This document shows positions 1-64,000 of a stretch of DNA of 64,000 nt, one piece after another. Position numbers and translations under genes: made by a program. The notes below the pieces were generated by a model that did not search any database, was not told the origin of the DNA, and saw only the letters and a list, made by a program, of their open reading frames with translations. How positions within the stretch are numbered: the stretch's first letter is position 1; every line of letters starts with the position of its first letter. This DNA is from Aliarcobacter cryaerophilus ATCC 43158 (GTDB lineage: Bacteria > Campylobacterota > Campylobacteria > Campylobacterales > Arcobacteraceae). The stretch is taken from NCBI RefSeq assembly GCF_003660105.1, contig NZ_CP032823.1:372001-436000 (forward strand), read 5' to 3'.

Positions 1-2
1 TT

Positions 3-1271
3 ATGTTTTTTAAAAATAATTCAAACAATGATGTTTTGCAAACTCTAGATCAAATTGAGAAGTATCTTAACAATGAGATAAACTATATAAAAATAAATCC
101 ACCTAAAAAAAATAATAAAATCAGTCAAAAAATAGCAAATATTTGTGAACTAATGAATAAAAAAAATGATGAAGAGTTACAAATTTTTGGTGAGATTATG
201 CTAATTTCAGAAAAACTTGCAAATGGAATTACGCATGATAGAATAAATTTTACGGATAGTTCAAATTTTAAACTAAATTATATTGCAAAAACTATAAATA
301 ATTTGGCAAATGATTTAGAAAAAATTATTAAACTAGTAAAAGAGACTCTTTTAATGTATGGAACTTATAACTATTTGCCAAAATTAGATGAAAGTTTAGT
401 TGAAAATGATTATAAAGTTTTATTTCAAGAGATAAATACCCTAAGACAGACTATAACTGAAATGTTAGTAGAAAATAAATCGAATGGTTTGACTCTTCAA
501 TATAGTTCAAAAATTCTTTTAGAAAATGTTGATAGTTTAAATCTATCATCAGGAAAAGCAGCTGCAAGCCTTGAAGAGACATCTGCTGCATTAGATGAAG
601 TTACATCAAATATTAGAAAGAATACAAATAATATTTTAAAAGTTGCATCTTTGTCTGATAACATAATATCTCATGCAAATAAAGGAGAAGAGTTAGCAGA
701 ACAAACATCTAGTGCAATGTTAGAAATTTCTAAAGAGGTTAATTTAGTAAATGAGGCAATAAGTGTAATAGATCAAATAGCTTTTCAAACAAATATTTTA
801 AGCCTAAATGCTGCCGTAGAAGCTGCAACTGCTGGAGAAGCAGGGAAAGGGTTTGCAGTTGTTGCTGGTGAAGTAAGAAACTTAGCTGCTAGAAGTGCTC
901 AAGCTGCAAAAGAGATAAAAAATATAGTTGAAAGTGCAAATAAAAAAGCAAATATAGGAAGAGATATTTCATCTTATATGATAGATGGATACAAAGAGTT
1001 ATATTTAAGCATAAATGAGACAAAAAATCTAATAAATGAAGTTCAATTTTCAAGCCAAGAACAACTAAAAGCTGTTGAACAGATAAATAGTGCAATCTCA
1101 GCACTAGACCAACAAACACAACAAAATGCAAATATAGCTTCACAATCTCATGAAGTAGCTGTTACAACAGATTTAATCTCAAACCTAATTGTAAAAAATG
1201 CAAATGATAAAGAGTTTGATGGCAAAAGCAGTGTTAGTAAAAAGAGTATTAGAGTAAATAATAAGAATTAA
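3..1271 (+). CDS. methyl-accepting chemotaxis protein, possibly N-terminally cut by the window edge
   Basis: The C-terminal half is a chemoreceptor signalling domain. The highly conserved hairpin tip lies around residues 259-300 ([16 protein letters not shown], then [15 protein letters not shown]), flanked by long Ala/Glu/Gln-rich helices that form the coiled-coil bundle contacting CheA and CheW. No membrane segment or sensor domain is visible in the 422 residues. The ATG is only 2 bases from the window edge, so a ribosome-binding site cannot be judged. Arcobacter receptors usually carry a periplasmic sensor and membrane helix before this type of linker, so the true start may lie upstream. 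The role as a chemotaxis transducer is secure; the ligand is unknown. Confidence 0.85.
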
Positions 1272-1293
1272 ATTATAAATAAAGGGGAGTTTT

Positions 1294-2169
1294 ATGATTA
1301 GAGTTATTTTAGTAAGCTTAATGTCTATTATATTTTTAACATCTTGTGTTAGCCATAAAAAAGATAAATTAAGAATTGTTACATCAAATTGGATAGGTTA
1401 TACACCTTTATTTTATGCAAAAGAAAAAGGTCTTTTGGATAAATTAAATATTGAACTTTTAAGTGTAGTTTCTTTAAGTGAAAGTTTACATACATACAAA
1501 TCAAATCATGCAGATATATTTCTTGGAACACAATATGAATACCAAGAAACTTTTAAAAGAAATAACCAAGTAGTTCCTATAATGCTTCTAAATAAATCTG
1601 ATGGTGGTGATGTTATTATGTCAAATAAAACATTAGAAGAGATAAAAAAAGAAGATAAACAAATTGATGTTTTTTTAGAGTTAAGTTCAATAAACTCTTT
1701 AGTTTTTGATGATTTTATAACGAAGTACGATATAAAAAATAAAAATTTTAACTATATAAATAAAGACCAATCTTTTATAGCACAACAAAAAGAGTTTAAA
1801 AACCCAACAATTGCTATTAGTTACAATCCATATAATATAACTTTAGAAAAAAATGGTTTAAAAACTTTAGAGACTACAAAAGATAATATAGATATTTTAA
1901 TAGTTGATGCTATGTTTACAACAAATGATATTTTAATAAAATACAAAGATGAACTAAAAGAGTTAAAAAAGATTATAGATATTGCTATAGATGAGTTAGA
2001 AAAAGATGAAAAAGCTTATTATGATTTAATACAAGATTACTTATATGATACAAGCTTTGAAGAGTTCCAACAAAGTCTTTCAAACATAAAATGGATAAAT
2101 AAAAATATTGATCAAAATATTTTAGACTCTTTAAAAGAAAATGATTTCCCAACAAAAGGCTTACTATGA
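1294..2169 (+). CDS. ABC-type substrate-binding lipoprotein (NMT1/SsuA-like), probable sensory partner of the next gene
   Basis: A 291-residue protein with a lipoprotein signal: hydrophobic core then lipobox LTSC with Cys at about residue 17. The mature part begins with LRIVTSNWIGYTPLFYAKEKG, as in periplasmic proteins of the nitrate/sulfonate/thiamine-precursor (NMT1/THI5) class. A good ribosome-binding site (GGGGAG) precedes the ATG. No ABC permease or ATPase gene is adjacent. Its stop overlaps the start of the downstream GGDEF-EAL gene by 4 bases, so the two are translationally coupled. Family membership is seen. That it feeds a periplasmic signal to the c-di-GMP enzyme rather than an importer is inference from context. 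Confidence 0.85.
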   Translation: MIRVILVSLMSIIFLTSCVSHKKDKLRIVTSNWIGYTPLFYAKEKGLLDKLNIELLSVVSLSESLHTYKSNHADIFLGTQYEYQETFKRNNQVVPIMLLNKSDGGDVIMSNKTLEEIKKEDKQIDVFLELSSINSLVFDDFITKYDIKNKNFNYINKDQSFIAQQKEFKNPTIAISYNPYNITLEKNGLKTLETTKDNIDILIVDAMFTTNDILIKYKDELKELKKIIDIAIDELEKDEKAYYDLIQDYLYDTSFEEFQQSLSNIKWINKNIDQNILDSLKENDFPTKGLL

Positions 2170-4145
2170 TTTTTGGAATTCAAAGATTTGTTTTATTTTT
2201 TATAGCTTTACTTTTTTTGTTATTGTCAATACTGTTTTATTACTATTTTAAAAATCAAGAAGAACAAACTTCAAAAGTAATATATACAACAATACAACAA
2301 GAAATAGAAGAGAAATCTTATACTATTTCTAAAATGATGGAGAAAAAAGATGATATTTTACTTTTTAGATCACTTTTAGGAAATGTAGTTGCAAATAGTT
2401 ATTTTTTAAAAGCAATTTTAGTTTTTGATGATGGTAAACTTCTTCTTACAACTGATCCAAAAGTTAAGAGTATAAATGAAGATTTAATTTTAAGTGATAT
2501 AAAAACTTATAATGAAAAACTATCAAAAATTACATATTTAAAACAGGATATTATATTTTTTGAACAAAATAGACAAAAAACTTTGGATTTAATATTCTTA
2601 CTTGATAAGGAAGATATCAATCAATATTTTATAAAAAATAGGGAAGAGTTTTTTATATACTTTGGAGTTTTACCAATAGTTGGATTTTTACTTTTTTATA
2701 TTATTTTTAGAAAATATATTACTATTCCATTAGAAAAACTAAGACAATTGGCATACTACAATAATAAAATACCCAAAGCTTTTAAAATACGGGAATTAGA
2801 ATCTATTAGACACTCAATGGTTGACTCTTTTTCTAGATTAGAAAATGAAAAAAAAGAGTTTTTTTTAATGGCAAGAACTGATTCTTTAAGTGGTTTAGCA
2901 AATAGAAATTCTCTACAAGAATTTTTAGATAGATTAATTCCAACTGCAAAAAGAAAACAAGAAGAGTTTGCCTTTTTATTTTTAGATTTAGACCATTTTA
3001 AAACTATAAATGATTCTTTGGGGCATAATATTGGAGATGAACTACTTCAAAAAATATCAGGTATGTTAAAACAAGTATTAAGACCAAATGATTTTATTGC
3101 AAGAGTTGGTGGAGATGAGTTTGTATTAATAATTCAAGATTTTAAATCTAGTGTTGAACTTACAAATATAATAAAAAGAATACAAAAGCAACTAGCTAAA
3201 CCTTGGGTTATACAAACTCATCCTGTAGATACAACTTGTAGTATTGGAATAGCTATTTTTCCACAAGATGGAGAAGATCATATATCATTAATGAAAAGTG
3301 CAGATATAGCTATGTACGAAGCTAAAAAACATGGAAGAAATCAGTATCATTTTTTTACAAAAGAGTTAAATGATATGATTTTAAAAACAATAAATCTAAA
3401 TAAACAAATGAGAACTGCTCTTAAAAATGGTGATTATCAACTATTTTATCAACCAAAAGTTTGCTTAAAAGACTCAAAAATAATAGGAGTAGAAGCACTA
3501 ATTAGATGGATAGATAAAGAAAAAGGATTTATTCCTCCTTGCGATTTCATTCCTCTTGCTGAAGAGAATGATTTTATAATTGAATTGGGAGATTGGATTG
3601 TAGAAGAGGCACTAAATCAATATGTAGATTGGAAAAGTAAAGGTATAGATATAGTAATGTCTATAAATATTTCTGCTAAACAGTTTTTGCAAAATAATTT
3701 TGCAAAAAATTTAATAGGTAAAATAAATAGTAAAAAAATAGAACCAAATAGAATTATTTTAGAGCTAACAGAGTATATTTTAATTGACCAAAATAATAGT
3801 GTATATTCAACTCTTAGAAAATTAAATAAATTTGGAGTAAGTATTTCCTTAGATGATTTTGGAACAGGATATTCATCTTTATCATATCTTAAAAAATATC
3901 CTATTGATTATTTAAAAATAGATAAATCTTTTATAGATGATTCTTTTAATAGTCAAGGTAAAGTATTTATTGAAACAATAGTAAAAATGGGACAAACACT
4001 AAATATGAAAATAGTAGCTGAAGGAGTTGAGACACAAGAACAAGTTGAGTATTTAAAATCTATTTCTTGTAATTTATACCAAGGATATTATTTTTCTAAA
4101 CCTATAAAAGCAAAAGAGTTTGAAGAGTTTTATAAATCTTTATAA
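2166..4145 (+). CDS. membrane-bound GGDEF-EAL protein (c-di-GMP cyclase/phosphodiesterase)
   Basis: 659 residues. An N-terminal membrane helix (about 8-28) and a second one (about 163-182) bracket a periplasmic sensor region. The GGDEF domain has an intact RVGGDEF signature near residue 314, with an inhibitory I-site (RPND) five residues upstream. The EAL domain begins near 441 with VEALIRW and keeps the metal and catalytic motifs LDDFGTGYSS, KIDKSF and VAEGVET. Both domains therefore look active, making or degrading cyclic di-GMP. The start overlaps the upstream lipoprotein gene by 4 bases, which suggests ligand sensing through that protein. A strong terminator follows directly. Confidence 0.93.
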   Translation: MIFGIQRFVLFFIALLFLLLSILFYYYFKNQEEQTSKVIYTTIQQEIEEKSYTISKMMEKKDDILLFRSLLGNVVANSYFLKAILVFDDGKLLLTTDPKVKSINEDLILSDIKTYNEKLSKITYLKQDIIFFEQNRQKTLDLIFLLDKEDINQYFIKNREEFFIYFGVLPIVGFLLFYIIFRKYITIPLEKLRQLAYYNNKIPKAFKIRELESIRHSMVDSFSRLENEKKEFFLMARTDSLSGLANRNSLQEFLDRLIPTAKRKQEEFAFLFLDLDHFKTINDSLGHNIGDELLQKISGMLKQVLRPNDFIARVGGDEFVLIIQDFKSSVELTNIIKRIQKQLAKPWVIQTHPVDTTCSIGIAIFPQDGEDHISLMKSADIAMYEAKKHGRNQYHFFTKELNDMILKTINLNKQMRTALKNGDYQLFYQPKVCLKDSKIIGVEALIRWIDKEKGFIPPCDFIPLAEENDFIIELGDWIVEEALNQYVDWKSKGIDIVMSINISAKQFLQNNFAKNLIGKINSKKIEPNRIILELTEYILIDQNNSVYSTLRKLNKFGVSISLDDFGTGYSSLSYLKKYPIDYLKIDKSFIDDSFNSQGKVFIETIVKMGQTLNMKIVAEGVETQEQVEYLKSISCNLYQGYYFSKPIKAKEFEEFYKSL

Positions 4146-4151
4146 TCTATT

Positions 4152-4181
4152 AAAAGATAGCCTTTTTTAAGGCTATCTTTT
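4152..4181. terminator. bidirectional rho-independent terminator
   Basis: A 13-bp perfect stem (AAAAGATAGCCTT / AAGGCTATCTTTT) with a TTTT loop, followed by T runs on the plus strand and by A runs upstream that give a U tract on the minus strand. It separates the convergent GGDEF-EAL gene and metE. Confidence 0.9.
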
Positions 4182-4182
4182 T

Positions 4183-6450
4183 TTATCTGTTTTGTTTTAC
4201 AATTTGTACAGCTTCAACCATATTTTTTAGGCTCTCTTTTACTTCTGGCCATTTTCTAGTTTTCAAACCACAATCAGGATTTATCCATAATTGCTCTTTT
4301 GGTAAAACTTCAGTTAAAGCATTTATTTGAGCTACCATCTCCTCAACACTTGGAACTCTAGGACTATGAATATCATAAATTCCAGGTCCAATTTCTTGTT
4401 TATAGTTTACATCTTTAAATATTTTTAAAAGTCTATTTCCACTTCTTGCTGTTTCAATAGAGATAACATCTGCATCCATAGCTTCAATAGTTTTTATAAT
4501 ATCATTAAACTCACTATAACACATGTGAGTATGAATTTGAGTATCTGCTTTTGCACAACTTACGCTTAATTTAAAATTCTCTACAGCCCAATTTTCATAA
4601 GCTTTTATATTTTCAGCTCTTAAAGGATAACCCTCTTTAAATGCAGCTTCATCAACTTGAATCATTTTTATTCCACTATTTTGTAAATCATCAACTTCTT
4701 TGTTTATTGCAAGTGCAATTTGTTTTGTTACCTCATTTCTTGGTAAATCATCTCTTACAAATGACCAGTTAAGAATTGTAACTGGACCTGTTAGCATTCC
4801 TTTAACTACTTTTTTAGTTCTGCTTTGAGCATATTTTATCCAATCAACTGTCATAGCTTTTGGTCGTGAAACATCTCCAAAAATCAAAGGTGGTTTTACA
4901 CATCTACTTCCATAAGATTGAACCCAAGCATTAGAAGTAAATGCAAAACCATCCAATAACTGTCCAAAATATTCAACCATATCATTTCTTTCAGGCTCTC
5001 CATGAACTAGTACATCAAGATTAATCTCTTCTTGAAATGCAATACAATCATCAATGTATTTTTTGATTTCATTTTCATATTGCTCTTTTGAAATAGCATT
5101 TGATTTATATTGTTTTCTATTCTCTCTTATAAGAGGTGTTTGAGGAAATGAACCAATTGTTGTGGTTGTAAGTGCATCATATTTAAAAAACTCTCTTTGA
5201 ATTTTTATTCTATCTTCAAACTTATCTGCTCTTTGACAAATTTTTAGATTTTTAATCTCTTCTTGAATACTGTTATTATGAACTCTAGTAGATATTTTTC
5301 TTAAAGTATTATCTTTTTTGTTTTTTTCAATATTTGCAATATCTTCTAAAGATAGTTTTGAGCCAAAAAACTTTTTTGAAACAAGATTTAACTCTTTTAA
5401 TTTCTCATTTGCAAATGAAAGCCAAGATTTAATCTCTTTATCTAAATTATCTTCATAACTTAGAGTAAAAGGAACATGTAAAAGCGAGCAAGAAGTTCCT
5501 ACTACGATATTTTCTTTTGAAACTACATTTGATATTGTATTTAGAAGATTTAATTTATCTTCAAAATTACTTTTCCAAATGTTTCTAGCATCAATAACTC
5601 CAGCTATTAAAACTTTATTTGAATTTTTAATAAATTCTAAACTCTCTAAATTTTTAATTCCATGAATAAAATCTAATCCTAAAGCCCAAATAGGAGTGTT
5701 TACTAAAATTTTTGTAGCTTCATTTGAGTGCTCAAAATAAGTTGTAACAACTATTTTTATATTTGATGAAACAGATGAAAGCTCATCATAAACTGGTTTT
5801 AAAAGAGATAAAATTTTTGGTTCTAAATCTTTTACAAATAAAGGCTCATCAAATTGAACAACAATATTCTCATTTAGTTTTGAAATTTCTTCTAAAAGCT
5901 CTTTATAAACTTTTACAACACTAGAAATATGAGCAAAAATATCACTATTATCAACACTTTTAGAGAGTCCTAAATAAGTAATTGCACCGATTAAATTTAT
6001 TTTTGTATTAATTCCAAGCTCTAATGCTTCTTTATACTCTTCTATAACTTTTTTAGAGTTTAGTTTAAATGTTGTATCTTTAGATATTTCTGGAACAATA
6101 TAGTGATAGTTTGTATTAAACCATTTTGTCATCTCCATTGCAACGCAATTATCATTGCCTCTAGCCATTGCAAAATATAACTCTTCATTTCTTAGGTGTT
6201 GAAATCTTTGTGGAATAGCTCCTAGTAAAATAGAACTGTCTAACATATTATCATATAGTGAAAAATCATTTGAAGCTATGAAATCTATTTTTGCCTCTTT
6301 TTGATAATTCCAGTGTCTTTTTCGCAAATTTTCTGCCACATATTTTACTTCACTAAAATCAACTCTTTTTGCCCAAAAATCTTCTAAAACTTTTTTAAGC
6401 TCTCTTTTTTCTCCAATTCGTGGAAATCCTATTACATAATTTTTTGACAT
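4183..6450 (-). CDS. metE: cobalamin-independent methionine synthase
   Basis: Transfers the methyl group of 5-methyltetrahydropteroyl-triglutamate to homocysteine, the last step of methionine synthesis. The 755-residue product matches the usual family length of about 750-765. The N-terminal folate-binding half opens with YVIGFPRIGEKRELKK. The C-terminal catalytic half has TTTIGSFPQT, the zinc ligands in IHTHMCYSEF and the final Cys in INPDCGLKTR. The frame is open 54 bases further upstream, but the ATG at 6450 is preferred: it starts the conserved N-terminus and has AAAGGA 8 bases upstream. A structured leader at 6552-6622 suggests RNA-level control. Confidence 0.97.
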   Translation of the reverse strand: MSKNYVIGFPRIGEKRELKKVLEDFWAKRVDFSEVKYVAENLRKRHWNYQKEAKIDFIASNDFSLYDNMLDSSILLGAIPQRFQHLRNEELYFAMARGNDNCVAMEMTKWFNTNYHYIVPEISKDTTFKLNSKKVIEEYKEALELGINTKINLIGAITYLGLSKSVDNSDIFAHISSVVKVYKELLEEISKLNENIVVQFDEPLFVKDLEPKILSLLKPVYDELSSVSSNIKIVVTTYFEHSNEATKILVNTPIWALGLDFIHGIKNLESLEFIKNSNKVLIAGVIDARNIWKSNFEDKLNLLNTISNVVSKENIVVGTSCSLLHVPFTLSYEDNLDKEIKSWLSFANEKLKELNLVSKKFFGSKLSLEDIANIEKNKKDNTLRKISTRVHNNSIQEEIKNLKICQRADKFEDRIKIQREFFKYDALTTTTIGSFPQTPLIRENRKQYKSNAISKEQYENEIKKYIDDCIAFQEEINLDVLVHGEPERNDMVEYFGQLLDGFAFTSNAWVQSYGSRCVKPPLIFGDVSRPKAMTVDWIKYAQSRTKKVVKGMLTGPVTILNWSFVRDDLPRNEVTKQIALAINKEVDDLQNSGIKMIQVDEAAFKEGYPLRAENIKAYENWAVENFKLSVSCAKADTQIHTHMCYSEFNDIIKTIEAMDADVISIETARSGNRLLKIFKDVNYKQEIGPGIYDIHSPRVPSVEEMVAQINALTEVLPKEQLWINPDCGLKTRKWPEVKESLKNMVEAVQIVKQNR

Positions 6451-6551
6451 ATTATTAATCCTTTTAATAAAAATATTTAATTCTCTACAAAATGTAGATA
6501 ACAATTTTGAAATATTTAAAGCTTATTAAAATCGTTTTTAAGTCCGAAAAA

Positions 6552-6622
6552 GACAATTTTGTCCTTTTGGTCAAAATCTATGATTTTGGGTTACCAAAAG
6601 TGGCAAACTCTTGTAGCAAGAG
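6552..6622 (-). promoter_or_regulatory. structured leader RNA candidate upstream of metE
   Basis: Three stem-loops lie almost back to back in an otherwise A/T-only interval. On the plus strand they are a self-complementary GACAATTTTGTC (6552-6563), a two-tier hairpin at 6564-6600 (outer CTTTTGGT/ACCAAAAG, inner CAAAATC/GATTTTG with a four-base bulge on one side), and CTCTTG-TAG-CAAGAG at 6608-6622. On the minus strand they would form the 5' leader of metE, ending about 100 bases before its ATG. No match to a riboswitch class I know (SAM-I, SAH, cobalamin) was recognised. It could be a metabolite-sensing leader, an attenuator or a protein-binding RNA. Confidence 0.45.
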
Positions 6623-6655
6623 GATTTAAAATAAGATTTATAAACTTTTTGATTA

Positions 6656-7003
6656 TTAAAATGATAATTGTGGTGGATGAACGCCAGTTCTTCTAAATGC
6701 AAAATATGTTGTATAGTATGGACATCTAGGAATAAATTGAAAAAGTCTTACAGCAAGTGCTGCTTTTCTTCTAAATAGACAATCACAGTGACAAGGTTTA
6801 GAATTTATTAGATTACAAGCTAATAAATTTTGCTCAATATCTTTGGATAATTCATTTTCATCATCACTGTTTGAAGAGATTTTTAGTTTTTCATTTATAT
6901 TAGTTTTTATTGAAGTAAATATTGCATGCAATTTTGGTGCCGTTGCATACGCTTGAATTGAAGCTAGTGTAAAATATTTTTTTCCAAAGCCTTTAATTTT
7001 CAA
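6656..7003 (-). CDS. small Cys-rich conserved-looking protein of unknown function, TTG start
   Basis: The frame is open back to an ATG at 7087, but the likely start is the TTG at 7001-7003. It is preceded by a strong AAGGAG site 8 bases upstream and begins a basic N-terminus (MKIKGFGKKYFTLAS). This gives about 115 residues. The middle is acidic and probably disordered (SSNSDDENELSKDI). The C-terminal third has a compact Cys cluster (CNLINSKPCHCDC, later RCPYY) and ends with an aromatic/Arg-rich tail, FAFRRTGVHPPQL, which suggests a metal site or exported disulfides. No family recognised. It is divergent from trmD. Confidence 0.6.
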   Translation of the reverse strand: MKIKGFGKKYFTLASIQAYATAPKLHAIFTSIKTNINEKLKISSNSDDENELSKDIEQNLLACNLINSKPCHCDCLFRRKAALAVRLFQFIPRCPYYTTYFAFRRTGVHPPQLSF

Positions 7004-7080
7004 AAACTTACTCCTTATAATATTAGATGCGAAATCTATACTATTTATACTTAATAATATATAAAAAAAATTATGATAAC

Positions 7081-7106
7081 ATTCCAAACAAAAAATTGAT
7101 TGGAAT
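7081..7106. repeat. inverted repeat in the trmD upstream region
   Basis: Perfect 7-base arms ATTCCAA and TTGGAAT separated by 12 bases, ending 6 bases before the trmD TTG start. It could be an operator or a 5' hairpin that limits initiation. The short arms make chance possible. Confidence 0.35.
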
Positions 7107-7112
7107 TTTATT

Positions 7113-7790
7113 TTGAAGTTTACTTTTGTTACACTTTTCCCAAATTTAATTGAACCATACTTAAAAGACTCTATATTAAATAGAGCAGTTGAATCAAACT
7201 TAATAAGTTATGAATTTTATAATCCTAGAGATTTTACAACAAACAAACACAAAAAAGTAGATGATGCTATGGTTGGTGGAGGCGCAGGAATGCTTCTATC
7301 TTGTCAGCCACTTTTTGATTGTCTAGATGATATAAAAAGAAAAGATGAAGATGCTTATATAATTTTTCCACTTGCAGCTGCTAAACCATTTAGGCAAAGT
7401 GATGCAAAAAGATTATCAAATAAGAAAAATATTGTAATGGTGAGTGGAAGATATGAAGGAATTGATGAGCGAGTTATTGAAAAATATGCTTGTGAGGTTT
7501 TTTCTATCGGAGAGTATATTTTAACAGGTGGTGAACTTCCATCTTTGGTTATGGCGGATGCAATATCTAGAAATGTTCAAGGAGTTCTTGGAAATGATGC
7601 TTCTTTAGATGTTGAGAGTTATGAAAATAATCTTTTAGAAGCACCATCTTTTACAAAACCAGAAAATTATAAAAATTTATTTGTCGTTAAAGAATATTTA
7701 AAGGGAAACCATAGTAAAATTTGCGACTTAAAATTTCATATGTCCATTTGTAGGACGAAATACTATAGACCCAATAAGGAAAGACGATGA
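7113..7790 (+). CDS. trmD: tRNA (guanine-N1)-methyltransferase TrmD
   Basis: Methylates G37 of tRNAs reading C-starting codons, using SAM, and prevents +1 frameshifting. 225 residues, close to the usual 230-250. The SPOUT-fold motifs are clear: opening [15 protein letters not shown], then [25 protein letters not shown], and the trefoil-knot segment [13 protein letters not shown]. The start codon is TTG with a weak upstream GGAA. It overlaps rplS by 4 bases. Unusually, rpsP and rimM, which normally precede trmD, are not upstream here; the neighbour is a divergent small gene. Confidence 0.97.
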
Positions 7791-8143
7791 AGAACAGATA
7801 TATAGCAAGTTTTGAAGCAGCTCAAATAGCTTCTAAAGAAGTTCCAGCATTTAGAGCGGGAGATACATTAAGACTTGGTGTTGAGATTAAAGAGGGTGAG
7901 AAAAAAAGAGTTCAAACTTTCGAAGGTGTAGTAATTGGAAGAAGCGGAAACGGTGTTGATGCTACATTTACTATTAGAAAACTTGGAGCAAATAATATTG
8001 GTGTTGAGAGAATTTTTCCACTATATTGTGAATCTTTACAAGCTATTGAAGTGTTAAGAAGAGGTGATGTAAGAAGAGCTAAACTTAACTACTTAAGAGC
8101 ACTAAAAGGTAAAGCTGCGAAAATAAGAGAGCTAAAAAGATAA
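7787..8143 (+). CDS. rplS: 50S ribosomal protein L19
   Basis: 118 residues, normal for L19, which lies at the 30S-50S interface. Typical L19 sequence: [20 protein letters not shown], then [14 protein letters not shown] and [20 protein letters not shown], and the basic [14 protein letters not shown]. The ATG overlaps the trmD stop (ATGA), so it is translationally coupled. A hairpin terminator follows at once. Confidence 0.98.
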
Positions 8144-8162
8144 TTAAGGCACTCGCCTTAAT
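8143..8162 (+). terminator. terminator after rplS
   Basis: An 8-bp stem ATTAAGGC/GCCTTAAT with a four-base loop (ACTC), starting at the rplS stop codon and followed by a T-rich run. It probably ends the trmD-rplS transcript. Confidence 0.7.
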
Positions 8163-8243
8163 ATCTTTTATTTAAAATAAATTCTCTAAAAACTTCATAA
8201 AAAATTCTATTTTTATTTTTAAACATCTACAAAAAGGAAAAAT

Positions 8244-8855
8244 TTGCTTTCTGAAATTATAAATTTTATAGTTGAAACTGTTGGTCAGTTTGGATATGCA
8301 GGTATTTTTATAATGATGTTTTTAGAGAGTTCTTTTTTCCCATTTCCATCAGAAGTTGTAATGATTCCAGCTGGATATTTAGCCTATAAAGGTGAAATGA
8401 ATATCTATGCAGTAATTCTTTTTGGAATTTTAGGTTCACTTGCAGGGGCAATATTTAATTACTATTTTGCTTTAAAACTTGGAAGAAGATTTTTAATGAG
8501 ATATGGAAAATATTTCTTGATTAGTGAAGATACAATATTAAAAATGGAAGACTTTTTTAATAAACATGGTCATATTTCTACTTTTTTTGGAAGATTAATT
8601 CCAGTTGTAAGACAATATATCTCTTTGCCAGCAGGACTTGCAAGAATGAATCTTTTTGTATTTTCAGTTTTTACAAGTTTAGGTGCTGGAATTTGGGTTG
8701 TGATACTAGCATTTCTTGGATATTTCTTAGGTGGAAATGAAGAGTTAATAAAAGAGTATTTACATCAAATAATAATTATATTGCTAGTATTAATTGTAAT
8801 ATTTAGTTATGTATATTATAAATTTACAAAAAGAAGAAACAAAAGAAAAATTTAA
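8244..8855 (+). CDS. DedA-family inner membrane protein
   Basis: 203 residues with the DedA/SNARE-associated signature: [20 protein letters not shown] near the N-terminus, a Gly-rich re-entrant region ([20 protein letters not shown]), and the conserved [17 protein letters not shown]. Several hydrophobic helices follow and the C-terminus is basic. The family is linked to lipid carrier flipping and membrane energisation; the substrate here is unknown. The start is TTG at 8244 with AAGGA 6 bases upstream. Single-gene unit ending at a shared terminator. Confidence 0.92.
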
Positions 8856-8880
8856 AGTTGTCTATTTTATAGACAACTTT
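8854..8880. terminator. bidirectional terminator between dedA and the aminotransferase gene
   Basis: An 11-bp stem AAAGTTGTCTA/TAGACAACTTT with a five-base loop and a T run on each side. It overlaps the last codons of both convergent genes, including the stop codon of the minus-strand gene. Confidence 0.88.
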
Positions 8881-9973
8881 TTATTAGTTTAAGACCTTTT
8901 TCAATCTGCTCAAAATTTGAGTGGGTATAGTTGAATCTTATCTCACCATTTGGTATTTTGTCTATATAAAACTGATTTCCTGGAACATAAACAACCTTTT
9001 TCTTTAAACACTCTTGAACTAGAGCAAAAGTGTCAATCTTATCTTCAAAACCACCATATAAAAACATTCCACCTTTTGGTGTTTGATGTTTAAATTCAGG
9101 CATTATAGCTTTTAAAGATTTTGAAAAAAATTGTGCTTTTGCTTTATAGTCATCTCTTATTTCTTGAAGATGTTTTTCATATTTTTGTTCATCTTTTAAA
9201 TACTCAGCTAAGATATATTGTGAAAGACCGCAAGAGTGTAAATCAATACTCTCTTTTATTATCAACAGAGATTTTATTTTTTCTTCATTTGCTCTTATCC
9301 AACCAATTCTTAGACTTGGAACTAAAGTTTTAGAAAAACTTCCTAAATGAAAAGAGTGGTTTGGTACTGATGCACTTATATATTTACTTTTTTTCTCAAA
9401 GTATAGTTCGCTGTATGGACTATCTTCTATTAAAATTCCATTATATTTTTTTACTATATTTGAAACTTCTTCTCTCTTTTTATTACTATAAGTAGTAGCA
9501 CTTGGATTTTGGAAATCAGGAATTAAATAAGTTAATTTTGTATTTTTAAAACTATTTTCAAACTCATCTATATTTAAGCCATCATCTTCTAATTTTACAC
9601 CTTGCATTTTTAAATAATTTAATCTAAAAATATTCATAGCACCCAAATACGAAGGTTCTTCAATAGTGATATCTTTGTTCTCAAAAAACTTTGCCAAAAT
9701 ATACATTGCTTGTTGGCTTCCTGTTGTGATTAAGATATTTTCTTTTGTTGTAGGAAAACCTTCATTTGTATATCTTTGTGCAATTTGCTCTCTTAGTTCA
9801 TTTATTCCATTGCTAATTGTGTATTGATAAACTTTTGGATTCTCAATTGCTTTTAGTGTTGCTATTTTTAAATCTTCCTTTGGAAATAGATTTTCGCTTG
9901 GAAGTCCTCCTGCAAATGAGATAGTCTCTTCATCTATTGCTTCAAGAATCTCTCTAATAAATGATCTTTTCAT
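8867..9973 (-). CDS. PLP-dependent class I/II aminotransferase (2-aminoadipate/aromatic type)
   Basis: A fold-type I aminotransferase of the subgroup related to LysN and the MocR C-terminal domain. It has ISFAGGLPSENLFP near the N-terminus, TTGSQQAMYILAK (cofactor phosphate loop), PDFQNPSATT (PLP-ring Asn/Asp region), the PLP lysine in HLGSFSKTLVPSLRIGW, and a C-terminal arginine in IRFNYTH. Substrate cannot be read from sequence. The open frame extends to an ATG at 10015, but the ATG at 9973 with AAGGAG upstream is preferred, giving 368 residues. It is divergent from an AraC-type regulator, with an inverted repeat covering the alternative upstream start. Confidence 0.9.
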   Translation of the reverse strand: MKRSFIREILEAIDEETISFAGGLPSENLFPKEDLKIATLKAIENPKVYQYTISNGINELREQIAQRYTNEGFPTTKENILITTGSQQAMYILAKFFENKDITIEEPSYLGAMNIFRLNYLKMQGVKLEDDGLNIDEFENSFKNTKLTYLIPDFQNPSATTYSNKKREEVSNIVKKYNGILIEDSPYSELYFEKKSKYISASVPNHSFHLGSFSKTLVPSLRIGWIRANEEKIKSLLIIKESIDLHSCGLSQYILAEYLKDEQKYEKHLQEIRDDYKAKAQFFSKSLKAIMPEFKHQTPKGGMFLYGGFEDKIDTFALVQECLKKKVVYVPGNQFYIDKIPNGEIRFNYTHSNFEQIEKGLKLIKSCL

Positions 9974-9987
9974 AAATTCTCCTTTTA

Positions 9988-10016
9988 AATGGTTTCCCAT
10001 TTTAAAGGGTACCATT
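9988..10016. promoter_or_regulatory. inverted repeat, candidate operator for the aminotransferase gene
   Basis: An imperfect dyad AATGGT-TT-CCC / GGG-T-ACCATT centred about 28 bases upstream of the preferred aminotransferase ATG, in the divergent region shared with the AraC-type regulator. Plausible binding site, or an RNA hairpin near the ribosome-binding site. Confidence 0.4.
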
Positions 10017-10113
10017 AAATTTTATATAATTTTACAGCAATAAAAATATTAATACTTTACATAAAATGCTTTTATTATTATCAATTATTGCTAAATTTAT
10101 ATACATTTATTGA

Positions 10114-10119
10114 TATAAT
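10114..10119 (+). promoter_or_regulatory. -10 element of the AraC-type regulator gene, predicting a leaderless mRNA
   Basis: TGATATAAT with the TATAAT hexamer ending 6 bases before the ATG at 10126. Normal -10 to start spacing places transcription initiation at or within a base of the ATG. No Shine-Dalgarno sequence is present. Confidence 0.6.
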
Positions 10120-10125
10120 AGTTTT

Positions 10126-11001
10126 ATGAAAAAATCTACTTATGAAAAAAGAGCAAAAATTGCAAATGATGTTATGAATTATATTTATAAATATATTGAT
10201 ACAAACATAAATATAGATGAGTTAAGTTGTCAACTAAATATTAGTAAATTCCATCTTCATAGAATTTTTAAAGAAGAGTTTGGAAAAAATATTTATGAAA
10301 GTATTAAATCAATAAGACTTGAAAAAGCTGCAAATTTACTTATTACAAACAAGTTTTCAACTATTTCAACTATTTCTTCAATGATAGGATATAGTTCGCA
10401 AACTTCATTTATAAGAAGTTTTAAACAAAGATTTAACATGACACCAAAAGAGTGGAAAAATGGTGGTTATAAAGAGTATTCAAATAAAATAGTTGAAGAG
10501 TTTTCACAAGATATTAAAACTAAAGATTTTTTCAATATTGAACCAACAATTGAAAAAATGCCACAAATGAAAGGTTATTATATTAGGCATAAAGGTTATG
10601 ATAAAACTATTAAACAAACTTGGGCAAAGCTTCAAACTTGGATATATACAAATGAGATAAAATCTTATAAACAAATGGCTTTGCATCACGATAATCCAAT
10701 AATAACTCCACTTAATGAGTGCCAATATATTGCAATTGCTGTTTTAGATGAGAATGAAGAATTAAAAGATTTATCACTTCCAACCTTGGATATTCCAAAA
10801 GGAATTTATGCAAAGTTTAGTTTAAATGGAAAATATGGAGATGTAATAAAGCTAATTCAGTGGGTTTATCATGTTTGGCTAATAAAAAGTGGTTATGAAA
10901 CAACAACAAATCCATCGTATACAATTTATGAGAAAAATCATTTTTTAAGTTCAGATAATGAGTTTATTTTAGATTTTTATCTACCAATAAAATATGCTTA
11001 A
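10126..11001 (+). CDS. AraC-family regulator with GyrI-like effector-binding domain
   Basis: 291 residues. Residues 10-110 are a double helix-turn-helix AraC DNA-binding domain (ISKFHLHRIFKEEFG, then the conserved IGYSSQTSFIRSFKQRFNMT and PKEW). Residues about 135-290 resemble the GyrI-like/BmrR effector-binding fold that binds small hydrophobic or cationic compounds. The arrangement is that of Rob/SoxS-like multidrug or detoxification regulators. No efflux gene is adjacent; it is divergent from the aminotransferase. It probably starts translation on a leaderless transcript. Confidence 0.92.
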   Translation: MKKSTYEKRAKIANDVMNYIYKYIDTNINIDELSCQLNISKFHLHRIFKEEFGKNIYESIKSIRLEKAANLLITNKFSTISTISSMIGYSSQTSFIRSFKQRFNMTPKEWKNGGYKEYSNKIVEEFSQDIKTKDFFNIEPTIEKMPQMKGYYIRHKGYDKTIKQTWAKLQTWIYTNEIKSYKQMALHHDNPIITPLNECQYIAIAVLDENEELKDLSLPTLDIPKGIYAKFSLNGKYGDVIKLIQWVYHVWLIKSGYETTTNPSYTIYEKNHFLSSDNEFILDFYLPIKYA

Positions 11002-11022
11002 GACTTGTTCTCAAGGCTATTT

Positions 11023-11094
11023 ATGTTTTTATTCTACTTTTTTAGTGGATATTTCTCAAAGATAGAGCCAAAGGCACAAGAATCTGCGCTATAA
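11023..11094 (+). CDS. possible 23-residue peptide ORF or gene remnant
   Basis: ATG at 11023, with AAGG 7 bases upstream, opens a 23-codon frame: a short hydrophobic stretch (MFLFYFFSGYF) followed by SKIEPKAQESAL and a TAA. It lies in the 124-bp gap between the AraC-type regulator and the Nudix gene. The sequence looks protein-like rather than random, so it may be the tail of a decayed membrane protein or a true small peptide. Function unknown. Confidence 0.25.
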   Translation: MFLFYFFSGYFSKIEPKAQESAL

Positions 11095-11125
11095 AAAGTA
11101 GTTATTAAATAAAAAGGAAATTATT

Positions 11126-11902
11126 ATGAATAGTAGTATTGAATATATATCAAATTTTAAAACAAGCCTTGATCCATACAATGGAATAACAATTTTAAGT
11201 GAAGATTTACCAGAAGATATTTTGGATTTTGAACAAAACTTAAAAGATTTAATAGAAAAAGTAAAAGATAATAAAAATTTAATTTGGATTTATATAGACA
11301 TAAAAAAATCAAACTTTATTCCAATAGCTACAAAATTTGGTTTTACATTTCACTCTTGTAATAGTGATTATATATTGCTTGTAAAAGTTTTAAAACAAAA
11401 TGCGATAGTTCCAACTTTAGCAAATCATACTTTAGGTGTTGGAGCTGTTGTTATAAATAGTAAAAATGAGATTTTACTTATAAAAGAGATAGTTAGAAAT
11501 GAGTATTATAAACTTCCAGGTGGTCATATTGATGATGCTGAGATGATTTCACAAGCTTTGAGTCGTGAAGTTTTTGAGGAGACTGGAGTTGTAGTAGATT
11601 TTGAAAAGATTGTATCTATTGGTCATTTTTACCCACATCAATTTCATAAATCAAACTTGTATGTTTTATGTCTTGCGAAGCCTAAAAGTTTAAAAATAGA
11701 TGTAAAAGATAAAGAGGAGATAAGTGAAGCTATATGGCTAGATATAGATGAGATGTTTAGAAGAGATGATATTCATGATTACACAAAAACTATTGTAAAA
11801 TCAGCGATTAGTAATTGTGGATTGTATAAAAGTGAAACTCCGATTTTAGGTCATCTTAAAAATGAATTTGAACTGTTTTTTGTAAAAGAAAGCAAAAACT
11901 AA
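11126..11902 (+). CDS. Nudix hydrolase with N-terminal pre-Nudix domain
   Basis: 258 residues. Residues 1-90 resemble the pre-Nudix (NUDT6-like, GNAT-related) domain, including the motif NFIPIATKFGFTFH. Residues about 105-235 are the Nudix fold with a perfect Nudix box GGHIDDAE(x7)REVFEETGV, whose glutamates bind Mg2+. Relatives act on ADP-ribose, NAD(H) or other nucleoside diphosphate derivatives; the substrate here is not readable. AAAGGA precedes the ATG. RidA lies 34 bases downstream in the same direction, so a small metabolite-repair operon is likely. Confidence 0.9.
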   Translation: MNSSIEYISNFKTSLDPYNGITILSEDLPEDILDFEQNLKDLIEKVKDNKNLIWIYIDIKKSNFIPIATKFGFTFHSCNSDYILLVKVLKQNAIVPTLANHTLGVGAVVINSKNEILLIKEIVRNEYYKLPGGHIDDAEMISQALSREVFEETGVVVDFEKIVSIGHFYPHQFHKSNLYVLCLAKPKSLKIDVKDKEEISEAIWLDIDEMFRRDDIHDYTKTIVKSAISNCGLYKSETPILGHLKNEFELFFVKESKN

Positions 11903-11936
11903 ATATAATAAATTTTTTAAAAGTTAAAGGATAAAA

Positions 11937-12320
11937 ATGAAAAAAATAATAAGTACGACAAAAGCTCCAAGTGCTATTGGACCATATAATCAAGCAACTA
12001 GTTTTGAAAAATTAGTTTTTACTTCTGGACAAATTGCACTAGATCCAAAAAATATGGAGATTTTAAATGGTGGAGTTCAAGAGCAGACAAAACAAGTTAT
12101 GGAAAATTTAAAAGCAGTTTTAGAAGAAGCTGGAAGCTCTTTTGAAAATGTATTAAAAACAACTTGTTATCTATCAGATATGGATAATTTTGTAGCTTTC
12201 AACGAAATCTATGGACAATATTTTAAAGCCGAAACTGCTCCTGCAAGAAGCACGGTTGCCGTTAAAACTTTACCAAAAAATGTTTTAGTTGAAGTGGATG
12301 TAATAGCATTTAAAAACTAA
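11937..12320 (+). CDS. ridA: RidA-family enamine/imine deaminase
   Basis: 127 residues, standard for the YjgF/RidA family, which forms trimers that hydrolyse reactive 2-aminoacrylate and related imines released by PLP enzymes. Conserved motifs are TKAPSAIGPYNQA, FTSGQIALDP, TCYLSDMDNF and the catalytic-arginine segment APARSTVAVKTLP near the end, then VEVDVIA. AAAGGA lies 7 bases before the ATG. PLP enzymes are encoded nearby (8867-9973, 13999-14880), which fits a role in clearing their by-products. Confidence 0.93.
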   Translation: MKKIISTTKAPSAIGPYNQATSFEKLVFTSGQIALDPKNMEILNGGVQEQTKQVMENLKAVLEEAGSSFENVLKTTCYLSDMDNFVAFNEIYGQYFKAETAPARSTVAVKTLPKNVLVEVDVIAFKN

Positions 12321-12334
12321 TATTTTTTATAAAA

Positions 12335-12360
12335 TAATCGCCTAAACAATAGGGCGATTA
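12335..12360 (-). terminator. terminator of the thrE-like operon
   Basis: An 8-bp stem TAATCGCC/GGCGATTA with a 10-base loop. Read on the minus strand it is followed by TTTTATAAAAAATA, a U-rich tail. It overlaps the stop codon of the gene it terminates. Confidence 0.65.
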
Positions 12361-12809
12361 AGTCTTAAAAAATATAAAGATGGAAGAACTAAACCAAAAG
12401 TGATAGCTATTAAAACAGCAATAGCTTTAAGCCCGTTGTGAACAAATAGCTCTATTAATTCAATACTTGCACCAAATCTATTAATATCTATTAAAGCAAT
12501 CATCGCTCCAAAAGCATAAGTCCCTGGTAAAATAGGAATAATAGAAGCAACAGTATATACAGGTCTTGGTATTTTGTATTTTCTTGACCAATATAAAGCT
12601 ATTATCCCAATTACTGCAGAAGCTAAAAATGTAGATATTTCAATTCCGAAATTTAAGTGTAAAAATATAGTTCTTAAATCATAAACAATTGCTCCACCTA
12701 AGGCGCAATATTTTAAAGTATATTTTGGAACATTAAAAACCATCCCAAATCCCAAAGATGCAGTTGCAGCAAAAGTAGCATCTATGAGTAATTGTAATAA
12801 AAATTCCAT
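12342..12809 (-). CDS. threonine/serine exporter family, C-terminal-type subunit (DUF3815-like)
   Basis: 155 residues, four to five hydrophobic helices. The sequence resembles the short half of ThrE-type exporters: an N-terminal ATFAATASLGFGMVFNVP motif, the short loop ALGGAIVYDLRT, and ARKY/PRPVYTVASIIPILPG in the middle. It lies 1 base downstream of the long subunit, in the same transcript. Split ThrE pairs of this kind probably export threonine and serine; dicarboxylate export has been suggested for relatives. The substrate here is inferred only. Confidence 0.8.
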   Translation of the reverse strand: MEFLLQLLIDATFAATASLGFGMVFNVPKYTLKYCALGGAIVYDLRTIFLHLNFGIEISTFLASAVIGIIALYWSRKYKIPRPVYTVASIIPILPGTYAFGAMIALIDINRFGASIELIELFVHNGLKAIAVLIAITFGLVLPSLYFLRLNRPIV

Positions 12810-12810
12810 A

Positions 12811-13587
12811 TTAAGCCTTTAGTCCTAAAATAGCAATAGCCAATATAATTCCAACAGATGTAGCAAGTGTTAAAATCATACCATCCATCCATCGTCCCCA
12901 ACCCATCATCATATAACCTTTGAATGAGTCTAAAAAAGAGTTTACAAAAGCAAATCCAGGTGCCAAAAGTAGTACACTAGCTGCCATTGCAATATTTGGA
13001 GTATCTGTAAAGCCATATATTTTTGATAATCCAGAAATAATTGTAGCTACAAAAGCAGTTATCCCAAAAACTATAATCATCACAAATCTTCTTTTTGATA
13101 ACTCTTGTCTTGTAAACATAGCAATACCTGAAGCTAAAAAAGTGATAACAAGAGACATAAAATCACCACCTTGTAAATATGCAAAAGATGCACAACTAAG
13201 AGCAACCATAAGAACAACCAACCATCTATTGTAGTAATTTGGCTCAATTTGTTTTAAAATAGTGTATAAATATCTAATATCATAGTTTACTTCATTGTCT
13301 GATTTTTCCATATCTAAAACTATTTTTTGAATTTCACAAACTATACTCATATTTATAGGTTTATGGTGGACTCTTCTTGTAGTTGTTACAGATTGTCCAT
13401 GATGAAGAGTTGTTAAAACTATTGCAGATGGTATCAAAGATATTTCAACACTTGAAGCACCTAAAACTTTTCCTAATCTTTGAGCTGTTTGCTCTATTAA
13501 AATACTTTCAGCTCCATATTCGCTCATTAAAACAGCAGCTTTTACAATACCTCTTGTGATTATCGATTGTTCTTCGTAAGATAGCAT
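12811..13587 (-). CDS. threonine/serine exporter ThrE N-terminal-type subunit (DUF1212-like)
   Basis: About 258 residues. The N-terminal soluble part has features of the ThrE family: RGIVKAAVLMSEYGAES, SVEISLIPSAIVLTT and the Arg/His-rich TTRRVHHKPINM. It is followed by about five membrane helices. The open frame extends to a TTG at 13623, but that codon overlaps the predicted -10 element, so the ATG at 13587 is preferred. It pairs with the short subunit immediately downstream. Export of threonine/serine is the family function. Confidence 0.82.
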   Translation of the reverse strand: MLSYEEQSIITRGIVKAAVLMSEYGAESILIEQTAQRLGKVLGASSVEISLIPSAIVLTTLHHGQSVTTTRRVHHKPINMSIVCEIQKIVLDMEKSDNEVNYDIRYLYTILKQIEPNYYNRWLVVLMVALSCASFAYLQGGDFMSLVITFLASGIAMFTRQELSKRRFVMIIVFGITAFVATIISGLSKIYGFTDTPNIAMAASVLLLAPGFAFVNSFLDSFKGYMMMGWGRWMDGMILTLATSVGIILAIAILGLKA

Positions 13588-13622
13588 TTTAATTTTTCTC
13601 TTTTTAATTTTTAAATTTTGCA

Positions 13623-13644
13623 ATTATACAAGTTTTGATATAAT
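13623..13644. promoter_or_regulatory. overlapping divergent promoters
   Basis: A minus-strand TATAAT (13628 to 13623) serves the thrE-like operon, and a plus-strand TTGATATAAT (TATAAT at 13639-13644) serves the gene at 13665. The two -10 boxes are only 10 bases apart, so polymerases should compete. Confidence 0.55.
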
Positions 13645-13664
13645 AAACGCTTTTAAGGATAACA

Positions 13665-13994
13665 ATGAAAGATACAAGTCAATACTTTGCAAAAAAAAAT
13701 ATACTTTTTAAAGAGTTAAAAGAGATTTTACCAAAAGAGTTAAAGAGTAAAAAGAAGATAAGAATCTTTGTAGGTTCAAGCACAGATTTAAAATTTTATG
13801 CAATATTTGTATTGTCAAGTAAAAGCAGATTTATCAAAAAAAGTTCAGATGAGCTAGAAAATTTGTATAATCTTTTGGTAAATCATCAAAACCATAACTT
13901 CAAAGTAAAAACACTATTTATACAAAGTGAAATTTGTAGTAAAACAAAACAACATTTAAAAGATACTGGTTGGACAATAGTAGAGCAAAAGTAG
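13665..13994 (+). CDS. hypothetical protein, 109 residues
   Basis: A small basic alpha/beta-looking protein with Lys-rich N-terminus, a hydrophobic strand RIFVGSSTDLKFYAIFVLSS, and a C-terminal segment ending in DTGWTIVEQK. AAGGA lies 6 bases upstream of the ATG and a good -10 is at 13639-13644, so it is very probably expressed. It may be a nucleic-acid or protein-binding fold, but no family was recognised. It is convergent with the desulfhydrase-like gene, with only 4 bases between the stops. Confidence 0.7.
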   Translation: MKDTSQYFAKKNILFKELKEILPKELKSKKKIRIFVGSSTDLKFYAIFVLSSKSRFIKKSSDELENLYNLLVNHQNHNFKVKTLFIQSEICSKTKQHLKDTGWTIVEQK

Positions 13995-13998
13995 TTTT

Positions 13999-14880
13999 TT
14001 ATATAGAGTCTAAATAGTTTGAAAATTTAAATTTATATCTTTCAAGCATCGTTTTATTTCCTAAAACTCCACCTTGATGAATATATAAAAATACGAAATC
14101 ATCTTTATTTTCTAAATTTTTTACAAAATCTTCAAAAACAATCCATCCTAAACTATCATAAAGTAGGTCAAACTCTATATTTGTTTGTTTTAAAAGTTCT
14201 ATATGTTTAAAATAAAACTCTTTATAAAGTTTTCCAAAATGATATTTTTTCTCTTTTTTTAAAATTTTTGGATGATTTTTTTCTTCTAAAGCTAAAAACT
14301 GCTCTTTTAAGTACTTATCATCACCTACGCAAGAGCAAGTAAAAACTTCAAAAGGCAAAAATTTTTGTAAATATAGTGCAGTTGTTCCCGTACCGCTTGG
14401 TAAAAATATTTTCAGTTTCTTATCTTCAAAATTTTGTTCTTTTGCCCAATATTTTATTTCGTTTGCTAATATTTCTATTCCAAAGCTAGCCTCTTTTACT
14501 GCTCCGCCTTCACTTATGAATAACTCATTTTCTTTAAAATTTTGTGGAACTTCAGCAATAATTAAATTCATACCATTTTTAATTGATTCTTTGTAATTTC
14601 CATTTGGATTTTTACTTAAAATATCTGGTAAATGTGATACATAGTAGTCAAAATTTAGATTTTTTAATTTGCACAAAACAGATAAAGAGTACATTGCATT
14701 TGATTGATTTGAGCCATGAGATATTATTTTTTCAATACCTTGTAAATTATTTTTTAAAAAGTAGTAAAATTTTCTAGCTTTATTTCCACTAAAATCACTA
14801 TGTAGCAAATCATCTCTTTTTACAAAATATTTTTGATTGTTTAAAAAAATTTTAGATGTTTTTGAGTTTATAAATTGCAT
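13999..14880 (-). CDS. D-cysteine desulfhydrase/ACC deaminase-like PLP enzyme
   Basis: 293 residues, fold-type II PLP enzyme of the ACC deaminase/D-cysteine desulfhydrase group. YFVKRDDLLHSDFSGNKARK contains the PLP-binding lysine (about residue 35). ISHGSNQSNAMYS is the cofactor or substrate loop, ISEGGAVKEASFG a second binding loop, and LPSGTGTTALYL holds the PLP phosphate. Members deaminate D-cysteine or related small amino acids to keto acids and ammonia. The substrate is uncertain. Single-gene unit, divergent from exbB. Confidence 0.88.
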   Translation of the reverse strand: MQFINSKTSKIFLNNQKYFVKRDDLLHSDFSGNKARKFYYFLKNNLQGIEKIISHGSNQSNAMYSLSVLCKLKNLNFDYYVSHLPDILSKNPNGNYKESIKNGMNLIIAEVPQNFKENELFISEGGAVKEASFGIEILANEIKYWAKEQNFEDKKLKIFLPSGTGTTALYLQKFLPFEVFTCSCVGDDKYLKEQFLALEEKNHPKILKKEKKYHFGKLYKEFYFKHIELLKQTNIEFDLLYDSLGWIVFEDFVKNLENKDDFVFLYIHQGGVLGNKTMLERYKFKFSNYLDSI

Positions 14881-14940
14881 AAATACCTATTTGTAAATAA
14901 TTTTTCAATATAATATCTAAAAATTTCAAAAGGCTTTCAT

Positions 14941-15420
14941 ATGAACTTATTAGAATTTATAGACAAGGGTGGGATTATAGTCTATATTTTAATTTTCTTA
15001 AATATTATTGGGTTTACAATAATTATTTGGAAATTTACAACTCTTCCTCAGGTCAATAAAACAATAGCAAAAATAGCTTCAAGATTGGATTTTAATCACT
15101 CAACAAATGCACAAATTGAGTATGAAGTAAAAAAATTAGAATCAGGTCTTGTAATTATAAAAAATATTGCAATAATCTCTCCACTCCTTGGACTTTTAGG
15201 AACTGTTGTTGGAATTTATAGTTCATTTGAAGAGATAACGATAAAAGGTTTAGGTGATCCTACAATATTTTCAGGTGGAATTGCAGTTGCTCTTATTACA
15301 ACAATTGCTGGGATAATTGTATCAATTCCTCATCAAATAGCCTACAATCACTTCATAAGCCTTGTTGATAAAATCGAAATAAAAGCTAAAAAAGAGCTAG
15401 TAAAAGAAGAAAATAGATGA
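14941..15420 (+). CDS. exbB: ExbB/TolQ/MotA-family proton channel subunit
   Basis: 159 residues, a short ExbB/TolQ homologue with three membrane helices: residues about 12-30, then two near 75-95 and 115-135. The conserved segment IAIISPLLGLLGTVVGIYSSF and the third helix SGGIAVALITTIAGIIVSIP line the proton pathway. It pairs with exbD, overlapping by 4 bases, to energise TonB-dependent transport or Tol-Pal function. No tonB or tolA gene follows; the next gene is a DNA methylase. A TATAAT box lies upstream of the ATG, with AAAGG as ribosome site. Confidence 0.88.
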   Translation: MNLLEFIDKGGIIVYILIFLNIIGFTIIIWKFTTLPQVNKTIAKIASRLDFNHSTNAQIEYEVKKLESGLVIIKNIAIISPLLGLLGTVVGIYSSFEEITIKGLGDPTIFSGGIAVALITTIAGIIVSIPHQIAYNHFISLVDKIEIKAKKELVKEENR

Positions 15421-15806
15421 AACGAAGAGAGCATTTGGGACTTGATTTAACACCAATTATTGATGTTGTTTTTATTCTTTTAATCTTTTTTATAGTTACA
15501 AGTGTTTTTAAAAAAGAGGAACTTGCTCTTATGCTTGAACTTCCTAGCTCAAATGCAAAAAGTATGCAAGTAAAATCTGAACAAATTTTTATAGAGTTAA
15601 GTGTAGATAAACTAGCTATTAGAGGTATTGAAGTCTCATTTTCTTCACTAGAAGATAATCTAAAAAGTATAAAAAACAAAGAAGAACCTGTAATTGTTAG
15701 AATTGATAAAAAAGTACCATATGAAAAAGTTGTAAAAGTTCTTGATTTACTTCAAAAATATAGTTTGAATAATTTGGCTTTGGTTACGAATGAAGAGAAA
15801 AAATGA
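15417..15806 (+). CDS. exbD: ExbD/TolR-family biopolymer transport protein
   Basis: 129 residues. Short cytoplasmic start RREHLGLDLTPIIDVVFILL carrying the essential membrane aspartate (D in IIDVVF), one membrane helix, then a periplasmic domain with the typical PVIVRIDKKVPYEKVVKVLD. Works with ExbB to convert the proton gradient into work on TonB or TolA. The start overlaps exbB (ATGA), and the stop overlaps the DNA methylase gene by 4 bases, so the accessory cassette downstream is coupled to this housekeeping pair. Confidence 0.9.
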   Translation: MKRREHLGLDLTPIIDVVFILLIFFIVTSVFKKEELALMLELPSSNAKSMQVKSEQIFIELSVDKLAIRGIEVSFSSLEDNLKSIKNKEEPVIVRIDKKVPYEKVVKVLDLLQKYSLNNLALVTNEEKK

Positions 15807-16675
15807 CAAAAGCAGTAGTAAGAGAAAAAACTTTTCAACCATTTGTAAAATGGGTAGGTGGAAAAAGAGGATTACTATCTCAAATAATTCCACTATTGCC
15901 AAAAAAATTTAATAACTATTTTGAGCCATTTGTTGGTGGTGGAGCTTTGTTTTTTGAATTAAAGAATTTAGGATTACTTGATAATAAAGAGATTTTTTTG
16001 TTTGATATAAACTCTGAACTTATAAATGCCTATAATGTAGTAAAAAACTATCCAAATCAGCTTATAAATGAACTTGAAACTTTTAAACAAAAACATACTA
16101 AAGAGTTTTATTATGAGATTAGAGCTTGGGATAGACAAAATAATTTTTTACAAAGAAGCGAAATACAAAGAGCTTCAAGATTTATATATCTAAACAAAAC
16201 TTGTTTTAATGGGCTTTATAGAGTAAATAAAAAGAATCAAAATAATGTTCCAATAGGAAATTATAAAAATCCAAATATTTGTGATTATGGTGTGATTTTG
16301 AGTGCTAGTAATGCTTTGCAAAATGTAAATATTTTAAATGATAGTTATAAAGAAGTTTTAAAATATGCTTCAAAAGATGATTTGGTTTATTTTGATCCAC
16401 CGTATTATCCACTTACACAAACTTCTAGTTTTACTTCATATAGTGAATTTGAGTTTTTAGAAAAAGAGCAAATTGAACTTTTTGATATTTTTAGAAGTTT
16501 GAGTGAAAAGAGATGTAAAGTTGCACAAAGTAATTCAAATAGTAAATTTATAAATAATGTGTATAATGAATATAAAATATATGAAATTATTTTTGCAAAT
16601 AGAAATATTAATAGTAAAATATCTCAAAGAGGAAAAATTCAAGAACTTTTAATTAGGAGTTATAAAAATGAGTGA
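15803..16675 (+). CDS. D12-class DNA adenine-N6 methyltransferase (Dam-like)
   Basis: 290 residues. Motif I in FVKWVGGKRGLLSQI followed by FEPFVGGGALFFEL binds SAM. Motif IV, the catalytic DPPY, occurs in LVYFDPPYYPLTQTSSFT. The region RFIYLNKTCFNGLYRVNKKN is typical of the M.DpnII/Dam class, which usually methylates GATC; the recognition site here is not proven. The ATG overlaps the exbD stop (ATGA) and the end overlaps the DUF262 gene by 8 bases. It is therefore the first gene of a tightly coupled cassette with the DUF262 and HEPN genes, likely a modification or defence unit. Confidence 0.92.
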   Translation: MTKAVVREKTFQPFVKWVGGKRGLLSQIIPLLPKKFNNYFEPFVGGGALFFELKNLGLLDNKEIFLFDINSELINAYNVVKNYPNQLINELETFKQKHTKEFYYEIRAWDRQNNFLQRSEIQRASRFIYLNKTCFNGLYRVNKKNQNNVPIGNYKNPNICDYGVILSASNALQNVNILNDSYKEVLKYASKDDLVYFDPPYYPLTQTSSFTSYSEFEFLEKEQIELFDIFRSLSEKRCKVAQSNSNSKFINNVYNEYKIYEIIFANRNINSKISQRGKIQELLIRSYKNE

Positions 16676-18047
16676 AATTATTACATGCGAACAAAATAAT
16701 AAAATGCCAAAAAATTTAATAGAATCATTAAATTTTAATCAAGGTGGAATAGGAAGGCACAGATGTGTTTTATGTGCATATCAAAATGGTATAAAAGATG
16801 GAGAAAGTAAAGCTTTAGATTTTACAAATGAAGATGAAATTGAAGAGTGTCAGCATGGTAGAAAAGCTTTAAAATCTAGTATTAAAATTATTCATATAAA
16901 TCAAAAACCAACTCAAGGAAGACATAAATGCGCAATTTGTGCATATAATTTAGGTTATGAAATAGGTGTTGGTGATAGAGAAAATGATTTTGATGAGTTT
17001 AACGAAGATGAAAATGAAGATGAAAGTCCAATTTATGATATTACTACTTTTGGAACATCCGCTGATGTAAGAACTATATATAATAGGCTATCTAAAAATA
17101 AATATTATATCCCATCTTTTCAAAGAGATTATGTTTGGAAAGTTCCTCAAGCTTCAAAATTAATAGAATCATTGGTGATGGGACTTCCTATTCCATCGAT
17201 ATTTATGGCAAAAGATGAAGGGAAAGATGAAAACTATTATATCATTGATGGACAACAAAGATTAAAATCAATTGAAAAATTTTATAATGGAGAGTTTGCT
17301 TTAGAAAGTGTTGCTAAAAAACTTTATGGATTAGATTTCAATGGTAAAACTTATAATGAACTTGAGGAGAAATTAAAAGATAGAATAGATGAATATGCTA
17401 TTCAGTTGATAATTATCAAACAAGATAAGCCAGATGATAATAATGATAGCATATACAAAATTTTTGAAAGAATAAATACTGAGGGCACAAAGCTTTTACC
17501 TCAAGAAATAAGAGCTTCTTCATATCATGGTAAATTTAATGAATTGTTATCAGAATTAGCAAATAAACAAAAATGGATTGATTTTATTCAAATGAAAAAT
17601 ACTAGAAAATCACATGAAGAATTAATCCTGAGATTTTTTGCTCTTTACTTTGATTTAGAAAATTATAAATCACCAATGAAGCACTTTTTAAATGTTTATA
17701 TGAGTAAAAATAGACATTTAAAATATAATCAAAAACAAGATATTGAAAATATTTTTGAAAAAACTATAAATATTTGTTCACAATTTCTTACAAAAGAAGA
17801 TATTTGTTTAATAGGAAGTAATAGAGTAAATACTCAATTATTAGACTCAATTTTAGTTGGTATAGCAAAAAATATAGATAATCAAAAATTAGTAAATAGT
17901 GGATATATAAAAAATAAGTTGGATGATTTAAAAGCTAATATAGAAAAAGAAGATTATAAACAAAGAGAATATTGGGAGTCAAGAAATTCTAAAACGGAAT
18001 TTGTAAAAGGAAGATGTGAAATTACTATTCAGCTTTTTGGAGAATAA
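16668..18047 (+). CDS. DUF262 (GmrS/ParB-like) protein with duplicated N-terminal Cys motif
   Basis: 459 residues. Residues 1-110 hold two copies of a GRH(R/K)C-x2-CAY-x2-G motif (about residues 25-38 and 84-97), with ECQHGRKAL between them, probably metal-binding. Residues about 137-300 are a DUF262 domain: YYIPSFQRDYVWK, LVMGLPIPSIF, and the signature YIIDGQQRLKSI near 193. DUF262 proteins in GmrSD/BrxU-type restriction bind NTP through this motif. The usual C-terminal HNH (DUF1524) nuclease is not visible. It overlaps the methylase gene, and the HEPN gene follows after 3 bases. Confidence 0.82.
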   Translation: MSEIITCEQNNKMPKNLIESLNFNQGGIGRHRCVLCAYQNGIKDGESKALDFTNEDEIEECQHGRKALKSSIKIIHINQKPTQGRHKCAICAYNLGYEIGVGDRENDFDEFNEDENEDESPIYDITTFGTSADVRTIYNRLSKNKYYIPSFQRDYVWKVPQASKLIESLVMGLPIPSIFMAKDEGKDENYYIIDGQQRLKSIEKFYNGEFALESVAKKLYGLDFNGKTYNELEEKLKDRIDEYAIQLIIIKQDKPDDNNDSIYKIFERINTEGTKLLPQEIRASSYHGKFNELLSELANKQKWIDFIQMKNTRKSHEELILRFFALYFDLENYKSPMKHFLNVYMSKNRHLKYNQKQDIENIFEKTINICSQFLTKEDICLIGSNRVNTQLLDSILVGIAKNIDNQKLVNSGYIKNKLDDLKANIEKEDYKQREYWESRNSKTEFVKGRCEITIQLFGE

Positions 18048-18050
18048 TTT

Positions 18051-18500
18051 ATGAAAAATAAAATTGAAAACTTATTAAACAAAGATTATTCTCAGTTAGA
18101 TGAAGAGATAACCTCTCATTTACAGAATTATGTATGCATTTTAATATCAAGTTATTTAGAAATAGAAATTAATAATCAACTAACAGAATATAAAAAGACA
18201 CAGCATTTTAAAACACATGAATGTATGAAAAAATTAAGTGGTGAAAAGTTACAAAATGCAACTTGGTGTAAAATAAAACCTATTTTAGGAACTATTGAAG
18301 ATGATTTTCCATATAATTTGAAAAATGCTATTAGTGATTTTGAACTTACAATTCAAGCTATTCAAAGTATTATTGATAATAGAAATAATATAGCTCATGG
18401 TAAAAATATAAATGTATTAACTATTCAAGTGTTAAATCAAAATTTTATTAAAATTGATAATTTTGTTTCGGAATTAAAAAAAATATTTTCTATGTTATGA
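18051..18500 (+). CDS. HEPN-domain protein (RiboL-PSP/MAE_28990-like)
   Basis: 149 residues, all-helical. The HEPN signature R-x4-H is present as DNRNNIAHG near the C-terminus, preceded by a helix with the polar stretch DFPYNLKNAISDFELTIQAI. HEPN domains of this form are often metal-independent RNases in toxin and antiphage systems. A GGAG site overlapping the end of the DUF262 gene precedes the ATG by about 8 bases, so it is the third gene of the cassette. Probably the effector; RNase activity is inference. Confidence 0.75.
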   Translation: MKNKIENLLNKDYSQLDEEITSHLQNYVCILISSYLEIEINNQLTEYKKTQHFKTHECMKKLSGEKLQNATWCKIKPILGTIEDDFPYNLKNAISDFELTIQAIQSIIDNRNNIAHGKNINVLTIQVLNQNFIKIDNFVSELKKIFSML

Positions 18501-18576
18501 TTTTTTGTAAATAAAAGCAAAGAAGCAAACTTTTTATTGATTATGCATGAGCATCTGTTTGTATTTCAAAAATGAA

Positions 18577-18601
18577 AATAGAGGCTAAAAAAGCCTCTAT
18601 T
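18577..18601. terminator. terminator after the aldehyde dehydrogenase gene and the HEPN cassette
   Basis: A 9-bp stem AATAGAGGC/GCCTCTATT with a seven-base loop (TAAAAAA), placed between convergent transcripts. The flanks are A/T-rich on both sides rather than pure T runs. Confidence 0.7.
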
Positions 18602-18612
18602 ATCTTAAGATA

Positions 18613-20109
18613 TTAAAAAAATCCTAAAGCTTTTGTATTAAATGAAGTTAAAATATTTTTTGTATGTCTATAGTTATTTAACATCATCATATGAGTTTCT
18701 CTTCCAATTCCAGATTTTTTATATCCACCAAAAGAGGCATGAGCTGGATAAACATGATAACAATTTACCCAAATTCTTCCAGCTTGAATAGCTCTTGATG
18801 CTCTATGAATTTGATGAGCATCTCTTGACCAAACTCCAGCACCCAATCCATAAATAGTATCATTTGCAATTTCAATAGCCTCTTTCTCATCTTTGAAAGT
18901 AGTTACAGATAAAACAGGTCCAAAAATCTCCTCTTGGAAAATTCTCATTTTATTGTGACCTTTAAAAATTGTTGGCTCTATATAAAATCCATCTGGATTT
19001 ATAGAAGAGTGATAAATATCTCCACCAACTAAACACTGAGCACCATCTTCTTTTGCAATATTTAAATATTTTGCAATTTTCTCTTTTTGGTTAAAAGAGT
19101 TTTGAGCTCCCATTGTATTTTCTGTATCAAGAGGATTTCCAAGCTTAATAGCTTTTACCCTTTCTATAACTCTTTTCATAAATGGCTCATAAATTGACTC
19201 TTGTATCAATGCTCTTGATGGACAAGTACAAACCTCTCCACTATTAAATGCAAATAGAACTAAACCTTCTATTGCTTTGTCAAAAAACTCATCATCCTCT
19301 TGCATAATTGATTCAAAAAAGACATTTGGAGATTTCCCACCAAGCTCTAGAGTTGATGGAATAATATTTTCAGTTGCATATCTCATAATCTCTTGACCTG
19401 TGCTTGTCTCTCCTGTAAATGCAACTTTTTTAACATCAGGATGAGTTACAAGATGTTTACCTATTTTTCCACCCGCACCATTTACTACATTTATAACACC
19501 TTTTGGTAAAACATCTTTGATTAAATCCAAAAATAGAAGTATTGAAAGTGGAGTTGAACTAGCTGGTTTTAAAACAACACAATTTCCAGCAGCAATTGCA
19601 GGTGCTAGTTTCCAAGCTGCCATTAAAAGTGGGAAGTTCCAAGGGATAATTTGAGCAACAACACCATAAGGTTCATAAATCTCTTGAGAAATTGTATTTT
19701 CATCTAAATCAGAGATAGTTCCAGATTCAGCTCTTATAACAGATGCAAAATATCTAAAATGGTCTATAAATAAAGGTAAATCTGCATTTAATGTCTCTCT
19801 TACAGCTTTTCCATTATCAAGAGTTTCAGCAATTGCCAACATTTCAAGATTTGCCTCTACAATATCTGCAATTTTGTTTAATAAAGCACTTCTTTGAGTA
19901 ACAGATGTGTGCTTAAACACTTCAAAACCTTTTTTTGCAGCCTCAACTGCTAAATCAACATCTTTTTCATTTGATCTTGGAATTTTTGTAAGCAATTTTC
20001 CATCAACTGGAGAAATATTTTCAATATACTCACCACTATTTGGAACAATCCACTCTCCACCTATAAAATTCTCATACTGATTTTTATATTTTGGTCTTTC
20101 ATAAATCAT
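18613..20109 (-). CDS. NAD(P)-dependent aldehyde dehydrogenase
   Basis: 498 residues, the standard ALDH length. It contains the cofactor motif IIPWNFPLLMAAWKLAPA, the Rossmann turn VAFTGETSTGQEIM, the general base in LELGGKSPN, and the catalytic cysteine in FNSGEVCTCPSRALI. The C-terminal motif FGGYKKSGIGRE is also present. The two cysteines two residues apart around the catalytic site match ExaC/AldB-like acetaldehyde dehydrogenases. AAGGAG lies 6 bases before the ATG. A 12-bp palindrome and a larger inverted repeat lie upstream, so regulated expression is likely. Confidence 0.93.
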   Translation of the reverse strand: MIYERPKYKNQYENFIGGEWIVPNSGEYIENISPVDGKLLTKIPRSNEKDVDLAVEAAKKGFEVFKHTSVTQRSALLNKIADIVEANLEMLAIAETLDNGKAVRETLNADLPLFIDHFRYFASVIRAESGTISDLDENTISQEIYEPYGVVAQIIPWNFPLLMAAWKLAPAIAAGNCVVLKPASSTPLSILLFLDLIKDVLPKGVINVVNGAGGKIGKHLVTHPDVKKVAFTGETSTGQEIMRYATENIIPSTLELGGKSPNVFFESIMQEDDEFFDKAIEGLVLFAFNSGEVCTCPSRALIQESIYEPFMKRVIERVKAIKLGNPLDTENTMGAQNSFNQKEKIAKYLNIAKEDGAQCLVGGDIYHSSINPDGFYIEPTIFKGHNKMRIFQEEIFGPVLSVTTFKDEKEAIEIANDTIYGLGAGVWSRDAHQIHRASRAIQAGRIWVNCYHVYPAHASFGGYKKSGIGRETHMMMLNNYRHTKNILTSFNTKALGFF

Positions 20110-20127
20110 AATAACTCCTTAATGATA

Positions 20128-20139
20128 TTTGATATCAAA
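20128..20139. promoter_or_regulatory. palindrome upstream of the aldehyde dehydrogenase gene
   Basis: A perfect 12-bp palindrome, TTTGATATCAAA, 19-30 bases upstream of the aldehyde dehydrogenase ATG. Candidate regulator site; too short to exclude chance. Confidence 0.35.
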
Positions 20140-20205
20140 ACACTAGCATATATAAATGGCATTTTAGTGACAATAATAAAAAGAGCTCTTTTTCATAAAA
20201 AAATC

Positions 20206-20238
20206 TATATATTTGTTACAATTTGTTACAAATATATA
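20206..20238. promoter_or_regulatory. 33-bp inverted repeat with an internal direct repeat, between aldehyde dehydrogenase and mntP genes
   Basis: Perfect 11-base arms TATATATTTGT/ACAAATATATA separated by 11 bases. The same stretch holds two tandem copies of ATTTGTTACA (20211-20220, 20221-20230). It lies about 70 bases upstream of the mntP start and about 95 bases upstream of the divergent dehydrogenase start. Likely a repressor or activator operator. Confidence 0.5.
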
Positions 20239-20308
20239 TCAAAAAAGAGATTTTAAACTTTTATCTAATTTGGTTATAATTTCGGCTTTATATTTAAAAA
20301 AAGGGATT

Positions 20309-20854
20309 ATGTATATGTTAGAAGTTTTGATATTGGCGTTTGCTTTAAGTATGGATGCATTTGCAGTTTCTATTGGTCTTGGAATAAAAAATAAGCAAGA
20401 TATAAAAACTATGGCTTTAAAAGCTGGGTTATTTTTTGGAATTTTTCAAGCTTTTATGCCATTTTTAGGATTCTTAGGTGGTATTGGTTTAAGAGAGTAT
20501 ATTCAAGGATATGACAAAATTGTGGCATTTGTTTTACTTTTACTTATAGGTGGAAAGATGCTATATGAAGCATTTAATGAAAATGTAGAAGAAGAGATAG
20601 CACAAGTAACAAACAAACTATTATTAACTTTAGCAATTGCAACAAGTCTTGATGCTATGGCTGCTGGATATAGCTTACATCTGTTTTCTGTAAATATATA
20701 TTTATCAATTTTTATTATTGGATTTGTTACATTTATTATTAGTTATATTGGAGTTTATGTAGGAAGTCGTGGTGGAGAAAAATATGAGAGTAAAGCTGAA
20801 ATTTTGGGTGGAGTTGTTTTGATTCTAATTGGATTTAAAATTTTACTTTTTTAA
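20309..20854 (+). CDS. mntP: manganese efflux pump MntP
   Basis: About 181 residues with six membrane helices arranged as two repeats. Each repeat carries the family acidic motif: LSMDAFAVSIGLG in the first and TSLDAMAAGYSL in the second. The family exports Mn2+ from the cytoplasm. The frame is open to 20213, but the leading part has no ribosome site. AAGGG precedes an ATGTATATG pair, so the start is 20309 or 20315; the spacing slightly favours 20315. A TATAAT box sits about 30 bases upstream. No yybP-ykoY-type manganese riboswitch was recognised. Confidence 0.92.
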   Translation: MYMLEVLILAFALSMDAFAVSIGLGIKNKQDIKTMALKAGLFFGIFQAFMPFLGFLGGIGLREYIQGYDKIVAFVLLLLIGGKMLYEAFNENVEEEIAQVTNKLLLTLAIATSLDAMAAGYSLHLFSVNIYLSIFIIGFVTFIISYIGVYVGSRGGEKYESKAEILGGVVLILIGFKILLF

Positions 20855-20889
20855 GTAGTTAAAAAAAAGAAGCTTAAAACTTCTCCTTT

Positions 20890-21729
20890 TTATCTAAACA
20901 ATAATAATGGAACTTTTGATTTTAAAATCATATTTGTTGTAAAACTTCCAAAAATTGCACTTCTAAATCTATTATGACTATAAGCTCCCATAGCTATAAT
21001 ATCAGCGTTTATACTTTGTTGATAATTCAAAATAGCTTCTAATTTATCTCCACTTAAAGATGAAGTTTCAACATCTATATTTGCATTTTTGAATATCAAA
21101 CTAGCTTCGTTTAAAACTCTATATGACTCATTTTTATCGTTATTTATATTTACAATATATCTTTTTGTATTTGGAAATATTGGATTTTTTACTGCAATAT
21201 CAATTGATTTTTTTGCATAAGAGCTTCCATCATAAGCCATTAATATAGAATTTACCTCTTTAAACTCACTATTTACAAGTAAAATTGGAATATTTAGTGT
21301 TCTAATTAACTCTTCAACATTTGCTCCTATATCTTTACTATTTTCACCATTTAAGCCAATAATTGCAATTTTTAAATCACTTCCTAACTCATCTAAAGTC
21401 TCATACAAAGTTCCATGTCTTTGAAGAGTTGTGAAGTTTGTGAACTCTTTTGATTTAACATACTCTTGCATCTGTTTTAAAATAGCTTTTCCTTTTGAAA
21501 TTTGTTCTTGACTTCTTTTAGCATCTTCATCAACCAAAATCTCAAGTAGTACATCTTTTGCACCAAGACCAATATTTCCAGAAAAATCAACTACATTTGA
21601 AATTTTTGAATGCTCAATTACATTTAGTAAAACAAGAGGTAAATCAAGATTTTTGGCTATAAAAACTCCATAATCACAAACTGCTTTTGAAAAATTCGAG
21701 CCATCAAGGCAAACTAATACTTTATTCAT
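20890..21729 (-). CDS. tandem universal stress protein (UspA family)
   Basis: 279 residues with two UspA domains. Each starts with a beta strand and Asp-containing motif: VLVCLDGSNFSKAVCDYG and SILMAYDGSSYAKKSIDI. The second domain ends with the ATP-binding loop AMGAYSHNRFRSAIFGSFT; the first has a degenerate loop (IIGLNGEN). This is typical of tandem Usps in which one half binds ATP. The gene lies 1 base downstream of the SulP transporter gene on the minus strand, so both are probably co-transcribed and the Usp may modulate the transporter. Confidence 0.9.
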   Translation of the reverse strand: MNKVLVCLDGSNFSKAVCDYGVFIAKNLDLPLVLLNVIEHSKISNVVDFSGNIGLGAKDVLLEILVDEDAKRSQEQISKGKAILKQMQEYVKSKEFTNFTTLQRHGTLYETLDELGSDLKIAIIGLNGENSKDIGANVEELIRTLNIPILLVNSEFKEVNSILMAYDGSSYAKKSIDIAVKNPIFPNTKRYIVNINNDKNESYRVLNEASLIFKNANIDVETSSLSGDKLEAILNYQQSINADIIAMGAYSHNRFRSAIFGSFTTNMILKSKVPLLLFR

Positions 21730-21730
21730 T

Positions 21731-23227
21731 TTAATCTCCTTTGATTACTTTTTCTATCATTTCAGGTTTGTCATGAACACCAAATCTATCAATTATAGTT
21801 TTACTTGCTTCATTTTGTCCAATAACTTCAACAATAGCACCTTCTCTTCTTAATTTTATAACCACTTTATCAAGTGCATAAACAGCAGAAATATCCCAAA
21901 AATGAGCTCTTGAAACATCTATAATTACTCTATCTAAAACCTCTTTAAAATTTATGCTATCATAAAATTTATCTGCACTATTAAAAAATACCTGTCCTAT
22001 AAACTTATAAGTTTTGATACTTTTATTCTCATTATATGAAGTTTCACAAGACATAAAGTGTGAAATCTTATTTGCAAAAAATAAAGAAGCAAACAGAACT
22101 CCTGTTATTACTCCAAGGGCTAAATTATGAGTATAAACAGTTACAACAACAGTTGAAAGCATTACAATATTTGTAGAAAGTGGTAGAGTTTTTAGATTCT
22201 TTATTGAAGCCCAATCAAATGTTCCAATAGATACCATAATCATAACAGCAACCAAAGCGGCCATAGGAATAATTGAGATAATATCAGATAAAAATACGAC
22301 CATAATTAAAAGATAAAAACCTGCCAAAAAAGTAGATAATCTTCCTCTCCCTCCTGATTTTACATTTATTATTGACTGTCCAATCATCGCGCATCCAGCC
22401 ATTCCACCAATACATCCAGAAGCTATATTTGCAACTCCTTGCCCTTTTGCTTCTCTTGTTTTATCACTTGAAGTATCTGTTAGTTCATCAACTATTGTTG
22501 TTGTCATAAATGATTCAAGTAATCCAACAACTGCTAAAGCAAGAGAATAAGGTAAAATAATCCATAAAGTCTCTAAAGTTAATGGAACTTCTGGCCACAA
22601 AAATATAGGTAAAGTATCAGGAAGTTCTCCCATATCTGCTACATTTCTTACATCCCAACCCACAAAATATACAAAAATAGTTAAAACAATAATTGTAACA
22701 AGTGGTGATGGAAGCATTTTTCCTATTTTTGGAATATAAGGAAATAAATAGATTATTCCAAGTCCCACAGCAGTTAGTGCATAAACATGCCAAGTTACAT
22801 CTGTAAGTTCTGGAAGTTGTGCCATAAAAATCAAAATAGCCAAAGCATTTACAAATCCAATTACAACAGCTCGTGCTACAAAACTCATAAGTTTAGCAAC
22901 TCCAAGATAGCCTAAAATTATTTGAATAACACCTGTTAAAATAGTGGCTGCAAGTAAATATTGAAGCCCATGCTCTTTTACAAGTGTAACCATTAAAAGA
23001 GCCATAGCTCCAGTTGCAGCACTAATCATTGCAGGTCTTCCACCCACAAAAGAGATTACAACTGCAATACAAAAAGATGCATAAAGACCAATTTTTGGAT
23101 CAACTCCCGCAATAATTGAAAAAGCTATTGCTTCAGGTATTAGTGCAAGAGCTACTACAAGACCTGAAATTGAATCTGCTTTTATATTTGAGAACCATTC
23201 ATCTTTTTTAAAGTATTTTTGTACCAT
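21731..23227 (-). CDS. SulP-family anion transporter with C-terminal STAS domain
   Basis: 498 residues. The N-terminal part opens with IKADSISGLVVALALIPEAIAF, the SulP signature, and contains about 10-12 membrane helices. The C-terminal STAS domain (about 390-495) includes VIIDVSRAHFWDISAVYALD. SulP proteins carry sulfate, bicarbonate or other anions. The sequence is close to the type found next to universal stress proteins in many bacteria, some of which are bicarbonate or C4-dicarboxylate carriers; the substrate is not determined. AAGGA precedes the ATG. Confidence 0.9.
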   Translation of the reverse strand: MVQKYFKKDEWFSNIKADSISGLVVALALIPEAIAFSIIAGVDPKIGLYASFCIAVVISFVGGRPAMISAATGAMALLMVTLVKEHGLQYLLAATILTGVIQIILGYLGVAKLMSFVARAVVIGFVNALAILIFMAQLPELTDVTWHVYALTAVGLGIIYLFPYIPKIGKMLPSPLVTIIVLTIFVYFVGWDVRNVADMGELPDTLPIFLWPEVPLTLETLWIILPYSLALAVVGLLESFMTTTIVDELTDTSSDKTREAKGQGVANIASGCIGGMAGCAMIGQSIINVKSGGRGRLSTFLAGFYLLIMVVFLSDIISIIPMAALVAVMIMVSIGTFDWASIKNLKTLPLSTNIVMLSTVVVTVYTHNLALGVITGVLFASLFFANKISHFMSCETSYNENKSIKTYKFIGQVFFNSADKFYDSINFKEVLDRVIIDVSRAHFWDISAVYALDKVVIKLRREGAIVEVIGQNEASKTIIDRFGVHDKPEMIEKVIKGD

Positions 23228-23396
23228 CTAGTTCCTTATTGATTTATATATTTTAAGTTTAAATAGAGTTAATTTTATTGTTAAATAAAAGGTGAAGATT
23301 ATACTTAAAAAAATTTAAGCCCTCTTTAATAGATTTACTAATGCTTTTAGCTACTTTTGATATAATCCAAACAAAAAAATATAGGAGAATTTGGTT

Positions 23397-24362
23397 TTGA
23401 GAATTTTATCAGGTATTCAACCATCAGGAACAATTCATATAGGAAACTACTTTGGTATGGTAAAAAAGATGATAGAGTCACAAAATGATGGTGAACTATT
23501 TGCTTTTATAGCTTCATATCATGCACTAACAAGTGTAAAAGATAAAGAGTTTTTAGAGAAAAACTCTTATGAAGCAGCTATAAATTTTTTGGCTCTTGGA
23601 ATGGATATTGAGAAATCAACTTTTTGGATACAACACGATGTTAAAGAGGTTTTAGAGTTATACTGGATATTATCAAACCACACTTCTATGGGGCTATTAG
23701 AACGTGCTCACTCATACAAAGATAAAACTTCAAGAGGAATTAGTGCAAGTCATGGGCTTTTTTCATATCCAGTTTTAATGGCTGCTGATATTTTACTTTT
23801 TGATTCAAATATAGTTCCAGTTGGACGTGACCAAATACAACACGTTGAGATGACAAGAGATATTGCAATCTCATTTAATCATGCATATAAAAAAGATATT
23901 TTTGTTTTACCAACTGCAAAAGTAGATGAAAATGTTGCAACAGTTTTAGGAACTGATGGAGCTAAAATGAGTAAATCTTATAACAATACAATAGATATGT
24001 TTACAAGTACTAAAGAGCGAAAAAAACAAGTTATGAAAATAGTAACTGATTCAAAAGAGCTTGATGAGCCAAAAGAGTGGGAAAATTGCAATATTTACAA
24101 TATCTCAAAACTATTTATGAGTGATGTTGAGTTAAAAGATTTACAAAAAAGATATGAAACAGCAGGTGAGGGTTATGGTCACTTTAAACTTACACTTCTT
24201 GAAAAAATAGAAGATTTTTTTGCACCTTATGAAGAAAAAAGAGCAAAACTTTTAGAAAATCCAATAAAGGTGCGAGAAATGCTCTCTTTTGGAGCTAGTA
24301 AAGCAAGAAAAATAGCAAGTGAAAAAATAAGAGAAATTAGAGATATAGTAGGCTTAATTTAA
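23397..24362 (+). CDS. trpS: tryptophanyl-tRNA synthetase
   Basis: About 321 residues, class I synthetase that charges tRNA-Trp. Contains the HIGH-type motif in SGTIHIGNYFG, the KMSKS motif in [11 protein letters not shown], and the tryptophan-pocket region PVLMAADILLFDSNIVPVG. Two TTG codons compete for the start (23391 and 23397); AGGAG lies 9 bases before the second, which gives the conserved N-terminus MRILSGIQPSG, so 23397 is preferred. A TTGATATAAT promoter lies at 23358-23366. Confidence 0.95.
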   Translation: MRILSGIQPSGTIHIGNYFGMVKKMIESQNDGELFAFIASYHALTSVKDKEFLEKNSYEAAINFLALGMDIEKSTFWIQHDVKEVLELYWILSNHTSMGLLERAHSYKDKTSRGISASHGLFSYPVLMAADILLFDSNIVPVGRDQIQHVEMTRDIAISFNHAYKKDIFVLPTAKVDENVATVLGTDGAKMSKSYNNTIDMFTSTKERKKQVMKIVTDSKELDEPKEWENCNIYNISKLFMSDVELKDLQKRYETAGEGYGHFKLTLLEKIEDFFAPYEEKRAKLLENPIKVREMLSFGASKARKIASEKIREIRDIVGLI

Positions 24363-24411
24363 ATCTATAGTTTTTTAATCTATTATTTCAAAATTTTTTA
24401 AAAGGAGTTTT

Positions 24412-25215
24412 ATGTATCATAAAATTAAAAATATCGTGGATAGTGCATTTTTTTCAAAAATAATTATCTATTTGATAGTTTTAAATGGTATTACAATGGG
24501 TTTAGAGACTTCAAAAACTTTTATGCAAAGTTATGGAGTTTACACAACATTATTTAATCAAATTGTTATTACGATTTTTACAATTGAGATTGCTTTGCGA
24601 ATTTATGTTCACAGAGTATCTTTTTTCAAAGATCCTTGGAGTTTGTTTGATTTTTTTGTTGTAGCAATATCTTTAGTTCCTACAAGTTCAGGATTTGAAA
24701 TACTAAGAGTCTTAAGAGTTTTAAGGCTATTTAGACTTATAACTGCTGTTCCTCAAATGAGAAAAATAGTTTCAGCACTAATTAGCGTAATTCCAGGAAT
24801 GTTATCTGTAATTGCTTTAATGACACTGTTTTTTTATATTTTCGCAATTATGTCAACACAACTTTTTGGTGAGAAATTCCCCCTATGGTTTGGAACATTA
24901 GGTGAGTCGTTTTATACTCTATTTCAAATTATGACTTTAGAGTCTTGGTCTATGGGAATTGTAAGACCTGTAATGGATGTTTATCCTTATGCTTGGGTTT
25001 TCTTTGTTCCATTTATATTTGTAGTAACTTTTGTAATGATAAATTTAGTTGTAGCAATAATTGTTGATGCTATGGCTATTTTAAACAAAGAGGAAGAGCA
25101 AAATATAATAGATGAGATACAATTACAAGATAATAGTCTAAATAAAGAGATAAAAGAGCTAAGAAATGAGATTAGTGAGCTAAAACATTTACTAAAAAAT
25201 CATTTAGAAAAATAG
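24412..25215 (+). CDS. bacterial voltage-gated sodium channel, NavAb orthologue
   Basis: 267 residues, one six-helix subunit of a homotetrameric channel. The voltage sensor S4 has gating arginines spaced by three at 99, 102, 105 and 108 ([13 protein letters not shown]). The selectivity filter TLESWSM falls at residues 175-181, with Glu177 as the sodium-selective ring. The C-terminal helix, about 220-267, is a coiled coil (heptad [16 protein letters not shown]). Residue numbering and sequence coincide with the crystallised Arcobacter butzleri NavAb. AAAGGAG precedes the ATG. trpS is upstream and an AI-2E-family permease gene lies 15 bases downstream. Confidence 0.96.
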
Positions 25216-25230
25216 AAAAAGGATAAACAG

Positions 25231-26280
25231 ATGATGGATGCAATAAATTTAAAAAACTATTTTTTCTATTTTGCTAGTTTTGTAGTAATTATTGCTGGAG
25301 TTAAAATGGCAAGTGAAGTGGTAGTTATACTATTTTTAGCTATTTTTATATCTTCTATATTCTCATCTGTTTTAAATCTACTAAAAAAGAGAAAAATTCC
25401 AAAAATAATTTCATATTTACTTCTAGCTTTAATTGTTTTAATAGTTGGATTTATGTTTGTTTATGTAATAAATATCTCTTTAAAAGATTTTTTAACAAAT
25501 CTTCCACTTTATGAAGAGAAACTAAAAAATTTGGTTTTAAACTCTATTCACCTTGTTCAAAATTATGGATTCGAGATTGAAATTGACAGAGCAAAAATTA
25601 TGGAAGTTTTAAATTTCGGTTCTTTTTTTGGTGTAACTAAAAATATTATTGGAAGTATTGGAGCATTTTTATCTCAATTTTTATTGGTAATTATTGGAGT
25701 TGCATTTATTCTTGCTGAATCAAAATCTTTTCAAACAAAACTAAAAGTAATCTTTAGAAATAACTCAAAAAAACTAGAACATTTTAATCTATTCTCATAT
25801 AACATTCAAAAATATTTTGTAGTTAAATCTTTTACAAGTTTTCTAACAGGATTTATAGTTACTTTGATGTTAATGCTTTTTGATGTTGATTATCCAGTTT
25901 TGTGGGGAGTTATAGCAATGCTATTTAACTTTGTTCCAGTAATTGGTTCAATAGTAGCTTCTATTCCTGCAATACTTTTAGCACTAATGAATCTTGATAT
26001 TGGTTCTGCTATTTGGGTAATTGTGCTTTATATGGTAATTAATATATCTATTAGTAACATCTTAGAACCAAAGCTAATGGGAAGAGAGCTTGGCTTATCA
26101 CCTTTAGTAATATTTTTCTCTTTGATATTTTGGGGTTATATTTTAGGAATTGTTGGAATGTTTTTGGCAGTTCCAATAACTATGACTTTAAAAATAGCTT
26201 TTGATTCAAACTCAAATAGCCGTTGGCTTGGTATTTTAATGTCTGATTTATCAAGAAAAAAACTAAAAAGAAGAGTTTAA
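25231..26280 (+). CDS. AI-2E family (UPF0118) membrane transporter
   Basis: 349 residues with about eight membrane helices and a large polar segment between helices 3 and 4 (about 75-145). The C-terminal core VLWGVIAMLFNFVPVIGSIVA, then NILEPKLMGRELGLSP and the helix PLVIFFSLIFWGYILG, is diagnostic. Members include TqsA and sodium/proton antiporter-like proteins, so the cargo is uncertain. It follows the sodium channel gene by 15 bases and may be co-transcribed; an AAAAAGGA site precedes a double ATG. Confidence 0.9.
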   Translation: MMDAINLKNYFFYFASFVVIIAGVKMASEVVVILFLAIFISSIFSSVLNLLKKRKIPKIISYLLLALIVLIVGFMFVYVINISLKDFLTNLPLYEEKLKNLVLNSIHLVQNYGFEIEIDRAKIMEVLNFGSFFGVTKNIIGSIGAFLSQFLLVIIGVAFILAESKSFQTKLKVIFRNNSKKLEHFNLFSYNIQKYFVVKSFTSFLTGFIVTLMLMLFDVDYPVLWGVIAMLFNFVPVIGSIVASIPAILLALMNLDIGSAIWVIVLYMVINISISNILEPKLMGRELGLSPLVIFFSLIFWGYILGIVGMFLAVPITMTLKIAFDSNSNSRWLGILMSDLSRKKLKRRV

Positions 26281-26283
26281 TTA

Positions 26284-26991
26284 TTATAAATATTTTTTAC
26301 AAATAAATATTAATTTATCTGCACACTCATTTGTGTGAAGAAAAAACTCTTTTATCTCAACAATCTCAAAACCAGAGTTTTTTATAATCTTTTCTAAAAA
26401 CTCTTTTTTATGGTACTCTTGTACTATTTTGTCTTGTTCTTTTGTATATTTTCCACTCTCTTCTTTTTCAAAAAGTGTAATATTTGTTTGAAGTTTATCA
26501 TTTTCAAAAAAAGCATCAATCGCTATAAACTTATCTTCAATATCAATATTTATAGTCCCTTGAGCTACTTCATCAAAACCAAAATATGTGTTTACATCAA
26601 ATATAAAATAAGCATTTCGATTTAAAACTTTATTAACTTGTAAAATAAATTTTTCTAGCTCAATTTTTGGAATATAGTTTAAAACATCAAAAATTGCAGT
26701 TGCACAATCAAATTTTTCTTCTAGTTTTTCAACATCTTCAAGAGATATTGCTTTTGCATTTAAGCCTTTTTCTTGACATATTTTTATCTGTTCAATACTT
26801 AAATCAATACCAAAAGCTTTTTTTTTGTTTACTTTTAAATTATTTAAAAAATAGCCTTGACCACAACCAATATCGATGATATTGTCCAAATCATTTACCA
26901 TAATAAACTTCAAAAACTCTTTGTGAAGAGAGTAAATCTCCTCTTCAAAATCTAAATAAGGCTCTATTCTTGCATATAAATCAAGCCCCAT
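26284..26991 (-). CDS. class I SAM-dependent methyltransferase
   Basis: 235 residues. Motif I, NIIDIGCGQGYFLNNL, binds SAM, followed by the acidic GIDLSIEQI. A later motif is AIFDVLNYIPK. No specific substrate family recognised; the closest general class is the Methyltransf_25/11 fold. The ATG overlaps the hisG stop by one base (TAATG), so it is translationally coupled to hisG and coaX. Its function could be unrelated to histidine synthesis. Confidence 0.85.
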   Translation of the reverse strand: MGLDLYARIEPYLDFEEEIYSLHKEFLKFIMVNDLDNIIDIGCGQGYFLNNLKVNKKKAFGIDLSIEQIKICQEKGLNAKAISLEDVEKLEEKFDCATAIFDVLNYIPKIELEKFILQVNKVLNRNAYFIFDVNTYFGFDEVAQGTINIDIEDKFIAIDAFFENDKLQTNITLFEKEESGKYTKEQDKIVQEYHKKEFLEKIIKNSGFEIVEIKEFFLHTNECADKLIFICKKYL

Positions 26992-27599
26992 TATAAAAAT
27001 TTCTCTAGCTTATCTTTTAAATCAAAAATCAAATCTTTTTTTGCATAAAATGAGTTTTTATTTGCTATTAAGTGAGCTGTTGTTTCCATTATTGTTGGTC
27101 CTACTTCTAAACCATTTTGTTTCATAGTTTCACCAGTTTCTACAATATCAACAATACAGTCACAAAGCCCAACCAAAGGTGCTAGCTCAATAGAGCCATA
27201 AAGTTTTATGATCTCTACTGCCATAGCTTTTTGTTCAAAATATTTTTTGGCTATTTTTTCATGTTTTGTAGCTATTGTTATTTTACTTTTATCAAAATTT
27301 AGTTTCTCTCCAGCTCTTAAACCAAAAGCAACTTTACAACGGCCAAGTTTTAAATCCAAAAGCTTTATTAAGTCGTACTCTTTCTCTTCTAAAACATCAA
27401 GCCCAACAACTCCTAAATCAGCAGCTCCATGCATAACATAAGTTGGTACATCTTGATTTCTTACATTTAAAAATTTAAAACCACTTTTTTCTAAGATTAG
27501 TTTTCTATCTTCAAAAACAAACTTCTCTCCAAAAGCTTTTTCAAATCTATCAAGAGTTTCATCTGCAATTCTTCCTTTAGGAAGGGCGATTGTTAGCAT
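26991..27599 (-). CDS. hisG: ATP phosphoribosyltransferase, short form HisG
   Basis: First step of histidine synthesis: ATP plus PRPP to phosphoribosyl-ATP. 202 residues, the short (HisZ-dependent) form lacking the C-terminal regulatory domain. Motifs: LTIALPKGRIADETL, then VPTYVMHGAADLGVVG, and the PRPP loop CDCIVDIVETGETMKQNGL. Short HisG normally needs HisZ for activity; hisZ is not in the window. AAAGGA precedes the ATG, which lies inside the end of coaX (23-base overlap). Confidence 0.95.
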   Translation of the reverse strand: MLTIALPKGRIADETLDRFEKAFGEKFVFEDRKLILEKSGFKFLNVRNQDVPTYVMHGAADLGVVGLDVLEEKEYDLIKLLDLKLGRCKVAFGLRAGEKLNFDKSKITIATKHEKIAKKYFEQKAMAVEIIKLYGSIELAPLVGLCDCIVDIVETGETMKQNGLEVGPTIMETTAHLIANKNSFYAKKDLIFDLKDKLEKFL

Positions 27600-28212
27600 C
27601 TATTATCCTTTTCATATTTTCAAATATTAAATTTTTTTTATATATACTATTTTCAAAAAATTGGCTCAAAAACTCTCCATCTCCACCTGTAAATATTATA
27701 TTTTTATTTTTACAAATCTCAATTATAGGTAAAATGATAGATTTTATTAAAGCAAAAAAAACAGCATCTTTTGTTTGAAGCGGTATTTTATCTAAATTAA
27801 TATTTTTTTCAAAATCACTTTTTGATATTTCTAGCTTTTTTGATATATTTTTATAACTTTTTAAAAAACTATTTAATCCCAAAAATATAAATCCACCCAT
27901 GTGTTTTTTGTTTTCAATTATATCTACAGTTATTGCACTTCCTGCATCAATGATAACTGCATTTTCTTCAAAACTACATGCAACTGCTCTATCTATTCCT
28001 AAACCTAAATAATCAGTTTTAAAATTTATAAAACTAGATAAATTTTTTGCATGAGGATTTTTTTTAAGAAGTTTTTTTGTAGCTTTTTCATTTACACTTA
28101 TATAAAAAATATCATCTTCAAACTTTGGGATTTTATCATTTTTGTAGTAATTTTTTATATTTTTATCTATTAAAAACTTTGTACTTGTATTTCCAATATC
28201 ACATAAAATCAA
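27577..28212 (-). CDS. coaX: type III pantothenate kinase CoaX
   Basis: 211 residues, short relative to the usual 240-260. It phosphorylates pantothenate, the first step of coenzyme A synthesis. Motifs: MILCDIGNTSTKF (phosphate 1), GIDRAVACSF, NAVIIDAGSAITVDII (phosphate 2, catalytic Asp) and IIFTGGDGEF (adenosine). The start is TTG at 28212 with AAAGG 7 bases upstream. It is first in the coaX-hisG-methyltransferase operon. Confidence 0.92.
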   Translation of the reverse strand: MILCDIGNTSTKFLIDKNIKNYYKNDKIPKFEDDIFYISVNEKATKKLLKKNPHAKNLSSFINFKTDYLGLGIDRAVACSFEENAVIIDAGSAITVDIIENKKHMGGFIFLGLNSFLKSYKNISKKLEISKSDFEKNINLDKIPLQTKDAVFFALIKSIILPIIEICKNKNIIFTGGDGEFLSQFFENSIYKKNLIFENMKRIIDANNRPS

Positions 28213-28280
28213 ATTTTGCCTTTGTTCTTTTTAAAATTTTGATTTTATTATATCAAATTAAGAAGTAAAAAGGCAAAAAA

Positions 28281-28308
28281 AAAGGTTGGACAAAAGCCCA
28301 ACCTTTTA
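28281..28308 (-). terminator. strong terminator of the porin gene
   Basis: A 10-bp stem AAAAGGTTGG/CCAACCTTTT with an eight-base loop. On the minus strand a run of nine T follows, which makes a textbook rho-independent terminator, as expected for a highly expressed porin. Confidence 0.92.
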
Positions 28309-28335
28309 GAAAGAAAGTCTTAACTTCTAAAAAAA

Positions 28336-29619
28336 TTAGAATGTATAAGCAACTTGTAATCTTCCAGCATCTTGATCAATACTTTTTGCACCATCAAATT
28401 TTTGCTCAAAGTTACCATATCTTAAATATGTACTTAAGTTTTTAGACATTTTATATGTTAATTGTCCATAAACTTCTTGTTGTTTTAATTCATCACCTCT
28501 AGTTGTAACACTTCTAGCGTAAGCATGATTATTGAATGTTGTTTTACCAGCTTCAGTTTTATCAGCTTTTAAGTATCCATAGTGAGCTGTTAGGTTTAGG
28601 TTATCTAAAATATCAACACCTAAAGCACCTTGGAAATATTTAGCATCTGCTATACCATTTGAAGTAATGAACCATCCAAGAGATGTATTTTTTGCATCTT
28701 GATCAAGTGCAGTTAAACCACCATCTTTATCAGTCATAGTATATGCAAGTCTAGCATTAACGATAGAGAACTTACCATCAACAGCAAGTCTAATCATTGA
28801 GTTATCATCACTTGTTAAACCTGTGTCTTGTAATACTTTACTGTTTAATTGTAAATTTACATATCTAGCTTCTAAACCTAATTTTGCATTTTCTGCTAAA
28901 TCAAGATTTGAAGTAGCTGCTAAAGTGTATGAACCAAAAGTGTTTTGCATACCAGCATACCAAGCCTCAAGTTTAACAAAATCTAAATCACCTTGAACAG
29001 TAGCAACATACATGTCATTACCATTTTTTATAACTTCTTTGTGATCTACAGTAACACCACTTTTATTACTATTAAATGCACCATTTCCTGAATCATGTAA
29101 GTTAGTTGCATTGAAGTAACCAGCACCCGCAGTAATTGGCCCAAATGTTGAAAGAGCTAAAATACCAGTTCCAGTTTGCTCATTTCCATTGATATCAACA
29201 GCAACTGTATATGGAGTTGTTAAACCTTGTTTACCAATATTTACAACAGTATTTGGAATAGCAGTTAAACCAAAATATGCATTTGATAAAGTTACATCTG
29301 CTTGTGCATCACCAGTTTGATCTTTTTTAGAATCTAATTTTGCAAAATCAGCACTTTTTGAATCACCTACAATAAATCTTGAGTTAAATTTAACATAGTC
29401 ATTTACTTTTGAAGATAAGTTAAGACCTATTTTGTAGTTATTGTTTTCTGTTTGACCACCAGTTCTATTTAAACTATTATCATAGTTATTATATCTGTAA
29501 ACTACCGATCCAGATACATCTACACCTTTGATAGCTTCTTCTAATGGTTGAGCATTAGCAGTACTAAAACCAGCAACTGCAACAGCTGCTACTAAACTAA
29601 TTTTTGAGATTTTTCTCAT
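28336..29619 (-). CDS. major outer-membrane porin (Campylobacter MOMP/OprD-like)
   Basis: 427 residues. A typical Sec signal peptide ends at about residue 23 (VAGFSTANA, cut before QPLEE). The mature sequence is rich in alternating aromatic/polar beta strands and Gly/Asn/Asp loops, and ends in the outer-membrane signature AGRLQVAYTF with a terminal Phe. This is the porin type that dominates Arcobacter and Campylobacter outer membranes. AGGAG lies 9 bases before the ATG. A stable 5' hairpin and a strong terminator point to high expression. Confidence 0.92.
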   Translation of the reverse strand: MRKISKISLVAAVAVAGFSTANAQPLEEAIKGVDVSGSVVYRYNNYDNSLNRTGGQTENNNYKIGLNLSSKVNDYVKFNSRFIVGDSKSADFAKLDSKKDQTGDAQADVTLSNAYFGLTAIPNTVVNIGKQGLTTPYTVAVDINGNEQTGTGILALSTFGPITAGAGYFNATNLHDSGNGAFNSNKSGVTVDHKEVIKNGNDMYVATVQGDLDFVKLEAWYAGMQNTFGSYTLAATSNLDLAENAKLGLEARYVNLQLNSKVLQDTGLTSDDNSMIRLAVDGKFSIVNARLAYTMTDKDGGLTALDQDAKNTSLGWFITSNGIADAKYFQGALGVDILDNLNLTAHYGYLKADKTEAGKTTFNNHAYARSVTTRGDELKQQEVYGQLTYKMSKNLSTYLRYGNFEQKFDGAKSIDQDAGRLQVAYTF

Positions 29620-29657
29620 GTTTTTTTCTCCTAAAATTTCGAAATTAAAGTCGATTT

Positions 29658-29681
29658 ACAAGAATAATTTTTATTCCTTGT
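29658..29681 (-). promoter_or_regulatory. 5' UTR hairpin of the porin mRNA
   Basis: On the minus strand, ACAAGGAATAA is followed after three bases by TTATTCTTGT, an imperfect 10-bp stem about 40 bases upstream of the porin ATG. It may protect the 5' end from RNases, as in other long-lived porin mRNAs, or serve as a small-RNA target. Confidence 0.45.
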
Positions 29682-29819
29682 GAACCTTGGCGACCATTTT
29701 ATAAGATTAATTTTTAAAGTTTTCTTAAATTTGTTAATTATCTGTTTATTTATTGTTAATTTAAGCCAAAAAGTAAGCATTTGTTTTCTTATTTTAGGAT
29801 TTTTTACTAATATTTTTGA

Positions 29820-29825
29820 TACAAT
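29820..29825 (+). promoter_or_regulatory. -10 element of the aroK operon, predicting a leaderless or near-leaderless mRNA
   Basis: TTGATACAAT with the hexamer TACAAT ending 8 bases before the aroK ATG at 29834. No purine-rich ribosome site occurs between them (CTTTTCCT instead). Confidence 0.5.
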
Positions 29826-29833
29826 CTTTTCCT

Positions 29834-30406
29834 ATGAAAAAGAATAATATTATACTAATTGGTTTTATGGGTGTTGGAAAAGGAACTGTGGCAAGAGCTA
29901 TGGTAAAAGAGTTCGCAATGGTGGGTCTTGCGTCCCAATTCCCAGAAGAAGAAGAGGTGGGAGTAAAGTTCCATTTCCAGTATTCGATTGATACAGATGA
30001 TTTAATCGAAAGTATGGAAAATAGAGCTATAAAAAAGATTTTTAAATTTGATGGTGAGCAATATTTTAGAAATTTAGAAAAAAAGACGGCACTTTGGCTT
30101 GAAAAAAGTGTAGAAAATACAATTATTTCAACTGGTGGTGGTTTTTATCGTCAAGAAAATATTAAAAATATAGGAACTATAATCTATCTTAAGTCATCAT
30201 TTGATGGAATTTTAAAAAGAATAAAAAAAGCACCAAATGCAAAAAATAAACTAAAAAAACGACCACTTTTACAAAATAAAAAAGAGGCTATAAAACTTTA
30301 TAATACAAGAGTAAAAGAGTATGAAAAAGTTGCAGATATTATTGTTGATGTTGAAAACAGAGATTTAAAAGTTATAGTAAAAGAGATTTTAGGACAGATA
30401 AAATGA
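29834..30406 (+). CDS. aroK: shikimate kinase with an unusual in-frame insertion
   Basis: Phosphorylates shikimate in chorismate synthesis. 190 residues, longer than the usual 165-175. The P-loop is GFMGVGKGT, with Gly replacing the usual Ser after Lys16, as in adenylate kinases. The shikimate-binding DTDDLIESME, the TGGGFY loop and the lid region KKRPLLQ are present. Between the P-loop helix (ending near residue 27) and DTDD (residue 53) there are about 20 extra residues, including an EEEE run, coded by DNA markedly richer in G+C (29911-29990). The ATG at 29834 is preferred over an in-frame TTG at 29816. It overlaps hisD by 4 bases. Confidence 0.9.
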   Translation: MKKNNIILIGFMGVGKGTVARAMVKEFAMVGLASQFPEEEEVGVKFHFQYSIDTDDLIESMENRAIKKIFKFDGEQYFRNLEKKTALWLEKSVENTIISTGGGFYRQENIKNIGTIIYLKSSFDGILKRIKKAPNAKNKLKKRPLLQNKKEAIKLYNTRVKEYEKVADIIVDVENRDLKVIVKEILGQIK

Positions 30407-31698
30407 AAATAATATATACAAAAGATAAAGAGTTTAAAACAGAGTTTGAAAATATTTTAAAAAGAGCAAAAAGTGATATAAAAGGTGTTTCAAAAATAGT
30501 TGAAAATATTATTGATGAGATTATAGAAGATGGAAATGAGGCTTTAAAAAGACATATAGAGAAGTTTGATAAATGGATTGTAAAAAGTGATGATGAACTT
30601 TTAATATCTCAAGATAGTATGAAAAAAGCTTATGAAACTCTTGATGAAAATTTAAAAAACTCTTTGCACAAAGCTTATGATAGAATAAAAGCATATCACG
30701 AAAAACAGCTTCCAAAATCATGGATTGATTTTGAAGAAAATGGAACAATTTTGGGACAAAAGGTAACTGCTGTAGATAGAGCAGGGCTTTATATTCCAGG
30801 TGGTAAAGCTGCGTATCCAAGTAGTTTATTAATGAATGCAATTCCAGCAAAGGTTGCAGGAGTTAAAGAGATAGTTGTTTGTACACCAACTCCAAATAAT
30901 GAAGTAAATGAGCTACTTCTTGCAGCTTGTCACCTTTGTAATGTTTCAAAAGTTTACAAAGTTGGAGGAGCAAGTGCAATTGCTGCTATGGCATATGGAA
31001 CTAAAACAATTCCTAAGGTTGATGTAATAACAGGACCTGGAAATATCTTTGTGGCAACTGCCAAAAAAATGGTTTTTGGTGAAGTAAATATTGATATGAT
31101 TGCAGGTCCTAGTGAGATTGGGATTTTAGCAGATGAGAGTGCAAAAGCAAACTTTGTAGCAATAGATTTACTATCTCAAGCAGAGCACGATGAGATGGCT
31201 AGTTCGATTTTAATAACTACTTGTGAAGATTTGGCAAAAAATACAAGTGTTGAAGTAGATAATTTTTTGGCAAATTTAAGCAGATATGAGATTGCTAAAA
31301 AATCAATAGATGAAAGAGGAGTTATAATTGTTGCTTCTAATATGGAAGAGTCAATTGAACTTATGAATGAAATAGCACCTGAACACCTTGAAGTTATGAC
31401 AAAAAATCCATTTGAGCTACTTCCTTTTATAAAACATGCTGGTGCTATATTTTTAGGTGAGAATACTCCTGAGCCAATAGGAGATTATATAGCTGGTCCA
31501 AATCATACTCTACCAACAGGCGGAACTGCCAAATTTTATAGTCCTTTAAATGTAGAGAATTTTCTTAAAAAAAGCTCAATAATAAGTTTTTCAAAAAAAG
31601 CTATAAATGATTTAGGAGAGCCTTGTGCACTCTTAGCAGATACAGAAGGATTAACAGCACATGCAAAAAGTGTTCGCGTGCGATTGGAAGATAAATAA
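30403..31698 (+). CDS. hisD: histidinol dehydrogenase
   Basis: Oxidises histidinol to histidine in two NAD-dependent steps. 431 residues, standard. Contains [22 protein letters not shown], the NAD/zinc segments [12 protein letters not shown] and [12 protein letters not shown], the catalytic region [10 protein letters not shown], and the C-terminal [20 protein letters not shown] with zinc-binding His. The start overlaps the aroK stop (ATGA). It ends 1 base into the DUF2018-like gene. Confidence 0.97.
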
Positions 31699-32000
31699 TG
31701 AGTAAATTTAAAGATTGGTTTACAGAAGATGACGATGATATATTTTTTGGAAGTCCAAAGTCTAAGTTTTTTGATATTATGGAACAAACTCACAGAGATT
31801 TAGTTGAAGATGAGATTGATAAAGTTATTGAAAAGTTAGCAATTTTGGAGCTTATTGTAAGTCAAGATAAAGATGAGGATTTTGATATAAACTCATATTT
31901 AGAAGATTTTAAAGAAAAAAATCAAGAAGATGTAAACTCAATGAAAAAAGGGCTTTATATGGAATTTTCTGGAGAGATTATTAGTAGGTTGGATAGCTAG
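31698..32000 (+). CDS. small acidic protein, DUF2018-like
   Basis: 100 residues, strongly acidic (TEDDDDIFFGSPKSKF at the N-terminus) and otherwise helical. The motif FFGSPKSKFFDIMEQ and the following helix resemble the DUF2018 family of Campylobacterota, whose function is unknown. It shares one base with the hisD stop (TAATG) and is followed directly by ispB, so it is part of the aroK-hisD-ispB-hemA run. Confidence 0.7.
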   Translation: MSKFKDWFTEDDDDIFFGSPKSKFFDIMEQTHRDLVEDEIDKVIEKLAILELIVSQDKDEDFDINSYLEDFKEKNQEDVNSMKKGLYMEFSGEIISRLDS

Positions 32001-32900
32001 GTGGAAGTTTTAGAAAAAGTAAAAAATCAAATAAGAGATTTTGTAGAAGTTTGCCAATATCCAAAGGCTTTGGATTTGCTTGAAAAGTTGGCAACTGGAA
32101 AGATGCTAAGAAGTAAATTGATACTTAAAATTGCTAAAGAGAGCGATGAGAGTATAAAGCTTTGTGCTGTTGTTGAGATGATTCATGCGGCTTCACTACT
32201 TCACGATGATGTTATAGATGAATCAGATACAAGAAGAGGAAAACCATCTATTAATGCTTTGTATGATAATAAAACTTCTATAATGTTTGGAGATATTTTA
32301 TACTCAAGAGCCTTTACAGAACTATCACAAATGGATAAGAGAGTTGCATATCATGTTTCAAATGCTGTAACGCAACTTAGCATTGGAGAGATGATGGATG
32401 TTGATTTGACTGAATCATTTAACAGTTCACATGATAAATACATAACAATGATATATAAAAAAACAGCATCACTAATAGAAGCTAGTGCGAGAAGTGCTGC
32501 AATAATAGCAGGTCTTGATGATGAAAAATATGCCTCTTATGGAAAGAATTTAGGTCTTGCTTTTCAGATGGTTGATGATATTTTAGATATTACACAAAGT
32601 AGCCAAACTCTTGGAAAACCTTCTATGCTTGATTTTAAAGAGGGAAAAGTAACTATTCCATATCTATATTTATATGAAAGAGTTGAAGATAAAGAGTATT
32701 TAAAATCTTTGTATAAAAAAGAATTAAAACAAGAAGAGTTGGAGTATCTAAAAGAGAAACTAAATAGTACAAATGCTTTGAGTGATGCTATAAAAGAGGC
32801 AAAAAATAGAGGGCTTGAAGCAATAAACTCTATAGAAGATGAAATAAATAGTGAAGATTTAATAAATATTATGAAAGCTATGATAGAAAGAGATTTTTAA
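32001..32900 (+). CDS. ispB: polyprenyl diphosphate synthase (octaprenyl type)
   Basis: 299 residues, GTG start directly after the preceding stop codon. Two aspartate-rich motifs bind Mg2+-diphosphate: DDVIDESDTRRG (first) and DDILDITQS (second). The GKMLRSKL region binds isopentenyl diphosphate. It makes the long isoprenoid tail for quinones. The chain length cannot be read with certainty; the ispB call follows the Campylobacterota order ispB-hemA-proS. Confidence 0.9.
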   Translation: MEVLEKVKNQIRDFVEVCQYPKALDLLEKLATGKMLRSKLILKIAKESDESIKLCAVVEMIHAASLLHDDVIDESDTRRGKPSINALYDNKTSIMFGDILYSRAFTELSQMDKRVAYHVSNAVTQLSIGEMMDVDLTESFNSSHDKYITMIYKKTASLIEASARSAAIIAGLDDEKYASYGKNLGLAFQMVDDILDITQSSQTLGKPSMLDFKEGKVTIPYLYLYERVEDKEYLKSLYKKELKQEELEYLKEKLNSTNALSDAIKEAKNRGLEAINSIEDEINSEDLINIMKAMIERDF

Positions 32901-32901
32901 G

Positions 32902-34191
32902 ATGAGTTATTTAGTAATCAGTTTTTCGCATAAAAATTTAGATATAAAACAGAGAGAAAAATTAGCTTTTAATAGCGATGAAGAGAAAGCAAGATTTATA
33001 AAAAAACTTTTAGAAGCACCTACAACAAGTGAGTTGGTTTTACTTTCTACTTGCAATAGGGTTGAAATTATTGCAAAAAGTTCAAATATAAAACAAAGTA
33101 GTAAAAATATTATTGAAAATTTAGCTAGTTATTCATCTTTGGATTTTGATTTTTTATATGATAGGGCTGATATTTATGATGGAGATGTTGCTGTGCATCA
33201 TCTTTTTTCCGTTGCTTCTGCACTTGATAGTTTAGTTATTGGTGAAACTCAAATTGTTGGACAGCTAAAAGATGCTTTTAGATTTTCCCAAAGTTTTGGT
33301 TTTTGTGGAGAGTCTATTAGTAAAGTTATGCACTATGCTTTTAAATGTGCTGCACAAGTGAGAACTGCTACAAGTTTGGGAACAGGTTCTGTTTCAGTTG
33401 CATCTACTGCTGTTGCAAAAGCAAAAGAGCTAGTAGGAAATACAAAAGGTGTAAATGCTTTGGTTATAGGCGCTGGGCTTATGAGTGAATTGGCAGTTAA
33501 GCACCTAATAAGCTCTGGTTTTGATGTAACGATAACTAGCCGTGATATGAAAAAAGCTCAAAATCTAGCAGATAGTTTTGAGGCTTCTATAAAAGTAGAG
33601 CCATATTCTAAACTTGAAGAGTTGCTTGAAATTATTCCTGTAATGATAACGGCAACATCTGCTCCATATCCAATAATTACACAAGAAAATACTCCTAGTT
33701 CATCTATTTCAAGATATTGGTTTGATATAGCAGTTCCAAGAGATATTGATGAGAATATATCAATGTTTGATTTAGATATTTACTCTGTAGATGATTTACA
33801 AGAGATTGTAAATTCAAATATGACACAAAGGTCAGCACAAGCAAAAGAGGCTTACACAATAGTTGGTCGCTCTACTTTGGAATTTTTTGATTGGTTAAAA
33901 AGTCTTGATATTGAACCAATTATTAAGAATTTGTATCTAAAAGGCGATAGTATAATAGAGAAAAAACTTCAAAATGCTATAAAAAAAGGTTTTATACCAA
34001 AAGAGCATGAAGATAATATCAAAAAACTTTGCCAAACTATAATGAGTGAATATCTTCATAATCCATCAAAACAACTTAAAAATATTTCAAGAAATATGGA
34101 GTGTGATTTGGTTGTAAGCTCTGTTCAAAGTATGTTTACAAAACAAAATAGCGATACAAACTTTAAATGTGAGCATTTATCAAAAAATTAG
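32902..34191 (+). CDS. hemA: glutamyl-tRNA reductase
   Basis: First committed step of tetrapyrrole synthesis by the C5 path: reduces Glu-tRNA to glutamate-1-semialdehyde with NADPH. 429 residues. The catalytic cysteine lies in LLSTCNRVEI. The following region VASALDSLVIGETQIVGQLKDA is highly conserved. The NADPH fold begins at ALVIGAGLMSELA, and the C-terminal helices form the dimer. ATG lies 1 base after the ispB stop. Confidence 0.97.
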   Translation: MSYLVISFSHKNLDIKQREKLAFNSDEEKARFIKKLLEAPTTSELVLLSTCNRVEIIAKSSNIKQSSKNIIENLASYSSLDFDFLYDRADIYDGDVAVHHLFSVASALDSLVIGETQIVGQLKDAFRFSQSFGFCGESISKVMHYAFKCAAQVRTATSLGTGSVSVASTAVAKAKELVGNTKGVNALVIGAGLMSELAVKHLISSGFDVTITSRDMKKAQNLADSFEASIKVEPYSKLEELLEIIPVMITATSAPYPIITQENTPSSSISRYWFDIAVPRDIDENISMFDLDIYSVDDLQEIVNSNMTQRSAQAKEAYTIVGRSTLEFFDWLKSLDIEPIIKNLYLKGDSIIEKKLQNAIKKGFIPKEHEDNIKKLCQTIMSEYLHNPSKQLKNISRNMECDLVVSSVQSMFTKQNSDTNFKCEHLSKN

Positions 34192-34228
34192 AAAATCAAA
34201 AATTATTTTAAAAATATAGGAAAAATAT

Positions 34229-35932
34229 ATGAAATTTAGTAAACTTTTTATTCCAACAACAAAAGAGATGCCAAGTGATGCCTCTTTACCTTCTCATCAA
34301 TTTTTAGTTCGTGGTGGATTTGTAGCACAAACTGGTGCTGGAATTTATGATTTTATGCCTTTGGGAAAAATTGTTTTAGAAAAAATTAGAGCTATTGTAA
34401 AAAAAGAGATGGATGAAGCTGGAGCAAATGAAGTTCAATTTGGATTTGTTACACCTCTTAGTCTTTGGCAAGAATCTGGACGAGCCTTAACTATGGGAAA
34501 TGAGCTTCTAAGATTTAAAGATAGAAAAAATGGTGAATTTGTTTTAAGTCCTACAAACGAAGAAGCTGTTGTAAATATGGTAAAAAATAGAGTTACTTCA
34601 TATAAAGATTTACCACTTCATTTATATCAAATAAATACAAAGTTTAGAGATGAAGCACGACCTAGATTTGGACTTATGAGAGGAAGAGAGTTTTTGATGA
34701 AAGATGGATACTCTTTTCACTCTAACGAAGAGGATTTAGTAAGAGAATTTAATCTTATGGAAGCTACTTACAAAAAAATATATACAAAACTAGGGCTTGA
34801 TTTTAGGGTTGTTGAAGCTGATAGTGGAGCAATTGGAGGAAGTGGAAGTAAAGAGTTTCATGTTTTAGCAACTAGCGGAGAGGATACAATTGTTGTTTGT
34901 GATAGTTGCTCTTATGCTGCAAATATTGAAGCTGCAAAAAGAGAAGCAAAGATTTATAATTTTGAAGCAGGAGATTTAAAAAAAATAGAGACTCCAAATT
35001 GTAAAACAATAGAAGAAGTTGCAAATTTTTTAAAAGTAAAAAAAGAACAAACTATAAAAGCAGTTATAAAAAAAGCTATTTTTAAAGATGCTTCTAAAAT
35101 TGTAGTATTTTTTGTACGAGGAAGTGATGAACTTGAAGAGACTAAAGCTGTAAATAGTATAGATGCTTTAGAAATTATTGATGCAACTTTTGATGAGATA
35201 AAAGATGCAGAAATAGTTGCTGGATATTGTGGAGTTTTAAATTTACCAAAAGATATTTTAGTAGTTATCGATAGTGAGTTAGAAAATTCAAAAGCTTTGG
35301 TTTGTGGTGCAAATGAAGAGAATTTTCACTTTGTAAATGTTGATTTAAAAGCTATTGAAAATATTAAATACTTTGATTTGGTTGCTGTCAAAGAGGGTGA
35401 TATTTGTACTTGTTGTGGTGGAAAACTTTCACATACAAAAGGAATTGAAGCTGGACATATTTTTCAGTTAGGTGATAAATACTCAAAAGCAATGAATGCT
35501 ACATTTTTAGATGAAAATGGGAAAGCAAAACCATTTATTATGGGATGTTATGGAGTTGGAGTATCAAGACTTGTTGCTGCTGTAATTGAGCAAAACCATG
35601 ATGAAAAAGGTTGTATCTGGACAAAATCAACTGCTCCTTTTATGGTTGATATTATTGTTTCAAATTTAAAAAATGAAGATGAAAAAAATATGGGTGAAAA
35701 AATCTATGAAGAGCTAAAAGCTTCAAATGTGGAAGTTATTTTAGATGATAGAATAAATGCTAGATTTGGATTTAAAATTGGAGATTTTGAGCTTTTAGGT
35801 TTTCCTTATGCGATAATTATTGGGAAAAAACTAACAGATGGAATAGTTGAAATAGTTGATAGAAAAACTCTTATTAAAACAGAAGTAAAAGTACAAGATG
35901 TTGTTGTTGAAATTTTAAATTTAATCAAATAA
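34229..35932 (+). CDS. proS: prolyl-tRNA synthetase
   Basis: 567 residues, bacterial-type class II synthetase with an editing (INS) domain in the middle. Class II motifs: FVAQTGAGIYDFMPLG and ALTMGNELLRFKDR at the front, LSPTNEEAVVNMVKN (motif 2 start), and GCYGVGVSRLVAAVIEQ (motif 3). The editing domain carries a CxxC pair near the centre (CTCCGGKLSHTKG). AGGA precedes the ATG. Confidence 0.97.
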   Translation: MKFSKLFIPTTKEMPSDASLPSHQFLVRGGFVAQTGAGIYDFMPLGKIVLEKIRAIVKKEMDEAGANEVQFGFVTPLSLWQESGRALTMGNELLRFKDRKNGEFVLSPTNEEAVVNMVKNRVTSYKDLPLHLYQINTKFRDEARPRFGLMRGREFLMKDGYSFHSNEEDLVREFNLMEATYKKIYTKLGLDFRVVEADSGAIGGSGSKEFHVLATSGEDTIVVCDSCSYAANIEAAKREAKIYNFEAGDLKKIETPNCKTIEEVANFLKVKKEQTIKAVIKKAIFKDASKIVVFFVRGSDELEETKAVNSIDALEIIDATFDEIKDAEIVAGYCGVLNLPKDILVVIDSELENSKALVCGANEENFHFVNVDLKAIENIKYFDLVAVKEGDICTCCGGKLSHTKGIEAGHIFQLGDKYSKAMNATFLDENGKAKPFIMGCYGVGVSRLVAAVIEQNHDEKGCIWTKSTAPFMVDIIVSNLKNEDEKNMGEKIYEELKASNVEVILDDRINARFGFKIGDFELLGFPYAIIIGKKLTDGIVEIVDRKTLIKTEVKVQDVVVEILNLIK

Positions 35933-35944
35933 AAAGGCGAAAAT

Positions 35945-36820
35945 ATGAGTATTGAAAAAAATATTGAAAAAGTTGTTGATCAAAATGTTGATCAAATAAC
36001 AAGAGATTTTAAATCGTTTATTCCAGATAATATTGTGGAGATAGCTATAGGATACTCTATGTCTTTTATTGTTGCACTTCTAATATTTTTTGTAGGAAAG
36101 TGGATATCAAAAAATATAGTTAAACTTTTAGGTAAAGCTTTAAGAAAAGTTGGTGGAGTTGATGAAACTTTGGTTAAGTTTTTGGAAAATATTGTTTATT
36201 ATGCCTTATTAACTGTTGTTATAATTGCTGCATTAAACAAATTAGGAATTGCTACAACTTCATTTTTAGCTATTTTAGGAGCAGCTGGTTTAGCTATTGG
36301 TTTAGCTTTGAAAGACTCTTTAGGAAATTTTGCTTCAGGTGTTATGATAGTTTTATTTAAACCATTTAAAGCAGGGGACAGTGTAGTTGCTGGTGGTGTT
36401 AGTGGAACTGTTACTGAAGTTACAATTTTTAATACGGTATTTTTAACTGCTGATAATCAAAAAATAATTGTACCAAACTCTTCAATTACAAGTGGAAGTA
36501 TAACAAATGTGAATGCTAACAATACAAGAAGAGTTGATATTGTTGTAGCTATCTCTTATGAAGATAATATCAAAAATGTAAAAGAGGTTTTGACAAATAT
36601 TATAAATTCAAATCCAAAGGTTTTAAAAGATAAAGGATTTGGGATATTGGTTACTGATTTAGCTCTTGATAGTGTAAAATTAGGTGTTAATGTTTGGGCA
36701 AAATCATCTGATTATGGTTCTTTAAAAGCTGAACTTTTAGAAGAGATTAAAACAAAATTTGATGAGGTTGGAATTACAATTCCATATCCAAAGAATGTGT
36801 ATCAACAAATCAAAAATTAA
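35945..36820 (+). CDS. mscS: small-conductance mechanosensitive channel, MscS family
   Basis: 291 residues with three membrane helices near 30-130. The pore helix is GLAIGLALKDSLGNFASG, followed by the beta domain with FKAGDSVVAGGVSGTV and the NSSITSGSITN loop. It opens under membrane tension to release solutes during hypo-osmotic shock. AAAAGGCG lies upstream of the ATG; proS is 12 bases before it. The end overlaps the cca-like gene by 26 bases. Confidence 0.92.
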   Translation: MSIEKNIEKVVDQNVDQITRDFKSFIPDNIVEIAIGYSMSFIVALLIFFVGKWISKNIVKLLGKALRKVGGVDETLVKFLENIVYYALLTVVIIAALNKLGIATTSFLAILGAAGLAIGLALKDSLGNFASGVMIVLFKPFKAGDSVVAGGVSGTVTEVTIFNTVFLTADNQKIIVPNSSITSGSITNVNANNTRRVDIVVAISYEDNIKNVKEVLTNIINSNPKVLKDKGFGILVTDLALDSVKLGVNVWAKSSDYGSLKAELLEEIKTKFDEVGITIPYPKNVYQQIKN

Positions 36821-38006
36821 TATACCAAAACTACTTATTGATATTTTGAAAACATTGCAAGATAGTGGCTATAAGCCATATCTTGTTGGTGGTTGTGTTA
36901 GAGATTTTCTTCTGAGTAAACCAGTTAAAGATTTTGATATTGAAGTATTTGGTATAGAAAATTTAGAAAAATTAAAAACAATTTTAGAAAAATATACAAA
37001 AGTTCATGATATTGGAAAATCTTTTGGTGTTTTAAAAGTCAATATCGATGATTTAGATATTGACTTTTCTATTCCTAGAGTAGAGAAAAAAGTAGGAAAA
37101 ACTCACAAAAGTTTTGAGATAAAACTTCTTTCAAATATAAATATAAAAAAAGCTGCAAAAAGACGAGATTTTACTATAAATTCTATATATTACGACTATT
37201 TTAAAGATAGTTTTATAGACCCTTTTTTAGGGATAAAAGATTTAAAAAAAAGAAAAATTAAATATATAGATAAAAAAAGTTTTATAGAGGATAGTTTAAG
37301 AGTTTTTAGAGCTTTTGGATTTGCTTCAAGATTTAATTTTAAAATAACAAAAAAGACAAAACAACTTTTAAAAACTATTATCAAAAGTGGAGAATTAAAT
37401 AATTTATCAAAAGAGAGAGTTTTTGAAGAGTTAAAAAAACTTCTTTTGAAATCGAAAAAACCAAGTGTTGGTTTAAAACTTTTTGATGAGTTTAAAATAT
37501 TTAAAATATCTTTTTTAAAAAAATATAAAGCCATAGATAAGTTATCAAAAATTTTGAAAAATAGAGATATAGATTTAAAAAGAGTATTAATTTTATACTT
37601 TGTTGTTTTGCTAAAAGATGAAAAAGAGGATGATATTCTTGAATTTTTATCAAAAATAAGTAGTGATAAAAAGTTTATAAACTCTATAATATCTTTGTGT
37701 AAAGAGAGTTTGGAAGATGATATTGTAAGCTTAAAAAAACAATCTTTAAATATAGTTTTGGAAGATTTAATTTTAGTTGAGATTGCATTTGGAAATAAAG
37801 ATATTGAAGCTATTATAAAAAAATGTGAAGAGTCTGATATTTTAAGCAAAGGATTAAAACCACATATTATGGGAGTTGATTTACTTGATTTAGGTTTTAC
37901 TCCTAGTGGTGATTTTAGAAATATGTTAAATTTTGCAATGGATTTACAAATAAAAGAAAATCTTTCAAAAGATGATTTAAAACAAAGACTTAAGAAGAAT
38001 TTTTAA
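36795..38006 (+). CDS. cca: CCA tRNA nucleotidyltransferase/poly(A) polymerase family
   Basis: About 403 residues. The nucleotidyltransferase head has the catalytic GG and DxD motifs in YLVGGCVRDFLLSKPVKDFD; the next region, KKAAKRRDFTINSIYYD, and DSLRVFRAFGFASRF define the class II polyA_pol family. It adds or repairs the 3' CCA of tRNAs. The frame is open from 36759 but that would overlap mscS by 62 bases; the ATG at 36795 is a reasonable start. The codons are very Lys-rich. Confidence 0.9.
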   Translation: MCINKSKINIPKLLIDILKTLQDSGYKPYLVGGCVRDFLLSKPVKDFDIEVFGIENLEKLKTILEKYTKVHDIGKSFGVLKVNIDDLDIDFSIPRVEKKVGKTHKSFEIKLLSNINIKKAAKRRDFTINSIYYDYFKDSFIDPFLGIKDLKKRKIKYIDKKSFIEDSLRVFRAFGFASRFNFKITKKTKQLLKTIIKSGELNNLSKERVFEELKKLLLKSKKPSVGLKLFDEFKIFKISFLKKYKAIDKLSKILKNRDIDLKRVLILYFVVLLKDEKEDDILEFLSKISSDKKFINSIISLCKESLEDDIVSLKKQSLNIVLEDLILVEIAFGNKDIEAIIKKCEESDILSKGLKPHIMGVDLLDLGFTPSGDFRNMLNFAMDLQIKENLSKDDLKQRLKKNF

Positions 38007-38027
38007 AATAATATTTATATAATCTTC

Positions 38028-39260
38028 TTATGGTCGATATACTCTATTTTCACTTCCATTTACAACATGAAATATTGTAACTCCATATTTTTTTGAGTAA
38101 TATTTTAAAAGCAGATGCTGTAAAGTTGGCTCTATTGATGGTGTAAACCAAGCATTGTTTGAAATCATAATCATATATTTAGTATCACCTAAATTTTCAA
38201 ATATTTTATCCGTTGTTCCTTCATAGCAAATTGCATTTCTATATTTTTCTCCTTGAATTATAAAATCTGTTGGAGAGCTTGCTTTTGAGTAATCACTAGC
38301 TCCATTATAAAAAATATCATTAATCAAATCAACAAAGAATTTAGGAAGAGGTATCTCTTCTCCAAAAGGAACTAAAACAACTTTTTTTGCAACAGTAACA
38401 CTATTTTTAGTATAAAAATATGAAGCATTAAAAATTTGATTATCTTCAACATATAAAGCTCCAGTTACTATATCTATCTTATTTGATAGTTCTAAAAGCA
38501 TATTGTTTAAACTAGGGTATTTATTTAGAGCAACTGAAAATGAAGTTTCAGGTAAAACAACCAAACTATAGCCTTTGTCTATGGCGTCAAAAATTTGTTT
38601 AAAGTTTTCATCGTTTAATATTTTTAAATACTCTTTATCCCACTTTAAAGATTGATTTATATACATTTGTGGCATATAAATTTTTGCTTTTGGAGTATCT
38701 ATAAATTCACCTTTTTCACTATGAAAAGCAAATAATAGTGGTAAAATAGCTAGTATCTTTGCTCTTTTTAGTTTTATTACAAGATAAAGTGATATAAGAA
38801 TTAAGCCAAATGCAAATTTTGTAGTGCTTAAATATGAATCAATAAATATAAGCTCTAGTTTTAACCAATTAAAACCAAATGGAGCAATAAATAAAAATCC
38901 AAAAATCATTAAAATTCTAAAAGATAGTTTATTTATAACTGCAAAAAGAGCAAAAATAGTTCCAAAAACAAGACCAATTCCTAAAAGTAAAAATGGAGCT
39001 ATATAACTAATATCGTAGTATTGTAAACTAACACTCATCCAATAGCACCAAAAAATTCCTGTGAAAAATCCTGCATAAAATAGTGAAATCCTTGGAATTG
39101 TTAGTAAAAGATATATTCCACCTAGTCCAAATATTGTATTTATTAATTTAAACTCAAATCCAAAATATGATAAATATATAAAAGAGCTAAGTAAACAAGC
39201 AGTAATCAAGCCTTTTATTATTAAATTTTTGTTAAAATGTTGAGTTTTTAACAAAAACAT
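38028..39260 (-). CDS. lnt: apolipoprotein N-acyltransferase
   Basis: Adds the third acyl chain to lipoproteins in the inner membrane. 410 residues, shorter than the E. coli enzyme (512), with a reduced membrane part of about six to eight helices. The nitrilase-type catalytic domain keeps the triad: Glu in VLPETSFS, Lys in KKVVLVPFGEEIPLP, Cys in AICYEG. It is divergent from yajC across 28 bases. A GGGGG-type ribosome site precedes the ATG. Confidence 0.93.
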   Translation of the reverse strand: MFLLKTQHFNKNLIIKGLITACLLSSFIYLSYFGFEFKLINTIFGLGGIYLLLTIPRISLFYAGFFTGIFWCYWMSVSLQYYDISYIAPFLLLGIGLVFGTIFALFAVINKLSFRILMIFGFLFIAPFGFNWLKLELIFIDSYLSTTKFAFGLILISLYLVIKLKRAKILAILPLLFAFHSEKGEFIDTPKAKIYMPQMYINQSLKWDKEYLKILNDENFKQIFDAIDKGYSLVVLPETSFSVALNKYPSLNNMLLELSNKIDIVTGALYVEDNQIFNASYFYTKNSVTVAKKVVLVPFGEEIPLPKFFVDLINDIFYNGASDYSKASSPTDFIIQGEKYRNAICYEGTTDKIFENLGDTKYMIMISNNAWFTPSIEPTLQHLLLKYYSKKYGVTIFHVVNGSENRVYRP

Positions 39261-39288
39261 ATTAAACCCCCAATAAAAAGGAAATTCG

Positions 39289-39555
39289 ATGCAAAGCGAT
39301 TTATTGACTTCATTACTACCTCTTGTTGCACTTTTTGCAATATTCTATTTTTTAATAATTAGACCACAACAAAAACAAGCAAAAGCTCATAAAGAGATGA
39401 TCATAAACCTTAAAAAAGGTGATAAGATTGTAACAAATGGTGGCTTAATGGTAGAAGTAGTAAAAGTTGAAGATGCATTTTTTGTAGTAAAAAATAGCGA
39501 TAACTCTGAGATGAAATTAGCTAAAGAGTTTGTTACTAGACTTATTACTGAATAA
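39289..39555 (+). CDS. yajC: preprotein translocase subunit YajC
   Basis: 88 residues. One N-terminal membrane helix (LLPLVALFAIFYFLIIRPQQ) followed by the conserved RPQQKQAKAHKEMI and NLKKGDKIVTNGGL. Accessory subunit of SecDF in protein export. AAAAGGA precedes the ATG. A perfect hairpin lies between it and secD. Confidence 0.96.
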   Translation: MQSDLLTSLLPLVALFAIFYFLIIRPQQKQAKAHKEMIINLKKGDKIVTNGGLMVEVVKVEDAFFVVKNSDNSEMKLAKEFVTRLITE

Positions 39556-39561
39556 TTTATT

Positions 39562-39590
39562 ATTTAAGATATGATTTTCATATCTTAAAT
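39562..39590 (+). promoter_or_regulatory. intercistronic hairpin between yajC and secD
   Basis: A perfect 13-bp stem ATTTAAGATATGA/TCATATCTTAAAT with a 3-base loop, followed by TCTCCCCC rather than a T run. It is more likely an mRNA-processing or stabilising structure than a terminator. It sits 27 bases upstream of the secD TTG. Confidence 0.55.
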
Positions 39591-39616
39591 TCTCCCCCTA
39601 CAAATAAGGATTTATA

Positions 39617-41182
39617 TTGAAAATTTTTAATTTTAAACTCACAATTTTTTTAATCAGTGTTATATTTGGTGTTGTTTTTGCTATTCCATCTTTAATGCAA
39701 ACAGATTATGGTAAAAAAGTAAATTTGGGTCTTGACCTTCAAGGCGGACTTCATATGCTTTTGGGTGTAAACACTGAAGAAGCTGTAACTTCAAAAATAA
39801 AATCAATCGCAACTGCTATTAAATATTTTAGTGATGATGAAGAACTACTTATTGATGGATTAACTGTGAGTAATAACTCTATTTATTTTTCAATTTTAGA
39901 TATTGATGAAATGGCTAAAATGGATAAAATGCTCTCAGAAATAAAGGGTTTAGATATAGTTAAAGAAGATTTAGAGTATAAAGTTTCTCTAAATAGTGAA
40001 GAGATAATAAAAACAAAAGATTACTCTGTTGCTCAAGCTGTTGAGACTATTAGAAATAGACTTGACCAATTTGGACTTAGTGAACCAACAGTTGTAAGAC
40101 AAGGTGATAGTGATATAGTTGTTCAACTTCCAGGAATTAAAACAGCTAGTGATGAAAAAGCAGCAAGAGATTTAATCTCAAAAGCTGCAAAGCTTGAGCT
40201 TATGGCGGTTGATGAAGAAAGAATGGATAGAGTTCATCAAATGACAAGTAAAGAGGCTGCTTCATTTGGTGATGTTATCTTAGAAGATACAAATGATTCA
40301 AATAAAAAATATCTTGTAAAAGAGATACCAATTTTAGATGGAAGCCAAGTTGTAGATGCTCAAGTTGCTTTTAGTCAATCAAATCAACCCATTATTAATT
40401 TTACATTAAATAGTGCAGGAGCTAGAATTTTTGGTGATTTTACTGCTAAAAGTGTAGGAAAAAGGTTAGCAATTGTTTTAGATGGAAAAGTTTATTCAGC
40501 TCCAAATATAAATGAAAGAATTGGTGGAGGAAGTGGGCAAATTTCTGGAGGATTTACAGTGCAAGAAGCTGGAAATGTTGCTATTGCTTTAAGAAGTGGA
40601 GCACTTTTAGCAAGTGTAACTCTCTTAGAAAAAAGAAGTGTTGGACCATCTTTGGGAGCTGATAGTATTAAAGCTTCAATGATAGCTTTGGTTTCTGGAA
40701 CAGCTTTAATTTTTATATTTATGATGTTTTATTATAGAAGAGCTGGGATTATTGCAAATATAGCTTTAGTTGCAAATGTATTTATTCTTTTGGCAGTAAT
40801 TGCTCTTTTTGGTGCAACTTTAACACTTCCTGGTATGGCTGGAATTATTCTTACATTAGGTATGGCAATTGATGCAAATGTTATTATAAATGAGAGAATT
40901 AGAGAAGTTTTAAGAACAGGAGCAAGTGTTCAAAAAGCTATAGAAGATGGTTATTCAAATGCTATTAGAGCTATTATGGATGGAAATATTACAACTTTCT
41001 TAGTTGCTATTGTATTATATGCTTATGGAAGCGGAGCTATCAAAGGTTTTGCAGTAACAATTTCAATTGGAATATTAACTTCAATGCTTACATCAATAGT
41101 TGGAACTCATGGTATTTATAAAGCAATAATGCCAAAAATTGCAAAAGATAAAAACAATAAAAAATGGTTTGGAGTAGCATAA
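39617..41182 (+). CDS. secD: protein translocase subunit SecD
   Basis: 521 residues. First membrane helix, then the periplasmic head with LGLDLQGGLHMLLGV and the conserved SEPTVVRQGDSDIVVQLPG, then IVLDGKVYSAPNI and the membrane block with GIILTLGMAIDANVIINERI (RND-type proton pathway) at the C-terminus. Uses the proton gradient to pull proteins through SecYEG. TTG start with AAGGA 6 bases upstream. It shares one base with secF (TAATG). Confidence 0.97.
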   Translation: MKIFNFKLTIFLISVIFGVVFAIPSLMQTDYGKKVNLGLDLQGGLHMLLGVNTEEAVTSKIKSIATAIKYFSDDEELLIDGLTVSNNSIYFSILDIDEMAKMDKMLSEIKGLDIVKEDLEYKVSLNSEEIIKTKDYSVAQAVETIRNRLDQFGLSEPTVVRQGDSDIVVQLPGIKTASDEKAARDLISKAAKLELMAVDEERMDRVHQMTSKEAASFGDVILEDTNDSNKKYLVKEIPILDGSQVVDAQVAFSQSNQPIINFTLNSAGARIFGDFTAKSVGKRLAIVLDGKVYSAPNINERIGGGSGQISGGFTVQEAGNVAIALRSGALLASVTLLEKRSVGPSLGADSIKASMIALVSGTALIFIFMMFYYRRAGIIANIALVANVFILLAVIALFGATLTLPGMAGIILTLGMAIDANVIINERIREVLRTGASVQKAIEDGYSNAIRAIMDGNITTFLVAIVLYAYGSGAIKGFAVTISIGILTSMLTSIVGTHGIYKAIMPKIAKDKNNKKWFGVA

Positions 41183-42150
41183 TGGAGATTTTTAACAACA
41201 ATAAAACTTATGATTTTATGGGTAAAAAGGTTCCTTTTTTAAGTATATCTGGAATTTTAATTATAGCTTCACTTGTTTTACTATTTACAAGAGGTTTAAA
41301 CTATGGTATTGATTTTGTTGGAGGAACAATTGTTCAAGTAAAATATGAACAAGCTGCCCCTTTGGATAAGATAAGAGAAGTTTTAGAAAATAGTAAATAT
41401 GCTGGTTCAAATGTAACAGAGTTTGGAAGTGCTGATGAGATAACTATAAGATTTACAGGTACTTCAAGTAGTGTAACAAATGATGCTAGTGATGATATGA
41501 ACAAAATATTAGTACCAACTGGAAATTTTGAGATAAGAAAGATAGATATGGTTGGTGCAAAAGTTGGAGCTGAACTACGAGAAAAAGGTATTATGGCTTT
41601 AACGATGGCTTTGTTAGCTATGCTTATTTACATTGGAATAAGATTTGAGTGGAGATTTGCTGTTGCTTCTATTATTGGACTTATCCACGATGTTATTATT
41701 ACTTTGGGGATTATTAGTCTATTTAAAATTGATGTAAACCTCGATATGATTGCTGCAATTTTAACTCTAGTTGGATATACAATAAATGATACTATTATTG
41801 TAAATGATAGAATTAGAGAGAGTTTACAAACAACAAAAGAGAGAGACCTAGATGCTCTTATAAACGATTCAGTAAGTAAAACTCTTTCAAGAACAATTCT
41901 TACATCTTCAACTACTCAATTTGCAGTACTTACTATGCTTTTATTTGGTGGAGAGATTATTTATGCATTTTCATTTACACTATTTGTTGGAATTATAATA
42001 GGAACTTACTCTTCTATTTTCGTGGTTTCTCCATTTATTAAATTCTTAGGATTTAGTACAGATAGTTATAGAAGTAAACAAGCTATAAAAGAGGCAAATA
42101 GAAAAGAGAAAGAGAAATTAAGAGCTATGTATGAACAAGGAAGAGTTTAA
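41182..42150 (+). CDS. secF: protein translocase subunit SecF
   Basis: 322 residues. Starts MEIFNNNKTYDFMGK; the family signature GLNYGIDFVGGTIVQVKY lies near residue 45. The membrane part has TLVGYTINDTIIVNDRIRE with the Asp/Arg pair of the RND-type proton path. The ATG at 41182 overlaps the secD stop by one base; an in-frame upstream ATG at 41164 lies inside secD and is less likely. It works with SecD and YajC. Confidence 0.97.
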   Translation: MEIFNNNKTYDFMGKKVPFLSISGILIIASLVLLFTRGLNYGIDFVGGTIVQVKYEQAAPLDKIREVLENSKYAGSNVTEFGSADEITIRFTGTSSSVTNDASDDMNKILVPTGNFEIRKIDMVGAKVGAELREKGIMALTMALLAMLIYIGIRFEWRFAVASIIGLIHDVIITLGIISLFKIDVNLDMIAAILTLVGYTINDTIIVNDRIRESLQTTKERDLDALINDSVSKTLSRTILTSSTTQFAVLTMLLFGGEIIYAFSFTLFVGIIIGTYSSIFVVSPFIKFLGFSTDSYRSKQAIKEANRKEKEKLRAMYEQGRV

Positions 42151-42163
42151 AAGGTAATTTAAA

Positions 42164-42334
42164 ATGGATTCTTCAATAAAAGTCTTAATTTCTATAATAG
42201 TGGTTTTATTTATTGCTGTTTATATACTTTTTAATGTAGTCTTAGAAAATGATACAAAAGAGGAAAAAAAGATAAATGAAAACCCTAGCTCTATTCAAGA
42301 AAGAAGAGATGCATTAAAAGGGATGTTTAAGTGA
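42164..42334 (+). CDS. 56-residue single-span membrane protein after secF
   Basis: ATG at 42164, 14 bases after the secF stop, with an AAAGG site 8-9 bases upstream. The product begins MDSSIKVLISIIVVLFIAVY (a membrane helix of about 18 residues), has a short acidic/basic linker and ends IQERRDALKGMFK. It is co-directional with yajC-secD-secF and may be an accessory of the Sec complex or of the inner membrane. No family recognised. The last bases overlap the convergent membrane-protein gene by 8. Confidence 0.7.
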   Translation: MDSSIKVLISIIVVLFIAVYILFNVVLENDTKEEKKINENPSSIQERRDALKGMFK

Positions 42335-42746
42335 TATCCTCTTTTCTTAAAAGTAAAAATATAAAATATGCACCAAAAAGATTTATAGGTGCATATATAT
42401 AAGAATAAACTGAATTATTAATAAAAAGATATAAGAAAGAGTTTAAAATATATATAAATATTAAAAACTGTAAAGAACTTTTTATATAAATATTCAAAAA
42501 ATCAATTTTTATCATCTCTAGTTTTTGTAAAATAATTAATAGAAAAAATAGATTAAAAAATAGTGAAAAAGTACTTAATATTAAGTTTTTATTTTGAATG
42601 ATATTTGAAGATTGAATAAAAATTGATAGTAAGATTATAAATATTGAACCATATTTTACTATTGGTTCAAAATCTATAAACTTTAAAAAACAGCATCTCT
42701 TTTTTAAAGTAGGAAGAAGAGTATTAAACTTTTTTTTACTTTGCAT
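42327..42746 (-). CDS. hypothetical membrane protein downstream of motB
   Basis: 139 residues. Basic N-terminus, then about four hydrophobic helices (from about residue 30 to the end) with many Ile, Leu and Phe. Its ATG shares one base with the motB stop (TAATG), so it should be co-translated with motA-motB; a role near the flagellar stator is possible but unproven. It overlaps the end of the small membrane-protein gene on the other strand. Confidence 0.6.
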   Translation of the reverse strand: MQSKKKFNTLLPTLKKRCCFLKFIDFEPIVKYGSIFIILLSIFIQSSNIIQNKNLILSTFSLFFNLFFLLIILQKLEMIKIDFLNIYIKSSLQFLIFIYILNSFLYLFINNSVYSYIYAPINLFGAYFIFLLLRKEDIT

Positions 42747-43489
42747 TACTCTTTCATTCTATTAAAAATTGTCTCTAAATTTAAGTCTTCTTCACTTGCA
42801 ATTTCACCATTTGAATGTAGTTCAAATACAACAACACTTTTATCTTTTAGAGTTGATTCTTTATTACTTCCAAAACCGCTAGAGTATAATCTTGAAGGTT
42901 TTACATTGTATTTTACTAACTCTCTTATTACGTTGTTTGCTCTTGCTGTTGAAAGTTCTAAAGCATCTTTGTGTTTAGAGTTTTTAACTTCACTTTCTTG
43001 TGCATAACCTTTTACATTTATTTCAGTTTCTTCAGGCATTGCATTTATTAATTGAGCTAAATTACTTAAAAAATCATTTGCAAAAACAGATGTAATCTCT
43101 GATTTTCCACTCTCAAAAGCTAAATGTGCTGGAACACTCATTAAAGAACCATTTGGAAGCTCTATTAAATTTGCACCTTTATTTTTATTTTGTTCTTGTT
43201 CCTCTTTATTTTCTAGAGTATGAACTATAACTTTTTTACCCTCAACATTATCATCAATAGGTTCATCTGTCATAGCTTTTTCTTGTTTTGTTTGCTCTTC
43301 AACTATATTTGCAGATGGGAATTTATAAATTTTTATAAACTCTTCCTTTAAAGCTTTTTGCTTCTCTATATTTACAGATGCCAAAGCGTATAAAGCAATA
43401 AAAAGTGCTAAAAGAAGACTTAAAAAATCTGCATATGGAACTGCCCATTTCTCACCAGCTGGGCACTCACATTTCTTTTTTTTAGACAT
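42746..43489 (-). CDS. motB: flagellar motor stator protein MotB
   Basis: 247 residues. The N-terminal cytoplasmic piece has CECPAGEKWAVPYADFLSLL with the essential proton-carrying Asp at the start of the single membrane helix. The periplasmic OmpA-like peptidoglycan-binding domain includes TEINVKGYAQESEV, then LELSTARANNVIRELVKY and RLYSSGFGSNKES. It lies 12 bases after motA on the minus strand. Forms the proton-driven stator with MotA. Confidence 0.95.
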   Translation of the reverse strand: MSKKKKCECPAGEKWAVPYADFLSLLLALFIALYALASVNIEKQKALKEEFIKIYKFPSANIVEEQTKQEKAMTDEPIDDNVEGKKVIVHTLENKEEQEQNKNKGANLIELPNGSLMSVPAHLAFESGKSEITSVFANDFLSNLAQLINAMPEETEINVKGYAQESEVKNSKHKDALELSTARANNVIRELVKYNVKPSRLYSSGFGSNKESTLKDKSVVVFELHSNGEIASEEDLNLETIFNRMKE

Positions 43490-43501
43490 CTAAAAAAAAT
43501 C

Positions 43502-44254
43502 CTATAAAGGCATAGGAGTTATCATTTTTGATAACTTCAATTTAAGTTCACCTGGTGCATCACCTCTTGCCATTCCTTTACAAGCAGCAAGAATAAGGTA
43601 TTGCTCTTTTACAACTAAATGTCCTTTTGCTTTTAATTTAACCCCCCAAGGTCCTAAGAAAATATATGAACCAGCAATTCCCATAACAGTTGCTGTAAAT
43701 GCTCCAGCAATTCCAGCTGCCATAGCGGGAGGATCATCTAATTTTTGTAAAGCTAAAATTAAACCAAAAACAGCACCAACAAGTCCAATAGTAGGAGATG
43801 TTTCACCTGCATGCAACCAAAAGTGGCTAGCCCCATGATAGTACTCCTCTGTTGCCTCAATTACAGGTTCTAGTTGCTCTTCGATTTGTTCTTCTTTGCT
43901 TCCATCAACAACCATGCTTAAAGCCTCTTTTAAAAATTGATGATTTAAACCTTGAACATCTTTTTCCAAAGCCAAAACCCCTTGTTTTTTTACAGTTATT
44001 GCATATTCAACAAGTTCATCAATCCTTGCTTCAAAATTTACAGGTGATTTTTTGAATATATTTTTAAACTCTTTAAAAGCTGCTTTTACATATTTGGAAT
44101 CAGTTGCTACTACCGCTGCTAGTATTGCAGTTGGTATAACAATAATAAATGAAGAGATGTGAAGAACTCCAGCGGGATTTCCACCCTCTAAAATAACCCC
44201 CACAGAAATAGATGTTATAGCACCTATTAATCCTAACAGTACAGATAAATCCAT
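43502..44254 (-). CDS. motA: flagellar motor stator protein MotA
   Basis: 250 residues, four membrane helices, with the start MDLSVLLGLIGAITSISVGVILEGG and the conserved ETSPTIGLVGAVFGLILALQKLDDP and GIAGAFTATVMGIAGSYIFLGP that build the proton channel. The cytoplasmic loop carries charged residues interacting with FliG. AGGA precedes the ATG. It is co-transcribed with motB. Confidence 0.95.
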   Translation of the reverse strand: MDLSVLLGLIGAITSISVGVILEGGNPAGVLHISSFIIVIPTAILAAVVATDSKYVKAAFKEFKNIFKKSPVNFEARIDELVEYAITVKKQGVLALEKDVQGLNHQFLKEALSMVVDGSKEEQIEEQLEPVIEATEEYYHGASHFWLHAGETSPTIGLVGAVFGLILALQKLDDPPAMAAGIAGAFTATVMGIAGSYIFLGPWGVKLKAKGHLVVKEQYLILAACKGMARGDAPGELKLKLSKMITPMPL

Positions 44255-44308
44255 TTGTTTTCCTAAAAAAAAATTAGTTTATAGTATCTAAAGTAAATTA
44301 AAAAAGTG

Positions 44309-44323
44309 CTGTAATATTTACAG
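44309..44323. promoter_or_regulatory. short palindrome in the motA/leuS divergent region
   Basis: CTGTAA-TAT-TTACAG, 6-base arms, 55 bases upstream of motA and 86 bases upstream of the gene at 44409. Possible regulator site; weak evidence. Confidence 0.3.
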
Positions 44324-44408
44324 AAAGATTCTAATATGCTTAAAATTAGTTTTTTATACAATTTTAGCTAATATGCAAACTTTATATTAAATACTTAAAA
44401 GGAAAAAA

Positions 44409-44753
44409 ATGGACTGGGGTAAGGTAACCTATATTTTCTTAACATTGATGTCTTTAACAACAACAGCGGGTTTTTTATATGAACCAAATATTATAGCCCT
44501 TTTTATAGCAGCTGGAGTTAATGTTATCTCTACAATTTTAAAAATTGGTGTAAAAAATCTTTTAGCAGCTGAACTACTAGCTAGTTCTTTAGTGGCTGAT
44601 TTACACTTGATTCCTGCGTTTTTGGTATTTGTTTTTACAGGAAATATTAACTTAGTTATTGCTCTTGCAATTGGTGCTGTAATTGCAAATATTGTATCAA
44701 TGATACTTTCTATGATAGAGAGTGCAAAAAATAAAGAAAAGGAAGATTATTAA
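44409..44753 (+). CDS. small membrane protein, DUF6394-like
   Basis: 114 residues with three to four membrane helices: [22 protein letters not shown] at the start, then [16 protein letters not shown] and [16 protein letters not shown]. It resembles a short Campylobacterota membrane family (DUF6394) that often precedes leuS. Function unknown. AAAAGG precedes the ATG. It shares one base with the leuS start, so it is translationally coupled. Confidence 0.7.
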
Positions 44754-47218
44754 TGGAGTATTTGGCAAAAGATATTGAAAAAAAATGGCAAAAATTTTGG
44801 GTAGATAATAAATCTTTTGAACCAAGTTACGATTTTTCAAAACCAAAGAAATATATATTAAGTATGTTTCCTTATCCTAGTGGAAGAATTCACATGGGAC
44901 ATGTTAGAAACTACTGTTTAGGTGATGCTTTTGCTAGACATTTTAGAAAAAATGATTTTAATGTACTTCATCCAATTGGTTGGGATAGTTTTGGAATGCC
45001 TGCTGAAAATGCAGCTATTAAAAACAAACTTCATCCAAAAAAATGGACTTATGAGAATATAGATTACATGAGAGAAGAGCTTAGAAGCTTAGGTCTTTCT
45101 TTTAGTGAAAATCAAGAGTTTGCAACAAGTGATGAGCTTTATACAAAATATGAACAAGAGTTTATAATAAAAATGTACGAAGCTGGAATTTTGTATAGAA
45201 AAAGTGCAACTGTAAATTGGTGTAATGATTGTCAAACAGTTTTAGCAAACGAGCAAGTTGTTGAGGGTTGTTGCTGGAGATGTGATAATGAAATTATACA
45301 AAAAGAGATGCCAGGATACTATGTAGCTATCACAAAATATGCACAAACTTTGCTTGATGATTTAAAAACACTTGAAAATTCATGGCCTTCTCAAGTTTTA
45401 ACAATGCAAGAAAATTGGATTGGAAGAAGCGAAGGATTAGAGTTTAAATTTGATGTAACAAAAGAGACAAGAGCAAAACTTGATAAAATGTTTGCAAGTT
45501 TTAGCGTATTTACAACAAGACCTGATACTATTTATGGAGTTTCATATACAGCACTTTCTCCAGAACATCCAATTGTAAAATATATATTAGAAAAAGAGTT
45601 ATTGCCAAAAAATAAGTTAAATGCTATTAAAAATATGCAAAAAGTAGCACAAAAAGATAGAGCAATACAAGAAAAAGAGGGAATTGATTTAGAAATTGAA
45701 GCAATTCATCCATTAACTGGGCAAAAAGTACCAGTTTGGGTTGCAAATTTTGTATTAAGTTCTTATGGTGAAGGTGCTGTTATGGCAGTTCCTGCACATG
45801 ACCAAAGAGATTTTGAGTTTGCAAAAAAGTATGATTTACCAATAAAACAAGTTATTGTTGGAGATGATGGCTTAATAGAAAAACAGACAGTTGCTTATAC
45901 TGATGATGGAATTTTAATAAATAGTGAAAGTTTTACTGGATTAAAAAATAGTGATGCAAAAAATGCAATAATCTACCATTTTGAACAAAATTCAAATGGA
46001 AGTAAAAAAGTAAATTTTAAACTTAGAGATTGGGGAGTTTCAAGACAGAGATATTGGGGTGCTCCTATTCCATTTGTTCATTGTAAAACTTGTGGTTTAG
46101 TTCCTGAAAAATTAGAAAATCTTCCTGTAGCTCTTCCAGATGATGTAGAAATTACAGGAGAGGGAAATCCTCTTGATATTCATCCTACTTGGAAACATTG
46201 CTCTTGTCCAAAATGTGATCAAGATGCAATAAGAGAAACAGATACTTTGGATACTTTTGTGCAATCATCTTGGTATTTTTTAAGATACGCAACAAATTAT
46301 AAAAAGTGGCAAACTGAAGGAATTTCAAAAGAAGATAGTGATTATTGGATGGATGTTGATCAATATATTGGCGGAATAGAACATGCTATTTTACACCTTT
46401 TATATGCAAGATTTTTTACAAAAGTTTTAAAAGATTTAGGTTATACAAACTCAAATGAACCATTTAAAAGGCTTTTAACACAAGGTATGGTTTTAAAAGA
46501 TGGTGCAAAAATGAGTAAAAGTAAAGGGAATGTTGTAGATCCTGATATTTTAATTGAAAAATATGGAGCAGATACAGCAAGAATGTTTATACTTTTTGCA
46601 GCACCACCAACAAAAGAGTTAGAGTGGAATGATAGTGCAGTTGAAGGAGCTTATAAATTTATAAAAAGATTTTATGAAAGAGCTATTAATATAACTTCAA
46701 ATGGATTAAAAGAGTTTAAAAATATATCTCAAGATAGTTTAAGCAAAGATGAAAAAGAGGCTAGAAAAAAAGTTTATGAAGCTTTAAATAAATCAAATGA
46801 AGTTTTAACAAAAACATATGCTTTTAATACTTTAATTGCTTCTTGTATGGAAGCTATGAATTATTTATCATCTCAAAAAAATGAGGCTATTTGGGCAGAA
46901 GCTTACTATATTTTAACAAATATTTTAGAGCCAATTATCCCTCATACTTGTTGGGATATCTCAAACAAATATTTTGAACTTCAAAACTTTAAAAAACCTC
47001 TAGAGATAAAAAATGAAGTTTTTGAAAAAGATAGTATAGTTTTAGCTGTTACAGTAAATGGTAAAAAAAGATGCGAAATAGAGGTAGCTTTAAATGCTTC
47101 AAATGAAGAGGTTTTATCATTAGCTAAACAAAGTGCAAAAAAATGGTTAGAAAATTCTACAATTATAAAAGAGATAGTTGTACCAAATAAACTTGTAAAT
47201 ATTGTAATTAAGGTATAA
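44753..47218 (+). CDS. leuS: leucyl-tRNA synthetase
   Basis: 821 residues, normal for bacterial LeuRS. HIGH motif in [14 protein letters not shown]; zinc finger cysteines CNDC...CWRC in the insert; the editing CP1 domain starts with [13 protein letters not shown] and includes [13 protein letters not shown]; the KMSKS motif is in [16 protein letters not shown]. The start overlaps the previous gene (TAATG). Confidence 0.98.
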
Positions 47219-47219
47219 A

Positions 47220-47735
47220 ATGAGACTTTTAAAATCAATTTCTTTACTTTTAATAGCTATTTTATTTTTTGCATCTTGTGGATATAGACCATCTGCATAT
47301 TATGCAAATAAAGAGTTAGGAAAAGATTTATTTGTAAGATTAGATGTAGCACCATCTGATCCTAAAAACTCTGTTTTAGTAAAAGATGCAGTAACAAAGA
47401 TATTAATTCAAAGAGTTGGTTCTAATCTTGTTAATAGTGAAGCACAAGCTGATATTATAATGGATTTAAGAATTGCAAGTGTTAGTTTCTCTACTTTACA
47501 ATATGATAAAGATGGTTACAATAAATTGTATAAGGCAAATGTTAAAATAGGCGTTAAGTATTTTGATAAATCTACATCAAAAACAAAGAGTTTTACAGTT
47601 GATGGTGAGTATGATTTTGCTGTTGATATTGGAAGTACTATTAATGATACACAAAGATTCGAAGCTATTTCAAAAGCTAGTGATATGGCAATTACTGATC
47701 TTCTTTCAAGAGTTGCTGTTGGTTATTTTAAATAA
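47220..47735 (+). CDS. lptE: LPS-assembly lipoprotein LptE-like
   Basis: 171 residues. A lipoprotein signal with lipobox FASC (Cys at about residue 20), then CGYRPSAYYAN, typical of LptE-type proteins that plug the LptD outer-membrane barrel for lipopolysaccharide insertion. The position after leuS matches other bacteria where lptE follows leuS. The ATG is separated from the leuS stop by one base. The specific sequence is divergent, so the name rests mostly on signal, length and location. Confidence 0.8.
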   Translation: MRLLKSISLLLIAILFFASCGYRPSAYYANKELGKDLFVRLDVAPSDPKNSVLVKDAVTKILIQRVGSNLVNSEAQADIIMDLRIASVSFSTLQYDKDGYNKLYKANVKIGVKYFDKSTSKTKSFTVDGEYDFAVDIGSTINDTQRFEAISKASDMAITDLLSRVAVGYFK

Positions 47736-47737
47736 AA

Positions 47738-48910
47738 ATGAGTTTAAAAACAAAATCTTTAAGTAGTTTTTTAGAACATAAAACTATGTACTATGACAAA
47801 ATAGATTTTAGCTTTGTAAATAAAGCTTTCTCTATTTTGGAAAAAGAGATAAAAATACCTTTTGTTATTCATATTGTTGGAACAAATGGAAAAGGAAGTA
47901 CGGGAAGATTTTTATCTCATTATTTATATAAGACTGGCTTTAAAACTCTTCATTATAGCTCTCCTCATATCAAAAAATTTAATGAGAGAATTTGGATAAA
48001 TGGAGCTGATGTTTGTGATAATTTATTACAAAATGCTCATGATTTTCTTCTTGGTATTTATGATGAAGAGTTACTTCAAAAACTAACATATTTTGAATAT
48101 ACAACTCTCTTAGCTCTTTATTTAAGTAAAGATTGTGAATATTTAGTTCTTGAAGCAGGATTAGGTGGAGAGTTTGATGCTACAAATGTGGTAAAAAATG
48201 ATATAAGTTTAATCACAACTATAGGGCTTGACCATATCTCATTTTTGGGAAATAGTATAGAAAAAATTGCAAGAACAAAAATGAGAGCAACAAACAGAAA
48301 AATGATAATAGGTTATCAAGAGTTTAAAGAAGTTTTTGAAGTTGCACAAAAAGTAAAAGAAGAGTTAAAAAAAGAGTTTAATACAGATATTGAAATTTTA
48401 AAAGTTGAAAAATTTGATATAGATTATGATTTTGTTTTTGCTTCATATTTAAAAAGAAATTTGGCACTTAGTATTAGATGTTTAGAAGAGTTACCATTTT
48501 TTAAAAATAATCCTATAAATCTTGATATTTTTAATACAACTCCACTATTTGGAAGATGTCAAAAAATAGCAAAAAACTTATATATAGATGTTGGACACAA
48601 CTCTTTGGCTGCTAAAGTTATAAAAGAAGAGTTTAAAGATAAAAAAATAACTTTAATTTATAACTCTTATGAAGATAAAGATTATGTTGAAGTTTTAAAA
48701 GTTTTAAAACCTATCATAAAAGAGATTTTTATATTGCCTTTAGATGATAAACGAATTGTGAAAAAAGATATTTTGAAAAAGTGTATAAAAGAGTTAGAAC
48801 TTATCGAGATTGAAAAACTAGCAATGGATTTAGAAAATGATTATTTGGTCTTTGGATCTTTTTTAGTTGTTGAGAATTTTTTGGGACTAATAGGCTATGA
48901 AAACAGTTGA
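47738..48910 (+). CDS. folC: bifunctional folylpolyglutamate/dihydrofolate synthase
   Basis: 390 residues. The ATP-binding loop is HIVGTNGKGSTGRFLS, followed by HYSSPHIKKFNERIWING, and the ligand region GLGGEFDATNVV, then TTIGLDHISFLGNS. It adds glutamate to folates (and may make dihydrofolate). It starts 2 bases after the lptE stop. It overlaps the helicase gene by 14 bases. Confidence 0.93.
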   Translation: MSLKTKSLSSFLEHKTMYYDKIDFSFVNKAFSILEKEIKIPFVIHIVGTNGKGSTGRFLSHYLYKTGFKTLHYSSPHIKKFNERIWINGADVCDNLLQNAHDFLLGIYDEELLQKLTYFEYTTLLALYLSKDCEYLVLEAGLGGEFDATNVVKNDISLITTIGLDHISFLGNSIEKIARTKMRATNRKMIIGYQEFKEVFEVAQKVKEELKKEFNTDIEILKVEKFDIDYDFVFASYLKRNLALSIRCLEELPFFKNNPINLDIFNTTPLFGRCQKIAKNLYIDVGHNSLAAKVIKEEFKDKKITLIYNSYEDKDYVEVLKVLKPIIKEIFILPLDDKRIVKKDILKKCIKELELIEIEKLAMDLENDYLVFGSFLVVENFLGLIGYENS

Positions 48911-51014
48911 GCTAGAGTTAGAAGAGTTATACTTTCAAAAACAAAAGCTTGAAGAAAAAATAAAAGAGTTAGAAAACTCTTTAAAAAATGAAAAATTAAA
49001 AGATAAAAAAGAGTTTTCAAAAGATGAGAAAATAGAGCTTTTTAAAGAACTTTTTATAAGTAGAGCCGATATTTATTCTAAAAAGTGGAAGAGTAAAGAT
49101 GGAAGTAAAGAGGGTTTTTCTGCTGTTAGTAAAACATTTATGGGTGATGATTTTTTGCCTCTTACAAACAAAGATTTAGAAGAACATTTAAGAGGAAATC
49201 TTTTTTTAGCTTCATATTTAATAGATAAAAATCAAGAGTGTAAATATGTTGTTTTAGAGTTAAACAGTGAAGATGTTTTTAAGCTTCAAAGAGCTTTGCT
49301 AGAGTTAAATATAGGGGCTTCTTACAGTCTAAGCTCATATAATAGTATTTTTGCTTGGATATTTTTTAAAGAAAAAATTTCATCAAATATATCTTTTTCA
49401 TTTTTATATTTTTTACAAAAAAAAGCAAATATTAGTGTAAAACTCTATCCAAATAGTGAGTTTTCAACACAAGAAAAATTAGGCTCTTATATAGAACTTC
49501 CTTTACAACTTTTTTATAGAAACAAAAACCGTACAGTTTTTTTGGATATTAATACAAAAAAAGTTTTTCATGATCAGTGGAATTATTTAGCAAATATAAA
49601 AAAAGCAAGTAAGGAACAAATCTATAGTTTTGCACAAGTTTTAAAACCACAAAATATACAAAGAGATTTAAAAACTGTGGATTTCCCACAAAATAGTATA
49701 GATATAGTTTTAGATAGTGGGATTAATTTTCCAATACAAAGCCTATCAAAAAGTTTTATAAGTAAACTAAAATCATTTGCTAGTTTTGAAAATCCTCAAA
49801 TAAAACTACTGCTTAGTCTTAGAAAACCACTATACAATACTCCAAAATATCTAAAAGGTTATGAAGAGAGTAGTGAGTTTTTAACACTTCCCAGAGGATT
49901 AAAAGAGAAACTATTTGAATATTTAAATTATAATTTGGTTAAATATAAAATAATAGATAATAGAGTTTTTGAAAAAATAGCGACAAATGAAATTTTGTTT
50001 ACTCTAAGAGCTGAACAAGAAGATGCTATAAAAGAGATTTTAAAGTATGATAGCTCTATTTGTGTAGCACCTCCAGGATTTGGAAAAACTTTAATAGGTG
50101 CAAAAATATTTGAACAAAGAGCTGTAAAAACTCTTATTATCGTAAATAAAAATATGTTACTTGACCAATGGATTAGTCGTTTTGTAGACTATTTTGGATA
50201 TAAAAAAAGTGATATTGGATTTTTTGGAAAAAGTCAAAATAGGCTTAATGGAAATATAGATATAGCTACAATGCAAAGTTTGAATAATAGTCCTGAATTA
50301 GTAAAAAATTACACACAAGTAATAGTTGATGAGTGTCACCATATTCCAGCACTTACATTTGAACAGATTGTGAAAAACTTTAAAGGAAAGTATATCTTAG
50401 GACTTAGTGCAACACCAAATAGAAAAGATGAACTTGATCCTATACTTTATCAGCAATTAGGAAATATATCTTACGAGTACAAAAAGCCAAGAACTCATAC
50501 AAATAGACTTCTTGTAATAAAAACTCAATTTACAAGTAGTGCTGATAATTATGCAACAATTATAAATGAGTTGGTTTCAAACGAAGATAGAAATAGACAA
50601 ATAGTTGAAACTATAAAAGATAATATAAATAGAAAAATCTTACTTTTAAGCGATAGAATAGAACACTTGAATCTTTTAGAAAATATTTTAAAAGAAGAAA
50701 AAATAGATTTTGTTAGTGTTCATGGAAGCCAAAATAAAAAAGAGCAAGTAGAAAATATGCAAAAAGTTAAAACTAGTTCACTTATACTTGCTACTAGCTC
50801 ATTTTTTGGAGAAGGCATAGATTTTCCTCATTTAAACACAATTATTTTTGCAACTCCTATATCTTTTTATGGAAGATTAATTCAATATTTAGGACGAATT
50901 GGAAGAGGAAATCAAGAGTGTTTAGCTATAGATTTTCTTGATAGTAAAAATGCTATGCTAAATTCAACTTATAAAAAAAGAGTTGAAGGATACAAAAATA
51001 TGCACTATAAGTGA
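48897..51014 (+). CDS. SF2 helicase with N-terminal primase-like domain of the TOTE conflict type, catalytic motif degenerate
   Basis: 705 residues. Residues 1-45 are a coiled coil. Residues about 50-240 resemble the archaeo-eukaryotic primase domain that precedes the helicase in TOTE conflict-system proteins: KIELFKELFISRADIYSKKW, then EHLRGNLFLASYLI, IELPLQLFYRNKNRTVFLD and DQWNYL. Where active members have an acidic VDFD-type motif this protein has VLELN, and the usual Gly/His before the W-F-F strand is replaced (SSYNSIFAWIFF). Residues about 360-700 are a complete helicase: APPGFGKT near 389, VDECHH near 477, GLSATP near 502 and QYLGRIGRG near 662. It overlaps folC by 14 bases. Confidence 0.78.
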   Translation: MKTVELELEELYFQKQKLEEKIKELENSLKNEKLKDKKEFSKDEKIELFKELFISRADIYSKKWKSKDGSKEGFSAVSKTFMGDDFLPLTNKDLEEHLRGNLFLASYLIDKNQECKYVVLELNSEDVFKLQRALLELNIGASYSLSSYNSIFAWIFFKEKISSNISFSFLYFLQKKANISVKLYPNSEFSTQEKLGSYIELPLQLFYRNKNRTVFLDINTKKVFHDQWNYLANIKKASKEQIYSFAQVLKPQNIQRDLKTVDFPQNSIDIVLDSGINFPIQSLSKSFISKLKSFASFENPQIKLLLSLRKPLYNTPKYLKGYEESSEFLTLPRGLKEKLFEYLNYNLVKYKIIDNRVFEKIATNEILFTLRAEQEDAIKEILKYDSSICVAPPGFGKTLIGAKIFEQRAVKTLIIVNKNMLLDQWISRFVDYFGYKKSDIGFFGKSQNRLNGNIDIATMQSLNNSPELVKNYTQVIVDECHHIPALTFEQIVKNFKGKYILGLSATPNRKDELDPILYQQLGNISYEYKKPRTHTNRLLVIKTQFTSSADNYATIINELVSNEDRNRQIVETIKDNINRKILLLSDRIEHLNLLENILKEEKIDFVSVHGSQNKKEQVENMQKVKTSSLILATSSFFGEGIDFPHLNTIIFATPISFYGRLIQYLGRIGRGNQECLAIDFLDSKNAMLNSTYKKRVEGYKNMHYK

Positions 51015-51037
51015 TAATAAAATTATTTTTTAGTAGT

Positions 51038-51448
51038 TTATGAATAAAACTCAACAGATTTTGATATGTTTTTGGCTCTTATTTCATCTTTATTTTTTAC
51101 AATTTCACCATCTTCATCAATTCTTATTTTTTGTCTTTGATGGTTTGATTCTTGTTTCTCTTCTTCTTTTGCTAATAATTTTTCTTCTAGTTTTTTTAGT
51201 CTGCTTTCAAGTATAATAATCTCATCTAAAAGAAGGTTTTTTTCTATAATTAAGCCATTTGCCTCATTCTTGATTTGCCCCATTCTTTCTTTATAGGCAT
51301 TTCTCTCTTTTTCGATAATATTGTTAAAATCTTTTAAATTTTTATTCTCTTGCTCAAGAAGAACAATTTTTTTTACCAAAATAAGATTTTCACTCTTTAG
51401 CCTTTCTGAATCTTGCATAGCAAGACGGCTTAGAAGTTCATAGTTCAT
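51038..51448 (-). CDS. coiled-coil protein of unknown function
   Basis: 136 residues from the preferred ATG at 51448, which has AAAGGA about 6 bases upstream; the frame is open further to 51496. Almost the entire product is a heptad-repeat coiled coil, rich in Glu, Lys and Leu (LKSENLILVKKIVLLEQENK and similar), ending in a short tail with a charged IRIDEDGEIVKNKDE. No catalytic motif. Structural or tethering role possible. It is convergent with the helicase gene. Confidence 0.65.
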   Translation of the reverse strand: MNYELLSRLAMQDSERLKSENLILVKKIVLLEQENKNLKDFNNIIEKERNAYKERMGQIKNEANGLIIEKNLLLDEIIILESRLKKLEEKLLAKEEEKQESNHQRQKIRIDEDGEIVKNKDEIRAKNISKSVEFYS

Positions 51449-51565
51449 CAAAAATCCTTTAATAAAGATTAATATTATATTGTTTGGCATAATCATAGCA
51501 AAAAAATAGGTAATTTAGCATAAAAGTATATTATGCTAAAATCTTGCAATTTTTTTTCAAGGTTT

Positions 51566-51874
51566 ATGATGATTACAATTGATGTTTTAGTTTTGTTAGC
51601 TGTTGTTGGTTTAGAAGATAGAGATAAGTTTGAAAAGCATGTAAAAAAAGAGGGTTTTATAAGAGTTCCTAATGAAGATTTTGTATATACAGGAAACTCT
51701 ACAACTACAACTTTTGCTACAAAATCTTATATTTTGGAAGTTTTTAAAAAAGGTTTACAAAAAAGTGGTTTTGAAGCTGCCTCTTTAGTTTTTTTACTAA
51801 ATGAAACTCCATATCCAACATATATTTATGATAAAAATACAAATGATTTTGAATTAAGTGAAGCTAATAAATAG
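51566..51874 (+). CDS. hypothetical protein upstream of mfd
   Basis: About 102 residues. The open frame starts at 51533, but AAGG lies just before the ATG pair at 51566/51569, which begin MMITIDVLVLLAVVGLEDRD. A short alpha/beta-looking domain follows (EKHVKKEGFIRVPNEDFVY, then FKKGLQKSGFEAAS). No membrane span is certain; the initial hydrophobic stretch looks like a beta strand. Its stop overlaps the mfd GTG by one base, so it is coupled to mfd. Family not recognised. Confidence 0.6.
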   Translation: MMITIDVLVLLAVVGLEDRDKFEKHVKKEGFIRVPNEDFVYTGNSTTTTFATKSYILEVFKKGLQKSGFEAASLVFLLNETPYPTYIYDKNTNDFELSEANK

Positions 51875-54861
51875 TGAAAAATATATATGAATTTTTAAAA
51901 AATCTAAAAGATCAAAAGAGTTTAAAAAGGTGTCAACTTCTAATAGTAAATGATGACTCACAAGCTCAAATAGCTTCAAATATAGTATCTTTTCTAGGTT
52001 TTAAACCATTTGTTTTAGCTGATTTTAGAGCAAATTTTAAGGATGATTTACTCTCTTTTAGTGATGAGTTGCAAGATATTACAAAATCTTTACAAGATTT
52101 CTACTCATATAAAAAAGAGGACAAAATACTTATTTCACCTCTTAGAACAATATCATTTCCTATGCCAAAAAAAGAGTGTTTTGATGAATTGAAAATTAGT
52201 TTTGCTGATAATCTTGATTTAGCTTTGTTTAAAGATAAACTTTATAATTGGGGATACTATTTTGTAGATATTGTTACAAGTTCTGGAGAGGTTTCTTTAA
52301 GAGGAGATATTTTTGATATTGCACCACTTGGAAGTGATTTTGGATATAGAGTAAGTTTGTTTGATAATGAAGTTGAAAGTATTAGAAAGTTTGATATTGA
52401 AGATCAAAAATCACAAAAAGAGGAGCTTGAAAGTTTTACAATAACACCTGCTTTTTTGGCTTTAAACGAAGATAGTTTTGAAGAACTAAGTTCTAAAATA
52501 GAACTCTCTTCAAGTGATGCTTTTGTAAAAGATATTCACTCTTTAGGATTTTGGTATTTAGATGATTTAGCACACTATTTACCACAAAATATGGATTCAT
52601 TTATTACACAAGAGGCATTAAATGAACTAGATGAAGCATATATTTTTGAAGAAAGAAGATTAAATAAAGATAAGTTTTTAACTATCCCACAAATATATTC
52701 AAGTAAAGAGTATAAAGAGATAAGCCCTTCAAATATAAAAGAGTTTATCTCTTTTCATAAAGATAAAAAGATTACTTTAATAACTACAAGTGAAGCAAGA
52801 GTAAAAGCTCTTGATTTGCCACTTGATGATAAAGCTATAAAGTATCATTTTAGTGATGAGATAATAAATCTTTTAGGTAACAATGAATTAATAATTTCTT
52901 TAAATAAAGAGATAAAGAAAAAGAGAAAAAAAAGAGTAAAACTAGTTGTTGATGAGTTGGTTCTTAATGATTTTGTAGTTCATGAAAAACATGGAATTGG
53001 AGTTTACAAAGGAATTGAGCCAGTTACTATAATGGGGGCAAAAAGAGATTTTGTAGTAATAAATTATCAAGGCGAAGATAGACTTTTAATTCCTGTTGAA
53101 AATATTGATACTATTGATAGATATATTGCAGATGGTGAGAGTTATGCGATAGTTGATAAACTTGGTCGTGGAAGTTTTGCAAAATTAAAAGAGAAAGTAA
53201 AAGATAGACTTTTTGAAATTGCAAATGATATTATAAGACTCGCAGCGGCACGTGAACTTGTAAATGGAATAAAAATCTTTGTAGATGACTATTTGATAAA
53301 AGATTTTCAAGCATCTGCTGGATTTAAATATACAAAAGATCAAACTAGAAGTATAAATGAGATATTAGCTGATTTAAGTAGTGGAAAAGTTATGGATAGG
53401 CTTTTAAGTGGAGATGTTGGATTTGGGAAAACAGAAGTCGCTATGAATGCATTACTTGCTGTTATAAATAGTGGATATCAAACAGTTTTTGTATGTCCAA
53501 CTACACTTTTATCAACTCAACACTATCACTCAATTTCAAAAAGATTTAAAGAGTTTGGAATAGATGTTTATAAACTAGACGGAAAAACTAGTGCAAAAGA
53601 TAAAAACAGTATAAGAAATGGTTTAGAAGATGGTTCTATAAAACTTGTAATTGGAACTCACTCTTTACTTGATGTAAAAACTTCTAATCTTGCACTTGTA
53701 ATAATTGATGAAGAGCATAAGTTTGGAGTAAAGCAAAAAGAGAAACTAAAAGCTTTAAGAGAAGATGTACATATTTTCTCAATGAGTGCAACACCAATTC
53801 CAAGAACTTTAAATCTAGCCTTATCAAAACTAAAAGGAATGAGTACTCTTTTGACACCTCCTAGTGAAAGATTGGGAGTGAGAACTTTTGTAAAAGAGTA
53901 TAGTGATGCTTTAATCAAAGAGGTTATTTTAAGAGAAAAAAGAAGAGGTGGACAACTTTTTTATGTTCACAACAATATAGCTTCTATAGAAGCTAAGAAA
54001 AAAGATTTACTTCAAATTGTCCCAAATATAAAAATAGAGATTATTCACTCTCAAATAAAAGCAGATGCTACAGAAAAAATAATTGAAGCTTTTGAAAACA
54101 AAGAGTTTGATATTTTACTTGCAACTTCAATAGTTGAAAGTGGAATTCACCTACCAAATGCAAACTCAATAATAATTGATGGAGCAGATAGATTTGGAAT
54201 TGCTGATTTACATCAACTAAGAGGAAGGGTTGGACGAAGTAACAAAGAAGGTTTTTGTTACTATGTAGTTGAAGATAAGAGCAAAATAACACCTGAAGCT
54301 ATAAAAAGGCTTGTTGCTTTGGAGTCTAACTCATATTTGGGAAGTGGAACTGCACTTGCTCATCAAGATTTGGAAATAAGGGGCGGTGGAAATATTATAG
54401 GTGCTGAGCAAAGTGGACATATAAAACAGATTGGTTATGGTTTATATCTTAAAATGCTTGAAGATACCTTGGCAGTTTTAAGTGGAGAAATAAAAACAAA
54501 TGAGCAAAATATTGATATAAAACTAGCAATTTCTGCATATATTAGTGAAGATTATATTAGTGAAGATAGAATAAGACTTGAACTTTATAGAAGACTAAGT
54601 CGTGCTATAAGTAAAGAGACTTTATATGAAATTGAAGAAGAGATGGAAGATAGATTTGGTAAACTAGATATTCCAACAAAACAGTTTTTAGAGTTAATTT
54701 TAATAAAAATTCTAGCTATTGCTAAAGAAATAAATCAAATAAGCTCTTATGAGATGAATATAACTTTTGTCAAATCCAATGGTGTAAAAGAGACAATCAA
54801 ATCTAGAAGCAAAGATGATGATGATATTATAAGTGCCACTTTGGAGTATTTAAGAAAATAG
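51874..54861 (+). CDS. mfd: transcription-repair coupling factor
   Basis: 995 residues, shorter than the E. coli protein (1148). Removes RNA polymerase stalled at lesions and recruits UvrA. In order: a UvrB-like N-terminal region; the RNA polymerase-interacting domain with FVVHEKHGIGVYKGIEP; then RecG-like helicase motifs LLSGDVGFGKTEVAMNA (P-loop), VIIDEEHKFGVKQ (DEEH), SMSATPIPRTLNL, and LRGRVGRSNKEGFCYYV; and a C-terminal TRCF domain. GTG start that overlaps the upstream stop. Confidence 0.97.
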   Translation: MKNIYEFLKNLKDQKSLKRCQLLIVNDDSQAQIASNIVSFLGFKPFVLADFRANFKDDLLSFSDELQDITKSLQDFYSYKKEDKILISPLRTISFPMPKKECFDELKISFADNLDLALFKDKLYNWGYYFVDIVTSSGEVSLRGDIFDIAPLGSDFGYRVSLFDNEVESIRKFDIEDQKSQKEELESFTITPAFLALNEDSFEELSSKIELSSSDAFVKDIHSLGFWYLDDLAHYLPQNMDSFITQEALNELDEAYIFEERRLNKDKFLTIPQIYSSKEYKEISPSNIKEFISFHKDKKITLITTSEARVKALDLPLDDKAIKYHFSDEIINLLGNNELIISLNKEIKKKRKKRVKLVVDELVLNDFVVHEKHGIGVYKGIEPVTIMGAKRDFVVINYQGEDRLLIPVENIDTIDRYIADGESYAIVDKLGRGSFAKLKEKVKDRLFEIANDIIRLAAARELVNGIKIFVDDYLIKDFQASAGFKYTKDQTRSINEILADLSSGKVMDRLLSGDVGFGKTEVAMNALLAVINSGYQTVFVCPTTLLSTQHYHSISKRFKEFGIDVYKLDGKTSAKDKNSIRNGLEDGSIKLVIGTHSLLDVKTSNLALVIIDEEHKFGVKQKEKLKALREDVHIFSMSATPIPRTLNLALSKLKGMSTLLTPPSERLGVRTFVKEYSDALIKEVILREKRRGGQLFYVHNNIASIEAKKKDLLQIVPNIKIEIIHSQIKADATEKIIEAFENKEFDILLATSIVESGIHLPNANSIIIDGADRFGIADLHQLRGRVGRSNKEGFCYYVVEDKSKITPEAIKRLVALESNSYLGSGTALAHQDLEIRGGGNIIGAEQSGHIKQIGYGLYLKMLEDTLAVLSGEIKTNEQNIDIKLAISAYISEDYISEDRIRLELYRRLSRAISKETLYEIEEEMEDRFGKLDIPTKQFLELILIKILAIAKEINQISSYEMNITFVKSNGVKETIKSRSKDDDDIISATLEYLRK

Positions 54862-54878
54862 ATTTCTAGGGAAAAATT

Positions 54879-55052
54879 GTGTTTAAAAATAGTATTGAAA
54901 CAAAAATAAATATTGATTCTAATACAAAAAGTATTTGGCAAGAACTAATAAATTTTGAAGAGTATAAAAACTGGAATCCAGCTATGAATGAAGAGTTGAA
55001 AAAAAGAGTTGAAAATAAAAACACAAATATTAAAAATAAGAACTCTTCAAAA
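54879..55052 (+). pseudogene. SRPBCC (polyketide cyclase/dehydrase-like) gene fragment
   Basis: A GTG with GGGAAAAATT upstream opens 57 codons. The first 35 residues, FKNSIETKINIDSNTKSIWQ and then INFEEYKNWNP, look like the N-terminal strand and helix of an SRPBCC-fold protein, normally about 140-150 residues. After that the frame runs into unrelated Lys/Asn-rich sequence and a TAG. Truncation and fusion to the next remnant suggest a recombination or deletion event. Confidence 0.55.
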
Positions 55053-55409
55053 TAGTGATTTAAATGATGTTTTTGCTATAAATTTAGCTTGTACTTTAGA
55101 TGATGTAGTAATTGGAGAGATAAATTTTGGAATATACAGATTAAAGAGTGTGTTGAAATAGGTTATTACTTTAATACTAAGTATGGCAATAAAGTTTATG
55201 CAATGAAAGCTTTAAAAACTGTTGTAAAATATCTATTTAGAAACAAAAATATTCATAGAATACAAGCAAATATGGATGCAAGAAATTTACTATCAGCTAA
55301 GTTTTGTGAAAAAATAGGAATGAGAAGAGAAGCTCATTTTATAAAAGATTTTTATAGTAAAGGTTAATGGACAGATAGTTTTATTTATGGAATGCTTTTT
55401 TGGATTTAG
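55030..55409 (+). pseudogene. GNAT acetyltransferase remnant (RimJ/RimL-like)
   Basis: Reading across frames gives LKIRTLQNSDLNDVFAIN (N-terminal strand), DDVVIGEINFGIY, then, after a frame change near 55120, VEIGYYFNTKYGNKVYAMKA, the acetyl-CoA-binding part, followed by IHRIQANMDARNLLSAKFCE and KIGMRREAHF. A TAA then interrupts the usual SKG-E-WTDSFIYGML end where Glu (GAA) would be expected. A second stop follows FWI. Internal segments are missing. A clear multi-mutation pseudogene. Confidence 0.8.
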
Positions 55410-55433
55410 ATTATAAATAAAACTTTTCAAATA

Positions 55434-55634
55434 TTATATAAACACATTTTTTGGATAAAACATTCTAATTAAAGTTAATATTAAACAAATAATAATGTTT
55501 ATTTTAAAATCAAACTCAAAATTAAAAAATAATGTTACAGAATAGTATATGCATGATGCTAGAGAATACCAAAAAATAATTAAAATGGACATTACAAAAA
55601 ATCCTCTAATTATTGTACCTGTTGAACTATTCAT
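55434..55634 (-). CDS. small two-helix membrane protein
   Basis: 66 residues, two hydrophobic helices (about 10-35 and 42-60) with a short FNFEFDFK loop. The ATG overlaps the end of the DinB-like gene by 8 bases, so it would be translated from the same mRNA, which argues for a real gene despite the small size. No family recognised. Confidence 0.5.
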   Translation of the reverse strand: MNSSTGTIIRGFFVMSILIIFWYSLASCIYYSVTLFFNFEFDFKINIIICLILTLIRMFYPKNVFI

Positions 55635-56205
55635 TGTTACTCTTTTTCAAATTTAATATTATTTCTTGAATTTGCCTTCTATGAATAAATGTGTGCATGT
55701 ACATAAAAATACTCCAATCAAAATTATTGAAATTCACAAACCAAGGGTGTTTTTTTGTTGATATTGATTGTTTTTTCTCTAAATTATTAATCATATTATA
55801 ATAAGAGTCATAAAACTTAAAGAAGCTCTCTAGTATCTCTTTATCATTTTTAAAAGGTTTTACATCTTCTATTTTAATATCATTTTGAGGGATATTTTCT
55901 TTACTTAATGATTCTATAGTGCTTTTAACTAAAGAACCAGCTATTATAAGATGTTCTAAAACCATGGAAATTGAAAATTGCCTACTATCATCTTCAATAG
56001 CAAAAGTTCTATTTATGATAATCTGTTTTTGTAATTCATTTTGTGATAATTCTTTTGTTAATTTTCTAATTATTGATACTTCTCTTTTTAATAAAAATAG
56101 TGCAATATTCCATGTAAAAAATGTTCTTAAGGCTGGAACAAAAAAAATTTTTATAAAAAGTCTTTCAATGTTAGGAAGCCCAGAACCAGGTTTTTGTAAT
56201 TTCAT
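55627..56205 (-). CDS. DinB/YfiT-like family protein, possible metal-dependent thiol transferase or hydrolase
   Basis: 192 residues, mostly helical. The spacing of SMVLEHLIIAGSL early and MHTFIHRRQIQEIILN at the end fits the three-histidine metal site of DinB-superfamily four-helix bundles. An N-terminal stretch with FIKIFFVPALRTFFTWNIAL is more hydrophobic than normal, perhaps a membrane contact. AAAGGA precedes the ATG. It faces a TetR regulator across a 30-bp palindrome and is probably its regulated target. Confidence 0.7.
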   Translation of the reverse strand: MKLQKPGSGLPNIERLFIKIFFVPALRTFFTWNIALFLLKREVSIIRKLTKELSQNELQKQIIINRTFAIEDDSRQFSISMVLEHLIIAGSLVKSTIESLSKENIPQNDIKIEDVKPFKNDKEILESFFKFYDSYYNMINNLEKKQSISTKKHPWFVNFNNFDWSIFMYMHTFIHRRQIQEIILNLKKSNNE

Positions 56206-56250
56206 TTTAATCCTTTTTTAAATTATAATTTTATAAATATTAACTATAGC

Positions 56251-56280
56251 TTAATTTTAGAGTATTTACTCTAAAATTAA
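56251..56280. promoter_or_regulatory. perfect 30-bp palindromic operator for the TetR-family regulator
   Basis: 14-base arms TTAATTTTAGAGTA/TACTCTAAAATTAA separated by two bases. It lies between the divergent DinB-like and TetR genes, ends 5 bases before the TetR -10 box (TATAAT, 56286-56291) and covers its -35 region. Size and symmetry fit a TetR dimer-pair operator giving autorepression and control of the divergent gene. Confidence 0.8.
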
Positions 56281-56297
56281 TATGATATAATTTTCTT

Positions 56298-56906
56298 ATG
56301 AATAAGAAAAAAGTATCTTTATTAAAAGAAAAAATTAAAAGTATCTCTTTAGAACTTTTTAATTCAAATGAAACATTAAGCATAACAACTAATCATATTG
56401 CAAAATCTTTGGGAATTTCAGTTGGTAATTTATATTATCATTATAAAAACAAAGAGGACATAATTAAAGATATATATTTGCAAATGTCATCAGAATTTGA
56501 AGATTTAAATATATTTGATAATGTAATGAAAAGTAAAACTCCTTTTACTGAATTATCATTGATGTTTGATTTAATTGGTGAGCTTTTTTGGAAATATAGA
56601 TTTTTGATGAGAGACTCTACTTTATTAATATCTCTTGACAAAAATTTGAAAGATTTATTTATAAAAAATCAAGAAAAAAGAATAAAACAAATAGAAATTC
56701 TTGTTGAATTTTTAATTTCAAAAAATATTATCAGAAGCATATCAAACGAAGAAATTAAAATGATTTCAAAAGTAAGTTGGTTTATTTCAGCCTATTGGCA
56801 AACATATATTTCTACAAATGGAGAACTTAGTAAAAATTCTATTAAAGAAGCAAAAGATTTAATTTTTAAGTTACATTTAGAGCCATTATTGGTAAATGAA
56901 AATTAA
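56298..56906 (+). CDS. TetR/AcrR-family transcriptional regulator
   Basis: 202 residues. Residues 10-60 are a TetR helix-turn-helix: KIKSISLELFNSNETLSITT, then IAKSLGISVGNLYYHYKNKE. The rest is a helical ligand domain with no specific signature. TATAAT ends 6 bases before the ATG and no ribosome-binding site exists, so a leaderless mRNA is predicted. It is divergent from the DinB-like gene with a shared operator. Confidence 0.92.
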   Translation: MNKKKVSLLKEKIKSISLELFNSNETLSITTNHIAKSLGISVGNLYYHYKNKEDIIKDIYLQMSSEFEDLNIFDNVMKSKTPFTELSLMFDLIGELFWKYRFLMRDSTLLISLDKNLKDLFIKNQEKRIKQIEILVEFLISKNIIRSISNEEIKMISKVSWFISAYWQTYISTNGELSKNSIKEAKDLIFKLHLEPLLVNEN

Positions 56907-57121
56907 ATATACAATTCAATAAATAGTTAAATTTATCATGAAAATAAATATAAGGATAAAAATTGAAACTAAATGAAATATAGTAAAATATTATAAATAT
57001 AAAATAAGAAAAAGACTAACTCAATAAGAATTATAAAAAATTTGTAGAATAAGTATAATAAATCTTAGCTATAAAATAAAATTTCTAGTTATTAAACTCA
57101 GATTAGAAAAAAGGATAAAAT
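56907..57121. other. A/T-rich spacer without a supported gene
   Basis: The roughly 215 bases between the TetR gene and the helix-hairpin-helix pseudogene are almost only A and T. No open frame, promoter, terminator or repeat stands out, apart from an AAAAAAGGATAAAAT ribosome-site-like sequence just before 57122. Confidence 0.6.
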
Positions 57122-57292
57122 ATGGCATTTTAAAAAGAAGAAAAAGAAGAACTTTTAAAAGTCAAGTTTTTAGGTGAAACTGTAATAAAAAGATTTGAAC
57201 AAATAGGAATTGACTCTTTAGAAAACTCCCGTTAAGCTAAAAAAGCTGTTTTAAATGCTATTTAGTTTGCAAGAGAAAAAATCTAAACTCTT
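57122..57292 (+). pseudogene. decayed helix-hairpin-helix protein gene (Cdd1/pathogenicity-locus-like)
   Basis: After AAGGATAAAAT, the ATG begins MAF-stop-KEEKEELLKVKF, then LGETVIKRFEQIGIDSLENS, typical of short helix-hairpin-helix proteins. In-frame stops occur after AF (TAA), after NSR (TAA), after LNAI (TAG) and after REKI (TAA). At least the second and third sit where Gln is expected in relatives (QAKKAV, NAIQFA), so C-to-T changes of CAA/CAG would explain them. The middle of the normal protein seems missing. No intact copy in the window. Confidence 0.65.
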
Positions 57293-57340
57293 AAAATATA
57301 AAAATGATAAAATTTCTTTACATTTTTACTAAAAAACTTT

Positions 57341-57366
57341 ATAATGATAAGTAAATTTATCATTAT
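57341..57366. promoter_or_regulatory. palindromic operator/promoter of the hipA-hipB pair
   Basis: Perfect 10-base arms ATAATGATAA/TTATCATTAT separated by GTAAAT, overlapping a TATAAT-type -10 (57340-57345), 10 bases upstream of the hipA-like start. A further half-site AATGATAA occurs at 57303. Fits autoregulation by the HipB-like protein. Confidence 0.7.
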
Positions 57367-57375
57367 GAGTTAAAG

Positions 57376-58572
57376 ATGAAAAAAATATATGTAAATATAG
57401 ATAATACAAATGTAGGTGAGTTATTTTTTGAAAAAGATAAAAATAAATATGGATTTAATTATTTAGCCAACTATAAACCAATCTCATTGATTATGCCTTA
57501 TAAAAGCTCTTCTTATATTTGGAAATATAAACTTCACCCAATCTTTGATATGAATATGCCAGAAGGTTATCTTTTTGAATTTTTTAAAAACTATTTAACA
57601 AAAGAGTATGGATATATTGATGATTTTTTAGTTTTTTCTCATATTTGTTCAAATATTCAAAGTAGATTAACATACAAAAATGAGTTTGAAAAAAAAGAGT
57701 TTTTTTCTTTTGATTTGGATGAAGTTTTGCAAAATGATACACAAGAGACATTTTATAAAATCGTTACAACTTTTTTAAATAAAAATGCAATCTCAGGAAT
57801 ACAGCCAAAATCTTTGGTGATTTTAGAAGATAAAGAGAGTTTAATCTTAAAAGAATATATCATAAAAACTTGGGCAGATGAATATCCACAACTTGCACTA
57901 AATGAATATTTTTGTCTAAAAGCTATTGTTAAAACTGGAGTGAAAATCCCAAATATAAAAGTTTCTAAAAATGGTAAGTTTTTATTGGTAGAGCGATTTA
58001 ATTATGATAAACAAACTGATAGTTTTTTAGGCTTTGAAGAGATACTTTGTTTACTTGGAAAAAATAAAGATGAAAAATATAGTGGAAGTTATGAACAAAT
58101 ATCAAAAGTGATTTATAGTGTTAGTACTCAAAAACTTGAAGATATGAAAAGCTTTTATAAACTAATAATCATGAATTATTTACTTAAAAATGGTGATGCT
58201 CATCTAAAGAATTTTGGAATACTTTATAATAGTGATTTTTCAAAAATATATTTTGCACCAGCTTATGATGTGGTAAATACAGTTGTATATTTTCATAAAG
58301 ATAGACCAGCTTTAAGTATGTTTGGTAAAAAAGTTTGGTTTGGAAAAAAAGAGCTTGTTAAGTTTGGGATACAAAGCTGTTATTTAAATCAAAATGAAGC
58401 AAATGAAATATATGAACTTTGTATCAAATCTTTTAGAAATTCTATATTTGAACTTGAAGAGTATTTAAAAAGTGATAAAAATTTTGAAGAGATTGGAACA
58501 AAAATGTTAAATATTTGGAAGCTATCTCTTGATGAAAAAACGTATAAGGAGATACCAAATGAAACTGTATGA
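57376..58572 (+). CDS. HipA-family serine/threonine kinase toxin
   Basis: 398 residues. The N-terminal subdomain (about 1-100) is followed by the kinase: the ATP-loop segment SGIQPKSLVI near 138, the catalytic region NYLLKNGDAHLKNFGIL near 272, and the Mg-binding APAYDVVNT near 295. E. coli HipA phosphorylates glutamyl-tRNA synthetase; the target here is unknown. The toxin gene comes first, upstream of the antitoxin, the reverse of E. coli hipBA. The end overlaps the antitoxin start by 14 bases. Confidence 0.88.
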   Translation: MKKIYVNIDNTNVGELFFEKDKNKYGFNYLANYKPISLIMPYKSSSYIWKYKLHPIFDMNMPEGYLFEFFKNYLTKEYGYIDDFLVFSHICSNIQSRLTYKNEFEKKEFFSFDLDEVLQNDTQETFYKIVTTFLNKNAISGIQPKSLVILEDKESLILKEYIIKTWADEYPQLALNEYFCLKAIVKTGVKIPNIKVSKNGKFLLVERFNYDKQTDSFLGFEEILCLLGKNKDEKYSGSYEQISKVIYSVSTQKLEDMKSFYKLIIMNYLLKNGDAHLKNFGILYNSDFSKIYFAPAYDVVNTVVYFHKDRPALSMFGKKVWFGKKELVKFGIQSCYLNQNEANEIYELCIKSFRNSIFELEEYLKSDKNFEEIGTKMLNIWKLSLDEKTYKEIPNETV

Positions 58573-58795
58573 AATAGGGCAAAAAATTAAAGTTTTAAGA
58601 GAAGAAAGAAAACTAACACAAGAAGAATTATCAAATATTTGTGGAATAAGTAGAGTAACTTTAGGCAAAATTGAAAAGGGTGAACTTGGTAATACAAGTG
58701 TTAAAACTTTGGATTTGATTTTAGATAGTTTAGGTTTTGAAATAGAGTTTAAAACTAAACAAAACTTTGGACTTCCTAGTTTGGATGAGTTGTAG
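58559..58795 (+). CDS. HipB-like helix-turn-helix antitoxin
   Basis: 78 residues from the ATG at 58559, which has AAGGAG 8 bases upstream; a longer frame from 58529 lies inside hipA and is unlikely. XRE-type helix-turn-helix: IGQKIKVLREERKLTQEELS, then GISRVTLGKIEKGELGNT. The C-terminal tail (FGLPSLDEL) may contact the toxin. It probably binds the palindrome at 57341-57366. Confidence 0.88.
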   Translation: MKLYEIGQKIKVLREERKLTQEELSNICGISRVTLGKIEKGELGNTSVKTLDLILDSLGFEIEFKTKQNFGLPSLDEL

Positions 58796-58804
58796 ATGAT
58801 AAAT

Positions 58805-58816
58805 AAACAATTGTTT
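58805..58816. promoter_or_regulatory. palindrome in the promoter region of the Septu-like operon
   Basis: Perfect 12-bp palindrome AAACAATTGTTT about 40 bases upstream of the ATPase ATG, followed by a possible -10 (GATAAAAT). Could control the defence operon; short. Confidence 0.3.
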
Positions 58817-58854
58817 TGATAAAATAATTTATTATTTAAAAAATTGGAAACACA

Positions 58855-61341
58855 ATGCGACTACTTTTGATCTACTTTTACAAAGATTTTGGAACTTTTG
58901 AAAAAGGTTCGATAATTCATCTATCAAAAAAATATAAATTTAGCATTGATAAAGAAAAATCTACGCTAAATGAATTTTATTTTAATAAAGAAGAAAATCC
59001 AAATTTTATTGATGATTTTTATTCAGAAAATAAAAATATTGATATTGGTGTACTTATTGGTGAAAATGGTACAGGGAAAAGTGTACTTTTAAACTCTATT
59101 AGAGATAAAAAAAATGATTATTCAATAGTAGTTTATGAAGAAAATAATAGTTTTTATATGATAGAAAATGATTTGTTTAAAATTGAAAAGAATGAAGTAT
59201 GTAAAAGATTAGATATTCCTTTTAATGAAGATAATCATTTTACAGTTGAGATAAATAATAAAAAAGTAAATAAATGTAGAGCTTTTAAGTCAATTTATTA
59301 TAGTTCAATACTAGAAAAAATAAATAAAAATCTAAATGATGATTTTGATATTTCAAATATGTATTTACTCAATAAAATAGAAGAAAATAGTTTAGAAAAA
59401 AAATTAGAATCATTAGAAATCAATGATTTACATAAGATGAATAATTTTAAATATGATATTAAAACAGATTTATCAGAAACATTTTTTGAAGATGCAAAAG
59501 AATTTATAAAAAATTCATATATTTTACTTTTTGAAAGAACAATGGATGAAATAAGAAATAAAAAAGATTCTGAAAAATTTGAACAGATTTATCATCAATT
59601 ATCTGATTTTATTAGAAAAGATATCATTGAATTTTATTTGAATGAAAAAAATTTACATATAAATGAATTTAAAAATGATGAAGTATTACTAAATGAATAT
59701 TTAGAAAAATATGAAAAAGAATTTGAGCGTTTTTTTATTATTGAGAATAAAGATAAAAATGAGATATTTCTAGAAGTAGAACAAAGAATGAAAATTCATA
59801 AAAATCAATTATTTGATGATGAATTTATAAATAAACTCTTAAAAATTGATTTTAATATTTCTAAGAAAAGTAATGAAGAAATAAAAATAATTTTAGATGA
59901 AATAAAGAAATTATTTAAAATATTTCATTCTCCATTTAAAGATAAAGATAAAGATGAAGAAACAATATTTAGGTATTTTAATATCAAAAAAAATCTCGAA
60001 ACATGTATTGAAATAATAGAGTTTAAAACAAGAAATATCAAAGAAATAAAGAAAACATTTAATTTATATAAAATTTATTATTTATCTATAGAATTTGGTA
60101 TTTTAGATGAGTTTATTAAAAAATTATTTATGGAAAATAAGATAAATGATTTAGTATTTCTTAATCACAAGGATAAAAAAGCTGTTATTAAATTAGACCG
60201 TATTGAATACCCTAAAGAAAAAACAATAAATGAAATTAAGCAAATTATTGAAAATAAGTATTCTTTGTTTTATGATGAAGTTATAAATGATTTTGAAAAT
60301 TTGGATGTTGAGATACTTAAATTATTAATATTAAAAAAAGTAGAAAAATTCCTAAGAGAAAATAAAGATAAAAAAGATAATAGTTATATGACAATTTATG
60401 TTTATTTATCATACCTTTTAAAAAGTAAATTTCTTGAAAATTATGAAAAAGAATTTTTACATAAGAAACTAGAAAAAGAAAGAGATTTAATATTTGAATT
60501 ATTAGTATTACATAATCAAAAATGTAAAGATATTAGTCCTATAATTAAACTAAATCCATCACCTAAAATAGATTTTGTTACATACTATGAATTTATAAAA
60601 AAAACAATTCCTCCTTTTAGTTTTACCTATCATCCTCCAATTTCTTCTGGTCAAAAAGCAAAAGAAGTTATAAATTCAAGAATAAATGATGCAATACAAA
60701 AAATTAATCAAGAAAACTCAAATAAAAATATTTTAATACTTTTAGATGAAGCAGATTTAAAACTTCATTTAGAGTGGCAAAGACAGTTTTTATATGATTT
60801 AATAGAGTTTTTAAATAGTTATTCAAATAATAAGTTTTATGTACTTTATGCCACACATTCACCGATGATATTATCAGATATTACAAATGATAGAGTTGTA
60901 TTTTTGAAAAAAAGAGAAGATAATGCAAATTTTTCAGAAGATAAACAAGATTTTACAAAAAGCACTTTTGGTTCAAATATTTATGATATTTATAGTGATA
61001 GTTTTTTTGTAAATAATTTTATGGGTGAATTTGCACAAAATAAAATAAATGAAGTTATAAAAATAATTTATGAATATAAAGAGAAAAAAGGAAAAAATCC
61101 TGATGAATTTATGCCTAATGAAAAAGCTTTGAATAATTTAAAAATAATAAAGAATATTGGAGAACCACTTTTAAGAAATAAATTAGAAGATGAAATAAAA
61201 TCTTTAGTTAAAGATGACATAATGGAGATTGTAAATAATTTAAAATATATGAAAAATGAAGAAATTGAAAAAGAGTTAGAGAAGTATTCTCAATTTACTC
61301 AAACAAAAGTATTGATGAAATTATTGGAAATTAGAATATGA
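58855..61341 (+). CDS. large AAA/ABC-type ATPase of a Septu-like defence pair (PtuA-like)
   Basis: 828 residues, longer than typical PtuA. The Walker A GENGTGKS is at residues 69-76. A very long Lys/Glu/Ile-rich helical insert (about 90-590) separates it from the ABC signature SSGQKAKEV (about 600), the Walker B NILILLDEADLKLHLEW (about 625-642) and the switch histidine in YATHSPMIL (about 664). This is the SMC/Rad50/OLD-like fold used in Septu, Gabija and retron effectors. The stop overlaps the HNH gene by 4 bases. The coding sequence is exceptionally A-rich. Confidence 0.85.
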   Translation: MRLLLIYFYKDFGTFEKGSIIHLSKKYKFSIDKEKSTLNEFYFNKEENPNFIDDFYSENKNIDIGVLIGENGTGKSVLLNSIRDKKNDYSIVVYEENNSFYMIENDLFKIEKNEVCKRLDIPFNEDNHFTVEINNKKVNKCRAFKSIYYSSILEKINKNLNDDFDISNMYLLNKIEENSLEKKLESLEINDLHKMNNFKYDIKTDLSETFFEDAKEFIKNSYILLFERTMDEIRNKKDSEKFEQIYHQLSDFIRKDIIEFYLNEKNLHINEFKNDEVLLNEYLEKYEKEFERFFIIENKDKNEIFLEVEQRMKIHKNQLFDDEFINKLLKIDFNISKKSNEEIKIILDEIKKLFKIFHSPFKDKDKDEETIFRYFNIKKNLETCIEIIEFKTRNIKEIKKTFNLYKIYYLSIEFGILDEFIKKLFMENKINDLVFLNHKDKKAVIKLDRIEYPKEKTINEIKQIIENKYSLFYDEVINDFENLDVEILKLLILKKVEKFLRENKDKKDNSYMTIYVYLSYLLKSKFLENYEKEFLHKKLEKERDLIFELLVLHNQKCKDISPIIKLNPSPKIDFVTYYEFIKKTIPPFSFTYHPPISSGQKAKEVINSRINDAIQKINQENSNKNILILLDEADLKLHLEWQRQFLYDLIEFLNSYSNNKFYVLYATHSPMILSDITNDRVVFLKKREDNANFSEDKQDFTKSTFGSNIYDIYSDSFFVNNFMGEFAQNKINEVIKIIYEYKEKKGKNPDEFMPNEKALNNLKIIKNIGEPLLRNKLEDEIKSLVKDDIMEIVNNLKYMKNEEIEKELEKYSQFTQTKVLMKLLEIRI

Positions 61342-62357
61342 TTAGTGTCGAAAATAGTGTAGAAAAAAGAATTTTTCATTTATCAGGAAAAGAAAATGAG
61401 CCAAATTTTATAAAATTTAAAAATGAAATTATTGAAAGTATAAGAAATAATGATTATTCTAATTTACATACATTAAAAGATAATGAATATGCAAAGCAAT
61501 TTTCAGTTTTTATTTTTTATGAAAAAATTCAAAGTCAAATATCAAAAATTTCAAATCACATAATTAAAAACCAATTAGAAAATTTAGAATGGTTCAAAGT
61601 ATTAGTTGGAAATTTTGAAGAGATTAAAGAACTAATACAAAATAATGAATATATTTTAGCCCAAAGGAATCCTGAATTACCTGATTTTAAAAAATATAAA
61701 GATATTTTTGAAGATTTATATGAAAAGCAATTAAGTGGAAATGAAAAGTTAAAAAAACAATTTTTCAATTTATTTGAAAATTTAAACGTTTGTCCATATT
61801 GTAATAGAAATTTTGTAAGTCCAATTTATAAAGAAAATAGTATAGGTACAGATAATAAAAATCAATCACCTGATATTGAACATTTTTTTCCAAAATCAAT
61901 TTATCCCTTTTTATCACTTAGTATTTCAAATCTTTTGCCATCTTGTGCATTTTGTAATAAAATAAAAAGTGATGTTGATACATACAAACATAATTGTTTA
62001 AGTCCTTATGAGATAAAAAATAGTGATTTTAGATTTGATTTTTGTTTAGAATTAAATCAGGTAAAAAAAGTGAAACTAATATCAAAAACTGATTGTAAAA
62101 ACTCAGAAATTCTACATCTTGAATCTTTATATAATGAAGTTCATAGTAGATATATAAATGATATTTTTGAAAATGATTTAAAATATACACGAAAAAATAA
62201 AGAATTTTTAGATACATTTAAAATATTAACCGAAGATGATTATAAAAAAGTATTTAGAAATTATTATAAAGAAGAAGATTTTAATAAAAATCCATTATCA
62301 AAAATGACAAAAGACTTATATAATCAAATAAAAAATTTAAAAGGAGATAAAAGTTGA
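61338..62357 (+). CDS. HNH endonuclease of a Septu-like pair (PtuB-like)
   Basis: 339 residues. Residues about 150-215 hold the HNH core: NVCPYCNRNFVSP (first CxxC), PDIEHFFPKSIYPFLSLS (catalytic His) and NLLPSCAFCNKIKSD (second CxxC and N/K). This is the arrangement of PtuB/TIGR02646-type HNH nucleases found with PtuA in Septu and in some retrons. The ~150 N-terminal residues are helical without a known signature. The start overlaps the ATPase stop (ATGA), and the end overlaps the GNAT start. Confidence 0.85.
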   Translation: MISVENSVEKRIFHLSGKENEPNFIKFKNEIIESIRNNDYSNLHTLKDNEYAKQFSVFIFYEKIQSQISKISNHIIKNQLENLEWFKVLVGNFEEIKELIQNNEYILAQRNPELPDFKKYKDIFEDLYEKQLSGNEKLKKQFFNLFENLNVCPYCNRNFVSPIYKENSIGTDNKNQSPDIEHFFPKSIYPFLSLSISNLLPSCAFCNKIKSDVDTYKHNCLSPYEIKNSDFRFDFCLELNQVKKVKLISKTDCKNSEILHLESLYNEVHSRYINDIFENDLKYTRKNKEFLDTFKILTEDDYKKVFRNYYKEEDFNKNPLSKMTKDLYNQIKNLKGDKS

Positions 62358-62908
62358 ATTTTTATGAAAAAGAACAGAATATGCAAAACCTAAAATTTTC
62401 AATATTAAAAAAAGATGATATAAATGCTGTTGTAGAGATTATAAACAAAGCATATAGAGGGGAAATTTCTGGAAAGGCTTGGACAAGTGAAGGCAAAATC
62501 TTAAGTGGAATTAGAGTAAATGAAGATATGATAAAAGAGATTTTAGAAGAAAAAAATTCTAAAATTTATATTACAAAATTTGAAGATAAAATTGTAGGAA
62601 CTATTCAAGCAAAATTAGAAAACAATTCTATTTATATAGGTTTGTTTGCTGTAAATCCTTATTTTCAAGGAAGTGGAGTTGGAAAAAAGCTTTTAGAATT
62701 TACTGAAAAATCTTCTATGAAGTTATACAATGCAGATAAATTTATAATGCAAGTAATCTCAATAAGAACTGATTTAATAGAGTTTTATAAAAGAAGAGGC
62801 TACAAAGTTACTAACTCTTTTTTGGAGTTTCCAAAATCTGAACTTTGGGATTTTAGAACTAATGAAGAGTTAAAATTTGTAGTTTTAGAAAAAGATATTT
62901 TAAGGTAG
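62354..62908 (+). CDS. GNAT-family N-acetyltransferase
   Basis: 184 residues. Acetyl-CoA-binding motif A in GLFAVNPYFQGSGVGKKLLE, followed by the conserved RRGYKV near the end (IEFYKRRGYKVTNSF). Starts at a TTG that overlaps the HNH stop codon, with AAGGAG 8 bases upstream, so it is in the same transcript. An in-frame ATG lies 9 codons later but has no comparable ribosome site. Substrate unknown; it could be a housekeeping gene of the tamA region or part of the accessory operon. Confidence 0.85.
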   Translation: MNFYEKEQNMQNLKFSILKKDDINAVVEIINKAYRGEISGKAWTSEGKILSGIRVNEDMIKEILEEKNSKIYITKFEDKIVGTIQAKLENNSIYIGLFAVNPYFQGSGVGKKLLEFTEKSSMKLYNADKFIMQVISIRTDLIEFYKRRGYKVTNSFLEFPKSELWDFRTNEELKFVVLEKDILR

Positions 62909-62914
62909 ATAGTA

Positions 62915-64000
62915 TTGTTTAAAATATTTCTAATTATCTCAATACTATTTTTAAACTCTTTTGCAAATGATATAAAAACTATTGACTATAAAGGCGATGT
63001 AGATTTAGTTTTAGGGGATTTTTCTAAATCAAATCTTGATACTATTTGTGGTTTTTCATATCCAGAGATTTATAAAATTTGGAAAAAGAATCCAACTTTT
63101 ACTCCTAAAGATATAGAAAATTGTAGTGAATTATTAAAAGAGTATTCACAAAGCTTAGGTTTTTATAGAGCCAAAATTGATTATGAGATTAAAAATGATA
63201 TTGCGACAATAAATATATTTAGAAATGAAGCTATAAAAGTTTCATCTATAAAAGTAGAAAATGAGTATAAAAAATTTGTAAATTTTACAAAAGATGAGGT
63301 TTTTATCTCTTCAAAGTTTACTGAATCAAAAAAAAATATAAGAAAGTATTTAAATGAAAATGGTTATTCAAAAGCAGATATAAATGCTAAAGCTTATGTA
63401 AATTTGGATGAGTATAAAGTTGAATTAATTTATATAATAACAAAAAACAAACTTCAATACTTTGGTGAGATAAATATTCAAAACAGTGCAAATATTAGTC
63501 AAGAGTTTTTACAAAAAAATATTGAGTTTAAAAAAGGAGCTATATATAACTCAAAACTTATTGATAAAACTTATGAAAACCTATATAACTTTGGCATTTA
63601 TAAAACTATAATAGTTGAGCCAAATCTTAATTCAAATAGTGATTTTATTCCTATAGATATAAAATTAGAAGAAGGCTTTTTCAAAGAAAATATGTTTGGT
63701 TTTGGATACGACAGTGATAAAAAATTTAGATTTAAAGCTCAACATAAAAATGAGAACTTTTTAGGAGATTTAAAACAATTTACAGTAGGAACAAAGGTAA
63801 ATAGTGAAGGCTATGAACTTTACAATAATATCTTTGATCCATATTTTATAAAAGATAATATCTCGTTAAATAACGATATTTCATATGAAAATATGAATTA
63901 TACAAGTTATTCACAAAAGAAGATAGAAGATAGATTGACTTTTTCAAAAGAGATTTTCACTTTACCAAATAGTGTTGGATTTTTAGCTGAGCACTCTACA
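62915..64000 (+). CDS. tamA: outer-membrane assembly factor, TamA/BamA family (5' part, runs off the window)
   Basis: The frame is open from a TTG at 62915 (AAGG about 9 bases upstream) to the window end, 362 codons with no stop. A Sec signal peptide opens it (MFKIFLIISILFLNSFAND). Residues about 22-250 look like three POTRA modules, such as YFGEINIQNSANISQEFLQK then YENLYNFGIYKTIIVEP. A beta-barrel begins near residue 260 with FGFGYDSDKKFRFKAQHKN. POTRA plus barrel of this size fits TamA, which acts with TamB in autotransporter and lipid export; BamA is the alternative but usually has five POTRAs. Confidence 0.85.
   Translation, partial: MFKIFLIISILFLNSFANDIKTIDYKGDVDLVLGDFSKSNLDTICGFSYPEIYKIWKKNPTFTPKDIENCSELLKEYSQSLGFYRAKIDYEIKNDIATINIFRNEAIKVSSIKVENEYKKFVNFTKDEVFISSKFTESKKNIRKYLNENGYSKADINAKAYVNLDEYKVELIYIITKNKLQYFGEINIQNSANISQEFLQKNIEFKKGAIYNSKLIDKTYENLYNFGIYKTIIVEPNLNSNSDFIPIDIKLEEGFFKENMFGFGYDSDKKFRFKAQHKNENFLGDLKQFTVGTKVNSEGYELYNNIFDPYFIKDNISLNNDISYENMNYTSYSQKKIEDRLTFSKEIFTLPNSVGFLAEHST

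Follow-up and report, generated by a model that had tools for sequence, protein, structure and literature searches.

The described systems closest to the element analysed here are the REP/REPIN elements with their RAYT transposases and the Rickettsia palindromic elements (RPEs). REP/REPIN elements share with the GGAA-tagged family presented below a short tag 5' of a hairpin, an arrangement in inverted pairs, dispersal and an association with a Y1 HuH transposase. They differ from it in the tag, which is GTAG/GTGG or CGTC in the available text of the papers on them (two other classes have atypical structures), and in that the carriers examined within the genus of the window's genome are without a cognate transposase. 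The presence of REPs in frame inside genes is a known phenomenon, since the available text of PMC3733652 reports REPs lying in frame within genes of several species, RPE-4 and RPE-6 of R. conorii included, and that of PMC6006769 reports in-frame REPs within tnpA_REP genes of subclass 2.4, and also GT[AG]G tags. RPEs, as described in the available text of PMC10969869, are palindromes of about 150 bp that lie in frame in unrelated genes and encode a recurring peptide; the family presented here has the same habit, whereas its intact pairs are mostly 50-60 nt long, the two being compared by description.

The window, which is the whole 64-kb stretch of DNA that was analysed, carries a shikimate kinase gene (aroK) whose 3' end overlaps the start of the next ORF (30403). 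A preliminary description of the window had proposed that this gene contains an in-frame insertion of about 20 residues, including EEEE, with a higher G+C content than its surroundings. Both observations hold: alignment of 30 AroK loci delimits an insert of 20 residues (Table 1), and a recount of 29911-29990 again gave 38 G+C in 80 nt against the roughly 27% given for the surroundings (the mean of the window is 26.8%). Counts of at least 38 occur in 0.14% of the overlapping 80-bp windows across the 64 kb. The two nested inverted repeats described earlier correspond to two palindromic units, both degenerate 16-mers, and the pair TCCCA...TGGGA arises where the first unit ends and the second begins. 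Watson-Crick pairs are retained at 5 of the 8 stem positions of the first unit, plus one T-G, and several stem pairs of the second unit are gone.

Table 1. Positions of the aroK gene in the window and of the parts of its insert.
Feature	Position	Strand	Basis
aroK, shikimate kinase gene hosting the insert	29834..30406	+	open frame; PF01202 E 6e-25
60-nt in-frame insert, AroK residues 30-49	29921..29980	+	missing in 28/30 aligned AroK loci
First decayed REP unit, hairpin 29922-29937 then ATTCC	29922..29942	+	2 mismatches from TGGGACTNNAGTCCCA
Purine-rich linker CAGAAGAAGAAGAGG (15 nt), encodes the EEEE stretch	29943..29957	+	sequence and alignment with L006
Second decayed REP unit, hairpin 29958-29973 then TTTCC	29958..29978	+	2 mismatches from TGGGACTNNAGTCCCA

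Taken alone, the two 16-mers of the insert are weak evidence. At up to three mismatches TGGGACTNNAGTCCCA has 2 matches in the window versus 0.45 expected, and 8 of 100 shuffles also reach two; RNA folding of 29905-29995 gave a z of -0.99, with 36 of 200 shuffles folding equally well. These values and the GAA-rich linker speak for an ordinary fast-evolving or slipped AroK loop with accidental inverted repeats. That reading becomes barely credible when the other AroK loci are considered, 28 of which have no loop at all at this place, while the remaining one, L006, has GGGACTNNAGTCCC in exact form three times at the same junction, along with one further palindrome of similar make-up. The window 16-mers rise above chance because all four palindromes of L006 are perfect over GGGA..TCCC. 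An AroK alignment had been suggested earlier as a way to find strains without the loop. For this alignment, AroK was searched in 31 genomes of the genus and found in 30 (G017, 54% complete, being the one without), and additional residues separate M29 from the following Y in two of the 30 loci, namely 20 residues in the window and 52 residues (156 nt) in L006, which belongs to Arcobacter cryaerophilus gv. crypticus LMG 9065 (G008).

The L006 insert is made up of tandem and nested palindromes of the form TGGGACT-NN-AGTCCCA, tagged GGAA/TTCC. It starts with TGGGACTAAAGTCCCA-CTTCC, continues with a complete inverted pair, GGAA-ATGGGACTTTAGTCCCAT-spacer-CTGGGACTGAAGTCCCAG-TTCC, and ends with TGGGAATAAATTCCCA-CTTCC. 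The first unit of the window aligns with the first L006 unit, the linker occupies the place of the complete inverted pair and the second unit has its counterpart in the last L006 unit, so that the window evidently keeps decayed counterparts of the outer L006 units. The inner pair may have been lost by the window or gained by L006, and the purine-rich linker common to both fits either course. The AroK of G007 is at least as similar to that of the window, yet has no insert; common descent of both aroK inserts, loss in G007 and transfer are each a history that may apply. Because the window copy is too decayed for the covariance model described below (no row in the window at E≤0.05), its identity is taken from L006.

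Relatives of the L006 units form a family. Its intact unit is a GGAA tag with an 8-bp hairpin behind it, and an intact pair consists of GGAA, an 8-bp hairpin, an AT-rich spacer, a second 8-bp hairpin and TTCC. Of 85 different GGAA hairpin units collected in the genus, 77 have T at -2 and 77 have C directly behind the hairpin. The T at -2 agrees with a prediction, made by analogy with the GTAG guide rule of PMC8266576, that a transposase would cut at a TT or TY step close to the tag. Exact GGGACTNNAGTCCC occurs in 6 of the 31 genus genomes (10 times in G028, 9 in G008, 3 in G030 and once each in G015, G024 and G026), and the reversed pattern, used as a control, in none of the 31. Twelve inverted pairs were listed; in one of them (61 nt, in the aroK of L062) the partner of the unit is unrelated gene sequence. 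A covariance model was built from nine aligned inverted pairs, in which 98.6% of the stem cells are paired and 9 of the 16 pairs show changes on both sides, the nine having been chosen for pairing. The model has matches in 15 of the 31 genus genomes at E≤0.1 and, at E≤1e-5, in 49 of 398 genomes and 21 of 87 genera of the order. The family is dispersed, with places on many contigs of G008 and G028, and it combines inverted pairs with a hairpin that has a fixed tetranucleotide at its foot, as REPs and REPINs do, the units of the window being decayed in this respect. Neither of the known REP tags (GT[AG]G or CGTC) is found in the family. We therefore file it as REP-like with a new tag, GGAA.

A search for dispersed copies had been proposed as well, and its outcome is divided. 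There is no close second copy of 29911-29990 in the window's genome (G000; best non-self match 30 bits), and in phage and plasmid records relatives of the insert were limited to weak matches (best E 5 and 0.4). Diverged members do exist, two of them elsewhere in G000, where the covariance model locates the family in galE and in a restriction-modification gene of type ISP. The exact GGGACTNNAGTCCC core is absent from that genome. In other parts of the genus, additional small repeats were observed near members of the family. Short tandem repeats of the form GGACTTTGGAAAGTTTGGAAATG lead up to the REPIN of L060 (G008 C54, near 85.7 kb), and in G030 (L057/L079) a REP stem is split by sequence resembling TCAAAGAGAGTGCTT..GCACAAGA. 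A similar stretch lies near the transposase of G122 (L317), and it is possibly another small mobile repeat.

To describe copies inside protein genes, 61 places in the genus were hand-picked from 143 rows of the covariance model, with strands merged and with hits that overlap others omitted, together with most of those weaker than about 1e-3; the weak hits of G003, G004 and G025 are absent since the loci were chosen from an earlier genus search at E≤0.1. With at least 50 residues of open frame required on both sides, 21 of the 61 places are in-gene copies, at eight sites in seven genes, and terminal or short-ORF cases (e.g., L147, L148, L131:4701 and L146:2030) fall outside the 21. The copies lie in aroK (G008), galE (G000, G015 and G005), what we take to be an rfbB-like gene (G028, G026, G008 and G030), manC (G008 and G024; the G008 protein scores over the TIGR01479 cut-off), the type ISP gene (G008 and G000; PF18135 for the G000 protein) and an Eco57I-type gene (PF07669 for the G008 protein) at one site in G008, G007 and G014 and at another in G008, G015, G007, G027 and G028. 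The last copy is in a 773-residue protein of G028 that has no Pfam match and is presumably FliK-like. The 773-aa ORF (L156, G028 C54:34500-38500) encodes three REP-half peptides, PIGTGITIPAN, PIGTATSVPTN and PIGTGTLVPAN, as if REP units had multiplied within it. Sites with and without the element could be compared directly in two further genes. For galE, 10 of 14 aligned orthologues are without the element, three have a full element and G028 has half of one; a loop in the galE of G001 could be a relic (L263, which is broken by stops, and the distant L264-L266 were excluded from the alignment). For rfbB, 26 of 30 loci are without the element, as counted in a second alignment that was used because the first rfbB pattern missed 15 loci.

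The in-gene copies show a strong bias in reading phase. GGA, or a decayed form of it, is read as a codon in 20 of the 21 copies, and the length delimited by the model is 2 mod 3 in 20 of 21, the rfbB copy of G008 being the sole exception to both. In 17 hand-picked copies outside long genes the phases are open in 10, 11 and 14, and only 5 have a length of 2 mod 3, which indicates that stop codons alone fail to explain the phase. With 10/35, the chance of the phase at eight sites is about 4e-5 by our own arithmetic, a rough value because related genomes share sites. The outer aroK units, the sole ones left in the window, are read in a phase other than that of the 20 typical copies.

Stems were compared across genomes at six shared gene sites, using the left hairpin of each of 19 copies. 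Among differing stem pairs, 47 were changed on both sides, 6 were changed on one side and 9 had lost pairing in one copy, in comparisons that are non-independent and biased towards paired stems, the copies having been detected with a structure model. Paired changes of this sort would be expected from any of three processes: template switching, replacement by a different copy, or independent insertions at a preferred site. The stems of G000 are damaged, with 6 of 8 pairs left in galE and 7 of 8 in the type ISP gene, and the aroK units are damaged too; full pairing is seen in 15 of the 17 copies from other genomes.

Y1 transposases (PF01797) were detected in 6 of the 31 genus genomes and in none of G000, G008 and G028. 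The seven loci of these transposases were considered as a source of the mover and rejected: they have neither a GGAA hairpin (rule-based) nor a model match at E≤0.1, and they fall outside the cognate subfamily (A3) found elsewhere in the order, three scoring 28-41 bits versus at least 177 and four having no match. As the transposase of the A3 subfamily was not found in the 31 genomes of the genus, the link between the family and A3 is by relatives only. This RAYT subfamily (motifs LPHIDxxGYYQF..., MPNH[IVL]H... and YI[KEQ]NN[PA]) adjoins GGAA REPINs elsewhere in the order. It was first noticed in ten genomes picked for holding REPINs, and its profile was then run over the 398 order genomes, which were not picked for REPINs. 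At E≤1e-15, 33 genomes match; 22 of them, at E≤6.3e-34, represent the subfamily, and the remaining 11 (1e-16 to 1e-18) a longer class. Fourteen of the 22 subfamily carriers also belong to the 49 REPIN genomes (p 4.6e-9 in a one-sided Fisher test, the genomes being related), and REPIN matches at E≤0.01 lie within loci of about 3 kb in 16 of 22 cases for the subfamily versus 0 of 8 for the longer class. Six subfamily loci are without a model match. Four of these (L308, L313, L315 and L317), viewed by eye in a set that leaves aside L309 and L318, show GGAA-tagged inverted repeats with different stems, and G122, which belongs to the same taxonomic family as the window's genome, is among them. Two subfamily proteins pass the PF01797 cut-off and reach 60.7 and 68.1 bits, below the cut-off of 80, with NCBIfam NF047646 (REP-associated transposase). 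NH[IFV]H and YIxNNP of TnpA_REP subclass 2.4, as given in the available text of PMC6006769, resemble MPNH[IVL]H and YI[KEQ]NN[PA] of A3; the subclass differs in having WQ, present in 1 of 9 A3 sequences, and GT[AG]G-tagged REPs. The transposase genes of L234 and L235 encode in-frame REP-like peptides at their ends, e.g., GEAKASLP, similar to the in-frame REPs that the same text describes for subclass 2.4.

Paired inverted hairpins would also fit a miniature element (MITE) of an IS200/IS605-type or other DNA transposon instead of a RAYT-moved REP. One IS200-like locus, L205, and L215 do hold a REPIN match, and CTAAGAG on both sides of a REP array of G007 could be a target duplication. This array lies in the interval between the porin gene and coaX, which is occupied in G007 and G008 and is without an array in the window (28310-28345). 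The flanks at this site have drifted too far for a target-site duplication to be judged, and no target-site signature was established for the family. We consider a MITE improbable, in view of the concentration of REPIN matches at one RAYT-like subfamily, and not at the other Y1 classes sampled, and of single units, which are common in the family.

The effect of the insert on the enzyme was addressed with an AlphaFold2 model of the window AroK based on 12 sequences. Mean pLDDT was 85.8. The one stretch below 50 falls within the insert (model residues 31-43, protein 32-44), and regular structure is lacking from residue 33 to residue 49 of the model. The model agrees with a flexible loop but is no proof of activity; the insert is apparently tolerated as a loop and would be harmless. 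The proposal that a small palindromic element was inserted in frame and tolerated as a loop is supported by the 28 of 30 loci without it, by its dispersed relatives and by its predicted lack of structure. The accompanying likeness to RPEs was right in kind, with similar behaviour, but the element is of a REP/REPIN-like kind whose RAYT partner occurs in other parts of the order. A strict RPE, as a true member of that family, is very improbable: the shared habit speaks for it, since GGAA copies do lie in frame in unrelated genes, and the two kinds may overlap, given that RPE-4 and RPE-6 are filed among REPs in the available text of PMC3733652, but the units described here carry the GGAA tag and adjoin the RAYT subfamily in other Campylobacterota.

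We conclude that the aroK insert is very probably the remnant of a decayed mobile palindrome of the REP/REPIN type, lodged in the turn that links the P-loop helix to the strand preceding the DTDD motif. A RAYT-type Y1 HuH transposase would act on single-stranded hairpins with the GGAA tag as a guide, and would move or copy them. The units are usually paired head-to-head across a short AT-rich spacer. Insertions that leave the reading frame intact and land in surface turns would survive in genes; the order of events in aroK is likewise inferred. In G000 the element appears to be a fossil because no Y1 transposase was found there and the copies are losing pairing, and the family looks dead in that genome because, besides the lack of a detected Y1 transposase, there is no exact core palindrome. 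The aroK fossil would persist since the enzyme tolerates the loop. A broader proposal, which we regard as evenly poised between right and wrong, is that GGAA-tagged REPs constitute another large class of REPs, with a RAYT subfamily of its own, across the Campylobacterota. Under this proposal the Aliarcobacter copies colonise protein genes in one phase and encode loops of the type (F/L/I)-G-(T/N)-x-T-L-V-P ... G-T-E-V-P-x-P, and the in-gene palindromes undergo repeated renewal through replacement or template switching, with the result that stems at a given site change in pairs.

GGAA does not occur in the available main text, figures and supplements aside, of PMC3733652, PMC6006769, PMC2817692 and PMC8266576, and the literature searched, which was mostly outside subscription journals, yielded no account of the GGAA tag, of the transposase subfamily that goes with it or of the set of Aliarcobacter genes. 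The tag, its Campylobacterota partner and the phase bias thus appear to be new. The case combines several genes, occupied and empty sites, a sister copy in better condition and a transposase subfamily linked to the element. Three questions become testable: whether RAYTs guided by GGAA move these units, why one reading phase prevails, and whether copying from unit to unit renews hairpins inside genes. With it, the Campylobacterota join the bacteria whose mobile palindromes write peptide loops into enzymes.
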